A stretch of DNA of 64,000 nucleotides from Blastococcus sp. TBT05-19. Its GTDB lineage: Bacteria > Actinomycetota > Actinomycetes > Mycobacteriales > Geodermatophilaceae. This document shows, in pieces, positions 1 to 64,000 of the stretch. How positions within the stretch are numbered: the stretch's first letter is position 1; every line of letters starts with the position of its first letter. The translations under genes and the position numbers were made by a program. The stretch is from contig NZ_QOHI01000001.1 in the NCBI RefSeq assembly GCF_003319095.1, positions 868,001 to 932,000 on the forward strand, written 5' to 3'. The notes below the pieces were generated by a model. The model made no database searches. It was given only the letters and a program-made list of their open reading frames with translations, and was not told the DNA's origin.

Positions 1-279
1 GTGATGCTTGAGGAGCTCGCAGCCGCACGTGCTCAGCTGGAGAGAAGCACCCATGGCGCAAGCGTCGTGGCCCGTGCCCGCGACGGCGCCATGTCCTTCG
101 TGCTTGGAGGCATGGGGGGAGCCCTCGGCGCCGCAGGCCAGCCCCCCGATGTCATCGCGGCGGCCGCTGGGGGTGCGGGCCTAGGGGCAGCCGTCGTTTC
201 GGCGGCTGTCGGTGACAGTGGCCCATCGGAGGGGACCTGGCGTCATTACGTGCTGTTCGACCGACACGCGGCGAGCTGA
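1..279 (+). CDS. 3' end of a hypothetical protein (truncated by window edge)
   Basis: The frame is open from the first base, so the true start probably lies outside the window. The visible 92 residues begin with a short charged helix and continue into a Gly/Ala-rich hydrophobic stretch (about residues 28-72, with GGMGGALGAAG and AAAAGGAGLGAAVV), which could be one or two membrane-inserting helices or a glycine-zipper segment. I recognise no family. It sits at the right end of an integrated element, in the same direction as the nuclease-like cassette 110 bp downstream, so it may be cargo of the same element. Confidence 0.45.
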   Translation: MMLEELAAARAQLERSTHGASVVARARDGAMSFVLGGMGGALGAAGQPPDVIAAAAGGAGLGAAVVSAAVGDSGPSEGTWRHYVLFDRHAAS

Positions 280-376
280 CGGGATCCTCATCCACGTTTC
301 AAACGATCACAGCCGCGGGAGCGGCAGAACTCAGCGCGGCGGTGAGCCGCGTTACCAGAACGATGCCGTTCCCCTC

Positions 377-382
377 TAGGCT
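377..382 (+). promoter_or_regulatory. -10 box for a leaderless transcript
   Basis: The hexamer TAGGCT lies 8 nt before the GTG at 391 and fits the actinobacterial TANNNT -10 consensus. No Shine-Dalgarno sequence precedes that GTG. The layout matches several other leaderless starts in this window and is my reason for choosing GTG 391 over TTG 382. Confidence 0.45.
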
Positions 383-390
383 TGCCGCCC

Positions 391-957
391 GTGGTAGCCG
401 AGGAGACCCAGGAGAAGGGGCGTCGCGGTGTTGCGGAGGTCAAGACCTGGTTGGAAGCCACCACCCATCTGAGCATGTCCTGGGACGCGTACGAGTTCCC
501 CGTTCAGTGCACTCGGAAGCGGCTAGACGGCGAACTGAAGCGTTACGACCTGGCCGGCAAGTTCATCGGCGAGAAGAAGCGTCCGGTGGTCGTGGAAGCC
601 AAGAGCTACGAGACGCCCGGCCATCAGGGCAGCGCCTACCAGGAGTTCCTGGCCAACGCGTACAGCACGACTGCGTACGAGATCGCGGAGATCGGCGACA
701 GCAAGACCGAGTTCATCTGGGTAACCACCCACCCGTTCAGTCTCAACAAGTGGCCGAACCTCACTAGCCGCTCGATGCTCAAGTCGGCGATCGAAGCCCT
801 ACCCGAGTGCCTCGGTGGCGAGTCGATAGATGAGGACCTGTTAACAGCCGTGGCGGAACGTCTGTGGCTGCTGGTACGCCACGAGCGACAGAACGAGATC
901 AGCCTCACCAACCTCGAACTGATGTCGATCTACCAGCACCTTGGGAGACACCCGTGA
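391..957 (+). CDS. PD-(D/E)XK nuclease-like protein, first gene of a two-gene cassette
   Basis: The 188-residue protein has the layout of a PD-(D/E)XK nuclease core. An N-terminal helix carries Glu16. It is followed by acidic residues Asp46 and Asp53 in a strand region, and then the hydrophobic strand VVVEAK, whose Glu69 and Lys71 fit the E-x-K motif. After the core come Q/Y-rich and W-containing helices and no further recognisable domain. It overlaps the next gene by four bases (GTGA), so the two are probably translationally coupled. Its position inside an integrated element makes a defence or mobile-element role plausible. Seen: the motif layout and coupling. Inferred: nuclease activity and any defence role. 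It is not a recognised restriction-enzyme family. Confidence 0.6.
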   Translation: MVAEETQEKGRRGVAEVKTWLEATTHLSMSWDAYEFPVQCTRKRLDGELKRYDLAGKFIGEKKRPVVVEAKSYETPGHQGSAYQEFLANAYSTTAYEIAEIGDSKTEFIWVTTHPFSLNKWPNLTSRSMLKSAIEALPECLGGESIDEDLLTAVAERLWLLVRHERQNEISLTNLELMSIYQHLGRHP

Positions 958-2402
958 GCGCGCCAGTCCTCCACAACGCCCAGGAAGCCATCGACGCAGC
1001 GTTGTCCGCAACTCGGCCCGAGGACGTTATCGAGGGTGTAAAGGCCGCGGTCCGCCAGGAACTCGCCGAGCTTGATCCCGCAGCGGAGATCGAGGACACC
1101 CGCTACTTCAATCACACCTACGTCCCGGACTTCGTGCTGACGTGGCGTGAGGCAGGCCGCAAGAACCGCCGCGATGTGTATCTCCGACCCTCGCTGGCTT
1201 CAACCTTGGCCGCGCGGGACCTCCAGTCCATTGGGTCTACCGCACCTGTCCTTCTCGCGCTCCGCCGAAGCGACTCCGGCGACCTCGAAGGTGAAGCCCG
1301 CCGTGACGTCGTCGAACATGCACCCAACGCTCTCGTCACCGGCGTAGGCGCTCTCGATGAGTTCACCGGTGACGACGACCTGGACGAGCCGCTGCAGGCG
1401 CTCGTCCGCCCGAACTTGGTTCGCGGCGGGCGCGGCGTCATCTCCGGCGACACCCTCTCGTCCCTGCACGTCCCGCTGACCGGTGGCTCCGACGACATTC
1501 CGCGCCTAGAAGCGTTCGGCGCGCTGGTCCGTGATGTCTTTCTGCCGGACGCGGCCACGCGATTGGAACGCGCCGCCCAAATCTTGGAGGTCGGCCTCAC
1601 CGGTGACGTCAGCGGGCTCAGCTTGTCACTCGACGACGACCCGGCCGACGAGTTGGTTCGCGGGCGCCTTTCCGACGTCGAGATGGAGGTGCTCCTGCCC
1701 TATCTGCTGTCCAGAGCGGATGTGACGCGGGAGCCGGCCTTCTGGTCGCACGTCGGCAGCATGCTGGACCTCGAGCGTCTTGAGCGGATGACCGACTCTC
1801 TCACGGGACTTGACCTCACCCCGCTGATCAACGCGAACCTCAGCGCCTGGGCGGCGACCCGAGCGTTCCTCGCGGCCACAGGCGAGGCCGCTCCCGCCGA
1901 GGTGGCCATTTGGCGGATCGTCGGCAAGACGCTGGCGACGCGGCTCGGTGAGTGGCGCCTGCACATCACCGCTGACAATCGGCGGCTCCGTGGGCGCGAG
2001 GACTCGCTGCAGGCCCGCTGGGACGAGCTGGCGCCGCGGCTTCGTGGTAGGCCCGTCACGGCGGTCGCGCTCAACGGAGTGCAGCGGCGCGTCAACGTAA
2101 CCGCCGACCAGGCCGCGGATGTCTTCGGGGACGTTGAGGCGATCCGGACGTCGATCAGGGACGAGTTCTACGTGCCCGCAGTCAGCGCGCGTTCCTCTCA
2201 AGACGACGATGCTCCCCGCGTCGACGTCGACTTCACACGGATGCTTGCGACTGCGGCCGCGCCAGCGCCGCTCCGCGACCTCGCTGAGCTTGCGACCGTG
2301 CTGCTCGGGCACCGAGTTCCCGTGCCTGAGGACGACCTACGCGCCGCTGTCGGGGACACCGCCCAGATCGCCATCGAGCCGCCCAGCACGGCGGAGGCCT
2401 GA
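954..2402 (+). CDS. Hypothetical protein, second gene of nuclease-like cassette
   Basis: The start at GTG 954 overlaps the stop of the upstream nuclease-like gene, giving 482 residues. I recognise no family. The N-terminal 60 residues contain a segment reading YVPDFVLTW followed about 14 residues later by RDVYLR. This resembles the first half of a PD-(D/E)XK fold but lacks a clear E-x-K, so it may be a degenerate nuclease or a DNA-binding relative. The rest is helical, acidic and rich in Leu/Ala/Arg, with no membrane segment or nucleotide-binding motif. The coupling suggests that the two products act together. A defence or toxin-type role is inference from the mobile location only. Confidence 0.6.
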   Translation: MSAPVLHNAQEAIDAALSATRPEDVIEGVKAAVRQELAELDPAAEIEDTRYFNHTYVPDFVLTWREAGRKNRRDVYLRPSLASTLAARDLQSIGSTAPVLLALRRSDSGDLEGEARRDVVEHAPNALVTGVGALDEFTGDDDLDEPLQALVRPNLVRGGRGVISGDTLSSLHVPLTGGSDDIPRLEAFGALVRDVFLPDAATRLERAAQILEVGLTGDVSGLSLSLDDDPADELVRGRLSDVEMEVLLPYLLSRADVTREPAFWSHVGSMLDLERLERMTDSLTGLDLTPLINANLSAWAATRAFLAATGEAAPAEVAIWRIVGKTLATRLGEWRLHITADNRRLRGREDSLQARWDELAPRLRGRPVTAVALNGVQRRVNVTADQAADVFGDVEAIRTSIRDEFYVPAVSARSSQDDDAPRVDVDFTRMLATAAAPAPLRDLAELATVLLGHRVPVPEDDLRAAVGDTAQIAIEPPSTAEA

Positions 2403-2538
2403 TCGGCTTAAGACGGATTGCGAGCGGAGTCAGCGCGACTTCGGACCACGCAGCCCTTGCCATGCACCGTGGTCAGCAGCTTGGCGTGCCTGCATTTCCC
2501 CCTCCCCGCGCAGGCCAGCTGGAGGTGCGGTCAGGTTC

Positions 2539-2661
2539 GGTTGCAGTTGCGGTTGCATTTGGCCGCTCTTGCGGTCATTCGTAGCCGTTCCCGACCGTAT
2601 TTCTCCGCTGGTCGCACGGCTTATGGAACGCAGTGCACCTCCTTGAACGCGATCATGACGG
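2539..2661 (+). repeat. Diverged copy of the element-end sequence (repeat copy A)
   Basis: This stretch matches 4387-4510 in three blocks at almost the same spacing. A 28-bp block with an internal GGTTGCA repeat (2539-2566) matches at 25 of 28 positions. The block CGGCTTATGGAACGC (2617-2631) matches at 14 of 15. The block GCGATCATGACGG (2649-2661) matches at 12 of 13. Copy B adjoins the ssrA fragment, but no clear ssrA T-arm follows copy A. It may be the decayed right end of an earlier element integrated at the same site. The surrounding 2403-2824 holds no convincing gene. Confidence 0.6.
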
Positions 2662-2824
2662 GTTGGCAGCGCGCTGGCCCGAGGACATCTGCCTAGGGTT
2701 CGACGCGCGGCTCTAAGGACGGCATGTGGGGCTGCGGAGGGCTGACTCGCGCCCGCTGGCGCCCACGGTGGGGGCTCTTGACGACCGCCTGCCCACCGTC
2801 GAGGTTCATCACGCGAGGCCTTGC

Positions 2825-3994
2825 TCAAGCTTCCGGTGGATGAGAAGTCTCTTCTATGGCAGTCCGGGTTTCGGGGCTGGCGCCGTTAGGTCCCTGTGTA
2901 TAAGGCGGGTGACCTGCAATCAGTCTTAATACACTGGCCGGGTCGTCGAGAAGAACCCGAGAATTCTCGATCCGGCTCGCCGTTACCGCATCGACGCTCC
3001 TGGTCACAATGCGGCCGTTGTGTTTGATGTATAGAATTTGACCCAGAATGATGACGGCATCGTCCACGCTCTCCGTGGCGGCAATCAACCTGCTGGCCGA
3101 ATCGGCCTTTAGGTTGTCAATCTCGGCCTGCTTGTGATTGACAACGGCATTTTCTAGCGCGATCCGAGTCTTCTCAATAGCCTCGCGCCCCGCGGGTGAG
3201 TTCGCTGCCCCCTTGAGGCGAAGGATAAAGTGTTGCCGCCAGGATCCGAGGATCTCCGGACCCTCCGAGGCAACTTCTATCCCATGTTCCTCCAGCAATG
3301 AAAGAAGTGCGCTCCTTATCGCTACTCCTTCCTGTACTCCTCCGGACGTGGCAATCGCGGCACGGATTGCGGCTCCGTCTCCGGGGATACTGGCCGCTGC
3401 AGTCGGGTTGAGGGCTTGGCCAGTGATCGCCGACGGTGGCGATAGTTGTTCGTCGTCCACTCCAAGCACTTCGGCTACCTCGAAGAGGTAGCCATCATAC
3501 AATCGCTTTGTCCCTACAAGCTGCAGCCATTGGTCAAAGTATCCCGATCTTGCTGACGTGTCGTGGTCAACGGTCCACTCCTCGATGAGAATCGCCGCCT
3601 CATCAAGGACCTCCGCGACGAAACGCAATCCGACCGGGAATAGTGAGGCCGGTATGCGCAGCGGTCTGCGCCTAAGGGATGCCTCGAGCACGAGCATGGT
3701 CGACTCATACGAGGCTTCTAGACGGCATGTCGGACCACCGAAAACTTCAACCGCTGCCACTTCTGCGTCGGCGGCAAATAGCTCTTCGGTGTATCCCTCA
3801 AGCGTTCGGAGGGGAATCGCGTGCAGTGACTCGTTGTAGAGATCGACGGGCGAACCCGCCTCCAAATGAACGCGTACCACGCTTAGGGCGGGGACTAGGT
3901 TCGCCGTCCCCAGGAATTCCTGAAACTCGTTGGTCGCGCCGCTGAACACCAATGCCTGAGGATCTGGTCGCGATTGAGTCGCGATTCTTGACAC
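2825..3994 (-). CDS. Hypothetical protein in the integrated element
   Basis: The gene encodes 389 residues from a GTG start preceded by a purine-rich AGGGGG ribosome-binding site. I recognise no family. The protein is acidic and soluble, with an alternating strand/helix pattern in the N-terminal half and a long charged helix near residues 265-310 (EKTRIALENAVVNHKQ and following) that could form a coiled coil. The C-terminal 40 residues are Pro/Gly-rich and probably disordered. Its GC content and codon use are visibly lower than those of the genes after 4700, consistent with recent acquisition. It lies between the two copies of the element-end repeat and opposes the nuclease-like cassette. No function can be given. 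Confidence 0.6.
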   Translation of the reverse strand: MSRIATQSRPDPQALVFSGATNEFQEFLGTANLVPALSVVRVHLEAGSPVDLYNESLHAIPLRTLEGYTEELFAADAEVAAVEVFGGPTCRLEASYESTMLVLEASLRRRPLRIPASLFPVGLRFVAEVLDEAAILIEEWTVDHDTSARSGYFDQWLQLVGTKRLYDGYLFEVAEVLGVDDEQLSPPSAITGQALNPTAAASIPGDGAAIRAAIATSGGVQEGVAIRSALLSLLEEHGIEVASEGPEILGSWRQHFILRLKGAANSPAGREAIEKTRIALENAVVNHKQAEIDNLKADSASRLIAATESVDDAVIILGQILYIKHNGRIVTRSVDAVTASRIENSRVLLDDPASVLRLIAGHPPYTQGPNGASPETRTAIEETSHPPEA

Positions 3995-4386
3995 AAGGCG
4001 CCCCCTAGACTCGGAATCCCAGCTAGCTCATGAATCCGCGTTGGTGCGCTTGAGTCTTGCATCGCGGCGGGCGGGTTGCCCAGCCGACCTGCGGGAGGTG
4101 GACACATGCGCCGTCACGATCGAGGACCCAGTCCTTAGTGAGCGCGCAATGAGGCCGACACGGGGGTGTGAGTAGTGCGGCCTCCGCGTCGACGTGATGG
4201 TTGGCGCGGAGACCCGAGTCATCGACGCTGGCGTCAGCGAGAATCTGGTAGAGCGGCACGTGCCGGTTGTCGCCTGAGCCTTTCAACCTCCTCGGGTCGT
4301 CTATCGGCGGTCTTCCTAGCCGGTCGGACCGCGCTCTGACAACGGGGAGCGATGCCGGCAATCCGAAGCCTTCGCTTCGCCCACCT

Positions 4387-4510
4387 GGTTGCAGTTCTGG
4401 TTGCAGTTGGCCGCGTTCGCGACAGTTCGTCCGGATCCACAATTGTGCGAACGAGCACGTGAACCGGCTTACGGAACGCCAGCGAATCGACACGAATGCG
4501 GTCATGACGG
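4387..4510 (+). repeat. Element-end sequence next to the ssrA fragment (repeat copy B)
   Basis: This is the copy partnered with 2539-2661. It starts with a twin GGTTGCAGTT motif (4387-4414), followed by CGGCTTACGGAACGC (4465-4479) and GCGGTCATGACGG (4498-4510), and runs to within about 12 bp of the ssrA 3' fragment. Closely spaced direct repeats beside an attachment core are typical of arm-type binding sites for tyrosine integrases. No integrase gene is visible in the window, so this role is inferred. The rest of 3995-4521 shows no convincing gene. Confidence 0.55.
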
Positions 4511-4521
4511 CCCTGGCAGTG

Positions 4522-4556
4522 TGGGGGTCAGGGGTTCGAGTCCCCTCAGCTCCACC
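4522..4556 (+). repeat. ssrA (tmRNA) 3'-end fragment, probable attachment site (attR)
   Basis: The fragment contains a perfect T-arm, AGGGG-TTCGAGT-CCCCT (4530-4546), followed by the acceptor strand CAGCTCC and discriminator ACC. CAGCTCC pairs with the GGGGCTG that begins bacterial tmRNAs and with no usual tRNA 5' end known to me. There is no D-arm, anticodon arm or tmRNA body upstream, so this is only a 3' fragment. Integration into ssrA leaves exactly such a fragment at the distal element end, which places the intact ssrA to the left of the window. An intrinsic-type hairpin follows directly. Confidence 0.7.
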
Positions 4557-4561
4557 CCATA

Positions 4562-4598
4562 GAGCAGGGCGTCCTCCCATCGGGAGGGCGCCCTGCTC
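4562..4598 (+). terminator. Native ssrA terminator hairpin
   Basis: GAGCAGGGCG (4562-4571) pairs perfectly with CGCCCTGCTC (4589-4598). Inside it CCTCCC pairs with GGGAGG around an ATC loop. The T-rich run after it is weak (CTGTTT). Its position just after the tmRNA 3' end marks it as the original chromosomal terminator left outside the element. Confidence 0.7.
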
Positions 4599-4785
4599 CT
4601 GTTTCGGCATCCACCGCGGCATCCTCCCGGTCGTGTCGATGGCCACCGTCGGAGCCGTGCGCGATCGCCGCTCCCCGAGTCGCCTGGATCCCGGTGGATG
4701 AAGTGCCGGGGATCCGGACCTCGCCACCCGGCGCGGCGTACGGAATCGCTGGTTTACGACGTAAGCGCGCGGCCGCTTCCGGCCG

Positions 4786-4791
4786 TAGATT
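4786..4791 (+). promoter_or_regulatory. -10 box for leaderless ANTAR gene
   Basis: TAGATT ends 7 nt before GTG 4799 and no ribosome-binding site is present, supporting a leaderless transcript and the short start for the ANTAR protein. Confidence 0.45.
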
Positions 4792-4798
4792 GGCACGT

Positions 4799-5080
4799 GT
4801 GACCTGCTTCGAATCGGAGCTCGAGGAGAGCCGTCGCGAGCTGGCAGCGGAGCAGGAGAGGACTGCCGGCCTCAGGGTGGCGTTGCTGAGCAACCGGCAG
4901 ATCGGCATGGCGATGGGCATCGTCATGGAGCGCTTCACGATCACCGACGATCGGGCGTTCGACCTCCTGCGGCGCTTGTCCCAGGGCATGAACCGCAAGC
5001 TGGTGGACATCGCGCGCGACATCGTCGCGACGGGGCAACTGCCTGTCAGCCCTGTGCCGCGACGGCGGTCGGGGGACTAG
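4799..5080 (+). CDS. ANTAR-domain protein
   Basis: From GTG 4799 the protein has 93 residues. A short N-terminal helix (ESELEESRREL) leads into an ANTAR domain, recognisable from SNRQIGMAMGIVMERF, then the AFDLLRRLSQ and RKLVDIARDIV helices. ANTAR domains bind paired hexaloop RNA hairpins and antiterminate transcription; many actinobacterial ones are attached to GAF or PAS sensors. This one has no sensor domain, so a separate partner is likely. Its stop overlaps the stop of the convergent SpoIIE-type gene by four bases. A longer frame upstream exists, but its extra residues are low-complexity and poorly supported. Confidence 0.75.
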   Translation: MTCFESELEESRRELAAEQERTAGLRVALLSNRQIGMAMGIVMERFTITDDRAFDLLRRLSQGMNRKLVDIARDIVATGQLPVSPVPRRRSGD

Positions 5081-6303
5081 GGCTTCAGCTGCCGTTCGTT
5101 GCCGGTCCGCCACTCCAGGAGCACGATGCTGGCGTCGTCCTGCAGGTGGTCGGCCTGGTGGTCCAGGACGCGGCGCATGAGCCGGCGCAAGGTCTCCGGT
5201 GCCGGGTCCCCGTCGGCGGCGGCGCGGTCGATGAAGTCGGCCAGCCGTTCTTCCCCGAAGAACTCCCCCTCCGGGGAGCGGGCTTCGACGATGCCGTCGG
5301 TGTAGAGGACGACGCGGTCGCCGGGGTGCAGTTGGGTCTCGCAGACGTCGGGCTTGCGGATCTGCAGCCCCAGGGGCGGGTGTGGCTTGCAGGGCCCGGG
5401 GTCCAGCAGGGCGCCGTTGCGCACGATGAGTGGGGCGGGGTGGCCGGCGTTGACCCATCGCAGCTGGCCGGTGTCCAGGTGCAGGCGGGCGATCGCGGCG
5501 GTCGCGAACCGGCTGTCGCTGAACTGGCCGGCGATGACGCTGTCCATGGTCGCGGCGACGTCGGGCAGGTCCCAGGCGTTGCGGCGGGCGTGGCGGTAGG
5601 CGCCGACGGCGGCCGAAGCCAGCAGAGCGGAGGGCAGGCCGTGCCCGACCGCATCGAGAACCATCAGGTCCACGGTGGGGCCGTTGATGGCGTAGTCGAA
5701 GGTGTCCCCGCCGATGTCGTAGGCCGGCTCCAGCGCGCCGGCGATCACCACGCGGTCGGAGGCGAAGGTCAGCGGCGGCAAAAGGTCCCACTGGATCTCG
5801 GCGGCCAGGCTGAGGGTCTTGCGGCGGCGCAGCTGGGCGAAGATGTCGGTGTACTGGTCGTTGACGACGAGCAGCTCGGCGAGCAGCCCGGCAAAGGCCC
5901 GCAGCCGGCCTTCCAACTCAGACGTGAGATCAGAGACCAGCATCTCGACGACCCCTATGCGCTGCACGCCGTCGACCAACGGGATCCAGAGCCGGCGTAC
6001 GCGCGGGTTGACGCGGGTGGACTGCACCTCGACACGGCGGAACGCCCGGCCGCCGATCGTGCCGTCGACGGTGAGCTCCTGCCGGACGGGCACGCCTTCG
6101 CCGCGGAGGGGCTGCAGGAGCAGCTGCTCGTAGTCGGTCAGGTAGATGACGGTCTCGGCGGCGCCGAGTTCGCGGGCACGACGGGCGGCCACCGCCGACA
6201 GCTGGTCGGGCGCCAGCAGGTGGATGTCGTCGAGGAGGGCCTGCAGCGGGTCGACGTCCGTCACGACGGGCACGGTATCCAGAACAGTTGGACGCCACAT
6301 CAT
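5077..6303 (-). CDS. SpoIIE-type PP2C phosphatase with N-terminal GAF-like domain
   Basis: The N-terminal about 165 residues look like a GAF-type sensor fold. The remainder is a PP2C phosphatase of the SpoIIE/RsbU type, with metal-binding motifs YDIGGDTFDY, DAVGHG, LYTDGIVEAR and QDDASIVLL. Such enzymes dephosphorylate anti-anti-sigma (STAS) proteins and so control sigma-factor partner switching in response to the sensor domain. Two starts are possible: ATG 6303, or GTG 6264, which has TACCGT 7 nt upstream and could be leaderless. An anti-sigma-type HATPase protein and a second SpoIIE phosphatase follow on the same strand. The 6304-6665 gap shows no convincing gene. Confidence 0.8.
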   Translation of the reverse strand: MMWRPTVLDTVPVVTDVDPLQALLDDIHLLAPDQLSAVAARRARELGAAETVIYLTDYEQLLLQPLRGEGVPVRQELTVDGTIGGRAFRRVEVQSTRVNPRVRRLWIPLVDGVQRIGVVEMLVSDLTSELEGRLRAFAGLLAELLVVNDQYTDIFAQLRRRKTLSLAAEIQWDLLPPLTFASDRVVIAGALEPAYDIGGDTFDYAINGPTVDLMVLDAVGHGLPSALLASAAVGAYRHARRNAWDLPDVAATMDSVIAGQFSDSRFATAAIARLHLDTGQLRWVNAGHPAPLIVRNGALLDPGPCKPHPPLGLQIRKPDVCETQLHPGDRVVLYTDGIVEARSPEGEFFGEERLADFIDRAAADGDPAPETLRRLMRRVLDHQADHLQDDASIVLLEWRTGNERQLKP

Positions 6304-6665
6304 GGCGAGCCATCATCTGGCGCACGCGCGCTGCGACGTTCGTCACCACGGGGCTCGCATGGTTCCTCACCCGCTTCGTGTGACTCGAGCGCTGTGCCCT
6401 GCGGATGATCGGGGCCGCCGACGACGGGCATCCGGGCGGCCGCCACGGCAACGGACGGCATGCCGCGTGGCGTCCCGGGTAGAGCCCGGGGAGCGCCTCG
6501 TCCGGTTGAGCACCCAGCCGAGCGGGGTGGCCCGGACGGGCGAGGCGCGGCCCCGAGCCACTCGTGCGCGAACGAGCGACCAGGGACGCCGCTAGGACTG
6601 AGACGACGTGCCCGGTGCAGAGCAGGCGGGGACAGGGTGCGCGAGCCGTTCGCGCGCTCCGGGCG

Positions 6666-7652
6666 CTACGAGGGGGAAGGCGTCCAGTCGACCGACAACC
6701 GGACGCTCGATCCGTCGCCGTGGCGGCGCAGCGCGACGTGGTTGCACAGCTGGCGCGCCAGCCACAGCCCCATGCCGCCCGCGGACAGGTCCTCGCCGTG
6801 CGCGGGTCCGTACCCGGCGAACGGGTCGGTCGGACCGGCGCCGGCGTCGCGGATGGTGCACACCAGCTGCCCGGGCGCGGTCCACAGTCGCACGCCGACG
6901 GGGCGCCGTCCGTGCCGGGCGGCGTTGGAGGTCATCTCGTCCACCGCGAGCAGGTAGTCCTCGATGAGATCGGGCGGGCCGTCGACGGTCGTCAGGAGGG
7001 CGCGGATGGCGCGACGCAGGCTGATGAAGTCCGTGACGTCCTCGACGGCCAGCGCAGGTGCCGTGCGCTCCAGCGGTTCGTCGGGCACGGGGAGGGAGGC
7101 CAGGTAGCTCGCCGGTGCGACGTAGTCGGGATTGCCCTCGCGGCCCGCAGGGGTGACCAGGTGCGGGTGCGTGCTGCGCGCGGTGGCCAGCACGGTCTCC
7201 GGCGCTCGCCGTGTGTCGAAGACGCACAGCCCCCAGAGCGGAGAGGTCGCGAAGGCGTGGTTGATCACGGCCTCGTACCGCTGCCACTCGGTGCGGTCGG
7301 CGATGCTGGTGCCGAAGTCCACCTCGCCCACGACCCGGATCCGGCGACCCGGGCTGGCTTGCTCGGCGAGCCCGCGGAACGTGGTGATCGCCGTCGGCGT
7401 GCGGGAGCGGTACAACGAGTGCTGGTCCAGCACGAGCACGAGCGGGTTGTCGCCGACCGCTTCGCGCAGGACGCCGGCGGTGCCCGGGCTGACGGCGATC
7501 ACCGCACCATCGCCGACGGCGAGGCCCTCGAGGAGGAAGGTGGCGGCCACTGCGGCCAGCTCCTCGACCGAGTCGTAGAGCAGTGCGTCGTGCCGGAAGC
7601 CAGGTGCGCCGCACGTCAGCACGCCGTCGCCTGGACCTTCGTTCGGATGCAC
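6666..7652 (-). CDS. MEDS-domain sensor fused to an anti-sigma HATPase domain
   Basis: From GTG 7652 (preceded by GAGGACG) the protein has 328 residues. The first about 190 match the MEDS sensory domain, starting with the typical FRHDALLYDSVEEL and ending in a conserved WGLCVFDTR strand. The C-terminal about 130 residues form an RsbW-like HATPase: the N-box EDYLLAVDEMTSNAARHG, the G1 box DAGAGPTD, and the G2 box GGMGLWLARQLC. Proteins of this type act as serine kinases/anti-sigma factors in partner-switching cascades. A longer frame back to TTG 7739 exists but is less likely. It lies between two SpoIIE phosphatases, the enzymes that would oppose it. Confidence 0.75.
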   Translation of the reverse strand: MHPNEGPGDGVLTCGAPGFRHDALLYDSVEELAAVAATFLLEGLAVGDGAVIAVSPGTAGVLREAVGDNPLVLVLDQHSLYRSRTPTAITTFRGLAEQASPGRRIRVVGEVDFGTSIADRTEWQRYEAVINHAFATSPLWGLCVFDTRRAPETVLATARSTHPHLVTPAGREGNPDYVAPASYLASLPVPDEPLERTAPALAVEDVTDFISLRRAIRALLTTVDGPPDLIEDYLLAVDEMTSNAARHGRRPVGVRLWTAPGQLVCTIRDAGAGPTDPFAGYGPAHGEDLSAGGMGLWLARQLCNHVALRRHGDGSSVRLSVDWTPSPS

Positions 7653-7856
7653 AGTTCTTCGTCCTCTGCGGGTGCTGGCCTTCTGTGGCGAGGGCCAACC
7701 TCTCGCGCTGCCGCTCCTCTCATGTGTACCCCACGCCAACCCTCCGCGCTTTCGGACGGATGCCCGCCCAGGTCACGCGAGCTCGACAGCCCCGGACGCT
7801 CCACCTCGCGGACCGGGCGCGGAGCACGGTCGCAGCTCACGTCCCGCCACGACCGG

Positions 7857-10397
7857 TCAGTCCGGTGCGACATCGGGCGGCAACCTGTTGGGTCCGGCTC
7901 GCACCGGCCGGGGTCGGTCCTGGGGATGGAGCTGGATCGCGAGGAGAGCCACGTCGTCGCCGGGATTGCCGGGAAGCATCCGCGCGAGCACCTCGTCGCA
8001 CAGGTCGTCGAGATCGCCGCCGGCGAGTTCGCCGAGGGTCGACCGCAAGCGGGCGAGCCCGTGGTCGATGTCCTCGTGACGGCTCTCGACCAGGCCGTCC
8101 GTGTAGAAGAACACCACGCTGTGCCACGGCAACGAGACCTGCGACTCCCGGCGGGGCGCGTCCGGGCGGACCCCGAGCAGCAGATCCGGGCGACCCTGCT
8201 CGAGGACTTCCACCTGCCCGTCCGGGAAGATGACCATCGGTGGGGGGTGCCCAGCATTGGTCCAGCGCAGCCGTGCCCACCCGGCCTTCCGCTCTGCGTC
8301 CTCCTGCTCCAGACGAGCCACCACCGCCGTGGCCAGGATCTCCGACTGCAGCGTCTGCATCACCCGCTCGACCTGGCTCAGGACGGCCACCGGTCCATCG
8401 GAGTCGCGCGCGGCCAGCGCGCGGACGATGGTCCGGGCCTGTCCCATCGCGGCGGCCGCCTGCACGTCGTGACCGACGACGTCGCCGATGACCAGCACCG
8501 TGGCGCCCGACGGCTGCAGGAACGCGTCGTACCAGTCCCCGCCGACCTCGGCGGCCTCGGCGGCAGGGACGTAGCGCACCACGATCTGCACGTGGTCCGG
8601 CTGCGGGGGAGGCGTCAGCAACGAACGCTGGAATCCCTCGGCGAGCTGGCGCTGCTGCCGGTACAGGCGGGCGCTGTCGAGCACGACGCCCGCGCGAGCC
8701 GCGACGTGGCGGGCGGCCACCAGGTCCTCCGAGGTGAAGGTCGCGCGGTCCGGGCCGGTGCACAGCGTCAGCATCCCGACGGTCCCGTTGCGGCCGGGGA
8801 GCGGCAGCACGGCGATCGAGTTCGGTGCGAGCCCGTCGAGCAGGTCCCGCACCGGGCCGGGCTGGATCATCTCCCGCGCCCGCGCGGTCGCGTCCTCGGC
8901 GAGCAGGTGCACCTGCCCGGTCCGCATGGCGCGGACGACGAGCGAGTCGTCGTGCAGCACGCCGAGCCGCGCCTTGGCGTAGGAGTCGACTGCGGCGCGG
9001 CGCTCGGGGTCGTGGTGCCAGGACGTCACGCTGCGGAGGGCGCGGTGGTCGCCGCTGTTCTCCTCGTCGTGGACGAGACTGACGATGCACCAGTCGGCGA
9101 CCGCCGGTACCAGGAGTCGGGTCAACCGTTCCGCTGCCTCGTCGGCGTCCAGCGTGGTCGACAGCTGCTCGGTGATGCGCGACAGGAGCCGCTCGCGTTC
9201 GGTCGCCCGCTCGGCCAGCTCCTGGGCGCGCCGGCGGGTCGATATGTCGAGGAAGTACAACGCCAGCCCGTCGGGGGTGGGCACGGCTCGGACCTCTACC
9301 CAGATGTTGAGCGGGGCCGGGTAGAAGGCTTCGAAGACCACCGGTCGACCGGTGCTCGTGGCGCGCCGGTAGTTCGTCTCGAACTCGGTGCCGACCGTCG
9401 CCGGGAACGCCTCCCACAGCGTCCGCCCGAGCAGTTCGGTCCGCGGCGTCATGGTGATCCGCTCGGCTTCTTCGTTGACGTGCGTCATGACCCACGAGGC
9501 ATCCATCGCGATGAAGCCGATCGCCATCGACTCCACCAGCGCGGCCACCCGGTCCTGCGCCTCCCGGCGCACGGAGATGTCCCATGCCGCACCGAGCAGG
9601 CGGACCGCTGTCCCGGCCTCATCGGGCAGCGCTCGCCCGCGGGCGGCCACCCAGCGCTGCGTGCCGTCGGGCAGGACCACGCGGTACTCCGCCGAGTAGT
9701 CGCCGGTCGTCTCGATCGCGTGCTCCAGCAGCGCGCCGACCCGATCGACGTCGTCAGGGTGCAGACGGGCGTTGAACGACTCGATGGTGCGGTCGAACGT
9801 GGCGACGTCGTATCCGAAGAGCTCGATCAACCGCGTGTCCCAGCTCAAGGTGCCGGTGACGAGGTCCCAGTCGAACGTGCCGATGCCGGCGGCGTCGATG
9901 GCCAGGGTCAGCAGTTCCCAGGCGGAGGCCGGGGAGAGCAGGCCTCCGGCCTGGGCCAGCGCCGCAGGCGCCGCTGCGGGTTCGGCAGTGCTGCGCGCCA
10001 TGACCGCTGCGAGGACCGCTTCGTGACGGCGGCGCTCGACGGCGGCCGCCCGAAGTGCCTGCAGCCGCTCGAGCAGGTCCGGTTCCGCGGGTCCGGCGAC
10101 GAGCAGCTCGAGCGGCACCCCTGGGGCGAAGGATGCCTGCCGGCGGACCTCCACCGCCTGATCGGTGAGGACGGCGACCTGTGCGGCGGAGTCCTGCCGA
10201 TGCACCTTCTGGACCACGGCGATCGGGTTGACGACCGCCGACCCCAGGATGACGAGATCGAACTGGCCGTTGTGCGCGGACAGCTGCGCGAGGAGGGCTG
10301 CGCCGTCCAGCAGCTCTGGTGCCAGCGGCGCCAGCGCAGCGCTCTCGGACTGGGAGCCGCCGACGAGCAGGCAGCGTCCCGGTTCGAGCTCGGTCAC
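7857..10397 (-). CDS. Multi-domain PAS-GAF-SpoIIE phosphatase
   Basis: GTG 10397 overlaps the acyl-CoA dehydrogenase stop by four bases (GTGA) and gives 846 residues. The order is a receiver-like N-terminal domain (about 1-130) without clear phosphorylation residues, then a PAS/PAC domain (GIGTFDWDLVTGTLSWD to GAAWDISVRREA), a second PAS domain, a GAF domain (about 430-600), and a C-terminal SpoIIE phosphatase with EVGGDWYDAF, GDVVGHD, FYTDGLVESR and GDDVALLAI. It should dephosphorylate a STAS-type antagonist in a general-stress-type switch, although no STAS gene is in the window. Coupling to a dehydrogenase gene is unusual. The final about 30 residues are Pro/Arg-rich. Confidence 0.8.
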   Translation of the reverse strand: MTELEPGRCLLVGGSQSESAALAPLAPELLDGAALLAQLSAHNGQFDLVILGSAVVNPIAVVQKVHRQDSAAQVAVLTDQAVEVRRQASFAPGVPLELLVAGPAEPDLLERLQALRAAAVERRRHEAVLAAVMARSTAEPAAAPAALAQAGGLLSPASAWELLTLAIDAAGIGTFDWDLVTGTLSWDTRLIELFGYDVATFDRTIESFNARLHPDDVDRVGALLEHAIETTGDYSAEYRVVLPDGTQRWVAARGRALPDEAGTAVRLLGAAWDISVRREAQDRVAALVESMAIGFIAMDASWVMTHVNEEAERITMTPRTELLGRTLWEAFPATVGTEFETNYRRATSTGRPVVFEAFYPAPLNIWVEVRAVPTPDGLALYFLDISTRRRAQELAERATERERLLSRITEQLSTTLDADEAAERLTRLLVPAVADWCIVSLVHDEENSGDHRALRSVTSWHHDPERRAAVDSYAKARLGVLHDDSLVVRAMRTGQVHLLAEDATARAREMIQPGPVRDLLDGLAPNSIAVLPLPGRNGTVGMLTLCTGPDRATFTSEDLVAARHVAARAGVVLDSARLYRQQRQLAEGFQRSLLTPPPQPDHVQIVVRYVPAAEAAEVGGDWYDAFLQPSGATVLVIGDVVGHDVQAAAAMGQARTIVRALAARDSDGPVAVLSQVERVMQTLQSEILATAVVARLEQEDAERKAGWARLRWTNAGHPPPMVIFPDGQVEVLEQGRPDLLLGVRPDAPRRESQVSLPWHSVVFFYTDGLVESRHEDIDHGLARLRSTLGELAGGDLDDLCDEVLARMLPGNPGDDVALLAIQLHPQDRPRPVRAGPNRLPPDVAPD

Positions 10398-11563
10398 TCG
10401 CCCAGCAAGGGCAGGCCCAGGGCGGCCCGACCCGTCCAGATGCGCAGCAGGTCGGTGGTCGGGCTCATCACATCGGCTGCGCGGGCGTCGCGCAGGTGCC
10501 GCTCCAGCGGTGATCGATCCCGGTACCCGATGCCGCCCACCAGGGTCATCGCCTCGTTCGTGACGTGGACCGCGCACCCGGCGACCTCCGCCTTCGCCGA
10601 GGTCAGTGCGCCGAGCGCCGCCGGCCCTCCGGCATCGGCCTCCTCGGCGGCCCAGTACACCAGCCGCCGGGTGCGCTCGACCTGCGCCCAGAGCTCGCCG
10701 AGCCGGTGCTGCAGCAGCGGCTCGGCAGCCAGTCGGCGACCGGTGTGGGAGTGAGCGCGCGTGCCGAGATGCTCGATGGCCTCATCCAGCGATGCCTGTG
10801 CCACGCCGAGGTAGGTACCGGCCATGGCCATGAGGAAGAACGGCGCCACGACCTCGAAGACGAACCAGATCTGATCGCCTTCGGCGCCCAGGAGGTGGTC
10901 CTCCGTGACACGGACGCCCTCGAGCTTGGCGCGCTGCGAGGAGTTGCCGCGCATACCGATGCCGTCCCACCCGTCCACCCAGCTCAAGCCTGCGGCGTCG
11001 CCGGGCACGAGCACGCAGGAGAACTCGCCGACGGGAGCATCCGGGTCGGCCGCCACGGTGCTCACGACGTACGAGTCCGCTCGCGACCCGTTGGTCACGA
11101 AGGACTTCTCGCCGTCGATGCGCATGCCGTCGGGCTCGCGCGTGAGCCGGGTCTGGGGGAGCCAGAAGTGTGCGCCGGTCCCCGGCTCGGACAACGCCAG
11201 GGTGGTCAGGTGCTCGCCGGCGACGATGGCGTCGAGGAACTCCTTGCGCTGCCGTTCGGTGGGCTTCGCCGCGATCACAGCGGTGGCGACGCAGTGCATG
11301 CCGAAGCACAGACCCGCCGAAGCGTCGACCCTTCCCAGGGCCTCCCCGGCGGCGACGACCCCGCGGAGGCCCAGCCCGCTGCCGCCCAGCTGTCGAGGGG
11401 CGGCCAGGCCACCCAGACCAGCAGCCTGCATCGCCGCGAGCACCTCCGCCGGCCACACCCCGGAGTCCGTGCGTGCGACCAGCGGGCGGGCGACCGTCTC
11501 GGCCACCTCGGATGCGCGCGTCACGACGTCGGCAACGCTCACGGGGATCGGGGAGGCCGTCAC
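10394..11563 (-). CDS. Acyl-CoA dehydrogenase family protein
   Basis: The 389 residues cover the full acyl-CoA dehydrogenase length. Visible features are the FAD-contacting segment TTLALSEPGTGAHFW, the middle beta domain ending in SFVTNGSRADSYVVS, and the C-terminal helical domain with EAMTLVGGIGYRDRSPLERHLRDARAADVMSPTTDL. The substrate cannot be read from the sequence; relatives include acyl-CoA, nitroalkane and FMNH2-dependent monooxygenase-type enzymes. Its stop overlaps the start of the large SpoIIE phosphatase gene, so the two are co-transcribed. It does not sit with other fatty-acid genes. Confidence 0.75.
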   Translation of the reverse strand: MTASPIPVSVADVVTRASEVAETVARPLVARTDSGVWPAEVLAAMQAAGLGGLAAPRQLGGSGLGLRGVVAAGEALGRVDASAGLCFGMHCVATAVIAAKPTERQRKEFLDAIVAGEHLTTLALSEPGTGAHFWLPQTRLTREPDGMRIDGEKSFVTNGSRADSYVVSTVAADPDAPVGEFSCVLVPGDAAGLSWVDGWDGIGMRGNSSQRAKLEGVRVTEDHLLGAEGDQIWFVFEVVAPFFLMAMAGTYLGVAQASLDEAIEHLGTRAHSHTGRRLAAEPLLQHRLGELWAQVERTRRLVYWAAEEADAGGPAALGALTSAKAEVAGCAVHVTNEAMTLVGGIGYRDRSPLERHLRDARAADVMSPTTDLLRIWTGRAALGLPLLGE

Positions 11564-11678
11564 AGCCCAGCAGTCTATTGCGCCTCACCGACATGCGAAC
11601 GGGCCTGGCGCCTGTCGGCCTCCTCTCCACGCGCCGCCTGCCGACCGGTGCCTCGGTCGGTCCGGGTGCTGATCGGGG

Positions 11679-12320
11679 TCAGTCCCGCTCGACGCCGCGC
11701 TCCGGCGCGGCCATGTCCCCGGTCGCGGGGACGCCGTCGGCGAGGCCGTAGCGCAGGAAGACGGTCCCCATCGGCCCGGCCGCCGGCGGCTCGAGCAGCC
11801 GCACGTTCGTGGGGACGGCGCCGCCGTCGAACACCTTCTTCCCGACCCCGAGCACCACCGGGTGCAGCCACAGGTCGAGCCGGTCGAAGAGCTTCTCGCG
11901 CAGCAGCGTCTGCACCAGGTCCAGGCTGCCGACCACCTTCACGTTCTCGTGCCGCTCCCGGAGCCCGCGCACCTCGGCGGCGAGGTCCGGACCGAGCTGG
12001 GTGGACCCGGCCCAGGAGAGGTCCGGCGTGCCGCGGGAGGCCACGTACTTGGGGATGCGGTTGAACAGCGTCGCGATGCCGTCGTCCTCGCCGCCCTGCT
12101 GGTGCGGCCAGTACGCGGCGAAGATGTCGTAGGTCCGGCGGCCGAGGAGCAGCGCATCGGTGCCCTCGTAGGCCGCCGTCACCTGCGCGCCGGCGACGTC
12201 GTCGAACAGCGGCGCCTGCCAGCCGCCGAAGGGGAAGCCCTCCGGGTCCTCGTCGGGTCCGCCGGGCGCCTGCCCGACGAGGTCGAGGGTGGCGAACAGC
12301 TCGATCTGGACGATGCCCAC
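11679..12320 (-). CDS. Dihydrofolate reductase / RibD C-terminal family protein
   Basis: The 213 residues have the RibD-C/DHFR-like fold of small NADPH-dependent reductases. It opens with MGIVQIELFATLDLVGQA, followed by ALLLGRRTYDIFAAYWP, NVKVVGSLDLVQTLL and LDLWLHPVVLGVGKKVF, as in the YwjB/YyaP-type proteins found widely in actinobacteria. The natural substrate of these proteins is unknown, and a folate role should not be assumed. AAGGAG lies upstream of ATG 12320. It appears monocistronic. Confidence 0.75.
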   Translation of the reverse strand: MGIVQIELFATLDLVGQAPGGPDEDPEGFPFGGWQAPLFDDVAGAQVTAAYEGTDALLLGRRTYDIFAAYWPHQQGGEDDGIATLFNRIPKYVASRGTPDLSWAGSTQLGPDLAAEVRGLRERHENVKVVGSLDLVQTLLREKLFDRLDLWLHPVVLGVGKKVFDGGAVPTNVRLLEPPAAGPMGTVFLRYGLADGVPATGDMAAPERGVERD

Positions 12321-12473
12321 GGGTGCTCCTTGAAGTCGGTCGGCTGGCTCAGGAGGTAGACCGCCGGACGGCGGTGGACTGAGCGGTCCACCGGATACCT
12401 GTGACGCGCGTAACCATCAACCGTCTCCGCCGTTGATCCGGGCACACCGCCCCCCGAACGACTGGAGCCAGAC

Positions 12474-13340
12474 GTGCGCCGTCTCGCCGCTTGCGTTCTC
12501 GCCGTCGCCGCCGTCCTGCTCAGCCTGCTGGTCGCCCCGGCCGCCCAGGCGAAGCCGAAGGCGCCGCCCGCGCCGCTGCAGTACGTCGCCCTCGGTGACT
12601 CCTACAGCGCCGCGTCGGGGGTGCTGCCGCCCGACCCGCTGGCGCCGCCGCAGTGCCTGCGGTCGATCCTCAACTACCCGAACGTCATCGCCGCCGAGCT
12701 CGGCGCGCAGCTCACCGACGTCACCTGCGGTGGCGCCGACACCGGTGACTTCGCCGCCTCCCAGTACGACGGCGTCGCCCCGCAGCTGGACGCGCTGAGC
12801 CGGACGACGCAGCTGGTCACCATGACCATCGGCGGCAACGACAGCGGCGTCTTCATCAACTCGATCGTGTCCTGCGGCGTCGCCGGCCTCTCCACCCTCG
12901 GCCAGGGCAACCCGTGCCAGCAGAAGTACGGCACCTCCTTCGAGGACACCGTCCGCACCACCACCTACCCCGCGCTGGTCCAGGCGCTCACCGACGTGCG
13001 GAAGCGGGCCCCGAAGGCGGAGGTCGTGATCCTCGGCTACCCGTGGATCCTGCCCGCGGAGAAGGGCTGCTTCGACAAGCTGCCGGTGGCCGAGGGCGAC
13101 GTTCCCTACCTGCGCAGCCTGCAGGCCACGCTCAACGAGGTCATCGAGAAGGCGGCCGCGCAGACCGGGGTCACCTTCGTGGACCTCTCCGAGGCGTCCG
13201 AGGGCCACGACGCCTGCCAGGAGATCGGCGTCCGGTGGATCGAGCCCGTCCTGCAGACCACCAACCCGGTCATCGTGCACCCGAACGCCCTGGGCGAGGC
13301 CGAGATGGCCGCGCAGACGATGGCGGTCCTGGACCGCTGA
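12474..13340 (+). CDS. Secreted SGNH/GDSL-type esterase
   Basis: A 26-residue signal peptide (RRLAACVLAVAAVLLSLL, cleavage after AQA) precedes an SGNH hydrolase domain. The nucleophile block is ALGDSYSAASG, block II is the CGGADTGDF region, block III is TIGGNDSG with its conserved Asn, and the C-terminal block HPNALGE carries the His. Six Cys residues suggest disulfides. This matches the Streptomyces-type secreted lipase/esterase family (about 260-290 residues). It should hydrolyse ester bonds outside the cell; the substrate is unknown. It begins with GTG, and a hairpin follows the stop. Confidence 0.85.
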   Translation: MRRLAACVLAVAAVLLSLLVAPAAQAKPKAPPAPLQYVALGDSYSAASGVLPPDPLAPPQCLRSILNYPNVIAAELGAQLTDVTCGGADTGDFAASQYDGVAPQLDALSRTTQLVTMTIGGNDSGVFINSIVSCGVAGLSTLGQGNPCQQKYGTSFEDTVRTTTYPALVQALTDVRKRAPKAEVVILGYPWILPAEKGCFDKLPVAEGDVPYLRSLQATLNEVIEKAAAQTGVTFVDLSEASEGHDACQEIGVRWIEPVLQTTNPVIVHPNALGEAEMAAQTMAVLDR

Positions 13341-13354
13341 CCCACCGCGTTCCC

Positions 13355-13397
13355 CGTCCGGCCCCGTCCCACCGTCATCGGAGGGCGGGGCCGGACG
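13355..13397 (+). terminator. Terminator hairpin after the GDSL gene
   Basis: CGTCCGGCCCCG (13355-13366) pairs with CGGGGCCGGACG (13386-13397) across a 19-nt loop, 14 bp after the stop codon. There is no T-run, as is common for actinobacterial hairpins. Confidence 0.5.
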
Positions 13398-13494
13398 CGC
13401 CTCTCACCCGCGGGGACGCGGGAGTGCGCCCGACATCCCGGGTCGAGCCGCTACGCTCGCCCATCGCGAGGACGCCGGACGATGGAGGCACGGA

Positions 13495-14148
13495 GTGGTC
13501 GAACCGGTGGACACGGCGGAGTCCGGCGGTCGTCGTCCCCGCGGCCGGGCCAGTGACAGCGCCGCCACCCGCAGGCTCATCGTCGAGGCTGCCGCCACGC
13601 TCTTCAGCACGCGCGGGTACGCCACCGCCTCGCTCAACGACATCGTCGCGGGCACAGGGATGACCAAGGGCGCGGTCTACTGGCACTTCCCCTCCAAGGA
13701 GGACATCGCCCTCGAGATCGTGCGCCAGATGTACGCCAGCTGGCCGCCGATGCTGGCCGAGGTCATGGCCGCCCACCCCGACGCGCTCGACGCGCTGGTC
13801 GCCTGCACCTACAAGGCCGCCGACCAGTTCAGCAGCGACCTCACCACCCAGGCGGCGAAGCGGCTGCTCGCGGAGCTGCCGCCCGAGGCGATGGCGAAGC
13901 TGCCGCAGCCCTACGTGGGCTGGCAGGGGGCGCTGTGCTCGCTGATCACCGAGGGGCAGCGCCGGGGCGAGATCAACCGCGCGGTGGAGGCGGAGGGCAC
14001 GGCGCAGGCCATCGTGGCGAGCTTCTTCGGCATGCAGCAGGTGTCGTGGGAGCTCACCGGCCGGCGCGACCTGCTCGCCCGTCTGGAGAACTTCTGGAAG
14101 CTGGTCCTGCCCCAGCTGCGGCCGGAGGCCGCGGCCACCGAGGGCTGA
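13495..14148 (+). CDS. TetR-family regulator resembling gamma-butyrolactone receptors
   Basis: The 217-residue protein has an N-terminal TetR helix-turn-helix (TRRLIVEAAATLFSTRGYAT, then LNDIVAGTGMTKGAVYWHF). Its C-terminal half includes SLITEGQRRGEINR and FFGMQQVSWELTGRRDLLAR, which resemble the ArpA/ScbR gamma-butyrolactone receptor subgroup more than generic TetR proteins. That subgroup binds small signalling lactones and represses nearby genes. No butyrolactone synthase or antibiotic cluster is visible here, so the ligand is uncertain. It starts with GTG and ends four bases before the convergent FlbD-like gene. Confidence 0.75.
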   Translation: MVEPVDTAESGGRRPRGRASDSAATRRLIVEAAATLFSTRGYATASLNDIVAGTGMTKGAVYWHFPSKEDIALEIVRQMYASWPPMLAEVMAAHPDALDALVACTYKAADQFSSDLTTQAAKRLLAELPPEAMAKLPQPYVGWQGALCSLITEGQRRGEINRAVEAEGTAQAIVASFFGMQQVSWELTGRRDLLARLENFWKLVLPQLRPEAAATEG

Positions 14149-14151
14149 CGG

Positions 14152-14424
14152 TCAGTCGGCGGTCGTGGCCAGCGATCCTGCACGCCGCGCCAGGCGGGTT
14201 GCCGTCGGCGTCGCCGCGTAGCCGTTCACCAGCCGCGACCGGGCGGCGAGCGCTCCCGCGCGGTGCCGGCTGATCGAACGCAGCAGCTCCTCGAACTCGG
14301 TCTCGACGACGAAGTGCGTGCCGTCGGTCAGGACGACGACGGTGTCGCCGTGGTGCTCGATGCGCTCGATGTTGTCCGGGTCGACGGCGAAGTGCTCGCC
14401 GTTGCGGCAGGTCACTGCGATCAC
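14152..14424 (-). CDS. FlbD-like small protein
   Basis: GTG 14424 is preceded by GGAGGA at 8-nt spacing, giving 90 residues. The N-terminal half, VIAVTCRNGEHFAVDPDNI then IEHHGDTVVVLTDG and FVVETEFEELL, matches the short flagellar FlbD family (about 60-70 residues), which is normally encoded beside motor genes. The C-terminal 40 residues form an Arg/Ala-rich extension not typical of FlbD. No flagellar gene is nearby, so it is an orphan copy. A longer frame to 14487 adds only Arg/Pro-rich residues without a better start. Confidence 0.65.
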   Translation of the reverse strand: MIAVTCRNGEHFAVDPDNIERIEHHGDTVVVLTDGTHFVVETEFEELLRSISRHRAGALAARSRLVNGYAATPTATRLARRAGSLATTAD

Positions 14425-14551
14425 GGGAGCGCTCCTCCGGGTCGGCGTACGGGGCCGGCGGTGGTGCCGGTCCTGCCCTGGGGACATCGACCCCCTCGCG
14501 CGCCGGCTGTAGCCCCTGGCCCGGAAGTGCTCCCTAACGGGTGAGACCCGC

Positions 14552-15856
14552 TCAGAAGCCGAAGAGGAGCCCCAGCCCGCCCACCGTGAACAGCACCATG
14601 ACGATCACCAGCGGCAGTTGGTCCGAGGCGCGGGCGTGCCGTTCGGAGAGCAGCGCCCGCTCGTGCGCCAGCGTGACCCCGGCGACGTGGCCGGCGACCA
14701 CGCCGCCCACCTGGACGTAGGCGATGGTGTCGGGGCTGACGGCGGTCAGGTCGACGACGTTGCCGTAGGTGCCGAAGAGGTCCACACCCGGGACGCCGAA
14801 CGGGTTGCTGGCGAGGATCCACGTCGTCTGCCCATCCAGGAGCAGCAGGCTGAAGTAGTGCGCCACCGTGTAGCCGAGCGCGATCGGGACGACCGTCGCG
14901 GCGTAGCGCTGCGGCTGGACGCCCAGCGGCTGGCCGGCCAGCCGGCCCGAGAGCCGGGTGCCCAGCAGGTACAGGACGGCGACCAGGGCGATGCTCAGCA
15001 CCAGCCCGGCGGTGCCGGAGAAGGAGTCGTCAGCCGCTCCCGGGCCCGTCTGCCACCAGACGGTGCGGGTCAGGCCGTCGAAGGCGGTCGACCCCAGGAG
15101 CACCACGACGACGGCGGCGAGCCCCGGTGTCTCGGGCGTGGCGGTCGCGTTGGTCAGCGGGTTGCGGAGCACCAGCCGCCCATCCGCGCGCCGGCCCCAC
15201 GGGGACAGCCGCGCGACGACGGCGGAGTACACCTCGAAGCCGTCTCCCTGCGCGAACCAGCCGGCCCCGAACCACAGGGCCAGCCCCGTGTGCACGACGG
15301 CGTAGGCGATCAGGAACCCGGCGACCGTGCCCGGCTCCGCGCGGCCGGGGAAGACCAGCTCGAACCACAGGAAGACCAGCAGCGATCCCGCCGCGGGCCA
15401 CAGCCCCAGCGCGGGGAGCCGTCCGGCCCCGGGGGTGGACGGCAGGAGCCGGCTCAGCAGCGCGTGCAGCAGCCGGAGCGGGTTGACCGCCCGCCAGACC
15501 GGTCCGAGCAGCAGGCTGGCCGGAACCAGCCCCACCCAGAACGTCACGTACAGCGCCCACGGGGCGAGGTTGCGCGCGGTCTCGGGCGGTCCGGCGAGGG
15601 CCGCGGCGACCACGAGCACGAGGAGCGCCAGCGCCACCGCCTGCAGCGCGCGGCGGGTGCCCGTGCCGTCCACGAACCGCTGGACGGCGTCGGGCACCGG
15701 CCGACCGGAGGCGGGCCCACCCAGCTTCGGCGTCCGCCAGAACAGCAGCAGCGCCGCGAAGCTGATCAGGATCGCCGCACCCGCCCCGTACAGGGCCAGG
15801 CCGAGCGGGATCGGCAGGTCGGTGCGCGACCCGACCCCGTGGGCCAGAAGCGTCAC
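14552..15856 (-). CDS. Polytopic membrane protein, 'fenitrothion hydrolase'-type family
   Basis: The 434 residues contain about ten hydrophobic segments. His/Trp-rich loops include HTGLALWFGAGWFAQGDGFE and GYTVAHYFSLLLLDGQTTW. The sequence resembles actinobacterial proteins often labelled fenitrothion hydrolase (FedB-like), a name taken from one organism that probably does not describe the general role. GTG 15856 overlaps the stop of the upstream lipoprotein gene (GTGA). The operon also contains a cupredoxin-like lipoprotein and a membrane protein with an extracytoplasmic immunoglobulin-like domain, so metal or redox handling in the membrane is a reasonable guess. It is not demonstrated. Confidence 0.65.
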   Translation of the reverse strand: MTLLAHGVGSRTDLPIPLGLALYGAGAAILISFAALLLFWRTPKLGGPASGRPVPDAVQRFVDGTGTRRALQAVALALLVLVVAAALAGPPETARNLAPWALYVTFWVGLVPASLLLGPVWRAVNPLRLLHALLSRLLPSTPGAGRLPALGLWPAAGSLLVFLWFELVFPGRAEPGTVAGFLIAYAVVHTGLALWFGAGWFAQGDGFEVYSAVVARLSPWGRRADGRLVLRNPLTNATATPETPGLAAVVVVLLGSTAFDGLTRTVWWQTGPGAADDSFSGTAGLVLSIALVAVLYLLGTRLSGRLAGQPLGVQPQRYAATVVPIALGYTVAHYFSLLLLDGQTTWILASNPFGVPGVDLFGTYGNVVDLTAVSPDTIAYVQVGGVVAGHVAGVTLAHERALLSERHARASDQLPLVIVMVLFTVGGLGLLFGF

Positions 15857-16281
15857 GAGACCTGCAGCGTCAGCAGCACCGTCCCGGCGTCGTGCAGCTC
15901 GAGCTCGAAGACGCCGGGGACCGTCGCGTCGAAGGTCAGCTCCGACGGGGTGCCGGGGGCCAGGTCCGCCGTGACGTCGTACCCGTGCAGGTGGGCCTCG
16001 TCCGGCGCGTCGCTGGTGATCGTCACCGTCACCCGGTCCCCGAGCGGCACGGGCACCCGGCCGGTGTCACCGGTGACCTGGCCTCCCGCCACGTCCACCG
16101 CCAGTTCCGTCCCGGCCGGCTCGGCCGGGGGAGTGGTGGCCGGGGTGCTCCCCGTCGTCCCGCCGGCGGTGCTGGACGCCGCCGAGGTCGGCTCGGCGGC
16201 ATCGGGCGCCGCGGTGCCGGCGCAGCCGGCGAGGACCAGCGAGAGGGGGAGGAGGGTGACGGCCGCGAACCGCCGGCTCAT
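15853..16281 (-). CDS. Cupredoxin-like lipoprotein
   Basis: ATG 16281 gives 142 residues. A lipoprotein signal with lipobox LVLAGC (Cys20) is followed by an Ala/Ser/Thr/Pro-rich linker to about residue 57. A single beta-sandwich follows, with DEAHLHGYDVTADLAPGT and VPGVFELELHDAGTVLLTL, resembling plastocyanin/cupredoxin-like folds. Candidate metal ligands are the His residues in AHLHGY and ELELHD; the usual Cys/Met copper ligands are not evident. It overlaps the genes on either side by four bases, so the three form one tight operon. Envelope-anchored copper binding is a guess from fold and context. Confidence 0.7.
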   Translation of the reverse strand: MSRRFAAVTLLPLSLVLAGCAGTAAPDAAEPTSAASSTAGGTTGSTPATTPPAEPAGTELAVDVAGGQVTGDTGRVPVPLGDRVTVTITSDAPDEAHLHGYDVTADLAPGTPSELTFDATVPGVFELELHDAGTVLLTLQVS

Positions 16282-18113
16282 CGGCCCACCGAACCCTGAC
16301 GCGTCCCCTCGGCGGGGCTGTCGGCCGGGGCGTCGGCGTAGGGCTCCCGCACGCTGGCGCGGCGGGCGTACCGGCCCACGCCCCAGGCGATCGCGGCGAT
16401 GAGCGCGAGGGTGCAGGCCAGCACGACCAGGTTCGAGATCGTCCACAGGCTGCCGGTGGCGTCCTTCAGCTCGCGCTGCAGGATCTCCACCTCCGGGATG
16501 GCCGAGCGGGTCATGCCGTCCTCGGCCGGGAGCTCGTCCTCGCCGATGGCCTCGTCGGCCGGCAGGTAGATCGGCACCGCGGTCAGGGTGCGCCCGTCGT
16601 GGATCCGCAGCAGCGTCTTCCACGTGCCGTGCAGCGGCACCGGCTCGGTGGTCCGGTAGGTGCCCTCACCGGTGCGCTCGAGCTGGGTGACGACCAGGCC
16701 GTCGCCCTGCCAGGCGGTGATCTGCACCCAGGACGGGTCGTCGACGAAGTCGGCCGGGTCGATCTCGACGGTCACGTTCGCCGTCCGCGGGTCGGTCTCG
16801 ACGTCCTCGATGCCGAACGTCGCCTCGACGTCGTCGGGCACGGTGGCCACCAGGCCGTTGGCGACGGCGGCGGCCAGGGCGAGGATGCAGCCCACGACCA
16901 CGGTCCGCGCGATCGCGGGGCGGGGCAGCCGGCGGCGCAGGCCGGAGGCGAGCAGCGCCCCGAGCAGACCGCCGACGACGCCGCCGACGATCGCCATCAG
17001 CGTGCCCTCGACGAGGATGTCGCTGGTCCAGGAGAGGGTCTGGGTGAACTGGGTCCAGCCCGCCTCGGTGGCGTGGCCGACGGTGCCGATCAGCACACCG
17101 GCGGCGGCCCCGAAGGCGAGCGGCTTGCGGGCCAGCGCGACCGACAGGGCCAGCAGCTCCACGATGATCGCCGAGCCCAGGTACAGCGGGAAGGAAGGCG
17201 TGATCTCACCGAAGGCCGGTCCGACGATCAGCGAGATGCCCCCGCGGATCACGAGGAAGAACGCGACCGCCGCCAGCGCGCCGCCGCGGCCCATGAACAG
17301 GCGGGCGGCGACCAGGGCCATGCCCGCGGCGCCCGCGATCATCAGCGGCTCGAGCACCAGCCGGAACTGCGGCACGTCGAAGTCGTACTCGCCCTGGAAG
17401 ACCGACAGGCCCAGCAGCAGGCCGCCCATGGCCGAGGCCTGGCGGATGAACCGCGCGGTCTGCCCCACCTTGCGGTCGCCGTCGTCGGTGGACAGGCCGC
17501 CGTGGCCCTCCTGCTCGAGCAGCAGCAGGCCGATGATGGACAGGCCGGCGCCGCCGATGAGCATCAGGTGGGTGGGGCCCCACAGCGTGACGTCCTGGCC
17601 GAACATCCGGTGCCAGACGTCGTCGAGGGGGAAGCCGAGCAGGGCGTAGAAGCCGGCGGCGGTGAGGATGATGCCGCCGACGGGCACGTCCCAGCCGCGC
17701 AGGAACCGGACGGCGGACGGGCCCGGCTTCTCGTCCAGCGGCATGGAGCAGGCCAGGATGCCGCCGGCGAACACGCCGAAGAGCCCGAAGAGGATGAGGA
17801 AGTGCGCCGGGTTGGCGAGCGGGCCCTCGTCGCGGCCCACGCCGATGTGCAGGGCGATGTCCCACAGCATGCCGAGCAGTGCGGTGAGCAGCGAGAGCGT
17901 GGTCAGCACGGTGGGCAGCGCCACCCAGGCGGGGACACCGGTGGCGGACCCGAGACGGTTCCCGATCGTGGTCAGGACCGTGGAGCGCCGGGTGCGGTGC
18001 AGGAACACCAGCGCGAGCAGTGCTGCGGTGAGACCGAGGCCGATCCCGGTGGCGAGCAGCACCTCTCCGATGGCGGCGCCCCCGGCGGGGCGGGTCTCTG
18101 CGGCCAGTGGCAT
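16278..18113 (-). CDS. Polytopic membrane protein with extracytoplasmic YtkA/FixH-like domain
   Basis: ATG 18113, preceded by GAGGGAG, gives 611 residues. Eleven or so membrane segments fill residues 1-430. Between about 440 and 540 lies a soluble beta-rich domain (ANVTVEIDPADFVDDPSWVQ to GTWKTLLRIHDGRTLTAVPI) resembling YtkA/FixH-like immunoglobulin folds. A last membrane helix lies near 570-590, and the tail is acidic. YtkA/FixH-like domains occur in copper and oxidase-assembly proteins. It heads a three-gene operon with ATGA/GTGA overlaps, divergent from a MerR-type regulator. I do not recognise the membrane part. Confidence 0.65.
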   Translation of the reverse strand: MPLAAETRPAGGAAIGEVLLATGIGLGLTAALLALVFLHRTRRSTVLTTIGNRLGSATGVPAWVALPTVLTTLSLLTALLGMLWDIALHIGVGRDEGPLANPAHFLILFGLFGVFAGGILACSMPLDEKPGPSAVRFLRGWDVPVGGIILTAAGFYALLGFPLDDVWHRMFGQDVTLWGPTHLMLIGGAGLSIIGLLLLEQEGHGGLSTDDGDRKVGQTARFIRQASAMGGLLLGLSVFQGEYDFDVPQFRLVLEPLMIAGAAGMALVAARLFMGRGGALAAVAFFLVIRGGISLIVGPAFGEITPSFPLYLGSAIIVELLALSVALARKPLAFGAAAGVLIGTVGHATEAGWTQFTQTLSWTSDILVEGTLMAIVGGVVGGLLGALLASGLRRRLPRPAIARTVVVGCILALAAAVANGLVATVPDDVEATFGIEDVETDPRTANVTVEIDPADFVDDPSWVQITAWQGDGLVVTQLERTGEGTYRTTEPVPLHGTWKTLLRIHDGRTLTAVPIYLPADEAIGEDELPAEDGMTRSAIPEVEILQRELKDATGSLWTISNLVVLACTLALIAAIAWGVGRYARRASVREPYADAPADSPAEGTRQGSVGR

Positions 18114-18221
18114 AGCGCTCCCTCGAGGCATGGGGCTATGGAACACCCATCACGGTGACATCGACAACTGATACATAGAACGAGCGGCTTACCGTGGGGT
18201 CACGACGGGAAGGAGGTGGCG

Positions 18222-18989
18222 GTGAGCACAGCACAGGTCGACCCGGTCGGCGAGTCGCCCGAGCACGACCTGACGGTGGACGAGCTGGCGGCCCGGGTGG
18301 GGGTCACCGTGCGCAACGTCCGCGCCTACTCCGCGCGGGGGCTGCTGCCGCCGCCGCGGATGGTGGGCCGCACCGGCTACTACGGCCGGGAGCACGTCGC
18401 CCGGCTGCTCCTGGTCCGCGAGATGCTGGCCGAGGGCTACTCCCTGGCCATGATCGAGCGGACCCTCTCCAGCGCACCACCCACGGCGAGCTCGGCGACC
18501 CTGGCGCTGCACCGCGCGCTGCTGGCGCCCTGGCTGCCGCCGGAGCCGGAGATCACCACCGGGGCCGAGCTCGCCGCGCGCGCCGGGGTCCCCGAGCAGC
18601 CCGAGGTGGTCGACCAGCTGGTCGAGCTGGGTCTGGTGGAGCGGCTGGGCGACGGCCGCTTGCGGGTGCTGGACCCCGCGCTGCTGATGGCCGGGCTGCA
18701 GGTCGTGGGCCTGGGCGTGCCGCCCGCCGCGCTCATCGCCGCCCAGACGCAGGTCAACCAGCACGTGGCCGCGATCGCACGCACCTACGTGCAGATGTTC
18801 GTGGACACCGGCTGGCGCGCGTTCGTCGACGCCGGGGCGCCGCGCGAGGGGCTCGAGGAGATCCTGGCGACGGTCACCCGGCTGCAGCCGGTCGCGGCGC
18901 AAGCCGTGCTCGCGGCCTTCCGCACGGAGATGGCCACCGAGGTGGCGGCAGCGGTCGAGGCGGCGCTCAGTCAGCTCGAGGCGGAGTAG
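18222..18989 (+). CDS. MerR-family transcriptional regulator
   Basis: AAGGAGG (18209-18215) lies 6 nt before GTG 18222, giving 255 residues. The N-terminal winged helix-turn-helix reads LTVDELAARVGVTVRNVRAY, then RMVGRTGYYGREHVARLLLV, typical of MerR. The C-terminal about 160 residues are helical and lack conserved metal-binding Cys, so the effector is unlikely to be a metal bound in the CueR manner. It is divergent from the three-gene membrane operon and is the obvious candidate regulator. I could not find a convincing spaced palindrome in the 108-bp intergenic region. Confidence 0.8.
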   Translation: MSTAQVDPVGESPEHDLTVDELAARVGVTVRNVRAYSARGLLPPPRMVGRTGYYGREHVARLLLVREMLAEGYSLAMIERTLSSAPPTASSATLALHRALLAPWLPPEPEITTGAELAARAGVPEQPEVVDQLVELGLVERLGDGRLRVLDPALLMAGLQVVGLGVPPAALIAAQTQVNQHVAAIARTYVQMFVDTGWRAFVDAGAPREGLEEILATVTRLQPVAAQAVLAAFRTEMATEVAAAVEAALSQLEAE

Positions 18990-19185
18990 CCGTGCCGTCC
19001 TCGGGCAGCGACTCGCGGGCCAGCCCCTCCCGGGTGGCCTCCGCGGCGGACTCGCGGGCGGTGAGCCGGCGGTCGCGGACGACCGCGCCGGCCACCAGTG
19101 CGACCAGGATCGCGGCGGGCACGAAGAAGCCGACGGTCCCGATGATGCTCAGGCCGTCCATGGCGAGCACGTCGTAGTCAGGCAT
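18967..19185 (-). CDS. Small single-pass membrane protein
   Basis: About 72 residues start at ATG 19185. One transmembrane helix (about residues 12-36, IGTVGFFVPAAILVALVAGA) is followed by a basic/acidic cytoplasmic tail (RDRRLTARESAAEATREG). I recognise no family. The 3' end overlaps that of the convergent MerR gene by 23 bp. The start is uncertain: GGAGGG sits almost directly before ATG 19185, and ATG 19161 or the longer form to 19221 are alternatives. Confidence 0.5.
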   Translation of the reverse strand: MPDYDVLAMDGLSIIGTVGFFVPAAILVALVAGAVVRDRRLTARESAAEATREGLARESLPEDGTATPPRAD

Positions 19186-19230
19186 CCCTCCATGTGACAC
19201 CGGTCGATGACAGGGTGTCAAACGGAAGGG

Positions 19231-20160
19231 TCAGTCGCTGTCCCGGCCCTCGCGCCAGTAACCCATGAACGCCACCGAGCGGCGGTCCACGCCGACGTCG
19301 CGCACCAGGTGCCGGCGCAGGCCCTTGACCACACCCGCCTCGCCGGCGAGCCACGCGTAGACGCCCGAGGAGCCGCGGCCGGGGGCGGCATCGGGCACCT
19401 CCCAGAGGATCTCGGCGTCCACGTCGACCTCGGCGAGCTCAGCGGTGGGGGAGGGGGCCAGTCGCTCGCCGAGCTCGCGCACGGTGGCGACGACGGCGGC
19501 GGTCAGGAGCTGCCCTCTCGGGGCGCTGCCCGAGCCGGTCCGGCGGGGGAGCCAGCTGATCTCGACGCCGCGGGGAGCGGCCACGTTGAGCGCGTCGCCC
19601 GCCGTGGGCACCTCGAGGAGCACCCGGGCGTGCCGGCCCTCGGGCAGGCTCTCGACGATCGCGCAGATGGCGGGGACCGCGGTCTCGTCGCCGGCGATCA
19701 GCAGGCAGGACGCGTCGGCCGGCGGGTGCCACTCGTAGCCGCCCGTGGGCCCGGGGAAGCGGGCGTTCGGGCCGACGAGGACGACCTCGTCGCCGGCGGC
19801 GGCGGACTCGGCCCAGGCCGACGCCGGGCCGGTGGCGCCGTGCAGCACGAAGTCGACGTCGACCTCGAGCAGCTCGGGGCGGGCCGCCCGCACCGTGTAG
19901 GTGCGGATGGGCATCTGTCGCTCCGGCGGCAGGGCCCGCCACTCGCCGTACCAGTCGTCGCCGGCCGGGCAGTCGACGACGCCGCGGCCGGGCAGCGGGA
20001 GCATCACCTTGATCCGCTGGTCCCAGCCGTTGGAGGCGAAGACGTCCAGCTCCGGGCCGGTGAACGTGACTCGTAGAAAGCTCTCGCCGAGGCGCTGCAC
20101 CCGCGCCACCTGCACCGGGAAGGTGCGGTACGCGGGGACCTGCGCGGTCTCGACGGTCAT
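19231..20160 (-). CDS. Siderophore-interacting protein (FAD-dependent ferric-siderophore reductase)
   Basis: The 309 residues match the SIP/ViuB family. An N-terminal FAD-binding barrel carries the flavin motif [13 protein letters not shown]. The NAD(P)H-binding C-terminal half contains [20 protein letters not shown], and the family's terminal FMGYWREGR is present. These proteins reduce Fe(III)-siderophore complexes in the cytoplasm to release iron. It is divergent from a siderophore-binding lipoprotein gene across a 135-bp region containing an iron box, so both genes are probably repressed by an IdeR/DmdR-type protein when iron is plentiful. Confidence 0.9.
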
Positions 20161-20199
20161 ATCGGCTCCCCGGGAAGCAGGTGCAGACCGTCTTTCGAC

Positions 20200-20218
20200 T
20201 TAGGCTAGCCTCACCTGG
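20200..20218. promoter_or_regulatory. Iron box (IdeR/DmdR-type operator)
   Basis: TTAGGCTAGCCTCACCT matches the actinobacterial IdeR/DmdR1 consensus TTAGGTTAGGCTAACCTAA closely, with the TTAGG half-site and CCTCACCT arm intact. It is centred between the divergent siderophore-interacting-protein and siderophore-binding genes, 40 bp and about 80 bp from their starts. Confidence 0.75.
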
Positions 20219-20295
20219 CTTCCGGCAGTCTTGCACACCGCCGCGATCGAGACCAGGGCCCCGCCCGACGGGGTCTCCAGGACAGAGGAGAACGA

Positions 20296-21249
20296 ATGAC
20301 CACACGCACGCTGCGCACGGCCGCACTGGGCCTCGCGACCGCTCTCGCGCTGACCGCCTGCGGGAGCGGAGCGGCATCCGAGGAACCCGCCGAGGGGTCG
20401 GCCGCCGCGGAGGAGGGCTTCCCCCGCACCGTCGAGCACGCCATGGGCAGCACGGAGATCCCGGAGCGCCCGGAGCGGGTCGTCGTCCTGGACACCGGGG
20501 AGCTGGACTCCGTGCTCTCGCTCGGGGTCACCCCGGTCGGCGCCGTCACCACCGCCGTCTCCGACGGCTTCCTCAGCTACCTCGCCGAGGACGCCGAGGA
20601 CGTCGAGGTCGTGGGCACCATCGCCGAGCCCGACCTCGAGGCGATCGCCGCGCTGGAGCCGGACCTGATCCTGTCGAACAAGGTGCGGCACGAGGACATC
20701 TACGAGCAGCTCGCGCAGATCGCGCCCACGGTCTTCGCCGAGAAGGTCGGCGCGGTGTGGAAGGAGAACCTGCTGCTCGACGCCGAGGCGCTCGGCCTGG
20801 AGGACGAGGCGCAGGCCGCGCTGGAGGAGTACGAGGCCGACGCCGCCGCGCTCGGCGAGGACCTGGGCGACCCTGCCGGGACGACGGTCGGCGCCCTGCG
20901 GTTCGTCGAGGGCACCATCCGCGTCTACACGGGGCAGTCGTTCATCGGCACGGTGCTGGCCGACATCGGTCTGGACCAGCTGGAGCTGCCCACCGGTGAG
21001 ACCCCGACCTTCGCGGAGCTCTCCGCCGAGCAGCTGACGCAGGCCGACGCCGATCTCGTCCTGTACTCCTCCTACGGCCCGGCGACGGACTCCGGGGAGC
21101 AGGCGGTCGTGGCCGGCCCGCTCTGGCCGCGGCTGACCGCGGTGGCCGAAGAGCGCGCCTACGCCGTCGAGGACGACGTCTTCTACACCGGGATCGGCCT
21201 GCGCGCGGCGACCCTGCAGCTGGAGCAGCTGCGCGACCTGGCGCTGTAG
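20296..21249 (+). CDS. Siderophore ABC transporter substrate-binding lipoprotein
   Basis: The 317 residues begin with a lipoprotein signal (lipobox LTAC, Cys about 22), an acidic linker, and then a two-lobed FecB/FepB-type periplasmic-binding fold. Recognisable segments are RPERVVVLDTGELDSVLSLG, EAIAALEPDLILSNK and TPTFAELSAEQLTQADADLV. It should capture a ferric siderophore outside the membrane and deliver it to an ABC permease. No permease or ATPase gene is adjacent, so the transporter must be encoded elsewhere. A good ribosome-binding site (AGAGGAG) precedes ATG, and the iron box lies upstream. Confidence 0.88.
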   Translation: MTTRTLRTAALGLATALALTACGSGAASEEPAEGSAAAEEGFPRTVEHAMGSTEIPERPERVVVLDTGELDSVLSLGVTPVGAVTTAVSDGFLSYLAEDAEDVEVVGTIAEPDLEAIAALEPDLILSNKVRHEDIYEQLAQIAPTVFAEKVGAVWKENLLLDAEALGLEDEAQAALEEYEADAAALGEDLGDPAGTTVGALRFVEGTIRVYTGQSFIGTVLADIGLDQLELPTGETPTFAELSAEQLTQADADLVLYSSYGPATDSGEQAVVAGPLWPRLTAVAEERAYAVEDDVFYTGIGLRAATLQLEQLRDLAL

Positions 21250-21262
21250 GCCCCGCCCGACG

Positions 21263-21300
21263 ACGAGGGCCCTCTCCCGGGATCGGGAGAGGGCCCTCGT
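21263..21300. terminator. Strong bidirectional terminator hairpin
   Basis: ACGAGGGCCCTCTCCCG (21263-21279) is a perfect inverted repeat of CGGGAGAGGGCCCTCGT (21284-21300) with a 4-nt loop. It separates the convergent siderophore-binding and bacterioferritin genes. Confidence 0.7.
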
Positions 21301-21318
21301 GGCGTTCGGGCGGAACGA

Positions 21319-21804
21319 TCAGGCGGGCGTCTCGGTGGAGATCTGCGCGGCCAGGTACTGCGGCGCACCGACCCGCTCGATGGCGGCGAGCTGGGCCTCG
21401 AACCAGTCGGCGTGCTTCTCCTCGTCGAGCACCATCTCCTCGAAGACCGAGGCGGTGCCGTGGTCACCGAGCTCGTGGCACTCCTTGGCCGAGGCGTTGA
21501 ACTGCGCGACGGCGGCCTTCTCGCTGTCGAGGGCCAGGAGGAGCATCTCCTCGGCGGTCTCGCCGATCCGGATCGCGCCGAGGCGCTGCAGGTTCGGGTG
21601 GCCGTCGAAGAGCAGGACGCGCTGGATCAGGGCGTCGGCGTCGCGCATCTCGTCGATGGAGAGGTCGTAGAAGACCTTGCCGAGCTTCGGCAGCCCCCAC
21701 GCGTCGAGCATGCGCGCGTTGAGGAAGTACGTGTTGGTGACGGTGAGCTCGAAAGTCAACGCGTCGTTGAGCAGTTCGACCACACGGGGGCTAACGGGCT
21801 GCAC
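21319..21804 (-). CDS. bfr: Bacterioferritin
   Basis: GTG 21804 gives 161 residues, the usual Bfr length. The four-helix fold is clear: FELTVTNTYFLNARMLDAWG, LSIDEMRDADALIQRVLLFD, LNLQ-like PNLQRLGAIRIGETAEEMLL, and LDEEKHADWFEAQL. Diiron ligands Glu19, Glu52, the helix-3 Glu and the C-terminal Glu/His pair are present, as is the haem-ligand Met53. The usual His two residues after that Met (E. coli His54) is Asp55 here. It stores iron as a 24-mer. It overlaps the bfd gene by 14 bp and is probably co-translated from the promoter with the iron box near 22091. Confidence 0.88.
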   Translation of the reverse strand: MQPVSPRVVELLNDALTFELTVTNTYFLNARMLDAWGLPKLGKVFYDLSIDEMRDADALIQRVLLFDGHPNLQRLGAIRIGETAEEMLLLALDSEKAAVAQFNASAKECHELGDHGTASVFEEMVLDEEKHADWFEAQLAAIERVGAPQYLAAQISTETPA

Positions 21805-22021
21805 CAGCGACTCCCAGTTCTCGCTCCGCCGGGCGCTCGGTCGTGCGCTCGGCGCGGACCGGGCAATGCTTGCACACCAGCTCGCGCATGGAGTCGACGC
21901 AGTTGCCGCACGTGCGGCCGGCGCCGGTGACGCGGGCGACGTCGGCGATGCACCGGGCACCGTTGGCGATGGCCTCGAGGATGTCGCGGTCGGTCACCAC
22001 GCTGCAGTGGCACACGTACAT
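21791..22021 (-). CDS. bfd: Bacterioferritin-associated ferredoxin
   Basis: The 76 residues carry the [2Fe-2S] motif of Bfd: C4-x-C6 in MYVCHCSVV, and C38-x2-C41 in AGRTCGNCVDS. Two further Cys residues (51, 54) follow in a C-terminal extension. Bfd reduces the iron core of bacterioferritin so that stored Fe2+ is released. The gene overlaps bfr by 14 bp, which strengthens the pairing. A palindromic iron box lies about 70 bp upstream of its ATG. Confidence 0.88.
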   Translation of the reverse strand: MYVCHCSVVTDRDILEAIANGARCIADVARVTGAGRTCGNCVDSMRELVCKHCPVRAERTTERPAERELGVAGAAR

Positions 22022-22088
22022 GGAGCGGTCGCCTCACGTCCGGGGCAGGGGTCGCGCTGCTCCGGCGCGCAGGCCGGGCAACCCGCGC

Positions 22089-22107
22089 AGGTTAGCCTGG
22101 CCTAACC
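22089..22107. promoter_or_regulatory. Iron box upstream of bfd-bfr
   Basis: AGGTTAGCCTGGCCTAACC is a near-palindrome of the IdeR/DmdR type. In mycobacteria IdeR bound upstream of ferritin genes can activate storage when iron is high, and the same could apply here. It lies 68 bp upstream of the bfd start. Confidence 0.65.
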
Positions 22108-22140
22108 GGATCGCGCCAGGTGTCCTGGTCAGCGAGGTGG

Positions 22141-23208
22141 TCAGATGCCGAAGGGCTCCGTGGAGGTGGCCGGCCGGAAGGCGGAGCCGCTGACGGCGCC
22201 GACGACGCCGCCGCCGTCCCGGAGGACCTCGAGGGGCTCGACGAAGCGGCCGCTGCTGCCGTAGCGGGACCAGTAGCGCGCGGTGGCCAGGACGAAGTCG
22301 TCCTCGAGGTAGGCGCGGATCCCGGCCTGCGAGCGGAACCGGGCGAGGAGCTCGAGCTTGGTGCGGGTGAAACCGTCGATGTCCACGAAGCGCGTCGGCC
22401 GGAAGTCGATCGTGGCCGAGGGGCTCTGGAAGCAGGCGACGGTGGGCACCGACCGGGTGGCCACGCTCGCCGCCTGGTGCACGGCCCGGTGGTCCTGGTG
22501 CCGGTCGTTGGCCGAGTGCGTGTAGACGATGGTGGGGCGCACCTCGGCCACCACGCGCTCGATGATCGACATGGTCGGGTCCGCCGGGCTGATCCGGGTG
22601 TCCTCGAGGTCCTCCAGGAAGAGCCGGGCGCCGATGAGCTCGGCTGCGGCCAGCGACTCGTCCACCCGGGCGGCGGTGTCCCCGCCGCGGGCGCCGCGGG
22701 AGAGCGTGAGGATGACGACCTGGTCGCCTGCGGAGCGGTGGGCGGCCAGCGTGCCGCCGACGCCGATCTCGACGTCGTCGGGGTGCGCGCCGACGGCCAG
22801 CACCGTCTGCCGCTGCCGAGCGGCGGCACGCCTGGCCGCGGCGGTCTCCGCCTGCCGGCGGATCGTCGCGGCGAGGGTGTCCTTGGGAACCGGTTTCACG
22901 AGGAAGTCGTCGGCCTGCCGGCGCAGCGCGTCCACGGCGTAGTCGACCGACGCGTGCGCGGTCATCACCGTGACCGGCAGGTCCGGGCGGACCTGGCGCA
23001 GCCGGTCGAGGAACTCCAGCCCGGTCATGCCGGGCATCTCGATGTCGGTGATCGCGGCGTCGAACTCCACGCGGCCGATCAGGGTGAGCGCCTCGAGCGG
23101 GTCCGCGCAGGTGGTCACGGTCATGCCGCCGCGCTCGAGCACGGTGCGCACGAAGAGCGCGGTGTCGGCGTCGTCGTCGACGACGAGCACGTGCAGTGCA
23201 CCGTCCAC
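22141..23208 (-). CDS. Response-regulator receiver fused to a PIG-L (LmbE-type) deacetylase
   Basis: GTG 23208, preceded by GAGGGAG, gives 355 residues. Residues 5-120 are a receiver domain with acidic pocket Asp11-Asp13, phosphoacceptor Asp55 (AITDIEMPG) and Lys105 (FLVKPVP). A 15-residue basic linker leads into a PIG-L deacetylase with AHPDD (His142, Asp144, Asp145) and HQDHRAVH (His237, His240, His244). PIG-L enzymes are zinc-dependent N-deacetylases acting on N-acetylglucosamine conjugates, including mycothiol intermediates and antibiotics. The fusion implies phosphorylation-controlled deacetylase activity. A start at ATG 23271 is possible. The OmpR-type regulator is divergent. Confidence 0.85.
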   Translation of the reverse strand: MDGALHVLVVDDDADTALFVRTVLERGGMTVTTCADPLEALTLIGRVEFDAAITDIEMPGMTGLEFLDRLRQVRPDLPVTVMTAHASVDYAVDALRRQADDFLVKPVPKDTLAATIRRQAETAAARRAAARQRQTVLAVGAHPDDVEIGVGGTLAAHRSAGDQVVILTLSRGARGGDTAARVDESLAAAELIGARLFLEDLEDTRISPADPTMSIIERVVAEVRPTIVYTHSANDRHQDHRAVHQAASVATRSVPTVACFQSPSATIDFRPTRFVDIDGFTRTKLELLARFRSQAGIRAYLEDDFVLATARYWSRYGSSGRFVEPLEVLRDGGGVVGAVSGSAFRPATSTEPFGI

Positions 23209-23459
23209 GGTTCCGGCTCCCTCGGTCGGGTCCCCGGGTTCGGGCCGGGAGAGGACGCGGTGTCCCCGCACTCATGACGGCGGCAGCGGCTCCCGCCATG
23301 AGCCGCGCCCCCCTTTCTCACCCGTCGGGGTGGGGTGCCGGTGCCCCGGTGACCGCCAGGGGCTCAAGCAGCGCTCCTCCGGTGCCGATCACCCGGTCAG
23401 GTGACAGGAGGCCGACCGGCCGCCGCACCGGTGGCAGCCCTGCGTGAGGAGGAGACGTC

Positions 23460-24167
23460 GTGCCCGAACAGTCCGTGCTCGTGGTCGAGGACACCGAGGA
23501 GATCCGCGAACTCGTGGTGACCGTCCTCGAGCGGGCAGGCTTCGACGTGCGTGCCGTGGGCACCGGCGCCGCGGCGTTGGAGGAGGTGCGGCGGGACGCG
23601 CCGGACCTCATCGTGCTCGACCTCGGGCTCCCCGACGCCGACGGCACCGAGATCTGCCGGCAGATCCGCGCCGAGACCGCGTGCTACGTCCTGATGCTCA
23701 CCGCCCGCGCCGAGGAGGTCGACCTCCTGATAGGCCTGGCCGTGGGCGCCGACGGCTACATGGCCAAGCCGTTCTCGCCGCGCGAGCTCGCCGCCCGCGT
23801 GCAGGCGATGCTCCGGTTCCCCCGTAGCGCCGCCCCGGTCGCCTCGGCCGCGGAGGAGGTGGCGGACTCGGTCCGCCGGCTCGCCGAGCTCGAGGTGGAC
23901 GAGGACAGCCGGGAGGTCCGGGTCGACGGCGACATCGTCGACCTGACCCGCACCGAGTTCGACCTGCTGGCCGCGCTGGCCTCCCGGCCCGGCCGGGTGC
24001 TGCAGCGCGAGACGCTGCTGCGCGAGGTCTGGCAGACCGACTGGGAGGGCAACCTGCGGCTGGTGGAGGCGCACATGTCCAACCTGCGCCGCAAGCTGGT
24101 CGCGGCCGGCCTGAACTCGCCCGAGATCAAGACCGTCCGGGGAGTGGGCTACCGCCTGGTCGCCTGA
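23460..24167 (+). CDS. OmpR-family response regulator
   Basis: The 235 residues form a receiver (VLVVEDTEEIRELV, phosphoacceptor in LIVLDLGLPDADG, switch Lys in GYMAKPFSPREL). An unusually long linker (about 118-140) leads to a winged-helix DNA-binding domain (DLTRTEFDLLAALASRPGRV to EIKTVRGVGYRLVA). It starts with GTG and has GAGGAGG upstream. No kinase is adjacent. The nearest is the PAS kinase at 28413-30191, and the TasA promoters there carry direct repeats that would suit an OmpR-type protein. Confidence 0.88.
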   Translation: MPEQSVLVVEDTEEIRELVVTVLERAGFDVRAVGTGAAALEEVRRDAPDLIVLDLGLPDADGTEICRQIRAETACYVLMLTARAEEVDLLIGLAVGADGYMAKPFSPRELAARVQAMLRFPRSAAPVASAAEEVADSVRRLAELEVDEDSREVRVDGDIVDLTRTEFDLLAALASRPGRVLQRETLLREVWQTDWEGNLRLVEAHMSNLRRKLVAAGLNSPEIKTVRGVGYRLVA

Positions 24168-24200
24168 CCGCGGACCCCGTCCTCCCCGGACGGGGCCGGA

Positions 24201-24240
24201 ACGACGGAGGACCCCCGCCTCGGCGGGGGTCCTCCGTCGT
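24201..24240. terminator. Perfect bidirectional terminator hairpin
   Basis: A 19-bp perfect stem, ACGACGGAGGACCCCCGCC with its complement ending at 24240, has a very short loop. It directly abuts the stop codon of the convergent HPt-like gene. Confidence 0.75.
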
Positions 24241-24666
24241 TCAGGCGCCGGTGAGGGCGTGCAGCTCCTGGATGCGGGAGTGGGCGAGGACCCCGCGGCG
24301 GGCGTCGGCGGCGATGGCGCGGCAGACGGAGGCGACCTCGGGGTGGCCCAGCTGGCCGCTGGTGCCGGCCAGGGTGTTGGCCGCGGAGGCGACCGCGCGG
24401 GCGTCGCCGGCTCCGGTGGAGGTCTGGATGGCGGAGAGCCGCTCGGGCAGGGCGGTGCGGTAGATCTGCTGCAGGCGGTCCATGAGGTCGGCGTCGAGGT
24501 CGTCCTCGTCGTCTGCGGTGGGGGGTTCTGCCTGCGCGGTCGGCCCCGTGGTCCGGCCGCGCAGGAAGTCCAGGAGGGTGCCGGGGACGACGGCGGCGGA
24601 GAGCGGCGCGGGGCGCTCGTCGGCCGGGTCCTCGACGGTGTCGGAGGAGTGCACGAGGGTCAGCAC
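24241..24666 (-). CDS. HPt-like protein lacking the phosphorylatable histidine (copy 1)
   Basis: GTG 24666 overlaps the stop of the upstream secreted-protein gene by 7 bp and gives 141 residues. After an acidic N-terminal region, residues about 57-141 form an HPt-like helical bundle. The signature AHTLKGSSxxLG appears as AANTLAGTSGQLG, so Asn97 replaces the phospho-accepting His and Ala replaces the conserved Lys. It may therefore act as a binding decoy rather than a phosphotransfer protein. Copy 2 (26068-26493) is about 95% identical and has the same change. It is the last gene of a TasA-like cassette. Confidence 0.7.
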   Translation of the reverse strand: MLTLVHSSDTVEDPADERPAPLSAAVVPGTLLDFLRGRTTGPTAQAEPPTADDEDDLDADLMDRLQQIYRTALPERLSAIQTSTGAGDARAVASAANTLAGTSGQLGHPEVASVCRAIAADARRGVLAHSRIQELHALTGA

Positions 24667-25259
24667 GTCAGCACCCGCGTCCGCGCCGAGTCCGCCGTCC
24701 ACCGGTAGGTGGTCTGCGTCGACACGAGGAGCTTCGGCTGGTAGCCGAGGACGTCGGCGTCCTGCGTCTGGGTGACCGTCGTCGTGGCGGCGCCGGTGCT
24801 CATCACCGGGGTGATCGATCCGTCGCCGAGCTGGGCCGAGACGACGTACCCGTTGACGCCGCGCGACGTGCTGCCGGTCCAGCTCAGCGTGACGCGCAGG
24901 TCGGTGTTCTTCGTGACCGTGGTGGTCGTCGTCTCGTTCGGCCTCGGGCCGGGCTCGGTCGTCGTCGTGGTCCCCTGGACGTTGCTCGAGCTGGGGGCCG
25001 TCGTCGTCGTCGAGCTGTAGGCGGTGGTGGTCGTCGCACCGGTGCCGGGGTTCCGGTACACGGTGTGCTTGACGGTCGTCGTCGTGGTGGTGCACGAGTC
25101 GTCGAGCGTCAGCCCCGTGGGAGGCGCGACGGTGTAGGTGCTCAGGGTCGAGCTGACCGACGCCGCGTCGGAGAAGGCGGCCGACGCGGTCAGCGCGCTT
25201 CCGAGGACCACGGCGAGGGTCGTTCCGATCAGGGTCATCGTGCGCCGGATGGCGGTCAT
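24660..25259 (-). CDS. Secreted threonine-rich protein, TasA cassette copy 1
   Basis: The 199 residues begin with a signal sequence (IGTTLAVVLGSALTASAAFSD) in which a Phe follows the A-x-A, as in SipW substrates. A first strand region carries Cys, then a long Thr-rich segment (about 58-112, with TTTTT runs) and a fibronectin-III-like domain (LRVTLSWTGSTSRGVNGY to YRWTADSARTRVLTC) ending in Cys. It resembles the 162-residue protein at 26487-26975 in order, domain pattern and C-terminal LTC. It may be a fibre-associated or surface protein. Repetitive GTCGTC DNA encodes the Thr-rich part. Confidence 0.65.
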   Translation of the reverse strand: MTAIRRTMTLIGTTLAVVLGSALTASAAFSDAASVSSTLSTYTVAPPTGLTLDDSCTTTTTTVKHTVYRNPGTGATTTTAYSSTTTTAPSSSNVQGTTTTTEPGPRPNETTTTTVTKNTDLRVTLSWTGSTSRGVNGYVVSAQLGDGSITPVMSTGAATTTVTQTQDADVLGYQPKLLVSTQTTYRWTADSARTRVLTC

Positions 25260-25296
25260 GTCTTCACCTCCTCGTCTTCTGCCGTCGGACCGGGGG

Positions 25297-25899
25297 TCAG
25301 CGGGCCGAGCCGGTCTGCTGCGTGCCGGTGAAGACGAGGCTGAGCGCGGCGGACTTGCCCTGGAAGGTGTTGTCGGCGGTGGTGGGGAGGGTGACGGTGT
25401 AGGCGATGTGGTCGGTGGCGCCGGCGGTGAGGGAGGCGGCGCCGGCGAGGTTGATGGGGCTGGTGACCGGGCCGGAGCCGAAGGTCTTCTCGCCGCTGGC
25501 GCAGGTGAAGGTGTTGCCGGTCTGGGTCCAGGCGATGGCGCAGGACTTGACGGCGAGCTGCAGGCCGTTGACGGCGTCGGTGGTCAGCACGCTGGGGGCG
25601 GCGGCGGTGGCGGCGAGGGAGACGTTGCCGAGGGCGAGGTTGCCGTCGTTGACCAGGGTGATGGCCCGGGTGATGGTGTCGCCGGGGACCAGGCCCGAGA
25701 CCGCCAGGGGGAGGGTGCCCTGCGAGGTGGCGTTGATGGACAGGGTGCCGGTGTTCAGGGTGGTGTTCACCGGGGTGGTGCTGTCGGTGAAGGTTCCGAA
25801 GGTGCCCAGGCCGGCGACGGCGGCAGCGGCGCCGATGACGCCGAGGGAGCCGACGACCTTGCGGGCGGTGGTGCTGGTGGCGAGGCCGTTCTTGCTCAT
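25297..25899 (-). CDS. TasA/camelysin-family fibre protein (copy 1)
   Basis: ATG 25899, with AGGAG upstream, gives 200 residues. The signal sequence ends in GLGTFGTFTDS, the pattern cut by SipW-type peptidases. It is followed by the TasA-family segment LNTGTLSIN and then GLVPGDTITRAITLVNDGNL. TasA-type proteins assemble into extracellular amyloid-like fibres in Bacillus biofilms. A paralogue at 27649-28251 differs at only about six residues, and the 100 bp upstream is also duplicated. It is followed by the 199-residue secreted protein and an HPt-like gene. Confidence 0.78.
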   Translation of the reverse strand: MSKNGLATSTTARKVVGSLGVIGAAAAVAGLGTFGTFTDSTTPVNTTLNTGTLSINATSQGTLPLAVSGLVPGDTITRAITLVNDGNLALGNVSLAATAAAPSVLTTDAVNGLQLAVKSCAIAWTQTGNTFTCASGEKTFGSGPVTSPINLAGAASLTAGATDHIAYTVTLPTTADNTFQGKSAALSLVFTGTQQTGSAR

Positions 25900-25987
25900 G
25901 TCCGTGTCTCCTGGGTCCGTGTGGTGCCACCGGCGTTCCGGTGACACCAAGGACTCTGGAGGGCCAACCGCAGGCCACCCGCCAGCG

Positions 25988-26007
25988 ATCCGCAAGGAAT
26001 CCGCAAG
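25988..26007. promoter_or_regulatory. Tandem ATCCGCAAG repeat upstream of TasA copy 1
   Basis: Two ATCCGCAAG units are spaced 11 bp apart start to start, about 90 bp before the TasA start. The 11-bp periodicity places both on one helix face, as in OmpR-family binding sites. The same sequence is conserved upstream of TasA copy 2. Confidence 0.4.
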
Positions 26008-26067
26008 AAGACGTCGCCTTTCCCGCGGGTCTGCGGTCCCGGGGGTCCGCGTGGGTTCGCGGGTGGC

Positions 26068-26493
26068 TCAGGCGCCGATGAGGGCGTGCAGCTCCTGAAC
26101 GCGGGAGTGGGCGAGGACCCCGCGGCGGGCGTCGGCGGCGATGGCGCGGCAGACGGAGGCGACCTCGGGGTGGCCCAGCTGGCCGCTGGTCCCGGCCAGG
26201 GTGTTGGCCGCGGAGGCGACCGCGCGGGCGTCGCCGGCTCCGGTGGAGGTCTCGATGGCGGAGAGCCGCTCGGGCAGGGCGGTGCGGTACATCTGCTGCA
26301 GGCGGTCCATGAGGTCGGCGTCGAGGTCGTCCTCGTCGTCTGCGGCGGGGAGTTCTGCCTGCGCGGTCGGCCCCGTGGTCCGGCCGCGCAGGAAGTCCAG
26401 GAGGGTGCCGGGGACGACGGCGGCGGAGAGCGGCGCGGGGCGCTCGTCGGCCGGGTCCTCGACGGTGTCGGAGGAGTGCACGAGGGTCAGCAC
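26068..26493 (-). CDS. HPt-like protein lacking the phosphorylatable histidine (copy 2)
   Basis: This 141-residue protein is about 95% identical to copy 1, including the acidic N-terminal half and AANTLAGTSGQLG with Asn at the phosphorylation position. It starts at GTG 26493 and overlaps the preceding secreted-protein gene by 7 bp, exactly as in copy 1. The arrangement shows that gene order and overlap were duplicated together. It ends about 60 bp before the duplicated promoter of TasA copy 1. Confidence 0.7.
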   Translation of the reverse strand: MLTLVHSSDTVEDPADERPAPLSAAVVPGTLLDFLRGRTTGPTAQAELPAADDEDDLDADLMDRLQQMYRTALPERLSAIETSTGAGDARAVASAANTLAGTSGQLGHPEVASVCRAIAADARRGVLAHSRVQELHALIGA

Positions 26494-26975
26494 GTGAGCA
26501 CCGCCGACCGGGGGCTCTCCGTCGTCCAGCCGTAGCTGGTGAGCGTGACGATCGAGACCCGGGGCTGGTAGTTCAGGTAGGCCCGGTCGACCCGCTGGCT
26601 CATGGTCCGGGTGGCGGCGTCGGTCTCGCCCAGGCTGACCGAGGTGCCGTTGTTCAGGTGGGCCATCACGCGGTACCCGGTGACGCGGCCGGTCGCCGTG
26701 GTGGGAGTCGTGCTCGCCGACCAGGTGACGGTGGCGTCGTACCAGTAGTGCGTCTGGTAGACCGTCGTCCAGCCGTTCCAGTACGACGACGTGGTGGTTG
26801 TGCAGCGCCCCGTCGCCGAGACGGTGGCCGGGGCCGTGACGGTGATGGCGGTGACCGACGTCGGCACGGGCAGCTCGACCGTCTTGCTGAAGGTCGCCGA
26901 CGCGGAGAGCGTCGCGGCGAGGACGGTGGCGATGCCGAGGGCGAGGACCACGAGAGCGCGGCGGACGGCGATCAT
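26487..26975 (-). CDS. Secreted fibronectin-like protein, TasA cassette copy 2
   Basis: The 162 residues have a signal sequence ending SASATFSKTV, a Cys followed by TTTTSSYW, and a C-terminal fibronectin-III-like region with TGRVTGYRVMAHLNNG and a final LTC. It is a shorter, diverged version of the 199-residue protein at 24660-25259 and lacks the long Thr-rich linker. Its ATG overlaps the stop of the signal peptidase gene by four bases. Unlike the TasA and HPt copies, the two secreted proteins have diverged strongly, suggesting relaxed or diversifying selection. Confidence 0.65.
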   Translation of the reverse strand: MIAVRRALVVLALGIATVLAATLSASATFSKTVELPVPTSVTAITVTAPATVSATGRCTTTTSSYWNGWTTVYQTHYWYDATVTWSASTTPTTATGRVTGYRVMAHLNNGTSVSLGETDAATRTMSQRVDRAYLNYQPRVSIVTLTSYGWTTESPRSAVLTC

Positions 26976-27616
26976 GCCTGGTCCTCCTTCTCCGGGGCGG
27001 TGTCGTCGGTCGGGGTCGGGCGCCAGATGCTCAGGAGCACCCAGGCGGCCAGCAGCAGCGGGGCGCCGTAGAGCAGCACCTGGCTGACCACGGGCGTCCG
27101 GAGCGCCGTGACCAGGTGGCCCAGCTCGGGGACGACCGCGCGGACCTCGTAGGCGGTGTCGCCCTCGAGTCGTGCGGTCCAGGGGTCGATCGCCTCGTTG
27201 GCGTCACCCTTCGTCTGCACCAGGACGCTGCCGTCGGCAGCGTGCTCCACGGAGACGACGCGGTGGGTCACGAGGGCGCCGTCGTCGATGGGCATGTGGT
27301 ACGTGATGACCATGCCCTCGGTGACGTCCGAGACGGCGATCGGGCTGGCGACGGTGATGTCGCCCGGCTCGATCTCGGGGGCCATGCTCGCGGTCAGCAT
27401 GGTCATGGTGCGGTAGCCGAGCACGTGCGGTCCGACGGCCAGGAGAGCGAACACCAGGACGGCGACCACCATGACTCCGCGGACCAGCCACGGGGCCGTG
27501 CGGCCCATGATCTGGCGGGCCCGGTCGGCGCGGGCGCCGGCGGGAGAGCGCTCGTCCCCGGCCGGGGACAGCGCGTCGGCTGTCCCCGGGCGACGGACGG
27601 GGTGGACGGTGGTCAT
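26972..27616 (-). CDS. sipW: SipW-type signal peptidase I
   Basis: The 214 residues contain a membrane helix at about 45-65, the catalytic segment MLTASMAP with Ser77, LVTHRVV with His118 in place of the Lys of ordinary type I peptidases, and GDANEAIDPW with Asp138. A second membrane helix lies near 180-200. The Ser-His arrangement is that of the SipW/ER-type group, which in Bacillus processes TasA. It lies between the TasA copy 2 gene and its secreted partner. Only one peptidase gene serves both cassettes. Confidence 0.82.
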   Translation of the reverse strand: MTTVHPVRRPGTADALSPAGDERSPAGARADRARQIMGRTAPWLVRGVMVVAVLVFALLAVGPHVLGYRTMTMLTASMAPEIEPGDITVASPIAVSDVTEGMVITYHMPIDDGALVTHRVVSVEHAADGSVLVQTKGDANEAIDPWTARLEGDTAYEVRAVVPELGHLVTALRTPVVSQVLLYGAPLLLAAWVLLSIWRPTPTDDTAPEKEDQA

Positions 27617-27648
27617 GGCGTGGTCTCCGTTAGCTCGTCAGGCCGCGG

Positions 27649-28251
27649 TCAGCGGGCCGAGCCGGTCTGCTGCGTGCCGGTGAAGACGAGGCTGAGCGCA
27701 GCGGACTTGCCCTGGAAGGTGTTGTCGGCGGTGGTGGGGAGGGTGACCGTGTAGGCGATGTGGTCGGTGGCGCCGGCGGTGAGGGAGGCGGCGCCGGCGA
27801 GGTTGATGGGGCTGGTGACCGGGCCGGAGCCGAAGGTCTTCTCGCCGCTGGCGCAGGTGAAGGTGTTGCCGGTCTGGGTCCAGGCGACGGCGCAGGACTT
27901 GACGGCGAGCTGCAGGCCGTTGACGGCGTCGGTGGTCAGCACGCTGGGGGCGGCGGCGGTGGCGGCGAGGGAGACGTTGCCGAGGGCGAGGTTGCCGTCG
28001 TTGGTCAGGTTGATGGCCCGGGTGATGGTGTCGCCGGGGACGAGGTTCGAGACCGCCAGCGGCAGGGTGCCCTGCGAGGTGGCGTTGATGGACAGCGTGC
28101 CGGTGTTCAGGGTGGTGTTCACCGGGGAGGTGCTGTCGGTGAAGGTTCCGAAGGTGCCCAGGCCGGCGACGGCGGCGGCGGCGCCGATGACGCCGAGGGA
28201 GCCGACGACCTTGCGGGCGGTGGTGCTGGTGGCGATGCCGTTCTTGCTCAT
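27649..28251 (-). CDS. TasA/camelysin-family fibre protein (copy 2)
   Basis: This 200-residue protein is about 97% identical to copy 1; the differences I see are Leu/Ile 6, Thr/Ser, Gly/Asn, Thr/Asn, Val/Thr and Ile/Val. The signal ends GTFGTFTDS and the TasA segments LNTGTLSIN and LVPGDTITRA are intact. It heads the cassette that contains the sipW gene and lies 161 bp downstream of the histidine kinase stop. Near-identity of protein and upstream DNA indicates recent duplication or ongoing gene conversion. Confidence 0.78.
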   Translation of the reverse strand: MSKNGIATSTTARKVVGSLGVIGAAAAVAGLGTFGTFTDSTSPVNTTLNTGTLSINATSQGTLPLAVSNLVPGDTITRAINLTNDGNLALGNVSLAATAAAPSVLTTDAVNGLQLAVKSCAVAWTQTGNTFTCASGEKTFGSGPVTSPINLAGAASLTAGATDHIAYTVTLPTTADNTFQGKSAALSLVFTGTQQTGSAR

Positions 28252-28339
28252 GTCCGTGTCTCCTGGGTCCGTGTGGGGCCACCGGGTTCCCGGTGACACC
28301 AAGGACTCTGGAGGGTCAACCGCAGGCCACCCGCCAGCG

Positions 28340-28360
28340 ATCCGCAAGGAATCCGCAAGG
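28340..28360. promoter_or_regulatory. Tandem ATCCGCAAGG repeat upstream of TasA copy 2
   Basis: Two ATCCGCAAGG units 11 bp apart are followed by a weaker third (AATCGGC). The spacing and position relative to the TasA start match those upstream of copy 1. A receiver-type regulator binding both cassettes is plausible. Confidence 0.4.
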
Positions 28361-28412
28361 AATCGGCGCGGAGTGCGCAGATCGGCCGAGTCGGTCGCCC
28401 GGAGGGCCACGG

Positions 28413-30191
28413 TCAGGCCGCCGGGTCCAGGGGCAGGGTCATCGTGAAGGTCGTGCCCTGCCCCTCCACGCTGACGAGGTCCAGCGTCCCGCCGTGGGCG
28501 GTGGTGATGGCCTTCGTGATGGTCAGCCCGAGGCCGACCCCCGGCACCGCGTTGCGCCGGGCCGTGGAGGAACGGAAGAAGCGGGTGAACAGCTGCCCCT
28601 GCTCGCCGGTGGGGATGCCCATGCCCGTGTCGGCGACCGAGAGGAGTGCCACGGGGACGGCGCCGGGACGTTCGTCGGCCACGACCTCGCCGTCCGCCGT
28701 CTGCCAGGACCGCCGCAGCGAGAGCCGCACCTGGCCGTCGCGCGGGGTGAACTTGACGGCGTTCGACACCAGGTTGTCGCACGCCTGCCCGAGCCGGACG
28801 GCGTCGCCGGAGACGACCAGGCCGTCGGCCGGCACGTCCAGGACGAGGTCCACGCCGGCGGTCGCCGCGGCCACCCGGGCGGTCTCCTCGGCGGCGCGGA
28901 CCACGGCGGCGAGGTCCACGTCGGCCGGCTGCAGGGTGAAGCGGCCGCTCTCCACCTGGGCGGTGAACAGCAGGTCGCCGACCAGCCGCAGCAGCCGGTG
29001 CGCGTTGCGTTCGACCGTCGAGAGGTACCTGCGCTGGTCGTCGGTGAGCGGCTGCTCCTCGTCGTCCATGACCAGCTCGAGGTAGCCGAGGATCGAGCTC
29101 AGCGGGGTGCGCAGCTCGTGGCTGATGAGGCTCACGAACTGGTCCTTCATGCGCTCGGTCGCGCGCGTCTCGGTCATGTCGGTGCCGACGAAGTTCCAGC
29201 CGGCGTGCGCGCCGCGGTCGTCGGATCGCGGGGTGATGGCGACCGACACGGTGCGGTGGCTGCCGTCGGCGGCGACGTAGGTCCAGTCGCGCACGTCGCT
29301 GCCGTCGGTCCGGGCGGCGTGCACGAGCGCCTCCAGCGGCGACGGCGACCCGGTGCTCTCCGCCGCCGCGGCCAGCTCCTCGGGCTCGTGGAAGTCGAGG
29401 ATGGACCGCTTCCGGACGACGTCGAGCCGCGGCAACCCGAGCATCCGCTCCGCGCCCGGGTTCCAGACGCGGATGGTGCCGTCCCGGTCGGTGCCGATGA
29501 TCGACTGCTGGGTGACCGCGTCGATGACGCTGGTCATGGTCTGCGCGCGGGCGGCCAGGATGCGGGAGGCGGTGTCCAGCTCGTCGGCGCGGCTCCGCAC
29601 CTGCTCGAGGAGGACGTCCTGCTCGCGCTGCAGGCGGGCTATCAGGTGCTCCTGGGCGCGGAGGCGACGCCCGCTCTCGTTCACCGCGATGCTGCCGACG
29701 GCGACGGCGAGGGGGCCCAGCAGCAGCGCGCCGGGCAGCGGGTGCGTCGCCCCGGACGCGGTGCCCACCAGGTCCGGCACGAGCAGGACCAGCGCCGTAC
29801 CGCCGACGGCGACCGGGACGCCGGCGCGGGTCGGGTGCGAGGCGAGCAGCCACAGCGGGCCCAGGAGCAGGAGGAGCACGGTCGGCGACGCGGTGCCGGC
29901 GTGCAGCAGCGCGACGGCGAGCAGGTGCGCGACCGGGACGGCCATCGACCGGACACCGGGCCGCGAGCGGCGGGTCGCCCAGACGCCGACGGTGGCGGCG
30001 ACCGCGATCGCGAGGCCGGCTCCGGCGAGCAGCGGGTCCACCACCGGCACCCGGCCGGTTCCGAGGACGCCGGCGGTGGCGGCGAGGACGACGGTGCAGG
30101 CGAGCGCGCCGCGGACGTCGGACCACCAGGGCGCCGGGGCGGCCGGGCCGAGGGGAGCGGCTGCGGGCCGGTCCAGGACGGCGAGGGTCAT
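28413..30191 (-). CDS. PAS-domain membrane sensor histidine kinase
   Basis: ATG 30191 overlaps the stop of the upstream receiver gene (ATGA) and gives 592 residues. Five or six membrane helices occupy residues about 25-170, followed by a coiled coil, a PAS/PAC domain (VIDAVTQQSIIGTDRDGTIR to HAGWNFVGTDMTETRATE), a HisKA domain with phospho-accepting His in VSLISHELRTPLSSILGY, and a HATPase with N-box CDNLVSNAVKF and GVGLGLTITKAI. Together with the receiver protein it forms a two-component pair placed just upstream of the TasA cassettes in the same direction. Confidence 0.88.
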   Translation of the reverse strand: MTLAVLDRPAAAPLGPAAPAPWWSDVRGALACTVVLAATAGVLGTGRVPVVDPLLAGAGLAIAVAATVGVWATRRSRPGVRSMAVPVAHLLAVALLHAGTASPTVLLLLLGPLWLLASHPTRAGVPVAVGGTALVLLVPDLVGTASGATHPLPGALLLGPLAVAVGSIAVNESGRRLRAQEHLIARLQREQDVLLEQVRSRADELDTASRILAARAQTMTSVIDAVTQQSIIGTDRDGTIRVWNPGAERMLGLPRLDVVRKRSILDFHEPEELAAAAESTGSPSPLEALVHAARTDGSDVRDWTYVAADGSHRTVSVAITPRSDDRGAHAGWNFVGTDMTETRATERMKDQFVSLISHELRTPLSSILGYLELVMDDEEQPLTDDQRRYLSTVERNAHRLLRLVGDLLFTAQVESGRFTLQPADVDLAAVVRAAEETARVAAATAGVDLVLDVPADGLVVSGDAVRLGQACDNLVSNAVKFTPRDGQVRLSLRRSWQTADGEVVADERPGAVPVALLSVADTGMGIPTGEQGQLFTRFFRSSTARRNAVPGVGLGLTITKAITTAHGGTLDLVSVEGQGTTFTMTLPLDPAA

Positions 30192-30604
30192 GCCGGCACC
30201 CCGGCGGTCAGCGACCGCACCTGGTGCACGAGGCCGGCGATGGTGAAGGGCTTGGCGAGGTAGGCGTCGGCACCGGCCGAGAGACCGCGGGCGACCTCGT
30301 CGGGCCAGGCGCCGGCGGAGAGCAGCAGGATGCGGATGCCGGCGGTGGCCGGGTCCTCCCGCAGGGCGGTGCAGACCTCCAGGCCGGTGGCCCCCGGCAT
30401 GGACACGTCGAGGACGGCGAGGTCGGGGAGGTCGGTGGCCGCGGCGACGAGCGCCTGCGAGCCGTCGGCGACCGACCGGACCACGTCGCAGCCGGCCTTG
30501 CGCACGGCCAGGCACACGAGGTCGCGGATGTCGTCCTCGTCGTCGGCCACCAGCACCCGGAACCGGCCGGGCGAGGTGTCGGTGGCGGGCAGGGCCGAGT
30601 CCAC
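30188..30604 (-). CDS. Single-domain response regulator
   Basis: GTG 30604, preceded by GGGAG, gives 138 residues. A 17-residue leader precedes a receiver with Asp-Asp pair in VLVADDEDDIRDL, phosphoacceptor in LAVLDVSMPGATG, and Lys in AYLAKPFTIAGL. There is no output domain, so it is a CheY-like or phosphorelay intermediate. It is coupled to the kinase gene downstream. HPt-like proteins encoded in the nearby cassettes could be binding partners. That is inference. Confidence 0.82.
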   Translation of the reverse strand: MDSALPATDTSPGRFRVLVADDEDDIRDLVCLAVRKAGCDVVRSVADGSQALVAAATDLPDLAVLDVSMPGATGLEVCTALREDPATAGIRILLLSAGAWPDEVARGLSAGADAYLAKPFTIAGLVHQVRSLTAGVPA

Positions 30605-30749
30605 GAGGGGCTCCCGTCGGTCGTGACCGGCGACCGCGGGGGCGGGCGCCGCCGTTGGCGTCGTCCTGGGGAGGAACGGCGGCCCGGGAGGTGCCCTGCA
30701 GCGGGGTCCGGGGGGTCTCACCCGTCGGGGGGAGGGCCCCCGGACAGCA

Positions 30750-30782
30750 CTGCGCCCCGCCGGGAGATCCCGGCGGGGCGCA
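30750..30782. terminator. Bidirectional terminator hairpin
   Basis: CTGCGCCCCGCCGGG pairs with CCCGGCGGGGCGCAG around a short AGAT loop. It lies just after the end of the DUF3618 gene (stop at 30813 on the minus strand). Confidence 0.65.
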
Positions 30783-30812
30783 GGCGTACGACGCGGGTCA
30801 GCGACCCGCGGA

Positions 30813-31478
30813 TCAGCTGGAGGCCTGGCTCTGCACGGTCTCCTTGGACTGCTGGGCCTGGCCCTGCACGTCCTGGGCCGCCGACTGGCCCTCCTGCTTG
30901 ACGGTCTCGGCCGCACCCTGAGCGGTGGACTTGACCTCCTCCACCGCCTGCTGCGCGGCGGGCTTCAGCTGGTCGCCGATCTCCTGCGCGGCCTGCTTGG
31001 CCGGCTGGAGGAGGGCGTCCTTGTTCTCGCGGAGCGCGGACTCGGCCTGCTGGGCCAGCTCCTGCTCCTTCTGCGAGGCGGGCAGCAGGCTGGAGACCAG
31101 CCAGCCCACACCGAAGGCGATCAGACCCGCGGCGAGGGGGTTGCCCTGCGCCTGCCGGGTGATCGTCTCCGGAGCCTGCTGGACGGCGCCCATCGCGGAC
31201 TGGGCGGCGTGCTGCACGCTGTCCGCCGCGTTGGAGGCCGTGCCCTGCACCGAGCCGGCCGCGTTGGAGGCCGTCCCGTGCATCGAGGACTTCGTGTCGT
31301 GGGCAGTGCCCATGACCTTGTCCTTGAGGTTGCTCACGCGGCCCTTGGCCGCGGTCACCCGACGGTCCATGACGCGGGACGGGTTGACCTTCTCGTTGAG
31401 GGCGTCGACGTCGTAGCTGAGCTCGCGCCGGGTGTCCTCGATCTGGCGCCGGATGACATCCGGGTCACTGCTGGTCAT
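30813..31478 (-). CDS. DUF3618 family protein
   Basis: The 221 residues start with the DUF3618 signature DVIRRQIEDTRRELSYDVDAL. A helical region with repeated GTASNAAGSVQ units follows, then one membrane helix (about 112-132, LAAGLIAFGVGWLVSSLLP) and a long Gln/Ala/Glu/Lys-rich amphipathic helical tail. AGGAG precedes ATG. Proteins of this family occur in actinobacteria with holin-like and LEA-like neighbours, as here, and are probably membrane-associated structural or stress proteins. No biochemical role is known to me. Confidence 0.75.
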   Translation of the reverse strand: MTSSDPDVIRRQIEDTRRELSYDVDALNEKVNPSRVMDRRVTAAKGRVSNLKDKVMGTAHDTKSSMHGTASNAAGSVQGTASNAADSVQHAAQSAMGAVQQAPETITRQAQGNPLAAGLIAFGVGWLVSSLLPASQKEQELAQQAESALRENKDALLQPAKQAAQEIGDQLKPAAQQAVEEVKSTAQGAAETVKQEGQSAAQDVQGQAQQSKETVQSQASS

Positions 31479-31519
31479 GTTCGGCTCCTGCCGTTCAAGA
31501 GACCTCAGCGGTCTGCTGG

Positions 31520-32038
31520 TCAGTTGGGCTTCAGGGCGCCGGGAACCTGCTGGAGGGTCTCGACGGTGCGCTCGGGCTTCGGGTTCACCTGCTGGAACTT
31601 CTTCTTGCCCATGAGGCCGGTCACCGCGGCGACGACGCCCCAGAGGATGGCGACGATGAGCGCGGCCAGGCCGGCGTCCATGACGTTCTCCAGCGCCCAC
31701 CACAGGGCGAAGGACAGGAACATCAGGACCATGTAGCCGGCGAACGCTGCCGCACCGAACATCCCGGCGCCGGTACCGGCCTTCTTGGCCTCGGCCTTCA
31801 GCTCGACCTTGGCGAGCTCGAGCTCCTGCCGCATGAGGGTCGACATGTCCTTGGCGACCTCACCGATCAGGGCACCGACGGAGACGCCTTCGACGTCCGG
31901 GTGTCCCGAGTCGGTCATGGGGGTCCCCATGGCGCCGCTGTGGGACCCCTGGGAGTAGTCGGCCGCGTAGTTCTGCGTCGGCTCGGCGTATGCCTGCGGC
32001 GTTCCCGCCGGTGAGGCCCCGGAGTAGGGGGAGCTCAT
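31520..32038 (-). CDS. Phage-holin-superfamily (Holin-X type) membrane protein
   Basis: The 172 residues have a Ser/Tyr/Gly-rich disordered N-terminus (about 1-48). An amphipathic helix (VGALIGEVAKDMSTLMRQELELAK), two membrane helices (about 85-110 and 118-140) and a basic C-terminus follow. This matches the actinobacterial holin-X family, which is chromosomal and not tied to prophages. It is the middle gene of a three-gene unit with DUF3618 and a related helical protein. Confidence 0.72.
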   Translation of the reverse strand: MSSPYSGASPAGTPQAYAEPTQNYAADYSQGSHSGAMGTPMTDSGHPDVEGVSVGALIGEVAKDMSTLMRQELELAKVELKAEAKKAGTGAGMFGAAAFAGYMVLMFLSFALWWALENVMDAGLAALIVAILWGVVAAVTGLMGKKKFQQVNPKPERTVETLQQVPGALKPN

Positions 32039-32039
32039 G

Positions 32040-32831
32040 TCAGCCCACCTCACCCGGGCGACGTGCCGGGTCGTCCCAGCCCGCGGGCGTGGTCGGCGGG
32101 ACCATGCTGCCGGCCGGCGGCGTGGTGCCGTACGGCGGCGGGGGGAGCGGAGCGCCGGTGCCCGTGCCGACCCCGGTGCCGGTGGTGGCGCTGGAGTAGT
32201 CGGAGTACGTCGGCGCCGGGTCCACGTAGTTGGTCGGCGTGCTCCGGTAGGAGGTACCGCCACCGGTGGTGCCGGAGTCGCTGTGCGCGGCCTTGACGCC
32301 GCTGGTCAGCCGGCCGGCGAGCACGCCCGCGGCGGCCGCACCCAGCAGGAACAGGCCGGGCTTGCGACGGGCGAAGGCGCGGACCTCGTCGAGCAGTTCG
32401 GCCGGCTCGCGGTTCTGCAGCTTGTCGGCGAAGCCCTCGACGATGCCGGAGGCCTGGTGCAGCAGGTCGCGCGCGGGGCCGGGGGCCCCCTCGCTGGAGC
32501 CGTCGGCGAGGCCGCGGAGCTCCTGGGCGAGCGACGTCAGGCCGGAAGCGGCCTTCTGCTGCTGGCCGATGGTCTGCTCCTTGAGCTGGGACCGGCCCTG
32601 GTCGAGCAGGTCCTTGGCCTGGCGCTGGGTCTCGTCGACCACCGTCTTGGCCTGGTCGGCGGCGGTCGAGGCGACCTGGCTGCCGGCCTGGGCGGCGGTG
32701 TCCTTCACGTTCTGGGCCTCGCTCTTGGCGACGTCGGCCTTCGACGTGCCGGAGCCCGTCGTGCCGGCGGTCGTGGCGCCCGTATCGACGGGGGCCGGGG
32801 GCGGGAACGGGGTGTCGATGGAGTGAGTCAT
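32040..32831 (-). CDS. LEA-like helical membrane-associated protein
   Basis: The 263 residues start at ATG 32831 with GAGGAGG upstream. A helical region (about 30-150) has repeated Ala/Gln/Lys/Asp segments such as DAAQAGSQVAS and DLLDQGRSQLKEQ, resembling apolipoprotein- or LEA-type amphipathic helices. One hydrophobic helix follows (about 165-182, PGLFLLGAAAAGVLAGRL), then a Gly/Thr/Pro-rich disordered tail. It is the first gene of the three-gene unit and stops one base before the holin-type gene. Probably an envelope stress protein; no function can be stated. The 32832-33127 gap shows no gene. Confidence 0.65.
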   Translation of the reverse strand: MTHSIDTPFPPPAPVDTGATTAGTTGSGTSKADVAKSEAQNVKDTAAQAGSQVASTAADQAKTVVDETQRQAKDLLDQGRSQLKEQTIGQQQKAASGLTSLAQELRGLADGSSEGAPGPARDLLHQASGIVEGFADKLQNREPAELLDEVRAFARRKPGLFLLGAAAAGVLAGRLTSGVKAAHSDSGTTGGGTSYRSTPTNYVDPAPTYSDYSSATTGTGVGTGTGAPLPPPPYGTTPPAGSMVPPTTPAGWDDPARRPGEVG

Positions 32832-33127
32832 CGGTCCTCCTCGGCAATCTTCGTGGTCGGTGGAGGCGCTACCCCCGTGCCGTTGCGGCACACATCCGGC
32901 CGGTCGATCACCGGCCCGGACGGCCGCAGCGGCGACGGGATCAGCGCTGGGGGTCGCGCGGGGAAACTGGGTCGTCCACCCGGCGCATCCGTGCATCCCG
33001 GGGCGGGATCGGTGTCGCATGAGAAGGGCAGAGACGCGCGCTGCGCCGTCCTCCCGCCGCTCCGCAGAGCACCGTTCCTCGCGGAGGGGCGGATACCCGG
33101 GTCAGGGGGCGGACGAAACCGGGAAGA

Positions 33128-33916
33128 TCAGTTCCGCCAGGGAAAGCGCGGCGCGCGGCGCTCGGAGAAGGCCTGCACGCCCTCGGCGAGCTCGCCCGCG
33201 GCGATGGTCTCGCGGTAGCGGGCGGCCGCGAGGGCCTCGCCGTCGTCTCCGACCGCGAGGGCGGCGAGGACCTCCTTGGTGGCCCGCTGGGTGAGCGCCG
33301 ACCGCGAGGCCAGGACGTCGGCGAACCGGCGCACCTCGGTCTCGAGCTCCGCGTCCTCGACCAGCCGGTCGACCAGGCCGGTCCGGAGCGCCGCGTCGGC
33401 GTCCAGCAGCTCGCCGCTGTAGAGCAGGTACTTCGTCGTCGCCGGGCCGACCAGGTCCAGCAGGGCCTTCGTCGACGAGGGCGTGTAGACGATGCCGACC
33501 TTGGCCGGGGTGACGCCGAAGACCGCGGTGCGGTCGGCGAACCGCAGGTCGCAGCAGGTGGCCAGCTCGACCCCGCCACCGATGCAGTGGCCACGGACCA
33601 TCGCGAGCGTCGGCTTCGGGAAGTCGCGCAGCGCGGCCTGCGCCGCCAGGTTGTGCCGGCGGACGTCGGCCATCGGGTCGGCCGGGTCCTCGCCGCGCAG
33701 CAGGTCGGTGATGTCGGCCCCGGCGCAGAAGCTCGGTCCCTCCCCGGTGACCACGAGGACCCGGACCCCGGGGTCGTCGGCCAGCGGGGCCAGCACCTCC
33801 GGCAGGGCCGCCCACATGCCGAGCGTCATGGCGTTGCGCTTGACCGGGCGGTCGATCGTCAGGGTGGCGACGGGGCCGTCGCGGGTCACGCGCAGGTGCT
33901 CGGCCACGTCCGTCAC
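33128..33916 (-). CDS. Enoyl-CoA hydratase/isomerase family protein
   Basis: The 262 residues fit the crotonase family: VATLTIDRPVKRNAMTLGMW, the oxyanion-hole segments GEGPSFCAGADITDLL and MVRGHCIGGGVELATCCDLR, and the C-terminal helical domain. The residues usually acting as the hydratase Glu pair are not both clear, so isomerase or another crotonase reaction is equally possible. GTG 33916 overlaps the stop of the upstream peptidase gene by four bases (GTGA), though the two are functionally unrelated. Confidence 0.8.
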   Translation of the reverse strand: MTDVAEHLRVTRDGPVATLTIDRPVKRNAMTLGMWAALPEVLAPLADDPGVRVLVVTGEGPSFCAGADITDLLRGEDPADPMADVRRHNLAAQAALRDFPKPTLAMVRGHCIGGGVELATCCDLRFADRTAVFGVTPAKVGIVYTPSSTKALLDLVGPATTKYLLYSGELLDADAALRTGLVDRLVEDAELETEVRRFADVLASRSALTQRATKEVLAALAVGDDGEALAAARYRETIAAGELAEGVQAFSERRAPRFPWRN

Positions 33917-34833
33917 CCGAGGTCGTCGGTGGAGAAGGTGTCGCAGTCCCGCGGGTCGCCCGAGGCGTACCCCGTGCGGAACCAGCGCTGGCGCTGCTCG
34001 GAGGAGCCGTGCGTGAAGGCGTCCTGGTCCACGGTGCCGCCGCCCAGGTTCTCCTGGATGAAGTCGTCGCCGATGCGTGCCGCCGCGTCGAGGGCCCGGT
34101 TGATGTCGTCCTCGGTGATCTCGGCGATGAGCGGCTGCCCCGACTCGTCGGGGACGGTCTCGGCGTGGTTGGCCCAGGTGCCGGCGTAGCAGTCGGCCTG
34201 GAGCTCGAGCCGCACGGTGCCGCTGGTCGGCCCGGTCTCGCCGGGGCTCACCTGCCGGTTGGTCCCGAGGAGGTTCTGCACGTGGTGGCCGTACTCGTGG
34301 GCGATCACGTAGGCGTTGACGAACAGGCCGCCCTGCGCCCCGAACTGCTGCTGCAGCTGGTCGAAGAAGCTCAGGTCGATGTACACGAGCTGATCGGCGG
34401 GGCAGTAGAACGGGCCGGACCCGCTGGTGGCGCCACCGCAGCTGGTCTGCACCGACCCGGAGAAGAACACGGTGTCGGTGGGGACGTAGGCGTCGCCGAG
34501 CGCCTGCGACCAGAAGTCCTGGATCGACTCGATGTCGGCCACGACCGCGCAGTCCACCGACTCGTTGGCGTCGGCGCCGGTGCGGCAGTTCTCCGCCAGC
34601 TGCCCGTTGTCGGCGGTCTGCCCGCTCCCCAGCCCGCCGAGGCCGCCGAACCCGCTGCCCGAGCCGCCGTCGCCGCCGCCGCCCAGGACCTGGAAGAGCA
34701 CGAGCACCAGGACGCCGACGAGACCGAGACCACCGCCGCCGACGGCGACACCGCGGCCGCCCCCGAACCCGCCGCGACCGCGTTGGTCGCGGACGTTGGA
34801 CGTGTCGAGGCCGGCGCCCTCGTTGTACCGCAT
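33913..34833 (-). CDS. Neutral zinc metallopeptidase (YpfJ-type)
   Basis: ATG 34833 gives 306 residues. A short basic N-terminus precedes a membrane helix (about 33-52) and a Gly-rich linker, then the zinc peptidase domain with HEYGHHVQNLLG (two His ligands and the catalytic Glu) and the third-ligand region RLELQADCYAGTWA. Four or more Cys residues in the extracytoplasmic part suggest disulfides. The architecture is that of YpfJ-type membrane-anchored neutral metalloproteases of unknown substrate. Its stop overlaps the enoyl-CoA hydratase start. Confidence 0.85.
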   Translation of the reverse strand: MRYNEGAGLDTSNVRDQRGRGGFGGGRGVAVGGGGLGLVGVLVLVLFQVLGGGGDGGSGSGFGGLGGLGSGQTADNGQLAENCRTGADANESVDCAVVADIESIQDFWSQALGDAYVPTDTVFFSGSVQTSCGGATSGSGPFYCPADQLVYIDLSFFDQLQQQFGAQGGLFVNAYVIAHEYGHHVQNLLGTNRQVSPGETGPTSGTVRLELQADCYAGTWANHAETVPDESGQPLIAEITEDDINRALDAAARIGDDFIQENLGGGTVDQDAFTHGSSEQRQRWFRTGYASGDPRDCDTFSTDDLG

Positions 34834-34931
34834 CCCGTGTGGTCCTCCCCGTCGATCGAGCCGAACGAACCGTGCCATCCGGCCGGAGCGTCCGCGACCC
34901 GGGTCGCCGTGCCGGGCCGCTCGCCCCCGCC

Positions 34932-34937
34932 TAGGTT
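34932..34937 (+). promoter_or_regulatory. -10 box for leaderless transcript
   Basis: TAGGTT is followed 6 nt later by ATG 34944 with no room for a ribosome-binding site. Confidence 0.5.
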
Positions 34938-34943
34938 CAGGCC

Positions 34944-35390
34944 ATGCCATTGCAGGGGGAGTACGAGCCGAGCGCGGCGCAGTGGGTCCGCGAGCAGGTC
35001 GAGCGCTACGAGGCGACCGGGGGGCGGGAGGCGAACACCCTCCGCGACACCGGGTTGCCCGTCGTCATCGTGAGCACCCGCGGGGCGAAGAGCGGCAAGG
35101 TCCGCAAGCTGGGGCTGATGCGGGTCGAGCACGACGGCGTCTACGCGATGGTGGGCTCCCAGGGCGGGGCCCCGACCGACCCCGCGTGGGTCAGCAACCT
35201 CCGCACGCATCCCGACGAGGTGACCCTGGAGGACGGGCCCGAGCCGTGGGACGGCGTCGCGCGGGAGATCTCCGGCGAGGAGCGGGCGCTCTGGTGGGAG
35301 CGGTCGGTCGCCGCCTTCCCGGACTACGCCGCCTACCAGGAGAAGACCGAGCGGCAGATCCCCGTCTTCCTCTTCGAGCGGCGCGGCTGA
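34944..35390 (+). CDS. Deazaflavin (F420)-dependent nitroreductase family protein
   Basis: The 148 residues fit the DDN-like split-beta-barrel family: YEATGGREANTLRDTGLPVV, TRGAKSGKVRKLGLMRVEHD, YAMVGSQGGAPTDPAWVSNL, and LWWERSVAAFPDYAAYQ. These proteins use reduced F420 to reduce quinones or nitro compounds at the membrane in mycobacteria. The physiological substrate here is unknown. The gene is leaderless and divergent from the metallopeptidase. Confidence 0.85.
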   Translation: MPLQGEYEPSAAQWVREQVERYEATGGREANTLRDTGLPVVIVSTRGAKSGKVRKLGLMRVEHDGVYAMVGSQGGAPTDPAWVSNLRTHPDEVTLEDGPEPWDGVAREISGEERALWWERSVAAFPDYAAYQEKTERQIPVFLFERRG

Positions 35391-35394
35391 CCGG

Positions 35395-36453
35395 TCAGGG
35401 CAGGGCGGCCGCCAGCGCGGGCACGGCCGCGGCGAGGGCGGCGTCCTCGGTGAACAGGGCGGCCTTCGCGACGCGTCGGCGTCCGCTGCCGGTCCACCGC
35501 CACGTACCGCTCACCCGGCCGTCGAAAACGACGGTCGGGGCGAACATGCCGTTGCGCCCGGGGCAGATCCGCTCGGCGAACGCCGGGTCGAGGACCGCGG
35601 TCCGGTCGCCGTAGCCGAGCACGAACTCGTCGAAGCCCGGCAGCAACCGGACGGCCCGGGCCTCCGCGCGGTGCGCCGCGAGGAGCTCGGGCGTCGCCGG
35701 GTCGAGCAGGTGCTCGGTCCCGTCCACCTGCAGCCGCTCCAGCCGGTCGCCGGCCACGGCGAGCCCCGCGCGCACGTCGCGCACGGTGGTCCCGGCCCAG
35801 CGCACCAGGTCGGCGACGGTGGCCGGGCCGTGCCCGCGGAAGTACCGGAGCACGAGCTCGCCCAGTGCCTCGTCGCGGTCGAGCCGCCGGCGTGCGCGCA
35901 CCCACTCCTCGAGCGGGACGAAGGTCTGCTCGCCCCCGTCGGTGGGGCCTAGGCACAGCGTGCCGGTCTGGGACAGGAACCAGAGCAGGTGGTACCCGCG
36001 CTGGCCGGTGGTGGCGACACCGCCGCCGTGGATGGCGGTCAGCAGGGCCGCGCGGGACAGCCGCCGGCCGCCGGAGAGCACCGCGACCACGATCTCGCGG
36101 GCCCGCTCGGCGTCGGCCCCGGTCAGCTCCAGGGCCGCGCGGCGCCTCTCGAGCCCCGCCAGCGCGCGCGGTCCCAGCAGGTCCAGCATCCAGGGCAGGT
36201 CCTCGGCCAGGAGCAGGTGCAGGGTGCCGCGCATCGGCCAGCTGCGCACCACCGTGCCGTCGTCCATCGCGGCGAGCACGTCGGCCCGGCGGTGCCCGGC
36301 GGTGCGCAGCGCCACGGACGTCACCGCGCCGGGGAGGTCCTGCCCCTGCACCGCGGCCAGGCCGCGGACCGCAGCCGCCGCGTCCGGGGCCGGGGGCCCG
36401 GCGAGCCCCTGCGCGACCAGACGCATGAGCGCGACGTCCTGCAGCGAGGTCAT
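35395..36453 (-). CDS. Winged-helix DNA-binding protein, AlkZ-like
   Basis: The 352 residues belong to the HTH_42/AlkZ family. Near the N-terminus GLAAVQGQDLPGAVTSVALR carries a Q-x-D-type motif at the position used by AlkZ DNA glycosylases. RSWPMRGTLHLLLAEDLPWM and GYHLLWFLSQTGTLC follow, with C-terminal PGRNGMFAPTVVFDGRVSGT. AlkZ unhooks DNA interstrand crosslinks, often protecting producers of alkylating toxins, but many relatives are uncharacterised. No toxin cluster is nearby, so a general repair role is more likely. It converges with the F420-type gene, 4 bp apart. Confidence 0.75.
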   Translation of the reverse strand: MTSLQDVALMRLVAQGLAGPPAPDAAAAVRGLAAVQGQDLPGAVTSVALRTAGHRRADVLAAMDDGTVVRSWPMRGTLHLLLAEDLPWMLDLLGPRALAGLERRRAALELTGADAERAREIVVAVLSGGRRLSRAALLTAIHGGGVATTGQRGYHLLWFLSQTGTLCLGPTDGGEQTFVPLEEWVRARRRLDRDEALGELVLRYFRGHGPATVADLVRWAGTTVRDVRAGLAVAGDRLERLQVDGTEHLLDPATPELLAAHRAEARAVRLLPGFDEFVLGYGDRTAVLDPAFAERICPGRNGMFAPTVVFDGRVSGTWRWTGSGRRRVAKAALFTEDAALAAAVPALAAALP

Positions 36454-36505
36454 GACCGCACCCTGGCAGGCGCGTCCGACGGTCCTCCCAGGGCGCCGGC
36501 TGCAC

Positions 36506-36511
36506 TAGCCT
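36506..36511 (+). promoter_or_regulatory. -10 box for leaderless small-protein gene
   Basis: TAGCCT is followed 7 nt later by GTG 36519 (then ATG 36522), without a ribosome-binding site. Confidence 0.45.
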
Positions 36512-36518
36512 CCGCGTC

Positions 36519-36644
36519 GTGATGGGAATGGGTGGAGCCGGCGGTCGGGACGCGGAGCGGCGACGGCGGCTGGTTGCGGCGGTCATCGTGTTCGTGATGG
36601 TGCTGGCCGCGGGTGCGACGGTGCTCTCGATCGCCCTCGGCTGA
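36519..36644 (+). CDS. Small single-pass membrane protein (41 aa)
   Basis: A 41-codon frame begins GTG-ATG: a Gly/Met leader, an Arg-rich stretch (RDAERRRR), then one membrane helix (LVAAVIVFVMVLAAGATVLSIAL) and stop. The positive-inside pattern predicts a cytoplasmic N-terminus. It is preceded by a good leaderless promoter and followed after 9 bp by the DUF1801-type gene, so it looks like a genuine small gene. Confidence 0.55.
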   Translation: MMGMGGAGGRDAERRRRLVAAVIVFVMVLAAGATVLSIALG

Positions 36645-36653
36645 GCAGGCCGC

Positions 36654-37085
36654 ATGACCGACGACGACCCGGTGGAGTCCTGGTTCCGGGCGGCGGGACG
36701 GCGGGAGGACGACCTGCGGCGGATCGACGCGCTGGTACGGGCCGCCGCGCCCGATCTCGGCCGCGAGCTGGTCCCGGTGGGGTCGGGCACGATGCTCGGC
36801 TACGGGCTGCTGCCCTACCGCACCCGGTCGTCGTCGACGACCACGCGCTGGCCGCTGATCGCGCTGGCGGCGCAGAAGCGGCACCTGCCCCTCTACGTCT
36901 GCGCCGTCGAGGACGGGCACTACCTGCCCGAGGTCCGGGCGGACCGGCTGGGGACGGTGAGCTGCGGGCGCAGCTGCATCCGGTTCACGACCGCCGACCG
37001 GGTCGACGCCGGGGCGCTGGCCGAGCTCGTGCGGGACGCCGCCGAGGGCACGGCGCAGGGTCGCAACGAGTTCTTCGCCGGCTGA
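36654..37085 (+). CDS. DUF1801-type protein
   Basis: The 143 residues fit the YdhG/DUF1801 fold: VESWFRAAGRREDDLRRIDAL, ELVPVGSGTMLGYG, RWPLIALAAQKRHLPLYVCA and SCGRSCIRFTTADRVD. The family (related to frataxin-like YdhG) has no firmly established function. It follows the small membrane protein by 9 bp and probably shares its transcript. Confidence 0.7.
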   Translation: MTDDDPVESWFRAAGRREDDLRRIDALVRAAAPDLGRELVPVGSGTMLGYGLLPYRTRSSSTTTRWPLIALAAQKRHLPLYVCAVEDGHYLPEVRADRLGTVSCGRSCIRFTTADRVDAGALAELVRDAAEGTAQGRNEFFAG

Positions 37086-37200
37086 GCTCACCGCTCCCGG
37101 GCCTTTCGTCCCTGGTGCCGCGACCTGCGGAACGACATCGTGTGGAACCGCTGCGGCCCGGAAGGATCGCGGCCCGCCCCGGACGAGAGAAGGACCGCCC

Positions 37201-37506
37201 GTGACCCTGGTCGTCCCCCCGTTCCCCGGACCCGCCGCCGACGAGCCGGCCCGGCCCTCGGACGAGCTCGCCCCGGGCGGGCCGCACCGCACCTCGCCGT
37301 CCCCGCGCGACGGGGATCCCGGCGACGACGCCGTCACCGCCGCGGTCGGCCGGCTCAGCGGTGAGTTCTCCGGCCGCGTCGGTCCGCGGCGCGTGGTCCG
37401 GGTCGTGCGGGACTGCCGGCGTGAGCTGGGCGGGTCGCCCGTCGGCGCGCTGCCGGAGCTGGTCGAGCGGCTGGCGCGCTACCGGCTGGACCGGCAGATC
37501 GGCTGA
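37201..37506 (+). CDS. Small hypothetical protein
   Basis: The 101 residues begin with a Pro/Gly-rich disordered half. A three-helix segment of about 55 residues follows (AVTAAVGRLSGEFSGRVGPRR, RVVRDCRRELGG, LPELVERLARYRL) that resembles the small DUF3562-like helical proteins of actinobacteria. It starts with GTG and has GAGAGAAGGA upstream. No function can be assigned. It lies 40 bp before the ABC-F gene. Confidence 0.5.
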   Translation: MTLVVPPFPGPAADEPARPSDELAPGGPHRTSPSPRDGDPGDDAVTAAVGRLSGEFSGRVGPRRVVRVVRDCRRELGGSPVGALPELVERLARYRLDRQIG

Positions 37507-37546
37507 CCCGTCGAAAGCCGGTTGCCGGGCACGGGAGGATGACGGC

Positions 37547-39166
37547 GTGGGCTACGTCGACGTCAGTGCGGTCCGGCACACCCTCTCCGACGGGCGGGTG
37601 CTGCTCGACGACGTCTCGTTCCGGATCGGCGAGGGCGCCCGCGCCGCGCTGGTCGGCGAGAACGGCGCGGGGAAGACGACGCTGCTGCGGATCATCGCCG
37701 GCGACCTGGTGCCCGAGGCCGGTGCGATCGCGCGCACCGGTGGGCTCGGGGTCATGCGCCAGTTCATCGGTTCCGTGCGCGACGACACCACCGTGCAGCG
37801 CATGCTGGTCGACCTGTCGCCGCCGGCGGTGCGGGCCGCCTGGGACGCCGTCGAGTCGGCCGAGCTGGCGCTGATGGAGACCGACGACGAGCGGGCCCAG
37901 ATGGCCTACGCCGGCGCGCTCGCCGAGTGGGGGGACGCCGGCGGCTATGACGCCGAGGTCACCTGGGACACGGTCACCGTCGCGGCACTCGGCGTGCCCT
38001 ACGACCGGTGCAAGTACCGCGAGCTCAACACCCTCTCCGGCGGTGAGCAGAAGCGGCTGGCGCTGGAGGCGCTGCTGCGGGGACCCGACGAGGTCCTGCT
38101 GCTCGACGAGCCGGACAACTACCTCGACGTGCCGGGCAAGCGCTGGCTGGAGGAGCGGCTGCTCGAGACCCGCAAGACGGTGCTGTTCGTGAGCCACGAC
38201 CGCGAGCTGCTGGCCCGCGTCGCCGACCGGGTGGTCACCGTGGAGGGCGGCGGCGCCTGGGTGCACGGCGGCGGTTTCGGCAGCTACCACGAGGCGCGGA
38301 CCGCCCGGCACGAGCGGCTGGCCGAGCTGCGCCGTCGCTGGGACGAGGAGCACCAGCGGCTGATCGACCTGGTGCGCACCCTGCAGCAGCAGGCGGCGAA
38401 CTCACCCGACATGGCCAACCGCTACCACGCGATGCAGACCCGGCTGGCCAAGTTCGAGGCGGCCGGCCCGCCGCCGGAGCGGCCGCCGGAGCAGAAGGTC
38501 GCGATGCGGCTGCGCGGCGGACGGACCGGCGTGCGTGCGGTCACGGCCGAGCAGCTGGAGCTCACCGGGCTGATGAAGCCGTTCGACGTCGAGATCTTCT
38601 ACGGGGACCGGGTCGGGGTGCTCGGGGCCAACGGCGCGGGCAAGTCGCACTTCCTGCGGCTGCTGGCCGGCCAGTCGGTGGCGCACACCGGCGACTGGCG
38701 GCTGGGCGCGCGCGTCGTCCCCGGGTTCTTCGCCCAGACCCACGCGCACCCGGAGTGGCAGGACCGGACGCCGGTCGACCTGCTGTGGCACGGCGAGCCC
38801 GGGCGGCCGGGGGTCGACCGTGGCCGGGCGATGGCCGCGCTGCGCCGCTACGGGCTCATCGTCGCCGCCGACCAGCCGTTCCGGACGATGTCGGGTGGCC
38901 AGCAGGCGCGGTTCCAGATCCTGCTGCTCGAGCTGTCGGGCGCGACGCTGCTGCTGCTCGACGAGCCCACGGACAACCTCGACGTGCTCTCGGCCGAGGC
39001 GCTGGAGGAGGCGCTGGCCGCGTTCGACGGCACGGTCCTCGCCGTGACCCACGACCGCTGGTTCGCCCGGTCCTTCGACCGCTTCGTGGTCTTCGGCGCC
39101 GACGGCCGCGTGTACGAGTCCGCCGAGCCGGTGTTCGACGAGACCAGGGTGGTCCGCGCCCGCTGA
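37547..39166 (+). CDS. ABC-F family ATPase
   Basis: GTG 37547, with GGGAGGA upstream, gives 539 residues. Two ABC domains are present: Walker A VGENGAGKTTLL and ANGAGKSHFL, signatures LSGGEQKRLALEA and MSGGQQARFQILL, Walker B VLLLDEPDNYLD and LLLLDEPTDNLDV, and His-switch VSHDR and VTHDR. The linker between them (about 245-325) is charged and helical. There are no membrane segments. ABC-F proteins act on ribosomes, either as translation factors or in antibiotic protection; this subgroup cannot be specified. The second signature MSGGQQ is intact. Confidence 0.85.
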   Translation: MGYVDVSAVRHTLSDGRVLLDDVSFRIGEGARAALVGENGAGKTTLLRIIAGDLVPEAGAIARTGGLGVMRQFIGSVRDDTTVQRMLVDLSPPAVRAAWDAVESAELALMETDDERAQMAYAGALAEWGDAGGYDAEVTWDTVTVAALGVPYDRCKYRELNTLSGGEQKRLALEALLRGPDEVLLLDEPDNYLDVPGKRWLEERLLETRKTVLFVSHDRELLARVADRVVTVEGGGAWVHGGGFGSYHEARTARHERLAELRRRWDEEHQRLIDLVRTLQQQAANSPDMANRYHAMQTRLAKFEAAGPPPERPPEQKVAMRLRGGRTGVRAVTAEQLELTGLMKPFDVEIFYGDRVGVLGANGAGKSHFLRLLAGQSVAHTGDWRLGARVVPGFFAQTHAHPEWQDRTPVDLLWHGEPGRPGVDRGRAMAALRRYGLIVAADQPFRTMSGGQQARFQILLLELSGATLLLLDEPTDNLDVLSAEALEEALAAFDGTVLAVTHDRWFARSFDRFVVFGADGRVYESAEPVFDETRVVRAR

Positions 39167-39170
39167 GGCG

Positions 39171-40373
39171 CTAGCCGAACGCCCCGCCCTCGCCGCGGTA
39201 GGTCGGGAAGCGGCCGGGAACGGCGTCGCCGGCCAGCGCGTGGAGCTCGTCGACGTGCTCGCACACCTCGCCGGCCTTGGCGTGGCGGAACCAGACCCGG
39301 TCGCCCACGCGGAGGTCACCCGCGCCGCGCAGCGGGGTCTGCACCTCGCCGGTGCCCTCGGTGGGGAGCCAGCGGAGCCCCGCCGGGAAGGTCGGCGTGG
39401 GCAGCCGGTCGGCGCCCGGCGGTCCGGAGGCGATCCAGCCACCACCGGCCACGGTCACCACGCCGGCCGCGGGCGCACGGGTCACCGGGACGGCGTAGTA
39501 GGTCGCCGGCCTCGCGGTGAAGGCACGGTACCCGTCGAACAGCACGGGGGAGTAGAGCCCCGATCCGGCCGCGACCTCGGTGACGGCGTCCTCGATCGCG
39601 GTCCGCTCCAGGCTCCCGGTGCCGCCGCCGTTCACGAACTCCAGGGGCGCCACCTCCGACACCGCGGCGACGACCGCGGCGCGGCGGGCGGCGAGCTCGC
39701 GGGCGGAGACCGCCTGCAGCCCGCGCACGGCGAGTCCCCGCAGACGCCGGCCGGCCGGCGCGTCCTGCACCCCGGCGATCTGGGCCTCGTAGGCCATCAG
39801 CCCCACGAGCCGGACGCCGTCGCGCGCGGCCACCCGGCGGGCCAGGGCGACGGCGTCCTCCGGGGTGTGCACCGGCGAACGGCGGACGCCGATGTGCACC
39901 CGGCCTCCCGCGGTGCGCAGCGAGGCGTCGACGTCCAGGCAGACGCGCAGCTCCGGACGGCGGCCGGGCGGGACGACGTCGTCGATCAGGTCGAGGTGGT
40001 CGGCGGAGTCGACCATGAGCGTGATCCGGGCGGCGGCGGTCTCGTCCGCGGCGAGCGCGCGCAGCGCCGCGCGGTCCACCGAGGGGTAGCCCACGACGAC
40101 GTCGTCGCTCACGGCATCGTCCCCGGAGGCGAGCCACAGGGCCTCGCGCAGCGAGTAGCCCAGCACGCCGGCGAAGCCCGGCCGGGCCAGCACCCGGCGC
40201 AGCACCGCGCGGCAGCGCACCGACTTGCTGGCGACGCGGATCGGCTTGCCGCCGGCCCGGGCGGTCAGATCGGCGGCGTTCGCGTCCAGCGCGTCGAGGT
40301 CCAGCACCGCGAACGGCGGGTCCAGGTCGGCGGTCGCGCGCTCCAGGCGCTCGTGCAGCCGGTCCGCGGTCAT
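39171..40373 (-). CDS. PLP-dependent amino acid deaminase/aldolase (alanine racemase-like fold)
   Basis: ATG 40373 gives 400 residues. The N-terminal TIM-barrel is of the alanine racemase type, with the PLP lysine in KPIRVASKSVRCRAVLRR, and the C-terminal beta domain follows (VTVAGGGWIASGPPGAD to ELHALAG). The sequence matches actinobacterial proteins annotated as amino acid deaminase/aldolase, relatives of D-threonine aldolase and D-serine dehydratase. Metal-binding His/Cys residues appear near the C-terminus (FRHAKAGEVCEHVDEL). The substrate is probably a D-3-hydroxyamino acid. It is divergent from the FAD oxidase. Confidence 0.78.
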   Translation of the reverse strand: MTADRLHERLERATADLDPPFAVLDLDALDANAADLTARAGGKPIRVASKSVRCRAVLRRVLARPGFAGVLGYSLREALWLASGDDAVSDDVVVGYPSVDRAALRALAADETAAARITLMVDSADHLDLIDDVVPPGRRPELRVCLDVDASLRTAGGRVHIGVRRSPVHTPEDAVALARRVAARDGVRLVGLMAYEAQIAGVQDAPAGRRLRGLAVRGLQAVSARELAARRAAVVAAVSEVAPLEFVNGGGTGSLERTAIEDAVTEVAAGSGLYSPVLFDGYRAFTARPATYYAVPVTRAPAAGVVTVAGGGWIASGPPGADRLPTPTFPAGLRWLPTEGTGEVQTPLRGAGDLRVGDRVWFRHAKAGEVCEHVDELHALAGDAVPGRFPTYRGEGGAFG

Positions 40374-40476
40374 CCGCCGCAGCGTGCCCGGGCCGGCGCC
40401 GGGGGGCAAGGGCGCGCAGCCGGTTGACCGGGGCGGCCGGTGCCCAGCAGAGTGCGCGCTCGACGGAGGGAGACCG

Positions 40477-41808
40477 GTGATCGAGGTGGCCGAGCTGCCC
40501 GCGCCCACGCGCTGGCGGAACTGGGCGGGCAACCAGCGGGCCGACGTCCCGGTGGTGCACCCGGGGTCGGCGGAGGAGGTCGCCGAGCTGCTCGTCTCCG
40601 CCGCGGCGGCCGGGCGCCGGGTGCGACCGATCGGCAGCGGGCACTCCTTCAGCGCGGTGGGGCGGCCCGAGGACGTCCAGCTGGTCTGCGACCGGCTGGC
40701 CGGCATCCGGGCGGTCACCGAAGCCGGGCTGGTCACCGTCAGCGCCGGGACGACGCTGCACCGGCTCAACCTGGAGCTGCAGCGGCGCGGCTGGTCGCTG
40801 ACCAACCTGGGCGACGTCGACCGGCAGACCGTCGCCGGAGCGCTGGCGACCGGCACGCACGGCACCGGCGCCCGGTTCGGAGGACTGGCCACGCAGGTGC
40901 GCGGGCTGGAGATCGTGCTGCCCTCCGGTGAGGTCGTCGAGTGCGACGCCGTGCGCCGGCCCGAGCTGTTCGCCGCGGCGCGGGTGGGGCTGGGCGCGCT
41001 GGGCGTGGTGACGGCGGTGACGCTGCAGGCCGAGCCCGCGTTCGCGCTGCGCGCCGTCGAGGGGCCCGGCACGCTCACCGCGGCGGTGGAGGGCTTCGAC
41101 GAGCTGATGACCTCCACCGACCACGTCGAGTTCTACTGGTTCCCGCACACCGACGCGACGCTGCTGAAGTGCAACACCCGCGTGCCCGTGGACGGCCTGG
41201 CCCCGCTGCCGCGCTGGCGTGCGGTGTGGGACGACGAGCTGCTCGCCAACGCGGCGTTCGCCGGCGTCGTCGCGGCCGGCCGGCGGGTGCCTGCCCTGGT
41301 GCCGCCGCTGGCCCGGCTGTCGGCCCGGGCACTGGGGGCGCGGACGTGGACCGACCACTCCCACCGGGTCTTCGTGTCCCGGCGCCGGGTGCGCTTCCTG
41401 GAGATGGAGTACGCCGTGCCGCGGGAGACGGCGCCGCACGTGCTGGCCGAGCTCCGGCGGGTGCACGAGGCCAGCGACTGGCGCGCGGCGTTCCCCGTGG
41501 AGGTCCGGACGGCCGCCGCCGACGACATCCCGCTGTCGACCGCCTCGGGCCGCGACACCGCCTACATCGCGGCGCACGTGCCCGCGGGCAGCGATCCTGG
41601 CTGCTGGTTCGGCGCGCTGGAGCGGCTCGCCGGCGAGGTGGGCGGACGTCCGCACTGGGGCAAGCTGCACGGTCTGGACGCCGCCGTGCTGCGCGAGCGC
41701 TATCCGCGGTTCGACGAGGTCGTCGCGCTGCGCGACCGGCTCGACCCGGCCGGGGTGCTGGGCAACGCCTACCTCGACCGGGTGCTGGGCCCGGGAGCGC
41801 GCGGCTGA
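40477..41808 (+). CDS. FAD-linked sugar lactone/alditol oxidase (GULO-like)
   Basis: GTG 40477, with GGAGGGA upstream, gives 443 residues. The FAD-binding domain has VVHPGSAEEVAELL, RPIGSGHSFSAVG and the GALATGTHGTGARFGGLATQ region. The C-terminal D-arabinono-lactone oxidase domain ends with HWGKLHGLDAAVLRERYPRF and DRLDPAGVLGNAYL. The absence of a His in the usual GSGHS+2 position for covalent flavin cannot be judged safely; HSF is present. Relatives oxidise L-gulono-lactone, L-galactono-lactone or alditols. The substrate is unknown. Confidence 0.82.
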   Translation: MIEVAELPAPTRWRNWAGNQRADVPVVHPGSAEEVAELLVSAAAAGRRVRPIGSGHSFSAVGRPEDVQLVCDRLAGIRAVTEAGLVTVSAGTTLHRLNLELQRRGWSLTNLGDVDRQTVAGALATGTHGTGARFGGLATQVRGLEIVLPSGEVVECDAVRRPELFAAARVGLGALGVVTAVTLQAEPAFALRAVEGPGTLTAAVEGFDELMTSTDHVEFYWFPHTDATLLKCNTRVPVDGLAPLPRWRAVWDDELLANAAFAGVVAAGRRVPALVPPLARLSARALGARTWTDHSHRVFVSRRRVRFLEMEYAVPRETAPHVLAELRRVHEASDWRAAFPVEVRTAAADDIPLSTASGRDTAYIAAHVPAGSDPGCWFGALERLAGEVGGRPHWGKLHGLDAAVLRERYPRFDEVVALRDRLDPAGVLGNAYLDRVLGPGARG

Positions 41809-41820
41809 CCCGCGCTCCCG
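41792..41820. terminator. Hairpin between convergent genes
   Basis: CGGGAGCGCG (41792-41801) pairs with CGCGCTCCCG (41811-41820). The loop contains the oxidase stop codon, so the hairpin overlaps the gene end. Confidence 0.5.
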
Positions 41821-41828
41821 GGGCGGGC

Positions 41829-42722
41829 TCAGCCCGCCGGGTCGGGCTCCCCGGTGCCGCCGATGCGGTCCAGCTCCGCGAGCTCCTCGGGGCCCAGCAC
41901 GCGAGCGGCCGACTGCAGGTTCTCCTCCAGGTGCGCCACCGACGAGGTGCCCGGGATGAGCAGCAGGTTGGGGGAGCGGGCCAGGAGCCATGCGAGCGCC
42001 ACCTGCATCGGCGTCGTCTCCAGTCGGCGGGCGACCGTCTCGAGCGCCGCGGACTGCAGCGGGCTGAAGCCGCCGAGCGGGAAGAACGGCGTGTAGGCGA
42101 CGCCCTCCCGGGCGAGCGCGTCGATGAACGCGTCGTCCGCCCGGTGCACGAGGTTGTAGTGGTTCTGCACGCACACGACCGGCGCGATGGCGCGCGCCTC
42201 CGCGAACATCTGCGGCGTCACGTTGCTGATGCCCAGGTGCCGGACCAGCCCCTCCTGCTGCATCGCGGCCAGTGCCTCGAACGGCTCGGCCAGCGAGCGC
42301 TGCACGGGCTCGGCGAAGCCGGGCATCCGCAGGTTGACCACGTCCAGGGCCTCGACGCCGAGGTGCTCGATGTTCTCCGGCACGGCCCGGCGCAGGTCCT
42401 CGGGGTCGAGGGCCTCGGGCCAGCCGCCGTCGGCGTCCCGGCGGGCACCGACCTTGGTCACGACGACCAGGTCCTCGGGATAGGGGTGCAGCGCCTCGCG
42501 GATCAGCTCGTTGACGACGGTCGGGCCGTAGTAGTCGCTGGTGTCGATGTGGTTGACGCCGAGCTCGACCGCGCGACGGAGCACCGCGATCGCGGCGTCC
42601 CGGTCGCGCGGCGGGCCCATGACGTGCGGCCCGGCGAGCTGCATGGCGCCGTAGCCGAGGCGGCGGACCTCCCGGTCCCCGAGGAGCTGGCTGCCGGACT
42701 TCTCCGCGGTGGTGGTCGTCAT
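41829..42722 (-). CDS. Aldo/keto reductase
   Basis: ATG 42722 gives 297 residues with the AKR TIM-barrel: NHIDTSDYYGPTVVNELIRE (catalytic Asp and Tyr), VVTKVGARRD (catalytic Lys), the ISNVTP strand, VQNHYNLVHR, and the NADPH-binding LLIPGTSSVAHLEENLQSA. The PGTSS cofactor loop is typical. The substrate cannot be predicted. It converges with the FAD oxidase gene. Confidence 0.85.
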   Translation of the reverse strand: MTTTTAEKSGSQLLGDREVRRLGYGAMQLAGPHVMGPPRDRDAAIAVLRRAVELGVNHIDTSDYYGPTVVNELIREALHPYPEDLVVVTKVGARRDADGGWPEALDPEDLRRAVPENIEHLGVEALDVVNLRMPGFAEPVQRSLAEPFEALAAMQQEGLVRHLGISNVTPQMFAEARAIAPVVCVQNHYNLVHRADDAFIDALAREGVAYTPFFPLGGFSPLQSAALETVARRLETTPMQVALAWLLARSPNLLLIPGTSSVAHLEENLQSAARVLGPEELAELDRIGGTGEPDPAG

Positions 42723-42821
42723 GGCTGCGCAGGTACCCAGCCGCGACCGGGCATGCGCGTCCGCTCCGGCAGGCGCTCCCCGCCCTAGGCTGCGGCTCTC
42801 GCCGAGGGACAGGAGGCCGGG

Positions 42822-43505
42822 GTGGCCGGGACGACGCAGACCGGGACGACGGTGGACGAGGTGATGGCCGAGCTGGCCGCGCTCGAGGACCCGCGCTTCC
42901 GTGCGGTGAACGAGCAGCACGGCGACGACCACGGGGTGAACCTCGGCGCGCTCCGTGCGCTGGCGAAGCGGCTGAAGACCCAGCAGGACCTCGCCTGCGC
43001 GCTCTGGGAGACCGGGGACAGCGCGGCCCGGCTGCTGGCCCTGCTGATCTGCCGCCCCAAGGCGTTCGACCGGGACCAGCTCGACGTCATGCTGCGCGGG
43101 GCACGCCGGCCGAAGGTGCACGACTGGCTCGTGAACTACGTCGTGAAGAAGAGCCCGCACGCCGAGGAACTGCGCCTGCTCTGGTCCGCCGACCCCGACC
43201 CGGTGGTCGCCAGCGCCGGCTGGGCGCTGACCAGCGAGCGCGTCCGGAAGCGGCCGGAGGGCCTCGACCTGGCCGGGCTGCTCGACGTCGTCGAGGCGGA
43301 GATGGCCGGCGCGCCGGACCGCCTTCAGTGGGCGATGAACGAGTGCCTGGCCCACATCGGCATCGAGCACCCGGCGTACCGCGCTCGGGCCGTGGGCATC
43401 GGGGAGCGCCTGCGCGTGCTCGAGGACTACCCGACCTCCCCGGGCTGCACGTCGCCGTTCGCACCCACCTGGATCGCCGAGATGGTGCGCCGGCAGGAGG
43501 CCTGA
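42822..43505 (+). CDS. DNA alkylation repair (AlkD-like) HEAT-repeat protein
   Basis: The 227 residues are almost entirely helical and match the AlkD-type family: LGALRALAKRLKTQQDLACALWETG, AARLLALLICRP, VHDWLVNYVVKKSPHAEEL and a C-terminal CTSPFAPTWIAEMVRR. AlkD proteins remove bulky alkylated bases without base flipping. The active-site Trp/Asp set cannot be assigned with certainty here. TAGGCT (42786-42791) and the ribosome-binding site GACAGGAGG precede GTG 42822. Confidence 0.75.
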   Translation: MAGTTQTGTTVDEVMAELAALEDPRFRAVNEQHGDDHGVNLGALRALAKRLKTQQDLACALWETGDSAARLLALLICRPKAFDRDQLDVMLRGARRPKVHDWLVNYVVKKSPHAEELRLLWSADPDPVVASAGWALTSERVRKRPEGLDLAGLLDVVEAEMAGAPDRLQWAMNECLAHIGIEHPAYRARAVGIGERLRVLEDYPTSPGCTSPFAPTWIAEMVRRQEA

Positions 43506-43520
43506 CCGGCTCCCGACGGC

Positions 43521-43559
43521 ACGAGGCCCCGGCCGGCGGCGTGCCGGTCGGGGCCTCGT
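43521..43559. terminator. Bidirectional terminator hairpin
   Basis: ACGAGGCCCCGGCCGGC pairs with GCCGGTCGGGGCCTCGT (one G-U-type mismatch) around a 5-nt loop, between the convergent AlkD-like and alcohol dehydrogenase genes. Confidence 0.65.
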
Positions 43560-43569
43560 CGTCCCGGGA

Positions 43570-44751
43570 TCAGGGCTGGATGAGCACCTTGACGGCGCCG
43601 TCCTTCTTCTCGCGGAAGTTCATGTAGGCCTGCGGGGCCTCCTCCAGCGAGACCCGGTGCGTGGCGAACTCGTCCACGCCCAGCGGGTCGCCGTCGAGCA
43701 GCAGCGGGAGGATGTCGGGCACCCAGCGCCACACGTTGGCCTGCCCCATGCGCAGCTGGATCTGCTTGTCGAACATGCGCATGAGGGGCAGCGGGTCGGT
43801 GGCGCCCCCGTACACACCGGACAGCGAGATGGTGCCGCCGCGGCGGACGGCCTCGATGGCGGTGTTCAGCGCGGCGAGCCGGTCGACACCGGCCACCTGC
43901 ATGACCTTCTCCATGAGCGCGTCCGGGACGATCGCGGTCGCCTTCTGCAGGGCGGAGGCGACCGGGGACCCGTGCGCCTCCATGCCGACGGCGTCGATGA
44001 CGGCGTCGGGGCCGCGGCCGTCGGTCAGGTCGCGCACCTGGGAGACCACGTCGGCCTGGGTGGTCGAGTCGATGACGGTGATCCCGTTGCGCCGGGCCCG
44101 CGCCAGCCGCTCGGGGACGACGTCGGAGGCGATGACCTGGCCGGCTCCCAGGTGCTTGGCGATGCGGGTGCACATGTCGCCGATGGGACCGAGCCCGAGG
44201 ACCAGCACGCTGCCGCCGTCGGGGATGCCGGCGTACTGGACCGCCTGCCAGGCGGTGGGGAGCACGTCGGAGAGGTAGACGAAGCGGTCGTCGAGCGGTG
44301 CGTCGGGCACCTTGATCGGCAGCGTGTTGCCGAAGGGCACCCGGAGGTACTCGGCCTGGCCGCCCGGCACCTGCCCGTAGAGCTTCGTGTAGCCGAACAG
44401 CGAGGCGCCGAAGCCCTGCTCGCGGTTCTGCGTCGTCTCGCACTGGGAGTTCAGCCCCTGGGAGCACATCCAGCAGGTGTTGCACGAGATGTTGAACGGG
44501 ACGACGACGCGGTCGCCGGGCTTCACGGCGGTCACCTCGCGGCCGACCTCGCGGACGATGCCCATCGGCTCGTGACCCATCACGTCGCCGACGGACATGA
44601 ACGGCGCCATGACCTCGATGAGGTGCAGATCGGAGCCGCAGATCCCGCTCGAGGTGATCTCGACGATCACGTCCGTCGGGTCCTGGAGAACGGGGTCGGG
44701 AACCGTGTCCACCCGGACGTCTCCCCGGCCGTGCCAGGTCACTGCGCGCAT
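43570..44751 (-). CDS. Zinc-dependent alcohol dehydrogenase (MDR superfamily)
   Basis: ATG 44751 gives 393 residues. The catalytic zinc site is SSGICGSDLHLIE and GHEPMGIV, with a four-Cys structural zinc site in CNTCWMCSQGLNSQC. The Rossmann motif is VLVLGLGPIGDMC, followed by ASDVVPERL, an NAD-type acidic end. It resembles the glutathione-independent formaldehyde dehydrogenase / threonine-dehydrogenase-like actinobacterial ADHs. The substrate is unknown. It is divergent from the M23 peptidase gene across a 277-bp gap. Confidence 0.85.
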   Translation of the reverse strand: MRAVTWHGRGDVRVDTVPDPVLQDPTDVIVEITSSGICGSDLHLIEVMAPFMSVGDVMGHEPMGIVREVGREVTAVKPGDRVVVPFNISCNTCWMCSQGLNSQCETTQNREQGFGASLFGYTKLYGQVPGGQAEYLRVPFGNTLPIKVPDAPLDDRFVYLSDVLPTAWQAVQYAGIPDGGSVLVLGLGPIGDMCTRIAKHLGAGQVIASDVVPERLARARRNGITVIDSTTQADVVSQVRDLTDGRGPDAVIDAVGMEAHGSPVASALQKATAIVPDALMEKVMQVAGVDRLAALNTAIEAVRRGGTISLSGVYGGATDPLPLMRMFDKQIQLRMGQANVWRWVPDILPLLLDGDPLGVDEFATHRVSLEEAPQAYMNFREKKDGAVKVLIQP

Positions 44752-45028
44752 GCGGAATCTCCCTCGATCGGACCGCGAATCGGGCCGTGAAAGCTCTTCG
44801 TGACCCGGATCGCGCAACTCTCAACCATCCGCGGCGCGCCCCTCACGATCTGTTACGCGAGTTCTACGGACTGTCGAACCACAGACGTGGAGCTTCGTGA
44901 CCTGGTTCACATAACTCGAGGTCAGTACCCCCGTCTGCAGATCACGAATCCATCACGCCGTGTTTACATGGGCCCCGCTCCTCTCCCCGGGGGCCGCACT
45001 GCAATGTCCGCCGACGGAAGTCAGGTGC

Positions 45029-47017
45029 ATGAGTTCGCTCCACCACGACCGCCTCCTCGCAGAGGGCGCGGTGCCGGTCGACCAGACCGTCACAGCCCTC
45101 GCTCCGGCCCGCACGACGAGCACCTCGTCCCGCGGATCCCGGAACGGGCAGGCCGGGTCCACGGTCCCCACGCAGCGCCAGGGGAAGGCGCCAGCAGGGA
45201 CCCGTCGGACCGCCGACTCGACCACTCCTCCCACCCGGGCCGCCCGGGCAGCGGCTGCCGCCGGCACCCTCGCCGCCGGCGCCAAGGCCGCCCGCAGCGC
45301 GACGGCGAAGGCCGCCGGCTCCAAGGCCGTGACCGCCACCGCGGCCACCGCGCGGGCCGCCTCGGCGAAGGCCGCCACCGCGACCGCCGCCGCGACCCGC
45401 AAGGCCGCTGCCGCCGCACGCACCGCCGCGGCCGCGAAGCGAGCTCAGGCGAAGACCGCACCGGCTCCGGTGGTCACCGCCGGGAAGGCTGCAGCTGCTG
45501 AGCCGGCCGCCGTGAAGGCCGCCGCCGCGAAGCCGGCCGCTGCGAAGACTGCAACCGCCAGGGCTGCCGCTGCGAAGCCGGCCGCTGCGAAGACTGCAAC
45601 CGCCAAGGCTGCCGCTGCGAAGCCCGCCGCCGCTGCGAAGCCTGCCGCCGCTGCGAAGCCGGCAGCAGCCAAGGCGGCCGCCGCCAAGCCGGCCGCTGCC
45701 AAGGCTGCAGCAACGCCGGCCGCTGCGAAGACTGCCGCCGCCGCGAAGCCCGCCGCTGCGAAGGCTGCCGCCACCAAGGCGGCGGTCACGCCGGCTGCCG
45801 CCAAGGCTGCCGTCACGAAGCCCGCCCCGGCGAAGCCCGCCACGAAGCCCGCCGTCGCGAAGCCCGCCACCAAGGCTGCCGCCGCGAAGCCTGCCGCCAC
45901 CAAGGCGGCGGCCAGCAAGCCCGCGGCCACGAAGCCGGTCGTGGCCGACGTCGCCACGGTCAAGCCGACCACCGAGAAGGCCAGTGCGACCGGCACCGCT
46001 CCGGTGCCGGCCCCCGTCGCGAAGCCGGCGGCCGCGCAGACCGCCGCCGTGGCACGGGCCCGCGGCCGGCACCGCGCCGAGACGGCGAGCTCCGCCCGCA
46101 TCACCGCGGCCCGCGCGGTCGTCGCGAAGGCCATCGCCGCCAAGGCCGCCGCGTCGGCGGAGACGGGTGCGCAGCGCCCCACTCCGTACAAGCGCACCCC
46201 GGTGGCCGTCGTCGAGACCGTGGCCGAGGTCGTGCCGCAGGCGTCTGCTGCCGAGACGGCCGTCGTCGTCGAGGTGGCCCGCGGCCGGCGTGGCCTGCTG
46301 ACCCGGCGTCCGCCGACGAACCGGCGGCGCGCCTCGATGTACCTCGCCGCGGCCCTCGTGGGCGCGATGAGCATCAGCGGCGCGGCTGCCGGTCAGCCGA
46401 CCGAGGTCGAGACCACGCCCGTCAGCCACTCGGTCAGCGTCGCCGAGCAGCTGGGCATCGAGGCTGCTGCTCCGGCGTTCGTCGCCAACGCCGAGGCGGC
46501 CTCCCGTCTGCAGGGCCTGGTCAGCAGCCGCAACGTCCGCGACGCCGAGCGCACGGCCGCCGCCGACGCCCAGGCCGAGGCCGACCGGCTCGCCGTGGAG
46601 GCAGCTGCCGAGGCCGCCCGCCCCAAGGTCGTGCACCCGGCGCCCGGCGCCCGCCTCACCAGCAGCTTCGGTCCCCGCTGGGGCACGCTGCACGCCGGCA
46701 TCGACCTCGCCGCGCCGATGCGCACCCCTGAGTTCGCGGTCATGGACGGCGTCGTGCTCGAGGCCGGCCCGGCCAGCGGCTTCGGCCTCGCCGTGTACAT
46801 CCAGCACGAGAACGGCGACGTCACCGTCTACGGCCACATGGACGAGATCCTCGTCGAGGCCGGCCAGGTGGTCCGTGCGGGCGACACCATCGCCCTGCTC
46901 GGCAACCGCGGCCAGTCGACCGGCCCGCACCTGCACTTCGAGGTGCACGCCGGCGGCCTCAACGGCACGAAGATCGACCCGCTGCCCTGGCTTCGGGAGC
47001 GCGGCGTCGACATCTGA
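45029..47017 (+). CDS. M23 peptidase with long histone H1-like Lys/Ala/Pro-rich N-terminal region
   Basis: ATG 45029 gives 662 residues. After about 55 ordinary residues, residues about 55-375 are an Ala/Lys/Pro low-complexity region with AAKPAAAK-type repeats, like the C-terminal tails of histone H1 or actinobacterial HupB. A single membrane helix (about 436-457, MYLAAALVGAMSISG) follows. Then come a Glu/Ala-rich coiled region and a C-terminal M23/LytM domain with HAGID (His555) and HLHFE (His634, His636). Topology predicts the basic tail in the cytoplasm and the endopeptidase outside. The start is supported by a weak GGAAG only; ATG 44960 is an alternative. Confidence 0.8.
   Translation: MSSLHHDRLLAEGAVPVDQTVTALAPARTTSTSSRGSRNGQAGSTVPTQRQGKAPAGTRRTADSTTPPTRAARAAAAAGTLAAGAKAARSATAKAAGSKAVTATAATARAASAKAATATAAATRKAAAAARTAAAAKRAQAKTAPAPVVTAGKAAAAEPAAVKAAAAKPAAAKTATARAAAAKPAAAKTATAKAAAAKPAAAAKPAAAAKPAAAKAAAAKPAAAKAAATPAAAKTAAAAKPAAAKAAATKAAVTPAAAKAAVTKPAPAKPATKPAVAKPATKAAAAKPAATKAAASKPAATKPVVADVATVKPTTEKASATGTAPVPAPVAKPAAAQTAAVARARGRHRAETASSARITAARAVVAKAIAAKAAASAETGAQRPTPYKRTPVAVVETVAEVVPQASAAETAVVVEVARGRRGLLTRRPPTNRRRASMYLAAALVGAMSISGAAAGQPTEVETTPVSHSVSVAEQLGIEAAAPAFVANAEAASRLQGLVSSRNVRDAERTAAADAQAEADRLAVEAAAEAARPKVVHPAPGARLTSSFGPRWGTLHAGIDLAAPMRTPEFAVMDGVVLEAGPASGFGLAVYIQHENGDVTVYGHMDEILVEAGQVVRAGDTIALLGNRGQSTGPHLHFEVHAGGLNGTKIDPLPWLRERGVDI
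45480..45950 (+). repeat. In-frame AKPA-type tandem repeat region
   Basis: Imperfect tandem repeats of units such as GCCGCTGCGAAGCC encode AAKPA/AAKTA motifs. Two longer units around 45520-45620 are nearly identical (AAKPAAAKTATA). Repeats of this type expand and contract easily, so length may vary between strains. Charge is strongly positive. Confidence 0.75.
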
Positions 47018-47032
47018 CCCGCCGCACCGTCT

Positions 47033-47070
47033 CGACGCCCCCGACCGGATCGTCCCGGTCGGGGGCGTCG
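47033..47070 (+). terminator. Terminator hairpin after the M23 gene
   Basis: CGACGCCCCCGACCGG pairs with CCGGTCGGGGGCGTCG around a 6-nt ATCGTC loop, 16 bp after the stop. Confidence 0.7.
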
Positions 47071-47120
47071 TGCGTGGGGGAGACTGCGGTGCGGGTCCGC
47101 GAGCGGGGAGGAGGCAGCAG

Positions 47121-48038
47121 ATGGGGCACGGGCACGCGCACGCGTCGGGCACCGCCGCCGGGCCGCAGCGCCGTCGTCTCGCCGTGGTCCTCGGGCTCAC
47201 CGTGGGCGTGCTGGTCGCCGAGGTCGTCGGCGCCGTCGTCTCCGGCTCGCTGGCCCTGCTGGCCGACGCCGGCCACATGGCCACCGACGCCGCCGGCATC
47301 GCCATCGCGCTCGGCGCGGTCACCCTCGCGCAGCGGCCGGCCCGCGGGCGCCGCACCTTCGGCTGGCAGCGGGCCGAGATCCTCGCCGCCGTCGCCAACG
47401 CCCTGCTCCTGCTGGGCGTGGCCGGCTACGTGCTGGTGGAGGCCGTCCGCCGGATCGGGAACCCGCCCGAGGTGGGCGCGGGCCTGATGCTGGTCATCGC
47501 CGTCGTCGGCCTGGCGGTGAACCTGGCCGGGCTCGTGGTGCTGCACCGCGGCCGGGAGAAGTCCCTCGCCGTCCGCGGCGCCTACCTCGAGGTGCTCGCC
47601 GACGCACTGGGCTCGGTGGCGGTCATCGTCGCCGCCGTCGTCATCACGACCACCGGGTGGACGGCGGCGGACACGGTCGCGTCGCTGGTCATCGGCTTCC
47701 TCGTCCTGCCGCGCGCCTGGCACCTGCTCCGCGAGGCGCTCGACGTGCTGCTGGAGGCGGCGCCGCGCGGCGTGGACCTGGACGAGGTGCGGGCGCACAT
47801 GCTGGGCGTCGACGGCGTCATGGGCGTGCACGACCTGCACGCGTGGACGATCACCTCGGGCCTGCCGGTGCTCTCGGCGCACGTCGTCGTCACCGACGAG
47901 GCGCTGGCCGCCGGTCACGGCGGCCGCGTGCTCGACGCGCTCTGCGCCTGCCTGGGCGACCACTTCGACGTCGAGCACTGCACGTTCCAGCTCGAGGCGG
48001 AGACGCACGCCGGCCACGAGGCCCCCGTCCACGACTGA
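47121..48038 (+). CDS. Cation diffusion facilitator (CzcD/ZitB-type) metal exporter
   Basis: ATG 47121, with GGGGAGGAGG upstream, gives 305 residues. Six membrane helices carry the CDF zinc sites: SLALLADAGHMATDAAGIAI (helix II, Asp/His) and YLEVLADALGSVAVI (helix V). The N-terminus is His-rich (MGHGHAHA), and a cytoplasmic ferredoxin-like domain has GVMGVHDLHAWTI and CTFQLEAETHAGHE. It exports Zn2+ and similar ions in exchange for protons. A repeat element follows the stop directly. Confidence 0.88.
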   Translation: MGHGHAHASGTAAGPQRRRLAVVLGLTVGVLVAEVVGAVVSGSLALLADAGHMATDAAGIAIALGAVTLAQRPARGRRTFGWQRAEILAAVANALLLLGVAGYVLVEAVRRIGNPPEVGAGLMLVIAVVGLAVNLAGLVVLHRGREKSLAVRGAYLEVLADALGSVAVIVAAVVITTTGWTAADTVASLVIGFLVLPRAWHLLREALDVLLEAAPRGVDLDEVRAHMLGVDGVMGVHDLHAWTITSGLPVLSAHVVVTDEALAAGHGGRVLDALCACLGDHFDVEHCTFQLEAETHAGHEAPVHD

Positions 48039-48099
48039 GGAAGGACCACCCTTCCCCCCACGGCTCGCTCCGCTCGCCGCGGGTCCCTGAAGGGGGGCC
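48037..48099. repeat. REP-like stop-codon-associated repeat, copy 1
   Basis: It begins at the czcD-like stop with GAGGAAGGACC and shares TTCCCCCCA, the CGCTCG core and GGGTCCCTGA with copy 2 at 54039-54098. The arms CCCTTC (48049-48054) and GAAGGG (48089-48094) pair. In copy 2 the equivalent arms are changed in a compensating way. Confidence 0.6.
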
Positions 48100-48166
48100 G
48101 TTTCCAGGACGTCGCCGCGGTGGGACAGTGGGGGAAGGGCAGGCCGGCCGGCAGGAGGAGATCGCG

Positions 48167-49123
48167 GTGGAGCACGGGCACCACGGGGGGATGTGGGTCC
48201 CGGAGGACCCGCCGACGCTGGCTCGGCTGTTCCTGCCGCACCTCGACGCGTGGTCGGTCCTCGCCGTTCTGAGCGTCGTCGGCGTCGTCGCCTACCTGGC
48301 CGCGGTCGTCCGGCTGCGTCGCTCGGGCGTGGCCTGGCCGTGGTGGCGCACGGTCGCCTGGATCGCTGGCTCCGCGTCGCTCTTCGCCGTCACCGGCACC
48401 TGGTTCAACGGCTACAGCATGGTGATCTTCAGCGTGCACATGGCGCAGCACATGGTGCTGTCGCTGATCACCCCGCTGCTCCTGCTGCTGGCCGCCCCGG
48501 TGACCCTCGCCCTGCGGACGCTGCCCCGGGGGCAGGGTGTCGCCGGTACGCCCCGGGCGCTGCTGCTCAGCGGGCTGCACAGCAGGTTCGCCCAGTTCGT
48601 CGCGCACCCGCTGTTCAGCGTGCCGCTGTTCATCGCGAGCCTCTACGGCGTCTACTTCACCCCGCTGTTCGACGCGCTCATGACCAACCCGGTCGGGCAC
48701 CAGTTCATGCTGGCGCACTTCGTCGTCACCGGGCTGCTCTTCTTCGGGCCGATCGTGGCGCAGGACCCGTGGCCGCGGACGCTGAGCCACCCGGGCCGGA
48801 TGATCGAGCTCTTCCTGCCGGTGCCGTTCCACGCGTTCTTCGGCGTCGCGATCATGATGGCCGGGACGCTGGTGGTCGACAGCTTCGCCGAGCCGCCGGC
48901 CGGGTGGGGCATCGACCCGCTGGGCGACCAGGGCATCGCCGGCGCCATCGTCTGGTCGTTCGGGGAGCTGCCCACGGTGCTCGTGCTCGCCGTCGTCTTC
49001 TTCTCCTGGGTCGGTTCCGACGAGCGACGGGCCCGTTCGCTCGACCGCGCCGCCGACCGCAGCGGCGACGTGGAGCTGGCCGCGTACAACGCCCGCCTGC
49101 GCGCGCTGGCCGACCGGGGCTGA
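48167..49123 (+). CDS. ctaG: CtaG-family cytochrome c oxidase assembly protein
   Basis: GTG 48167, with AGGAGGAG upstream, gives 318 residues. It has seven membrane helices and matches the caa3/CtaG family: GTWFNGYSMVIFSVHMAQHMVLSLI, a conserved His pair, HPLFSVPLFIASLYGVYFTPLF, GHQFMLAHFVVTGLLFFGPI, and PFHAFFGVAIMM. His-rich membrane segments suggest metal (copper) delivery to cytochrome oxidase. ctaD lies 3.2 kb downstream on the same strand, separated by unrelated genes. Confidence 0.82.
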   Translation: MEHGHHGGMWVPEDPPTLARLFLPHLDAWSVLAVLSVVGVVAYLAAVVRLRRSGVAWPWWRTVAWIAGSASLFAVTGTWFNGYSMVIFSVHMAQHMVLSLITPLLLLLAAPVTLALRTLPRGQGVAGTPRALLLSGLHSRFAQFVAHPLFSVPLFIASLYGVYFTPLFDALMTNPVGHQFMLAHFVVTGLLFFGPIVAQDPWPRTLSHPGRMIELFLPVPFHAFFGVAIMMAGTLVVDSFAEPPAGWGIDPLGDQGIAGAIVWSFGELPTVLVLAVVFFSWVGSDERRARSLDRAADRSGDVELAAYNARLRALADRG

Positions 49124-49130
49124 ACGCACC

Positions 49131-49162
49131 GCGGCCCGCACCCCCGAGGGGGCACGGGCCGC
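49131..49162. terminator. Hairpin between ctaG and MFS gene
   Basis: GCGGCCCG (49131-49138) pairs with CGGGCCGC (49155-49162), and an inner CCCCC/GGGGG stem extends it. It separates two convergent genes. Confidence 0.55.
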
Positions 49163-49174
49163 AGTGCGGAGCAG

Positions 49175-50770
49175 TCATCCGACGTGGACGACGGCCTCGC
49201 CCTCGGCCGGCAGGTCGTCCTTGGTCGCCTTGATCAGGAAGGCCGAGACGACCGCACCCGCCACCAGCAGGACCGACGCCCAGGTGAAGGCGGTCGTGTA
49301 GCCCTCGACCTGCGCCGCGAGCCCGACGGCCGGGTCCTGCGGGTTCGCCCCGGAGGTGAGGGCGTCAGCGGTGTAGCTGCTGATCGCCGCCACCGACAGG
49401 GAGGCCAGGACGGCGGTGCCGATCGACGCGCCGATCTGCTGCGTGGCGTTGAGCATCGCGCTCGCCGCGCCGGCGTCGTGCACGCCCGCCCCGACCAGCG
49501 CCAGGTTCGACAGCGGGACGAAGGTGAAGCCCAGGCCCAGGCCCAGCAGGACCTGACCGGGGAAGGGCAGCTGCCAGAACCCGGTGTCGAGGCCGACGAA
49601 GGAGAGCGTGAACAGCCCGGCCGCGGCCAGCAGACCGCCCAGCACCATCAGCGGCTTCGGGCCGATCCGCGGCACGAGCGCGCTGGCCGCACCCGCGGAG
49701 ACGAAGACGCCCAGCGTGACCGGGAGCGACGCGAGGCCGGCCTCGACCGGCTCGTAGCCCAGCACCTGCTGGAAGTACAGGCTCAGGAAGAAGAAGGCCC
49801 CGATGAGGCCGGCGCCGACCAGCGTCGAGGTCAGGTACGCTCCGCCGCGGTTGCGGTCGAGCACGATCCGCATCGGCAGCAGCGGGTTCCTGGTGCGCAT
49901 CTCCACCACGACGAACACCGCGACCAGGACCAGGCCGGCCACGATGAACAGCCAGGCCGGGCCGTCGGTCCAGCTGCTCTCTGGGCTCACCAGCCGGGTC
50001 GCCCCCTGCGCGGCCGCCCGCGCGTTGGCCTCGGCGGCCTCGATCGAGTTGGTCTGCGAGGCCTCGGCGACGCGGGTGAAGCCGTAGACGATCGACGCCA
50101 GGCCCAGGGTGATCAGGACGGCGCCGGGGATGTCGTACCTCGTGTCACCGGGAGCCTTGCTCTCGGGAACGATCGGGATGGCCAGCACGATCGCGAGCAG
50201 GGCCACCGGCAGGTTGACCCAGAAGCACCAGCGCCAGTCGGCGTACTCGGTCAGCACGCCACCGAGCAGCAGGCCGATGGCCGAGCCACCGCCGGCGATG
50301 GCGCCGTAGACGCCGAAGGCCTTGGCGCGCTCCTTGGGGTCGGTGAAGAGCACGGTCAGCAGGGCCAGCGAGGCGGGGGCGAGCAGCGCGCCGAACACAC
50401 CCTGCAGGGCGCGGGCGCCGAAGAGCATGGCCTCGTTCTGGGCGATGCCACCGAGCGCGGAGGCGACGGCGAAACCGGCGGCACCGACCAGGTAGGTCCG
50501 CTTCCGGCCCCAGAAGTCCGCGATGCGGCCGCCCAGCAGCAGGAAGCCGCCGAAGGTCAGCGTGTAGGCGGTGACGATCCACTGCTGGCTGGCGCTGCTG
50601 ATGCCCAGGTCCTCGGTGACGGCGGGCAGCGCGATGTTGACGATGGTGGCGTCGAGGATGACCAGCAGCACGGTCATCGCGATGACGCCGAGCGCGAGCC
50701 AGCGGCGCTCGTACGGCTCGTCGGTGCCGGCGCCGCCGGGCGCGGCAGAGGTGGTCTCGGGATGGGTCAC
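49175..50770 (-). CDS. MFS multidrug exporter, DHA2 (14-helix) family
   Basis: GTG 50770, with GAGG upstream, gives 531 residues with 14 predicted helices. The DHA2 motifs are present: VILDATIVNIALPAVTEDLG (motif D1), LGGRIADFWGRKRTYLVG (motif A), and GVFGALLAPASLALLT. Residues about 255-285 form a Glu/Ala/Ser-rich extracellular loop. It should export drugs or other small molecules by proton antiport. No regulator is adjacent. Confidence 0.87.
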   Translation of the reverse strand: MTHPETTSAAPGGAGTDEPYERRWLALGVIAMTVLLVILDATIVNIALPAVTEDLGISSASQQWIVTAYTLTFGGFLLLGGRIADFWGRKRTYLVGAAGFAVASALGGIAQNEAMLFGARALQGVFGALLAPASLALLTVLFTDPKERAKAFGVYGAIAGGGSAIGLLLGGVLTEYADWRWCFWVNLPVALLAIVLAIPIVPESKAPGDTRYDIPGAVLITLGLASIVYGFTRVAEASQTNSIEAAEANARAAAQGATRLVSPESSWTDGPAWLFIVAGLVLVAVFVVVEMRTRNPLLPMRIVLDRNRGGAYLTSTLVGAGLIGAFFFLSLYFQQVLGYEPVEAGLASLPVTLGVFVSAGAASALVPRIGPKPLMVLGGLLAAAGLFTLSFVGLDTGFWQLPFPGQVLLGLGLGFTFVPLSNLALVGAGVHDAGAASAMLNATQQIGASIGTAVLASLSVAAISSYTADALTSGANPQDPAVGLAAQVEGYTTAFTWASVLLVAGAVVSAFLIKATKDDLPAEGEAVVHVG

Positions 50771-50851
50771 GTTCGTAGTCCTCGGGGTCGTGCGGGGATC
50801 GGCCGGGTTGCCGGCCGACGGGAGAACGTAGCGGGCTGGGACCATGTCGTC

Positions 50852-51361
50852 GTGCCCGTTTCGATGGTGGTGACCACCGACACGCACGTTCCGAAGCGGG
50901 CCCGTGACCTCCCTCATTCCCTGTGGCACCTGATCGAGGCAGCCGACCTCGTCGTGCACGCCGGCGACTGGGTGGACCTCGCCCTGCTCGACGAGTTCGA
51001 GCGCCGGTCCCGACGACTGGTCGCGGTGTACGGGAACAACGACCACGGGGCCTTCCGCGAGCGGCTGCCGGAGGTGGCCCGCTTCGAGGTGGAGGGGCTG
51101 CGGTTCGCCGTCGTGCACGAGACCGGTGACGCCAAGGGGCGCGAGGCGCGCTGCGCCGCACGGTTCCCCGACGTCGACGTGCTGGTGTTCGGGCACAGCC
51201 ACATCCCGTGGGACACGACGGCGCCCTCGGGACTGCGTCTGCTCAACCCCGGCTCGCCCACCGACCGGCGCAGGCAGCCGCACGGCACCTACGTCACCGC
51301 CGTCGCCGACGCCGGCCGACTCCGGGACGTGACCTTCCACGCGGTCCCGCCCCGCCGGTGA
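50852..51361 (+). CDS. YfcE/MJ0936-type metallophosphoesterase
   Basis: The 169 residues carry calcineurin-like phosphoesterase motifs in order: VTTDTHVPKRARDLP (D-x-H), VVHAGDWVD (GD), VYGNNDHGAF (GNND, GNH-type), VHETGD and VFGHSHIPW (GHSH). Small members of this family hydrolyse phosphodiesters, but their natural substrate is uncertain. GTG 50852 and ATG 50864 are both possible starts. The stop overlaps the next start (GTGA). Confidence 0.82.
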   Translation: MPVSMVVTTDTHVPKRARDLPHSLWHLIEAADLVVHAGDWVDLALLDEFERRSRRLVAVYGNNDHGAFRERLPEVARFEVEGLRFAVVHETGDAKGREARCAARFPDVDVLVFGHSHIPWDTTAPSGLRLLNPGSPTDRRRQPHGTYVTAVADAGRLRDVTFHAVPPRR

Positions 51362-52218
51362 GCGCCCCTCCGCTGGACCCGCGTGCCGTCGCCGCGCTCG
51401 CCTGCCCGGTGTGCGCCACCCCCTTCACCGTCGACGACGGCGGCGCGGGTCTGCGCTGCGCCGAGGGTCACCGGGTGGACCGCGCGCGGCAGGGGCACCT
51501 CACGCTGCTGCCGCCGGGCCGCCGACCGCCGACGGGGGACTCGGCCGAGATGGTCGCCGACCGGGTCGCGTTCCTCTCGGCCGGTCACTACGACCCGCTC
51601 ACCGCGGTGCTCCGGGACGCCGTCCTCGACGGCGGACCGGCCCCGCGGACGCTGGTCGACCTCGGCGGCGGGACCGGGCACCACCTCGCGCACGTCCTCG
51701 ACGACCTGCCCGACGCAACCGGGCTGGTGCTCGACGCGTCGCGCTACGCCGCCCGGCGCGCGGCGCGGGCCCACCGCCGCGCGATCGCCGTCGTCGCCGA
51801 CGCGTGGGCGCGGCTGCCCCTGCTCGACGGCGCCGCCGACCGGGTGCTGGTCGTCTTCGCCCCGCGCAACGGCGCCGAGATCGCGCGGGTGCTGCGCCCG
51901 GGGGGACGGCTGGTCGTGGTGACCCCGTCACCGGACCACCTCACCGAGATCGTCGGGCCGCTCGGGCTGCTCCGCGTCGACCCCGACAAGGCCGAGCGGC
52001 TCGCCGCCACGCTCGAGCCGCACCTGTCGCCGGCCGGCTCCACCGCGCACCGCTGGACGGCCTCGCTGGACCGGTCCGCCGTCGCCACCCTGGTCGGGAT
52101 GGGGCCGCACGCACGGCACCTGGCGCCGCAGGTCCTCGCCGCGTCGCTGGACCGTCTGGCCCCCTCCGTCCAGGTCACGATCGCGGTCGACCTGGGCATC
52201 TGGACGCGGTCGTCGTGA
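51358..52218 (+). CDS. RlmA-like 23S rRNA guanine-N1 methyltransferase
   Basis: GTG 51358 gives 286 residues. An N-terminal zinc finger (CPVC, then C-x3-H in RCAEGH) precedes a Rossmann SAM-binding domain with [16 protein letters not shown] and [23 protein letters not shown]. This order is that of RlmA/TlrB enzymes, which methylate G745/G748 of 23S rRNA and, for TlrB, give tylosin resistance. The catalytic specificity cannot be told from the sequence. It is translationally coupled to the phosphoesterase gene. Confidence 0.8.
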
Positions 52219-52269
52219 CGCCTGCGGCGCGCCCGCACCGCCCGTCCTGAGCGCTCGGCCGGCACGGTC

Positions 52270-52275
52270 TAAGCT
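52270..52275 (+). promoter_or_regulatory. -10 box for leaderless ctaD
   Basis: TAAGCT lies 7 nt before GTG 52283, with no ribosome-binding site between. Confidence 0.5.
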
Positions 52276-52282
52276 GCGACCC

Positions 52283-54040
52283 GTGACGATTGCACCGGCG
52301 CCAATCGTGAGCAGGCCCAGCCCGGCTCACGTGGTCGAGAAGGGCTCGCGGCTCTCGAACCTGCTGCGGACCACGGACCACAAGACCATCGGTCTGATGT
52401 ACCTGGCCACCTCGTTCGCGTACTTCATCGCGGGCGGGCTGATGGCCATGCTGATGCGCGGTGAGCTCGGCCGACCCGGCCTCCAGCTGCTCTCTCCCGA
52501 GCAGTACAACCAGCTCGTGACCATGCACGGCACGGTCATGCTGCTGATGTTCGCGACGCCGCTGTTCTTCGCGTTCGCGAACCTGATCATGCCGCTGCAG
52601 ATCGGCGCGCCGGACGTCGCGTTCCCGCGGCTGAACGCCTTCTCCTTCTGGCTGTTCTTCTTCGGCAGCCTGATCGCGGTCTCGGGCTTCCTGACGCCGG
52701 GCGGTGCCGCCGACTTCGGCTGGTACGCCTACGCGCCGCTCTCCGACGCGGTGAACAGCCCCGGCGCCGGCGCGAACCTGTGGTTCGCCGGCCTGGCCGT
52801 CTCGGGTCTGGGCACGATCCTCGGTGGCGTCAACTTCATCGCCACGATCGTCTGCCTCCGCGCCCCGGGCATGACGCTGTTCCGGATGCCGATCTTCACC
52901 TGGAACGCGCTCGTCACCAGCGTCCTGATCCTGCTGGCGTTCCCGATCCTCACCGCCGCGATCATGGCGATGCTGGCCGACCGCAACCTCGGTGCGCTGG
53001 TCTACTCGGCCGAGAACGGCGGCCCGATGCTGTGGCAGCACCTGTTCTGGTTCTTCGGCCACCCCGAGGTCTACATCATCGCGCTGCCGTTCTTCGGCAT
53101 CGTGACCGAGGTGATCCCGGTCTTCGCCCGGAAGCCGCTGTTCGGCTACAAGGGCATGGTCTTCGCGACGCTGTCCATCGCGGCCCTCTCGGTCGCGGTG
53201 TGGGCGCACCACATGTTCGCGACCGGCGCGGTCCTGCTGCCCTTCTTCGCCTTCATGACCTACCTGATCGCGGTGCCGACCGGCATCAAGTTCTTCAACT
53301 GGCTCGGCACCATGTGGCGCGGTCAGATGACCTTCGAGACGCCGATGCTGTTCTCGATCGGCTTCATGGTGACCTTCCTCCTGGGCGGGCTCACCGGTGT
53401 GCTGCTGGCCAGCCCGCCGCTGGACTTCCACGTGAACGACAGCTACTTCGTCGTCGCGCACTTCCACTACGTGGTGTTCGGCACCGTCGTGTTCGCCGCC
53501 TACGCCGGCGTCTACTTCTGGTTCCCGAAGATGTGCGGCCGGATGATGGACGAGCGGCTGGGCAAGCTGCAGTTCTGGCTGACCTTCATCGGCTTCCACG
53601 GCACGTTCCTCGTGCAGCACTGGCTGGGCGCCGAGGGCATGCCGCGCCGCTACGTGGACTACCTGGAGACCGACGCGTTCACGACGCTGAACATGATCTC
53701 CACGGTCTTCTCGTTCGTGCTGGGCGCCTCGGTCATCCCGTTCGTCTACAACGTCGTGAAGTCCTGGAAGTACGGGAAGCTCGCCCTGCGCGACGACCCG
53801 TGGGGTCACGGCAACTCCCTGGAGTGGGCGACGTCGTCCCCGCCGCCGCGGCACAACTTCGTCGAGATCCCCAAGATCCGGTCGGAGCGTCCGGCGTTCG
53901 AGGCGCACTACCCGCACCTCCTGCAGCGGCTCCAGGACGAGGCGCACGTCGGCAAGCGGCACAAGCCCTACGCCGGGGTCAGCGAGCTGGGCGGCACCGC
54001 CGGCCCGCGTCAGGGTCCGAACGACCCCGACCCCACCTGA
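52283..54040 (+). CDS. ctaD: Cytochrome c oxidase subunit I
   Basis: The 585 residues have 12 membrane helices and all haem-copper oxidase ligands: [10 protein letters not shown] (haem a His), [10 protein letters not shown] (CuB His and the cross-linked Tyr), VWAHHMF (two CuB His), and [10 protein letters not shown] (haem a3 and haem a His). The D-channel-type Asn residues are in the [19 protein letters not shown] region, and the C-terminal extension is soluble. As the catalytic subunit of the aa3 oxidase, it reduces O2 at the membrane. Subunits II and III are not adjacent. Transcription appears leaderless. Confidence 0.95.
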
Positions 54041-54098
54041 GGAAGGACCTCGTTCCCCCCACCGCTCGCAGGCTCGCGGCGGGTCCCTGAACGAGGCC
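54039..54098. repeat. REP-like stop-codon-associated repeat, copy 2
   Basis: It begins at the ctaD stop codon. CCTCGTTC (54048-54055) pairs with GAACGAGG (54089-54096), while copy 1 has CCCTTC/GAAGGG at the same places, a compensatory change. The core CCGCTCGC...CTCGCGG is GC-rich and self-complementary. Confidence 0.6.
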
Positions 54099-54118
54099 AC
54101 TCCAGCACGTCACCTGAT

Positions 54119-54145
54119 GCCCCGTCGGCCTTCGGCCGACGGGGC
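54119..54145 (+). terminator. Terminator hairpin after ctaD
   Basis: GCCCCGTCGGCC pairs perfectly with GGCCGACGGGGC around TTC. It may serve ctaD together with the repeat just upstream. Confidence 0.6.
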
Positions 54146-54195
54146 GTCGGCGTCCCGGGGGCGGGCGGCGCGGGCCGGTGCGGCACGATGGCGCC

Positions 54196-55446
54196 GTGCC
54201 GCTCGCCCCCAGTCCCCGCCAGCAGCCGGTCGAGCCGGCTCCGGCGCGGGCGCTGCTCACCGTCACCGGAGCGGACCGCCCGGGGGTGACCGCCCGCCTC
54301 TTCGGCGGGCTCGCCGGCACCAGGGCGCCGGTGGAGGTCCTCGACGTCGAGCAGGTCGTGGTGCACGGTCACCTGGTGCTCGGCGTCCTCGTGGGTGCCG
54401 TGGCCGACGGCGGGGCGCCGCTGGGCGAGCAGGAGCTGCTCGACCAGCTGCGCGAGGTGGGCCGCGAGGTGGCGATCGCCATGGGGGTCCGCGTCGAGGT
54501 GGAGTCGGCCAGCGGCCCCGCGTCGTCGGGCGCGTCCGGTCGGCAGCACCACGTGATCGTGCTCGGCCGGCCCGTTCCCCCCGAGGCCGTGGCTGGCGCC
54601 GCCCAGGCGGTAGCCGGGATCGGCGGCAACATCGACGCCATCCGCCGGCTCTCGGACTACCCGGTCACCAGCTTCGAGCTGACCGTCTCCGGCGCCGAGG
54701 CCACCGCGCTGCGCACGGCGCTGGCCACGGTGGCCGCCACGACCGGCGCCGACATCGCGGTCGAGCAGGTGGGTCTGGCCCGGCGCAGCAAGCGGCTGAT
54801 CGTGCTCGACGTCGACTCGACGCTGGTGCTCGGGGAGGTCATCGACGAGCTGGCCGCCCGCGCCGGCCGGGCCGCGGAGGTCGCCCGCATCACCGCGGCG
54901 GCCATGAACGGGGAGCTGGACTTCGCCGAGTCCCTGCGGGCCCGGGTGGCGGTCCTCGAGGGGCTGCCGGAGGAGGTGCTCGACGAGGTGCGGGAGCACC
55001 TGGTGCTGACGCCGGGGGCCCGCACGCTCATCCGCACGCTGCAGCGGCTGGGCTTCCGCTGCGGCATCGTCAGCGGCGGCTTCACCCAGATCACGGACCC
55101 GCTCGCCGAGAGCCTGGGGCTGGACTTCGCGGCGGCCAACACCCTGGAGGTCGTCGACGGCCGGCTCACCGGCGGGCTGGTGGGCGAGATCGTCGACCGG
55201 CCGGGCAAGGCGCGGGCGCTGATCCGGTTCGCCGAGCAGTACGGGATCCCGCTGGACCAGACGGTCGCGGTGGGCGACGGCGCCAACGACCTCGACATGC
55301 TCAACACCGCGGGGCTGGGCATCGCCTTCAACGCCAAGCCGTTCGTGCGGGAGCAGGCGCACACGGCGCTCAACCAGCCCTACCTCGACGCCGTCCTGCA
55401 GGTGCTCGGCTTCACGCGGGACGAGGTCCTCGACGCGGTCCCCTGA
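54196..55446 (+). CDS. serB: Phosphoserine phosphatase
   Basis: GTG 54196 gives 416 residues. Two ACT-like domains come first (LLTVTGADRPGVTARLFGGL, and QHHVIVLGRPVPPEAVAG). The HAD phosphatase domain follows, with nucleophile DVDSTLVLGEVIDELAARAG, motif II IVSGGFTQI, the conserved Lys in DRPGKARAL, and VGDGANDLDMLNTAGLG. It hydrolyses O-phosphoserine to serine; the ACT domains suggest allosteric control. This competes for phosphoserine with the CysM encoded 5 kb downstream, which uses O-phosphoserine in actinobacteria. Confidence 0.9.
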   Translation: MPLAPSPRQQPVEPAPARALLTVTGADRPGVTARLFGGLAGTRAPVEVLDVEQVVVHGHLVLGVLVGAVADGGAPLGEQELLDQLREVGREVAIAMGVRVEVESASGPASSGASGRQHHVIVLGRPVPPEAVAGAAQAVAGIGGNIDAIRRLSDYPVTSFELTVSGAEATALRTALATVAATTGADIAVEQVGLARRSKRLIVLDVDSTLVLGEVIDELAARAGRAAEVARITAAAMNGELDFAESLRARVAVLEGLPEEVLDEVREHLVLTPGARTLIRTLQRLGFRCGIVSGGFTQITDPLAESLGLDFAAANTLEVVDGRLTGGLVGEIVDRPGKARALIRFAEQYGIPLDQTVAVGDGANDLDMLNTAGLGIAFNAKPFVREQAHTALNQPYLDAVLQVLGFTRDEVLDAVP

Positions 55447-55455
55447 TCCGTCCGC

Positions 55456-56022
55456 TCAGGGGCGGTGGACCGCGCCCTCCAGCTCGACGCCGGCGGTGCG
55501 CAGCTGGTCCAGGGCGGCCTCGACCGTGCCCTCGGCGACGCCCGCGGTGAGCGGCAGCAGCACCCGGGTGGCGAAGCCCGCCGCCACGGCGTCCAGGGCG
55601 GTGGCGCGCACGCAGTGGTCGGTGGCGATGCCCACGACGTCGACGGCATCGACCCCGCGGGCCCGCAGCCAGTCGACCAGCCCGGTGCCCTCGGCCGCGC
55701 CCTCGAAGCCGGAGTAGGCGGCGGCGTACTCGCCCTTGTCGAACACCGCCTCGATCGGGCCGCGGTCCAGCGCCGGGTGCAGCTCGACGCCGCCGGTGCC
55801 GACGACGCAGTGCGCCGGCCAGGTCTCGACGAAGTCGGGGGAGTCGGCGAAGTGGTGCCCCGGGTCGACGTGGTGGTCCCGGGTGGCGACGACGTGGTCG
55901 TACCCCGCCGTCCGGACGTGCTCGGTCACCGCGGCGGCGACGGCGGCCCCTCCGGCCACGGCCAGGCTGCCGCCCTCGCAGAAGTCGTTCTGCACGTCGA
56001 CGACGATCAGTGCTCGGGTCAC
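55456..56022 (-). CDS. pncA: Nicotinamidase (isochorismatase superfamily)
   Basis: The 188 residues contain the catalytic Asp in LIVVDVQNDFCEGGSLAV, the metal-ligand region DHHVDPGHHF (Asp, His), Lys in VFDKGEYAAAYSGF, and the nucleophilic Cys in VGIATDHCVRATALDA. It converts nicotinamide to nicotinate for NAD salvage. The next gene upstream on the same strand is pncB, the enzyme acting on the product. The gap is 16 bp, indicating an operon. Confidence 0.9.
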   Translation of the reverse strand: MTRALIVVDVQNDFCEGGSLAVAGGAAVAAAVTEHVRTAGYDHVVATRDHHVDPGHHFADSPDFVETWPAHCVVGTGGVELHPALDRGPIEAVFDKGEYAAAYSGFEGAAEGTGLVDWLRARGVDAVDVVGIATDHCVRATALDAVAAGFATRVLLPLTAGVAEGTVEAALDQLRTAGVELEGAVHRP

Positions 56023-56038
56023 GGGTGCGGTCCCTTCG

Positions 56039-57322
56039 TCAGGCGGTGAGTGTCTCGAGGGCGGGCTCGCCGCGGGACAGCGCCCAGCCCTCGGCCGGCA
56101 GGGCCGCCCTCACGCGCTCGTGGTGCTCGCGGGCCAGGCGCAGCGCCTCGGCGGGGGAGACGTCGGCGCAGATCCGCCCCGCCCGCACGAGCGGGACCAG
56201 CAGGTCGCGGTCGCCGTCCCGGGGCTCGATCGGCGCGCTGCTGACCACCTCGGCGGTGGCGGTGCCGTCGGCGTCGTGGCGGCGGACGGCGTGCTTGCGG
56301 CCGCCGACGGAGTTCTTCCCCTCCGAGCGCTTGGCCACCGGCACGCCGTCGCGCTCGACGAGCTTGTAGACCATCCCGGCCGTGGGCGCACCCGACCCGG
56401 TGACCAGCGAGGTGCCGACGCCGTAGCCGTCGACCGGGCCGGCCATGAGACCGGCGATCGCGTACTCGTCCAGGTCGCTGGTGACGATCACCCGGGTCGA
56501 GGTGGCCCCGAGCTCGTCCAGCAGCTGGCGGGCGCGCGCGGCGAGCGTCGGCAGATCGCCGGAGTCCAGCCGGATGCCGCCGAGCTGCGGCCCGGCCACC
56601 TCGACGGCGGTGCGGATGCCCTGCTCGACGTCGTAGGTGTCGACGAGCAGCGTCGTCCCGACCCCCAGGGCATCGACCTGGGCCCGGAACGCCGACCGCT
56701 CGTCGTCGTGCAGCAGCGTGAAGGCGTGCGCGCTGGTGCCCGTGGTCGGGACGCCGTAGCGCCGGCCGGCCTCCAGGTTGGAGCTGGCGGTGAAGCCGAC
56801 CAGGTGGGCCGCGCGGGCGGCCGCGACGGCGGCCTCCTCGTGGGTGCGCCGGGAGCCCATCTCGATGCACGGCCGCTCGCAGGCGGCGGCCACCATGCGC
56901 GCCGCGGCCGACGCGATCGCGGAGTCGTGGTTGAGGATCGACAGGGCGAGGGTCTCCAGCAGCACCCCCTCGGCGAAGGACGCCCGCACGGTGAGCACGG
57001 GGGAGCCCGGGAAGAAGAGCTCGCCCTCGGCGTAGCCGTCGACGTCGCCGGAGAAGCGGAAGCCGGCCAGCCAGTCCAGCAGCCGCTCGTCGGTCAGCCC
57101 CTGCTCCCGCAGGGTGGCCAGCTCGTCGTCGCCGAAGCGGAAGCCCGGGAGCGCCTCCAGCAGCCGCCCGGTGCCGGCCAGGACGCCGTAGCGCCGGCCG
57201 TGCGGCAGGCGGCGGGCGAAGACCTCGAAGACGCAGTCGCGGGCCGCGGTGCCGTCGGCGAGCGCCGCGGCCAGCATGGTCAGCTCGTAGCGGTCGGTGA
57301 ACAGCGCGGTGGCCCTCGGCAT
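56039..57322 (-). CDS. pncB: Nicotinate phosphoribosyltransferase
   Basis: ATG 57322 gives 427 residues, the usual length. Family segments are LFTDRYELTMLAAALADG, RRLPHGRRYGVLAGTGRL, EGVLLETLALSILNHDSAIA, IEMGSRRTHEEAAVAAARAA, IRLDSGDLPTLAARARQLLDE and VIVTSDLDEYAIAGLM. It joins nicotinate to PRPP with ATP hydrolysis, giving nicotinate mononucleotide. It is followed by pncA. The gene is divergent from clpS, whose leaderless promoter lies in the short 59-bp gap. Confidence 0.92.
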   Translation of the reverse strand: MPRATALFTDRYELTMLAAALADGTAARDCVFEVFARRLPHGRRYGVLAGTGRLLEALPGFRFGDDELATLREQGLTDERLLDWLAGFRFSGDVDGYAEGELFFPGSPVLTVRASFAEGVLLETLALSILNHDSAIASAAARMVAAACERPCIEMGSRRTHEEAAVAAARAAHLVGFTASSNLEAGRRYGVPTTGTSAHAFTLLHDDERSAFRAQVDALGVGTTLLVDTYDVEQGIRTAVEVAGPQLGGIRLDSGDLPTLAARARQLLDELGATSTRVIVTSDLDEYAIAGLMAGPVDGYGVGTSLVTGSGAPTAGMVYKLVERDGVPVAKRSEGKNSVGGRKHAVRRHDADGTATAEVVSSAPIEPRDGDRDLLVPLVRAGRICADVSPAEALRLAREHHERVRAALPAEGWALSRGEPALETLTA

Positions 57323-57369
57323 GGCATCGGAGCCTAGGCGGCGAGGCGTGCGCGGGCAGCGTCGCGTTC

Positions 57370-57375
57370 TAAGGT
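57370..57375 (+). promoter_or_regulatory. -10 box for leaderless clpS
   Basis: TAAGGT is followed 6 nt later by GTG 57382, with no ribosome-binding site. Confidence 0.5.
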
Positions 57376-57381
57376 GGACCC

Positions 57382-57678
57382 GTGGCCGGACCCCTCGCGC
57401 CGACATGGACGCCCGACACCTCCGTCGAGGAGGAGAGCGACCTCGACCGTCCCTGGGTGACCATCGTCTGGAACGACCCGGTCAACCTCATGAACTACGT
57501 GACCTTCGTGCTGCAGGAGCTCTTCGGCTACGACGAGGCGAAGGCGACCGAGCTCATGCTCCAGGTGCACCACGAGGGGCGCGCGATCGTCAGCTCCGGT
57601 CCGCGGGAGCGGATGGAGCACGACACCAGCCGTCTGCACGCCTACGGGCTGTGGGCCAGTTACCAGAAGGACTCGTGA
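57382..57678 (+). CDS. clpS: ClpS adaptor
   Basis: The 98 residues match ClpS: a flexible N-terminus, then [20 protein letters not shown], which carries the DP and substrate-pocket residues, and [19 protein letters not shown]. It delivers N-degron substrates to ClpCP. The stop overlaps the next GTG (GTGA), coupling it to a DUF2017 gene as is common in actinobacteria. Confidence 0.9.
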
Positions 57679-58172
57679 AGCCGTTCCGTGCCCGGAAGGG
57701 CGAGATCGTCGCCCGGCTCGACCGTGCCGAGGCCGGCATCGTCGGGCTGCTCCTGGACCAGCTCGAGCAGCTGCTGGGCGCCGACGCCGACGACGTCGCG
57801 GGCGATCCCGTGCTCGAGCGGCTGTTCCCGCCGGGGCACCGCTCGGACCGGGAGATGGCCGAGGACTACCGGGAGCTAGCCGAGGAGTCGCTGCGCGGCG
57901 GCAAGGCCGACGACCTGGCCACCGTCCGTGCCACCCTGCCGGCCGACGGCGGGGAGGTCCGGCTGGACGCCGACCAGGCCGGCGCGTGGCTGCGCACGAG
58001 CAACGACCTGCGGCTGGCGCTGGGGACCCGGCTGGACATCACCGAGGACTCCGAGCCGCCGGAGGAGATCGCCGACGAGAGCGACCACCAGCTGGCGGTC
58101 TACTACTGGCTCACCGCCGTGCAGGGCTCGCTCGTCGACGCGCTGGTCGCCGGTCGCGCCGGCCGAAGGTGA
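57675..58172 (+). CDS. DUF2017 protein
   Basis: The 165 residues match the actinobacterial DUF2017 family usually encoded after clp[42 protein letters not shown], and [15 protein letters not shown] near the C-terminus. It is soluble and acidic. Function is unknown, but coupling to clpS suggests a link to regulated proteolysis. The 3' end overlaps the convergent membrane gene by 62 bp. Confidence 0.82.
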
Positions 58173-58464
58173 GCAGCACGAGCGCCGCCACCAGCAGGTC
58201 GAGGGCGAACAGCACGTAGACCATGCCGTGCATCTCCACGTCGACCACCAGCACGCCGATGCTGGACACCAGCACCACCGCGGAGACGACGAACAGCAGC
58301 AGCAGGAGCAGGATCCGCAGCACCACGATCACGACGACCGAGGCGCGGTCGCCGGGCTCCGCGGCGCTGTAACCGCGGTGCCGGAACAGTCCCCGGGCGC
58401 CCAGGACGAAGGCGGGGATCGCCAGCAGCACGACACCGGCGACGAGCAGCGAGGGGACCAGCAC
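58111..58464 (-). CDS. Small three-helix membrane protein
   Basis: The 117 residues contain three membrane helices (about 1-22, 42-72 and 80-102), with Arg-rich loops and a basic C-terminus ([16 protein letters not shown]). I recognise no family. The last 20 codons overlap the 3' end of the DUF2017 gene, so either the overlap is real or the true C-terminus is constrained by both frames. The hydrophobic pattern supports the gene. Confidence 0.5.
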   Translation of the reverse strand: MLVPSLLVAGVVLLAIPAFVLGARGLFRHRGYSAAEPGDRASVVVIVVLRILLLLLLFVVSAVVLVSSIGVLVVDVEMHGMVYVLFALDLLVAALVLLTFGRRDRRPARRRASPARR

Positions 58465-58544
58465 GTCGGCGACCGTATCGGTCCCGCGCCGTCCGCTCCC
58501 GGGCGCCTGGCCGGGGGCACGCGGGATGTGGTGATCGTCCCGCC

Positions 58545-58550
58545 TAGACT
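58545..58550 (+). promoter_or_regulatory. -10 box for leaderless mec
   Basis: TAGACT lies 6 nt before GTG 58557, favouring that start over GTG 58551. Confidence 0.5.
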
Positions 58551-58556
58551 GTGGCC

Positions 58557-59042
58557 GTGCTGCGCATCGCCCGCGCGACCTACGACGCCATCGTGGCCCA
58601 CGCCCGGACCGACCACCCGGACGAGGCCTGCGGCGTCGTCGCCGGCCCCGAGGGGACCGATCGTCCCGAGCGCGTCGTCCCGATGCTGAACGCGGCGCGG
58701 TCGCCGACGTTCTACGAGTTCGACACCGCGGACCTGCTCACGTTGTACCGCGACCTCGACGACCGGGACGAGTGGGCCGTCGTCGTCTACCACTCGCACA
58801 CCGCCACCGAGGCCTACCCGTCGCGCACCGACATCGGTTACGCCTCGGGCCCCGCGGCGGACCCGCGCACCCACTACGTCCTCGTGTCCACCCGGCACCA
58901 CGGCCCGCAGACCGGGCTGGCCGACGACGAGGTCGAGTTCCGCAGCTACCGCATCGTCGACGGGGAGGTGTCGGAGGAGGAGGTCGAGATCGTCGAGACC
59001 CACCTGTTCGGGCACTCGCCGACGACCGTCGTCTACGACTGA
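58557..59042 (+). CDS. mec: JAMM/Mov34-type peptidase acting on CysO (Mec+)
   Basis: The 161 residues have the JAMM zinc peptidase motif: a Glu in PDEACGVVAG, then VVYHSHTATEAYPSRTDIGY, giving H-x-H-x7-S-x2-D. In Mycobacterium tuberculosis Mec+ cuts Cys from the CysO-Cys adduct. Here the order mec-cysO-cysM is the same as there. The 123-bp gap to cysO is short enough for one operon but could hold a second promoter. Confidence 0.88.
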   Translation: MLRIARATYDAIVAHARTDHPDEACGVVAGPEGTDRPERVVPMLNAARSPTFYEFDTADLLTLYRDLDDRDEWAVVVYHSHTATEAYPSRTDIGYASGPAADPRTHYVLVSTRHHGPQTGLADDEVEFRSYRIVDGEVSEEEVEIVETHLFGHSPTTVVYD

Positions 59043-59165
59043 AGCGGCTGAACGCCGCCGCCGTCCGGAATCGACGGCGGTTCCCGGGCGTTGCCCGGTC
59101 CAGACGCACGACTGCTGCCTCTCGCAGCGCCCCCTTTGCATCCACGTCCCGAGGAGAACCACGCC

Positions 59166-60444
<1,279 letters not shown>

Positions 60445-60461
60445 TGACCGCGACGAACGCC

Positions 60462-60502
60462 CGCTGGGCGCCCTCTCCCGCTGCGGGAGAGGGCGCTCAG
60501 CG
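60462..60502 (+). terminator. Terminator hairpin after cysM
   Basis: CGCTGGGCGCCCTCTCCCG pairs with CGGGAGAGGGCGCTCAGCG (minor mismatches) around CTG, 17 bp after the stop. Confidence 0.7.
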
Positions 60503-60596
60503 CGTTCTGGTCGGCCGTGAACTCGTCGGGTAGGAGCCCCCGGGACCGGGCAGTGCCGGGCAACCGTCGGACGTGCGGGCTAGCCTGACCGGCGAC

Positions 60597-61421
60597 ATGG
60601 GGACGCAGCCAGGAGCCGACGCGCCGATCGGCATCTTCGACTCGGGGGTCGGTGGGCTCACCGTCGCCCGGGCGGTGCTCGACCAGCTACCCGGCGAGTC
60701 GGTCCGCTACATCGGCGACACGGCGAACGGGCCCTACGGCCCGCTGCCGATCGCCGAGGTGCGCCGGCACTCCCTCGCCGTCATGGACGAGCTCGTCGAC
60801 AGCGGCGTCAAGATGCTCGTGGTGGCCTGCAACTCCGCGAGCGCCGCCTCGCTGCGCGACGCCCGCGAGCGGTACGACGTCCCGGTCGTCGAGGTCGTGC
60901 TGCCCGCCGCGCGCCGGGCCATCTCGGCGACCCGCAACGGCCGGATCGGGGTCATCGGCACCCAGGCCACCGTCACCAGCGGCGCCTACGACGACGCGTT
61001 CGCCGCCGCTCCCGACGTCACGGTCACCTCCGCCGCCTGCCCCAGCTTCGTCGACTTCGTCGAGCGCGGCGTCACCAGCGGCCGGCAGCTCGTGGGCCTG
61101 GCGCAGTCCTACCTGGACCCGCTGCTGGCGGCCGACGTCGACACCGTCGTCCTGGGCTGCACGCACTACCCGCTGCTGACCGGCGTCATCTCGCTGGTCA
61201 TGGGCGAGGACGTCACGCTGGTCTCCAGCGCGGAGGAGACCGCCAAGGACGTCTACCGGGTGCTCACCCGGGCCGATCTGCTCCGCGACGAGGACGCCGC
61301 GCCGCCACGGCACGCCTTCCTCGCCACCGGGGATCCCGAGCCGTTCGCCCGGCTGGGGCGCCGGTTCCTGGGGCCCGAGGTCGGCGCGGTGCTGCGCGCG
61401 GGAACGGTGGGTGCGGCGTGA
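60597..61421 (+). CDS. murI: Glutamate racemase
   Basis: ATG 60597 gives 274 residues. Motifs are [45 protein letters not shown] (first catalytic Cys), and [16 protein letters not shown] (second Cys). It makes D-glutamate for peptidoglycan. TAGCCT (60581-60586) lies close upstream, so the leader is very short. The stop overlaps the next start (GTGA). Confidence 0.92.
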
Positions 61422-62161
61422 AGCTGACCGTCATCGGCTGCTGCGGCAGCGGGCCGGGTCCGGACTCGCCGGCCTCCAGCTACCTGGTCGAGCACGACGG
61501 CTTCCGGCTGGTCCTCGATCTGGGCAGCGGTGCGTTCGGAGCGCTGCAGGGGCTGATCGATCCCGGCACGGTCGATGCGGTCTTCCTCTCGCACCTGCAC
61601 GCCGACCACTGCCTCGACGTCGCGCCGTTCGTCGTGTGGGGCCGCTACTCGGGCCGGTCCACCGGTTCGCTCGTGCCGCTGTACGCACCGGTCGGCGCCG
61701 AGCGACGGCTGGCCCTGGCCTACGACATGGACGGCGAGGCGCTCACCGACGTCTTCGACTTCGTCCCGGTGGGGCCCGGAACCTTCCAGCTCGGTCCGTT
61801 CGAGGTCGAGCTGGCGCGCACCGCGCACCCCATCGAGTGCTACGCCATCCGGCTGACCGCCGGCGGACGGTCGCTGGTCTACACCGGTGACACCGGGCCG
61901 AGCGAGCAGGTGGTGGAGCTGGCCCGTGGCGCCGACGTGCTGCTCGCCGAGGCCGCGCACCCCGACAACGCCCGCGACCAGCCGCCGGGGCTGCACCTGA
62001 CCGGGCGGCAGGCGGGCGAGCACGCGGCGGCGGCCGGGGTGCAGCGGTTGCTGCTGACCCACATCCCGCCGTGGGTGGACCACATCGGCCAGCTCTTCGC
62101 GGCGAGCTCGGTGTTCCCGGAGACCGAGCTGGTGCGCGCCAAGGCCACGTACGACATCTGA
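61418..62161 (+). CDS. Metallo-beta-lactamase-fold hydrolase (RNase Z-like)
   Basis: The 247 residues have the MBL motif [10 protein letters not shown], a later conserved His in [14 protein letters not shown], Asp in [11 protein letters not shown], and the terminal His in LTHIPPWVD. It starts at GTG 61418, overlapping the murI stop. In many actinobacteria the gene after murI is this protein, followed by rph and rdgB. Here those two do not follow. The substrate is unknown. Confidence 0.82.
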
Positions 62162-62211
62162 ACGGGTGGCCCCGGTTGCCCGGCACAGGGCCGCCCGGCA
62201 CGGTGGGCCGG

Positions 62212-63162
62212 GTGGACCCTGAACGCGACGGCGTGGCGCTGAGCAGCCTGGACTCCCCGCTCGGCGACGGGCTCGAGGTCGCCAAGCGTGCGCTGATCGA
62301 CCACTTCGACGCGGTCGCGGACCGGCTCGTGCCGCTGCTGGCCGGCCGGCCGCTCTCGGTGAAGCGCGTGCGCCCGGGGCAGGCGCCGTTCATGCAGCGC
62401 AACGTCAGCAAGGGCGCCCCGGACTGGGTGCGGACGGCACCGGTCTGGTCCGAGGGCTCGCACCGGGAGATCCACCAGGTGCTCTGCGACGACCGGCGCA
62501 CGCTGCTGTGGCTGGGCAACCAGCGGGCGGTCGAGCTGCACGTCCCGTTCCTGCGCGTCGGCTCGCCCGAGCCCACCGGCCTGGTGCTCGACCTCGACCC
62601 GCCCGAGGGCGCCGAGTTCCCGGTCGTCGTGGCCACCGCTCGGCTGGTGCGCCGCGCGCTGGAGGAGGCCGGGCTGGGCGGCGCGGTGAAGACCAGCGGC
62701 TCCAAGGGGCTGCACGTCGTCGTCCCGGTGCACGGGTCACCGCTGGAGGACGTCGCCGCCGCCACGCGGGCCCTCGCGGCGCGCACCGCGGCTCTCGACC
62801 CGGAGCTGGCCACCACCGCCTACCTGCTGGAGGACCGGGGCGGGCGGGTCTTCGTCGACTCCACGCGCTCGGGGCAGGGCACGATCGTGGCCGCCTACAG
62901 CCCGCGCATCCGCCCCGGCCTGCCCGTCTCCTTCCCGGTCGGTTGGGACTCCCTCGACGACGTCCGGCCCGGGGACTTCACGGTGACGACGGCGGCGGGA
63001 CTGCTGGGCGACCGCGACCCGTGGGCCGAGGCGCTCCCGGAGCCGCAGCGGCTGCCCGCGGACCTGGTCACCGAGGGGCACACCATCCCGGTCGCCCGGG
63101 TGCAGGCCATGCACGAGGGCAAGCGCCGCAAGCGTGCTGCGGGATCCGCGGACGCCGGCTGA
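62212..63162 (+). CDS. LigD-type polymerase/primase domain protein
   Basis: GTG 62212 gives 316 residues (GTG 62203 is an alternative). The LigD polymerase fold is clear: EIHQVLCDDRRTLLWLGNQ, catalytic LVLDLDPPEGAEFPV (DxD), KTSGSKGLHVVVPVHG and VFVDSTRSGQGTIVAAYSPR. Such polymerases fill gaps in non-homologous end joining. There is no ligase or phosphoesterase domain and no Ku gene nearby, so this is a stand-alone polymerase. The C-terminus is Lys/Arg-rich (EGKRRKRAA). Confidence 0.85.
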   Translation: MDPERDGVALSSLDSPLGDGLEVAKRALIDHFDAVADRLVPLLAGRPLSVKRVRPGQAPFMQRNVSKGAPDWVRTAPVWSEGSHREIHQVLCDDRRTLLWLGNQRAVELHVPFLRVGSPEPTGLVLDLDPPEGAEFPVVVATARLVRRALEEAGLGGAVKTSGSKGLHVVVPVHGSPLEDVAAATRALAARTAALDPELATTAYLLEDRGGRVFVDSTRSGQGTIVAAYSPRIRPGLPVSFPVGWDSLDDVRPGDFTVTTAAGLLGDRDPWAEALPEPQRLPADLVTEGHTIPVARVQAMHEGKRRKRAAGSADAG

Positions 63163-63174
63163 GCACCTGAGGCA

Positions 63175-63744
63175 TCAGCCCGGGCGCAGCGCCGAGAGGA
63201 CGAGCATGTCGCGGCGCCGTCCGCCGATCTCCAGATAGCCGCGCAGCAGCCCCTCGCGCTCGTAGCCGGCGTGCGCGGCGGTCCGCAGTGACGCGGTGTT
63301 CCAGGCCTCGATGTACAGCTCCACCCGGTGCAGACCCGGGATGGTCCAGGCGAAGCCGGTCAGGGCGGTGAGCGCGTCGGCCGCGCGCCCGTGCCCCCGG
63401 TCGCGGGGGGCGATGAAGTACCCCGCCGACGCGCGCCCGTGGTGCAGCTGGTCCAGCCACAGCCCGATCTGCCCGACGCCCCGGCCGCTCCCGGCGTCGG
63501 CGATCGCGAAGGAGAAGCCCCGCCCCGTCGCCCACCGCGCCCGGTTCCGCTCGACCCACTGCCGGGCCTGGTCTTCCGTGGCGTGCGGCGGCAGCGTGCT
63601 GACGAGCGGGACGTAGGGGTCGGTCGAGAGGTCGAGCCCGACGGCGAGGTCGGCGTCGACGAACTCCCGCAGCACCACGGAACCGTGCGCCGGCGGGATG
63701 GCGGGCCAGGGCGGGAGCGGCGACGGCGTCGACGGCTCGCTCAC
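63175..63744 (-). CDS. GNAT-family N-acetyltransferase (RimJ/RimL type)
   Basis: The 189 residues match the RimJ/RimL group: VVLREFVDADLAVGLDL, GVGQIGLWLDQLHHGRASAGY, the acetyl-CoA loop FIAPRDRGHGRAADALTALT, HRVELYIEAWNTASLRTAAHAGYEREGLLRGY. It starts at GTG 63744. Possible substrates are the N-termini of ribosomal proteins or small molecules; none can be chosen from sequence. Confidence 0.82.
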   Translation of the reverse strand: MSEPSTPSPLPPWPAIPPAHGSVVLREFVDADLAVGLDLSTDPYVPLVSTLPPHATEDQARQWVERNRARWATGRGFSFAIADAGSGRGVGQIGLWLDQLHHGRASAGYFIAPRDRGHGRAADALTALTGFAWTIPGLHRVELYIEAWNTASLRTAAHAGYEREGLLRGYLEIGGRRRDMLVLSALRPG

Positions 63745-63834
63745 GCGGTCACGCTAGCGTCCCCAGGCCGGTGCCCTGTCCACAGGACCGCCGCTGCCCC
63801 GCGATGTGTCGGTGGTGCCCCCGAAGCTGTCCGC

Positions 63835-64000
63835 ATGACGCAGGATCCGCAGACCATCGCCTGGCTCGACCAGGAGGACGCCCGGCTGGCCCAGGTGATC
63901 CGGCGGCACCGGGTGGCCGTCCAGCACGTCGCCGCCGGCGAGGGGAGCGGTGAACCGTCCTTCGGGTACACGGTCGGGCTCTTCGGCGTGGGGCATCCCG
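63835..64000 (+). CDS. DUF4262-type protein, 5' part only
   Basis: ATG 63835 opens a frame (MTQDPQTIAWLDQEDARLAQ) that runs off the window. The segment PSFGYTVGLFGVGHP is typical of the DUF4262 family, whose function is unknown. The gene is divergent from the GNAT gene. Only 55 residues are visible. Confidence 0.65.
   Translation, partial: MTQDPQTIAWLDQEDARLAQVIRRHRVAVQHVAAGEGSGEPSFGYTVGLFGVGHP

Follow-up and report, generated by a model that had tools for sequence, protein, structure and literature searches.

A TasA/SipW locus of Blastococcus sp. TBT05-19 with its own two-component genes and a histidine-less HPt-like protein

Most work on TasA fibres concerns Bacillus and its relatives. The TasA/SipW locus described here belongs to a member of the Geodermatophilaceae, a soil- and stone-dwelling family. 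The locus lies in a window of 64,000 nucleotides from Blastococcus sp. TBT05-19, and all positions are those of the window.

Gene content of the locus

Re-analysis of positions 24241-30604 confirmed the gene set and order given in the first-pass annotation: on the minus strand, in order of transcription, a receiver, a membrane PAS kinase, TasA-SipW-FN3 protein-HPt and TasA-FN3 protein-HPt. The features are as follows.

30188..30604, minus: single-domain receiver (REC), GTG start; PF00072, E 5e-23
28413..30191, minus: membrane sensor histidine kinase; Pfam PAS, HisKA and HATPase_c
28320..28359, minus: promoter box 2; exact match G000:C7:896320-896359
27649..28251, minus: TasA copy 2; PF12389, 53.9 bits (cut-off 22.5)
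26972..27616, minus: SipW-type signal peptidase; TIGR02228, 62.7 bits (cut-off 51.85)
26487..26975, minus: predicted secreted FN3 protein A; a signal helix and an extended stretch lead into a complete FN3 sandwich
26068..26493, minus: pseudo-HPt copy 1 (without its receiver, Asn in place of His); PF01627, E 2.5e-8; model and fold match
25968..26007, minus: promoter box 1, architecture as box 2; exact match G000:C7:893968-894007
25297..25899, minus: TasA copy 1; PF12389, 49.3 bits; 97% to copy 2
24660..25259, minus: predicted secreted FN3 protein B, Thr-rich insert; same family as FN3 protein A by alignment
24241..24666, minus: pseudo-HPt copy 2; PF01627, 32.7 bits (cut-off 24.6); 96% to copy 1
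24191..24250, no strand: inverted repeat, 29-nt with a 2-nt loop, 93% complementary, separating convergent genes; possibly a two-way terminator
23460..24167, plus: OmpR/PhoB-family response regulator, convergent; PF00072 and PF00486

By hydropathy the kinase has approximately five hydrophobic segments, and an Rfam scan of positions 22000-33000 returned 0 families. The duplicate copies are near-identical, as had been noted (194/200 identical for TasA, 135/141 for the HPt-like protein).

Both TasA copies exceed the curated cut-off of PF12389, the TasA/camelysin profile, and copy 2, whose gene is adjoined by that of SipW, matches the TasA-type structures 8aur and 5of1 (E 0.003). Pfam names the family 'Peptidase_M73', but a peptidase reading was not adopted because the matched structures belong to TasA-type fibre proteins. 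The window SipW passes the archaeal/ER-type model TIGR02228 and scores 63.4 bits against the Bacillus SipW model NF046067, under its cut-off of 190; by these scores it is SipW-like and not a Bacillus SipW equivalog. Weak Pfam matches to Lir1 (FN3 protein A) and PycTM (SipW) were taken as chance. The earlier reading, which requires the TasA-like proteins to be secreted, agrees with the predicted N-termini of TasA and both FN3 proteins, which are hydrophobic and are followed by a TasA-like start containing F. The TasA-type mature start reads F (100%), then T or S (100%), then D (97%) across 63 segments, and that of the FN3 proteins resembles it (F 100%, D 49%, across 55 segments); in the latter a TasA-like extended N-terminus is followed by a complete Ig-like domain.

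The promoter box and the conserved operon

Just upstream of TasA, the promoters carry four CTTGCGG-like 7-bp repeats with an 11-bp period, followed in box 2 by CAGAGT, and the whole genome holds exactly three such boxes, each ahead of one TasA gene. PhoB/OmpR boxes are direct, tandem 7-bp repeats with an 11-bp period, and by this architecture the TasA-promoter repeats are a box of the PhoB/OmpR type, although their sequence differs and binding is putative. Of 112 family genomes, 84 carry an ortholog of the regulator at 23460-24167 (E 1e-75); in raw counts which ignore phylogeny, box and ortholog occur together in 74 genomes, the box alone in 2, the ortholog alone in 10 (two mismatches being allowed in the box) and neither in 26. 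Certain boxes stand ahead of genes other than TasA. In nine relatives of group g3, TasA and SipW are missing from the locus and the box stands directly ahead of the HPt gene, which is still found beside the kinase and the OmpR-type regulator; a tenth TasA-less locus, L107, from a metagenome contig of group g2, also has the box. The regulator at 23460-24167 is a candidate for control of the boxes, and two-component control of the locus is plausible on the grounds of the box and this regulator, not of the HPt-like protein.

Conservation was assessed in 74 loci from 78 fetched regions, leaving out L104 and L112 (other HPts), L105 (just 27 residues, at the end of a contig) and L106 (no family HPt); G101, a weak match, lay outside the 78, and the tree comprised the 66 of the 74 loci in which both kinase and OmpR-type regulator were found. 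The gene set is kept: kinase, TasA, SipW, FN3 protein and HPt lie on one strand with a convergent OmpR-type regulator in 50/74 loci. The first-pass reading of a TasA/SipW locus that has two-component genes of its own is thus supported; such a locus is found in relatives too, and its conserved form in the Geodermatophilaceae is a single-copy operon. The repeated cassette described there holds for this window and not as the general form, since among the genes listed for relatives there was no further TasA-FN3-HPt cassette in tandem, that of Blastococcus sp. TBT05-19 being the one seen; tandem TasA genes, or an additional, diverged REC-HPt, do occur in other genomes.

An HPt-like protein without its histidine

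The window HPt has both a PF01627 profile match and a four-helix bundle (model and fold match), bearing in mind that fold matches to helical bundles have a high background. At H+4, Gly is found in 74/74 loci, in line with the small residue (Gly) which the available part of PMC6341664 gives as a rule for HPts. In both window copies the phospho-His position is Asn and H+3 is Ala, and the fused receiver is gone. Because Asn replaces the phospho-histidine, the window HPt is, as judged from sequence, unable to pass phosphate on by the normal route. Loss of the relay residue from a signalling protein suggests a decoy or brake, and we put at roughly evens a two-component-controlled fibre operon in which the built-in His-less HPt acts as a receiver-docking feedback brake.

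An unlikely alternative places the HPt-like protein outside two-component signalling, as a SipW or Sec partner (stabiliser, recruiter or export checkpoint). The HPt gene does lie in the SipW operon in most of the 74 loci. In addition, TasA/SipW occurs together with a His-less HPt in a second family of Actinobacteria (Leu at the site in 6/6), and there SipW and HPt twice share one frame, in L268 and L270, the latter 0.6 bit under the Pfam HPt cut-off; by eye, the HPt of both follows a second hydrophobic stretch, so that it is inferred to be cytoplasmic. However, in the nine g3 loci, which have no TasA or SipW, the HPt stays under the box, and it is fused to a receiver in about 61/74 loci (four rows corrected by eye: nine receiver-less loci were marked by script, L063, L097, L098 and L100 were added by eye, and L094 was read as a frame break, not receiver-less).

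Counting against the brake reading, 15 of 16 TasA loci outside the Geodermatophilaceae in the class sample had no HPt-profile match within ~3 kb, and no HPt was found at L250 and L271 of family f29, conceivably the Cellulomonadaceae, nor at L272 of G514. The f29 promoter pattern gave 12 matches in 153,508 bp, 11 before TasA and the twelfth before a gene that matches the FN3 profile weakly (17 bits); the count is descriptive, as the pattern was written after seeing the same promoters. For the four HPts of G113, the residue at the site was identified by eye. One class-sample candidate (G219, locus L170) was rejected as a relative, its HPt being an ordinary His-bearing one.

That the HPt is a decaying remnant, drifting without function after loss of the relay, is improbable. 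The phospho-His site is indeed the most variable of the 62 columns examined, and no fused receiver is left in the window's lineage. Against free decay, 24/88 columns are invariant across 24 diverse rows, the gene is kept under the box where TasA is missing, both copies in the window have intact reading frames, and Leu is fixed at the site in the second family.

The first-pass annotation read the locus as a working phosphorelay, from kinase through REC and HPt to the OmpR-type regulator, and all four module types are present. Relatives may have one: His is found in 27/74 loci (15/16 in g2), and 16 of the 74 also retain the receiver Asp and Lys, so that a working relay may exist among them. In the remaining 47 His is absent, and 27 of these rows retain the receiver Asp; no clear coupling between the two losses emerged across the 74 loci. 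For the Blastococcus sp. TBT05-19 genome a relay through the HPt is contradicted by the Asn in both HPts and was rejected; overall we consider it very improbable. Chemical use of the site residue, by phosphorylation of Tyr, Thr, Ser or Asp or by mimicry, is hardly credible, for Y, T, D and S occur as replacements but so do A, G, F, Q, N and L, which no common chemistry fits.

A possible feedback brake and its relation to known systems

In the two-component-controlled operon with a feedback brake, the most likely substrate of the membrane kinase (28413-30191) is the neighbouring OmpR-type regulator (23460-24167), which would bind the four repeats upstream of each TasA gene and switch on TasA, SipW, FN3 protein and HPt jointly; a single signal-controlled switch appears to serve the fibre genes. 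TasA and the FN3 protein would be cleaved by SipW, and TasA would polymerise through donor-strand exchange, whilst the FN3 protein, given its extended TasA-like N-terminus and complete Ig-like fold, probably starts, caps or decorates the fibre in the manner of TapA. The pseudo-HPt would dock on receivers, either the OmpR-type regulator or the lone REC, probably near SipW at the membrane, and damp the signal. The sequence itself shows the gene identities and their order, the box, the missing His and the conservation, and the remaining steps, from binding of the box by the regulator through the role in fibres to docking and feedback, are inferred.

More tentatively, Actinobacteria may have a class of His-less HPts which are receiver-docking regulators and not relays; in TasA/SipW systems these would be stationed at the signal peptidase, or in some species form part of it, and report the fibre-export load to an OmpR-type regulator, coupling secretion back to transcription. 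TasA fibres here appear to be wired to a two-component system through a directly readable promoter box, and their operon is also tied to an HPt which has repeatedly lost its active residue whilst the remaining surface is kept.

The Bacillus subtilis tapA-sipW-tasA operon and the B. cereus sipW/TasA/CapP/CalY region (PMC9674648, PMC10151520, PMC13082335) share with the Blastococcus locus a TasA fibre subunit, a dedicated SipW and an accessory protein with a TasA-like N-terminus, there TapA, with a V-set Ig fold in place of FN3. The portions available of these papers describe control by SinR, and do not describe two-component genes or an HPt in the operon; SipW is also reported there to influence matrix gene expression, a regulatory role in B. 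subtilis for which the SipW-HPt frames would offer a concrete route. In Clostridium perfringens, sipW-bsaABCRSD likewise encodes a TasA-like subunit and SipW with a two-component system, BsaR binding the sipW promoter and expression requiring BsaRS (PMC7395162). No HPt is described in the part of that paper available, whereas the Blastococcus locus has a convergent DNA-binding regulator and a pseudo-HPt in the output operon.

Our literature search found no paper with both SipW and HPt. The window protein differs from HptB of Pseudomonas aeruginosa (PDB 7c1i) in having no such histidine. Plants are known to have pseudo-HPts, and the HPts of the Geodermatophilaceae would offer a bacterial counterpart in which one gene spans, in nature, the steps from relay to decoy. 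The nearest likeness is Arabidopsis AHP6, described in the accessible part of PMC6518804 as an HPt with Asn for His which negatively regulates its phosphorelay. AHP6 belongs to the plant cytokinin pathway, and the window HPt resembles it by fold and residue; a comparable inhibition by the bacterial protein is putative.

Arrangement and probable origin of the tandem locus

The locus carries two successive TasA cassettes on the minus strand, in the gene order that the first-pass annotation had proposed, and lies beside a convergent regulator and a deacetylase fusion:

24241-30604, minus strand: in transcription order, receiver, membrane PAS histidine kinase, TasA, SipW, FN3 protein and HPt, then TasA, FN3 protein and HPt
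23460-24167, convergent: OmpR/PhoB-type regulator, downstream of the operon
Between the operon end and this regulator: 29-nt inverted repeat
22141-23271, minus strand: receiver-PIG-L type GlcNAc deacetylase fusion, adjoining the OmpR-type regulator and found in the same place in some relatives

Pairwise comparison bore out the claimed near-identity of the TasA and HPt copies and the divergence of the secreted proteins between them: the TasA copies are identical at 194 of 200 residues (15/603 nt different) and the HPt copies at 135 of 141 (8/426 nt different), and the FN3 genes at just 271 of 486 aligned nt. Seven of the eight nucleotide differences between the HPt copies (24241-26493) fall in residue-changing codons, a number too small for judging selection.

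The tandem is probably a union of two FN3 lineages, in which TasA and HPt were recently duplicated or homogenised, because FN3 protein A is closest to its counterparts in L038 (74%) and L039 (60%) and FN3 protein B to those in other loci (L054, L067, L059 and L040; 51-63%), the window TasA copies, and likewise the HPt copies, are closer mutually than to any compared relative, and A-type and B-type FN3 genes are adjacent in three relatives (L045-L047).

Distribution of the gene set and of HPts lacking the histidine

The HPt query matched 77 of 112 Geodermatophilaceae genomes (E 1e-3), a few via unrelated HPts. Run against named genomes, alignment A1 picked up 54 loci, and almost all of these carry the label Blastococcus, Geodermatophilus, Modestobacter or Trujillonella. 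From 78 fetched regions 74 loci were retained, the window locus among them. The first-pass annotation had advised a search across actinobacterial genomes; in this family the gene set is complete in 50 of these 74, with histidine kinase, TasA, SipW, FN3 and HPt on the same strand and a convergent OmpR-type regulator past HPt; four further loci hold the full set minus a detected FN3 gene, and ten have kinase, HPt and OmpR without TasA and SipW. The 7-nt overlap ahead of the HPt gene is present in 49/74 loci. Nine family loci of group g2 (L045, L046, L047, L050, L057, L060, L062, L065 and L067) carry, in tandem, an additional diverged REC-HPt paralog with no His at the site.

In the class sample the HPt profile matched three of 394 genomes, namely that of the strain itself, one congener and G219, the last rejected as a relative on account of its ordinary His-bearing HPt. 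PF12389 matched 17 of the 394, 15 of them outside the Geodermatophilaceae, and among 16 TasA loci outside the family an HPt-profile match lay within ~3 kb in one only (G491). In a second actinobacterial family, f29, TasA was found in 7/149 genomes; in six loci from five genomes HPt is encoded within the TasA/SipW operon or flanked by tandem TasA genes. All six are convergent with an OmpR-type regulator and all six have Leu at the His site, which is Asn in both window copies. No HPt was detected in three TasA-bearing loci (L250, L271, L272). SipW and HPt form a single open frame in two f29 genomes: L268:9148-10125 scores 66.4 bits for TIGR02228 (cut-off 51.85) and 27.9 for PF01627 (cut-off 24.6), and L270:8759-10450 scores 71.1 and 24.0 bits, the latter slightly below cut-off.

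The f29 HPt profile matched 31 of 396 phylum genomes. In the one looked into (G113, of another family; L293-L296) four small stand-alone HPt-like proteins lack the His, their site residues reading L, V, L and I by eye; two of the four adjoin OmpR-type regulators, and no TasA occurs in the 13.5 kb of surrounding sequence.

The promoter box and the OmpR-type regulator

Tandem CTTGCGG-like 7-mers with an 11-bp period were recognised by eye in all 66 extracted TasA upstream regions, in degraded form in two (L052, L102), with a CAGAGT-like hexamer following in most; mean self-match was 0.374 at lag 11 vs 0.268-0.35 at the remaining lags from 3 to 33. In f29, 11 of 12 TasA promoters have a related arrangement with CAGAGT at the end. 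Within the strain's own genome the four-repeat pattern (<=3 mismatches) has exactly three matches, all perfect and one ahead of each TasA gene, and the reversed pattern has none. The third box/TasA pair lies ~700 kb from the locus; this TasA (C7:194997-195587; L106:10995-11651, minus strand) is diverged (41%).

Across the 112 family genomes the box (<=2 mismatches) occurs in 76 and an ortholog of the regulator in 84: 74 have both, two the box alone, ten the regulator alone and 26 neither (Fisher p 4e-15, shared descent ignored). The reversed control pattern gave two matches in total (G057, G092). In nine TasA-less loci of group g3 with kinase, HPt and OmpR (L091-L093, L096-L100, L103) the box stands directly ahead of the HPt gene with 0 to 3 mismatches, so that, of the genes under the box, HPt is the more constant one.

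Twenty further box sites were fetched, two of them at contig ends, and at several the gene that follows encodes a secreted or short membrane protein. In L215, L218 and L224 these are secreted proteins that resemble one another, rich in Ala/Pro/Val and ~210 residues long. In L209 the box (2 mismatches) precedes a small protein of 97 residues in which the stretch DDLHDADLD is HPt-linker-like; this region also seems to encode a PilZ-like protein.

Proposed control and comparison with known systems

From sequence, the simplest control of the box would be the kinase and the OmpR-type regulator, which would drive transcription from it. The pseudo-HPt, itself a product of the box operon, would damp the same operon by occupying receivers, for which the model is plant AHP6, which acts in this manner (PMC6518804). 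The single SipW-HPt frames suggest that such damping would take place at the membrane, where it could report export load; for SipW of B. subtilis, an effect on the expression of matrix genes has been reported (PMC13082335), as has a role in biofilms on solid surfaces that does not depend on its peptidase activity (PMC5817204). The receiver Asp is retained in 27 of 47 His-less rows, and in relatives with a receiver but no His the receiver may act as input and the HPt as output. A true phosphorelay is possible in the His-bearing relatives, above all in group g2, where 15 of 16 have His at the HPt site; for the window, receiver occupation by the pseudo-HPt is the reading proposed.

In the open-licence PMC literature searched, no paper combined SipW with HPt. 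Among the matches listed there, TasA with histidine phosphotransfer gave plant papers, judged by title, TasA with Geodermatophil gave a soybean endosphere metagenome paper, and TasA, SipW and Actinobacteria gave no title with an actinobacterial fibre locus; those for degenerate or pseudo-HPts were mostly plant, with a few bacterial or archaeal (e.g., PMC3842833). The word TasA is absent from the main text of a Geodermatophilaceae comparison (PMC9686282). In C. perfringens, a sipW/TasA-like operon is described as under two-component control (PMC7395162), as is proposed here. Since this precedent exists and SipW with HPt had no match in the literature searched, the locus is a variant of a known theme, two-component control of a sipW/TasA-like operon, in which the new component is the HPt, with a putative role.
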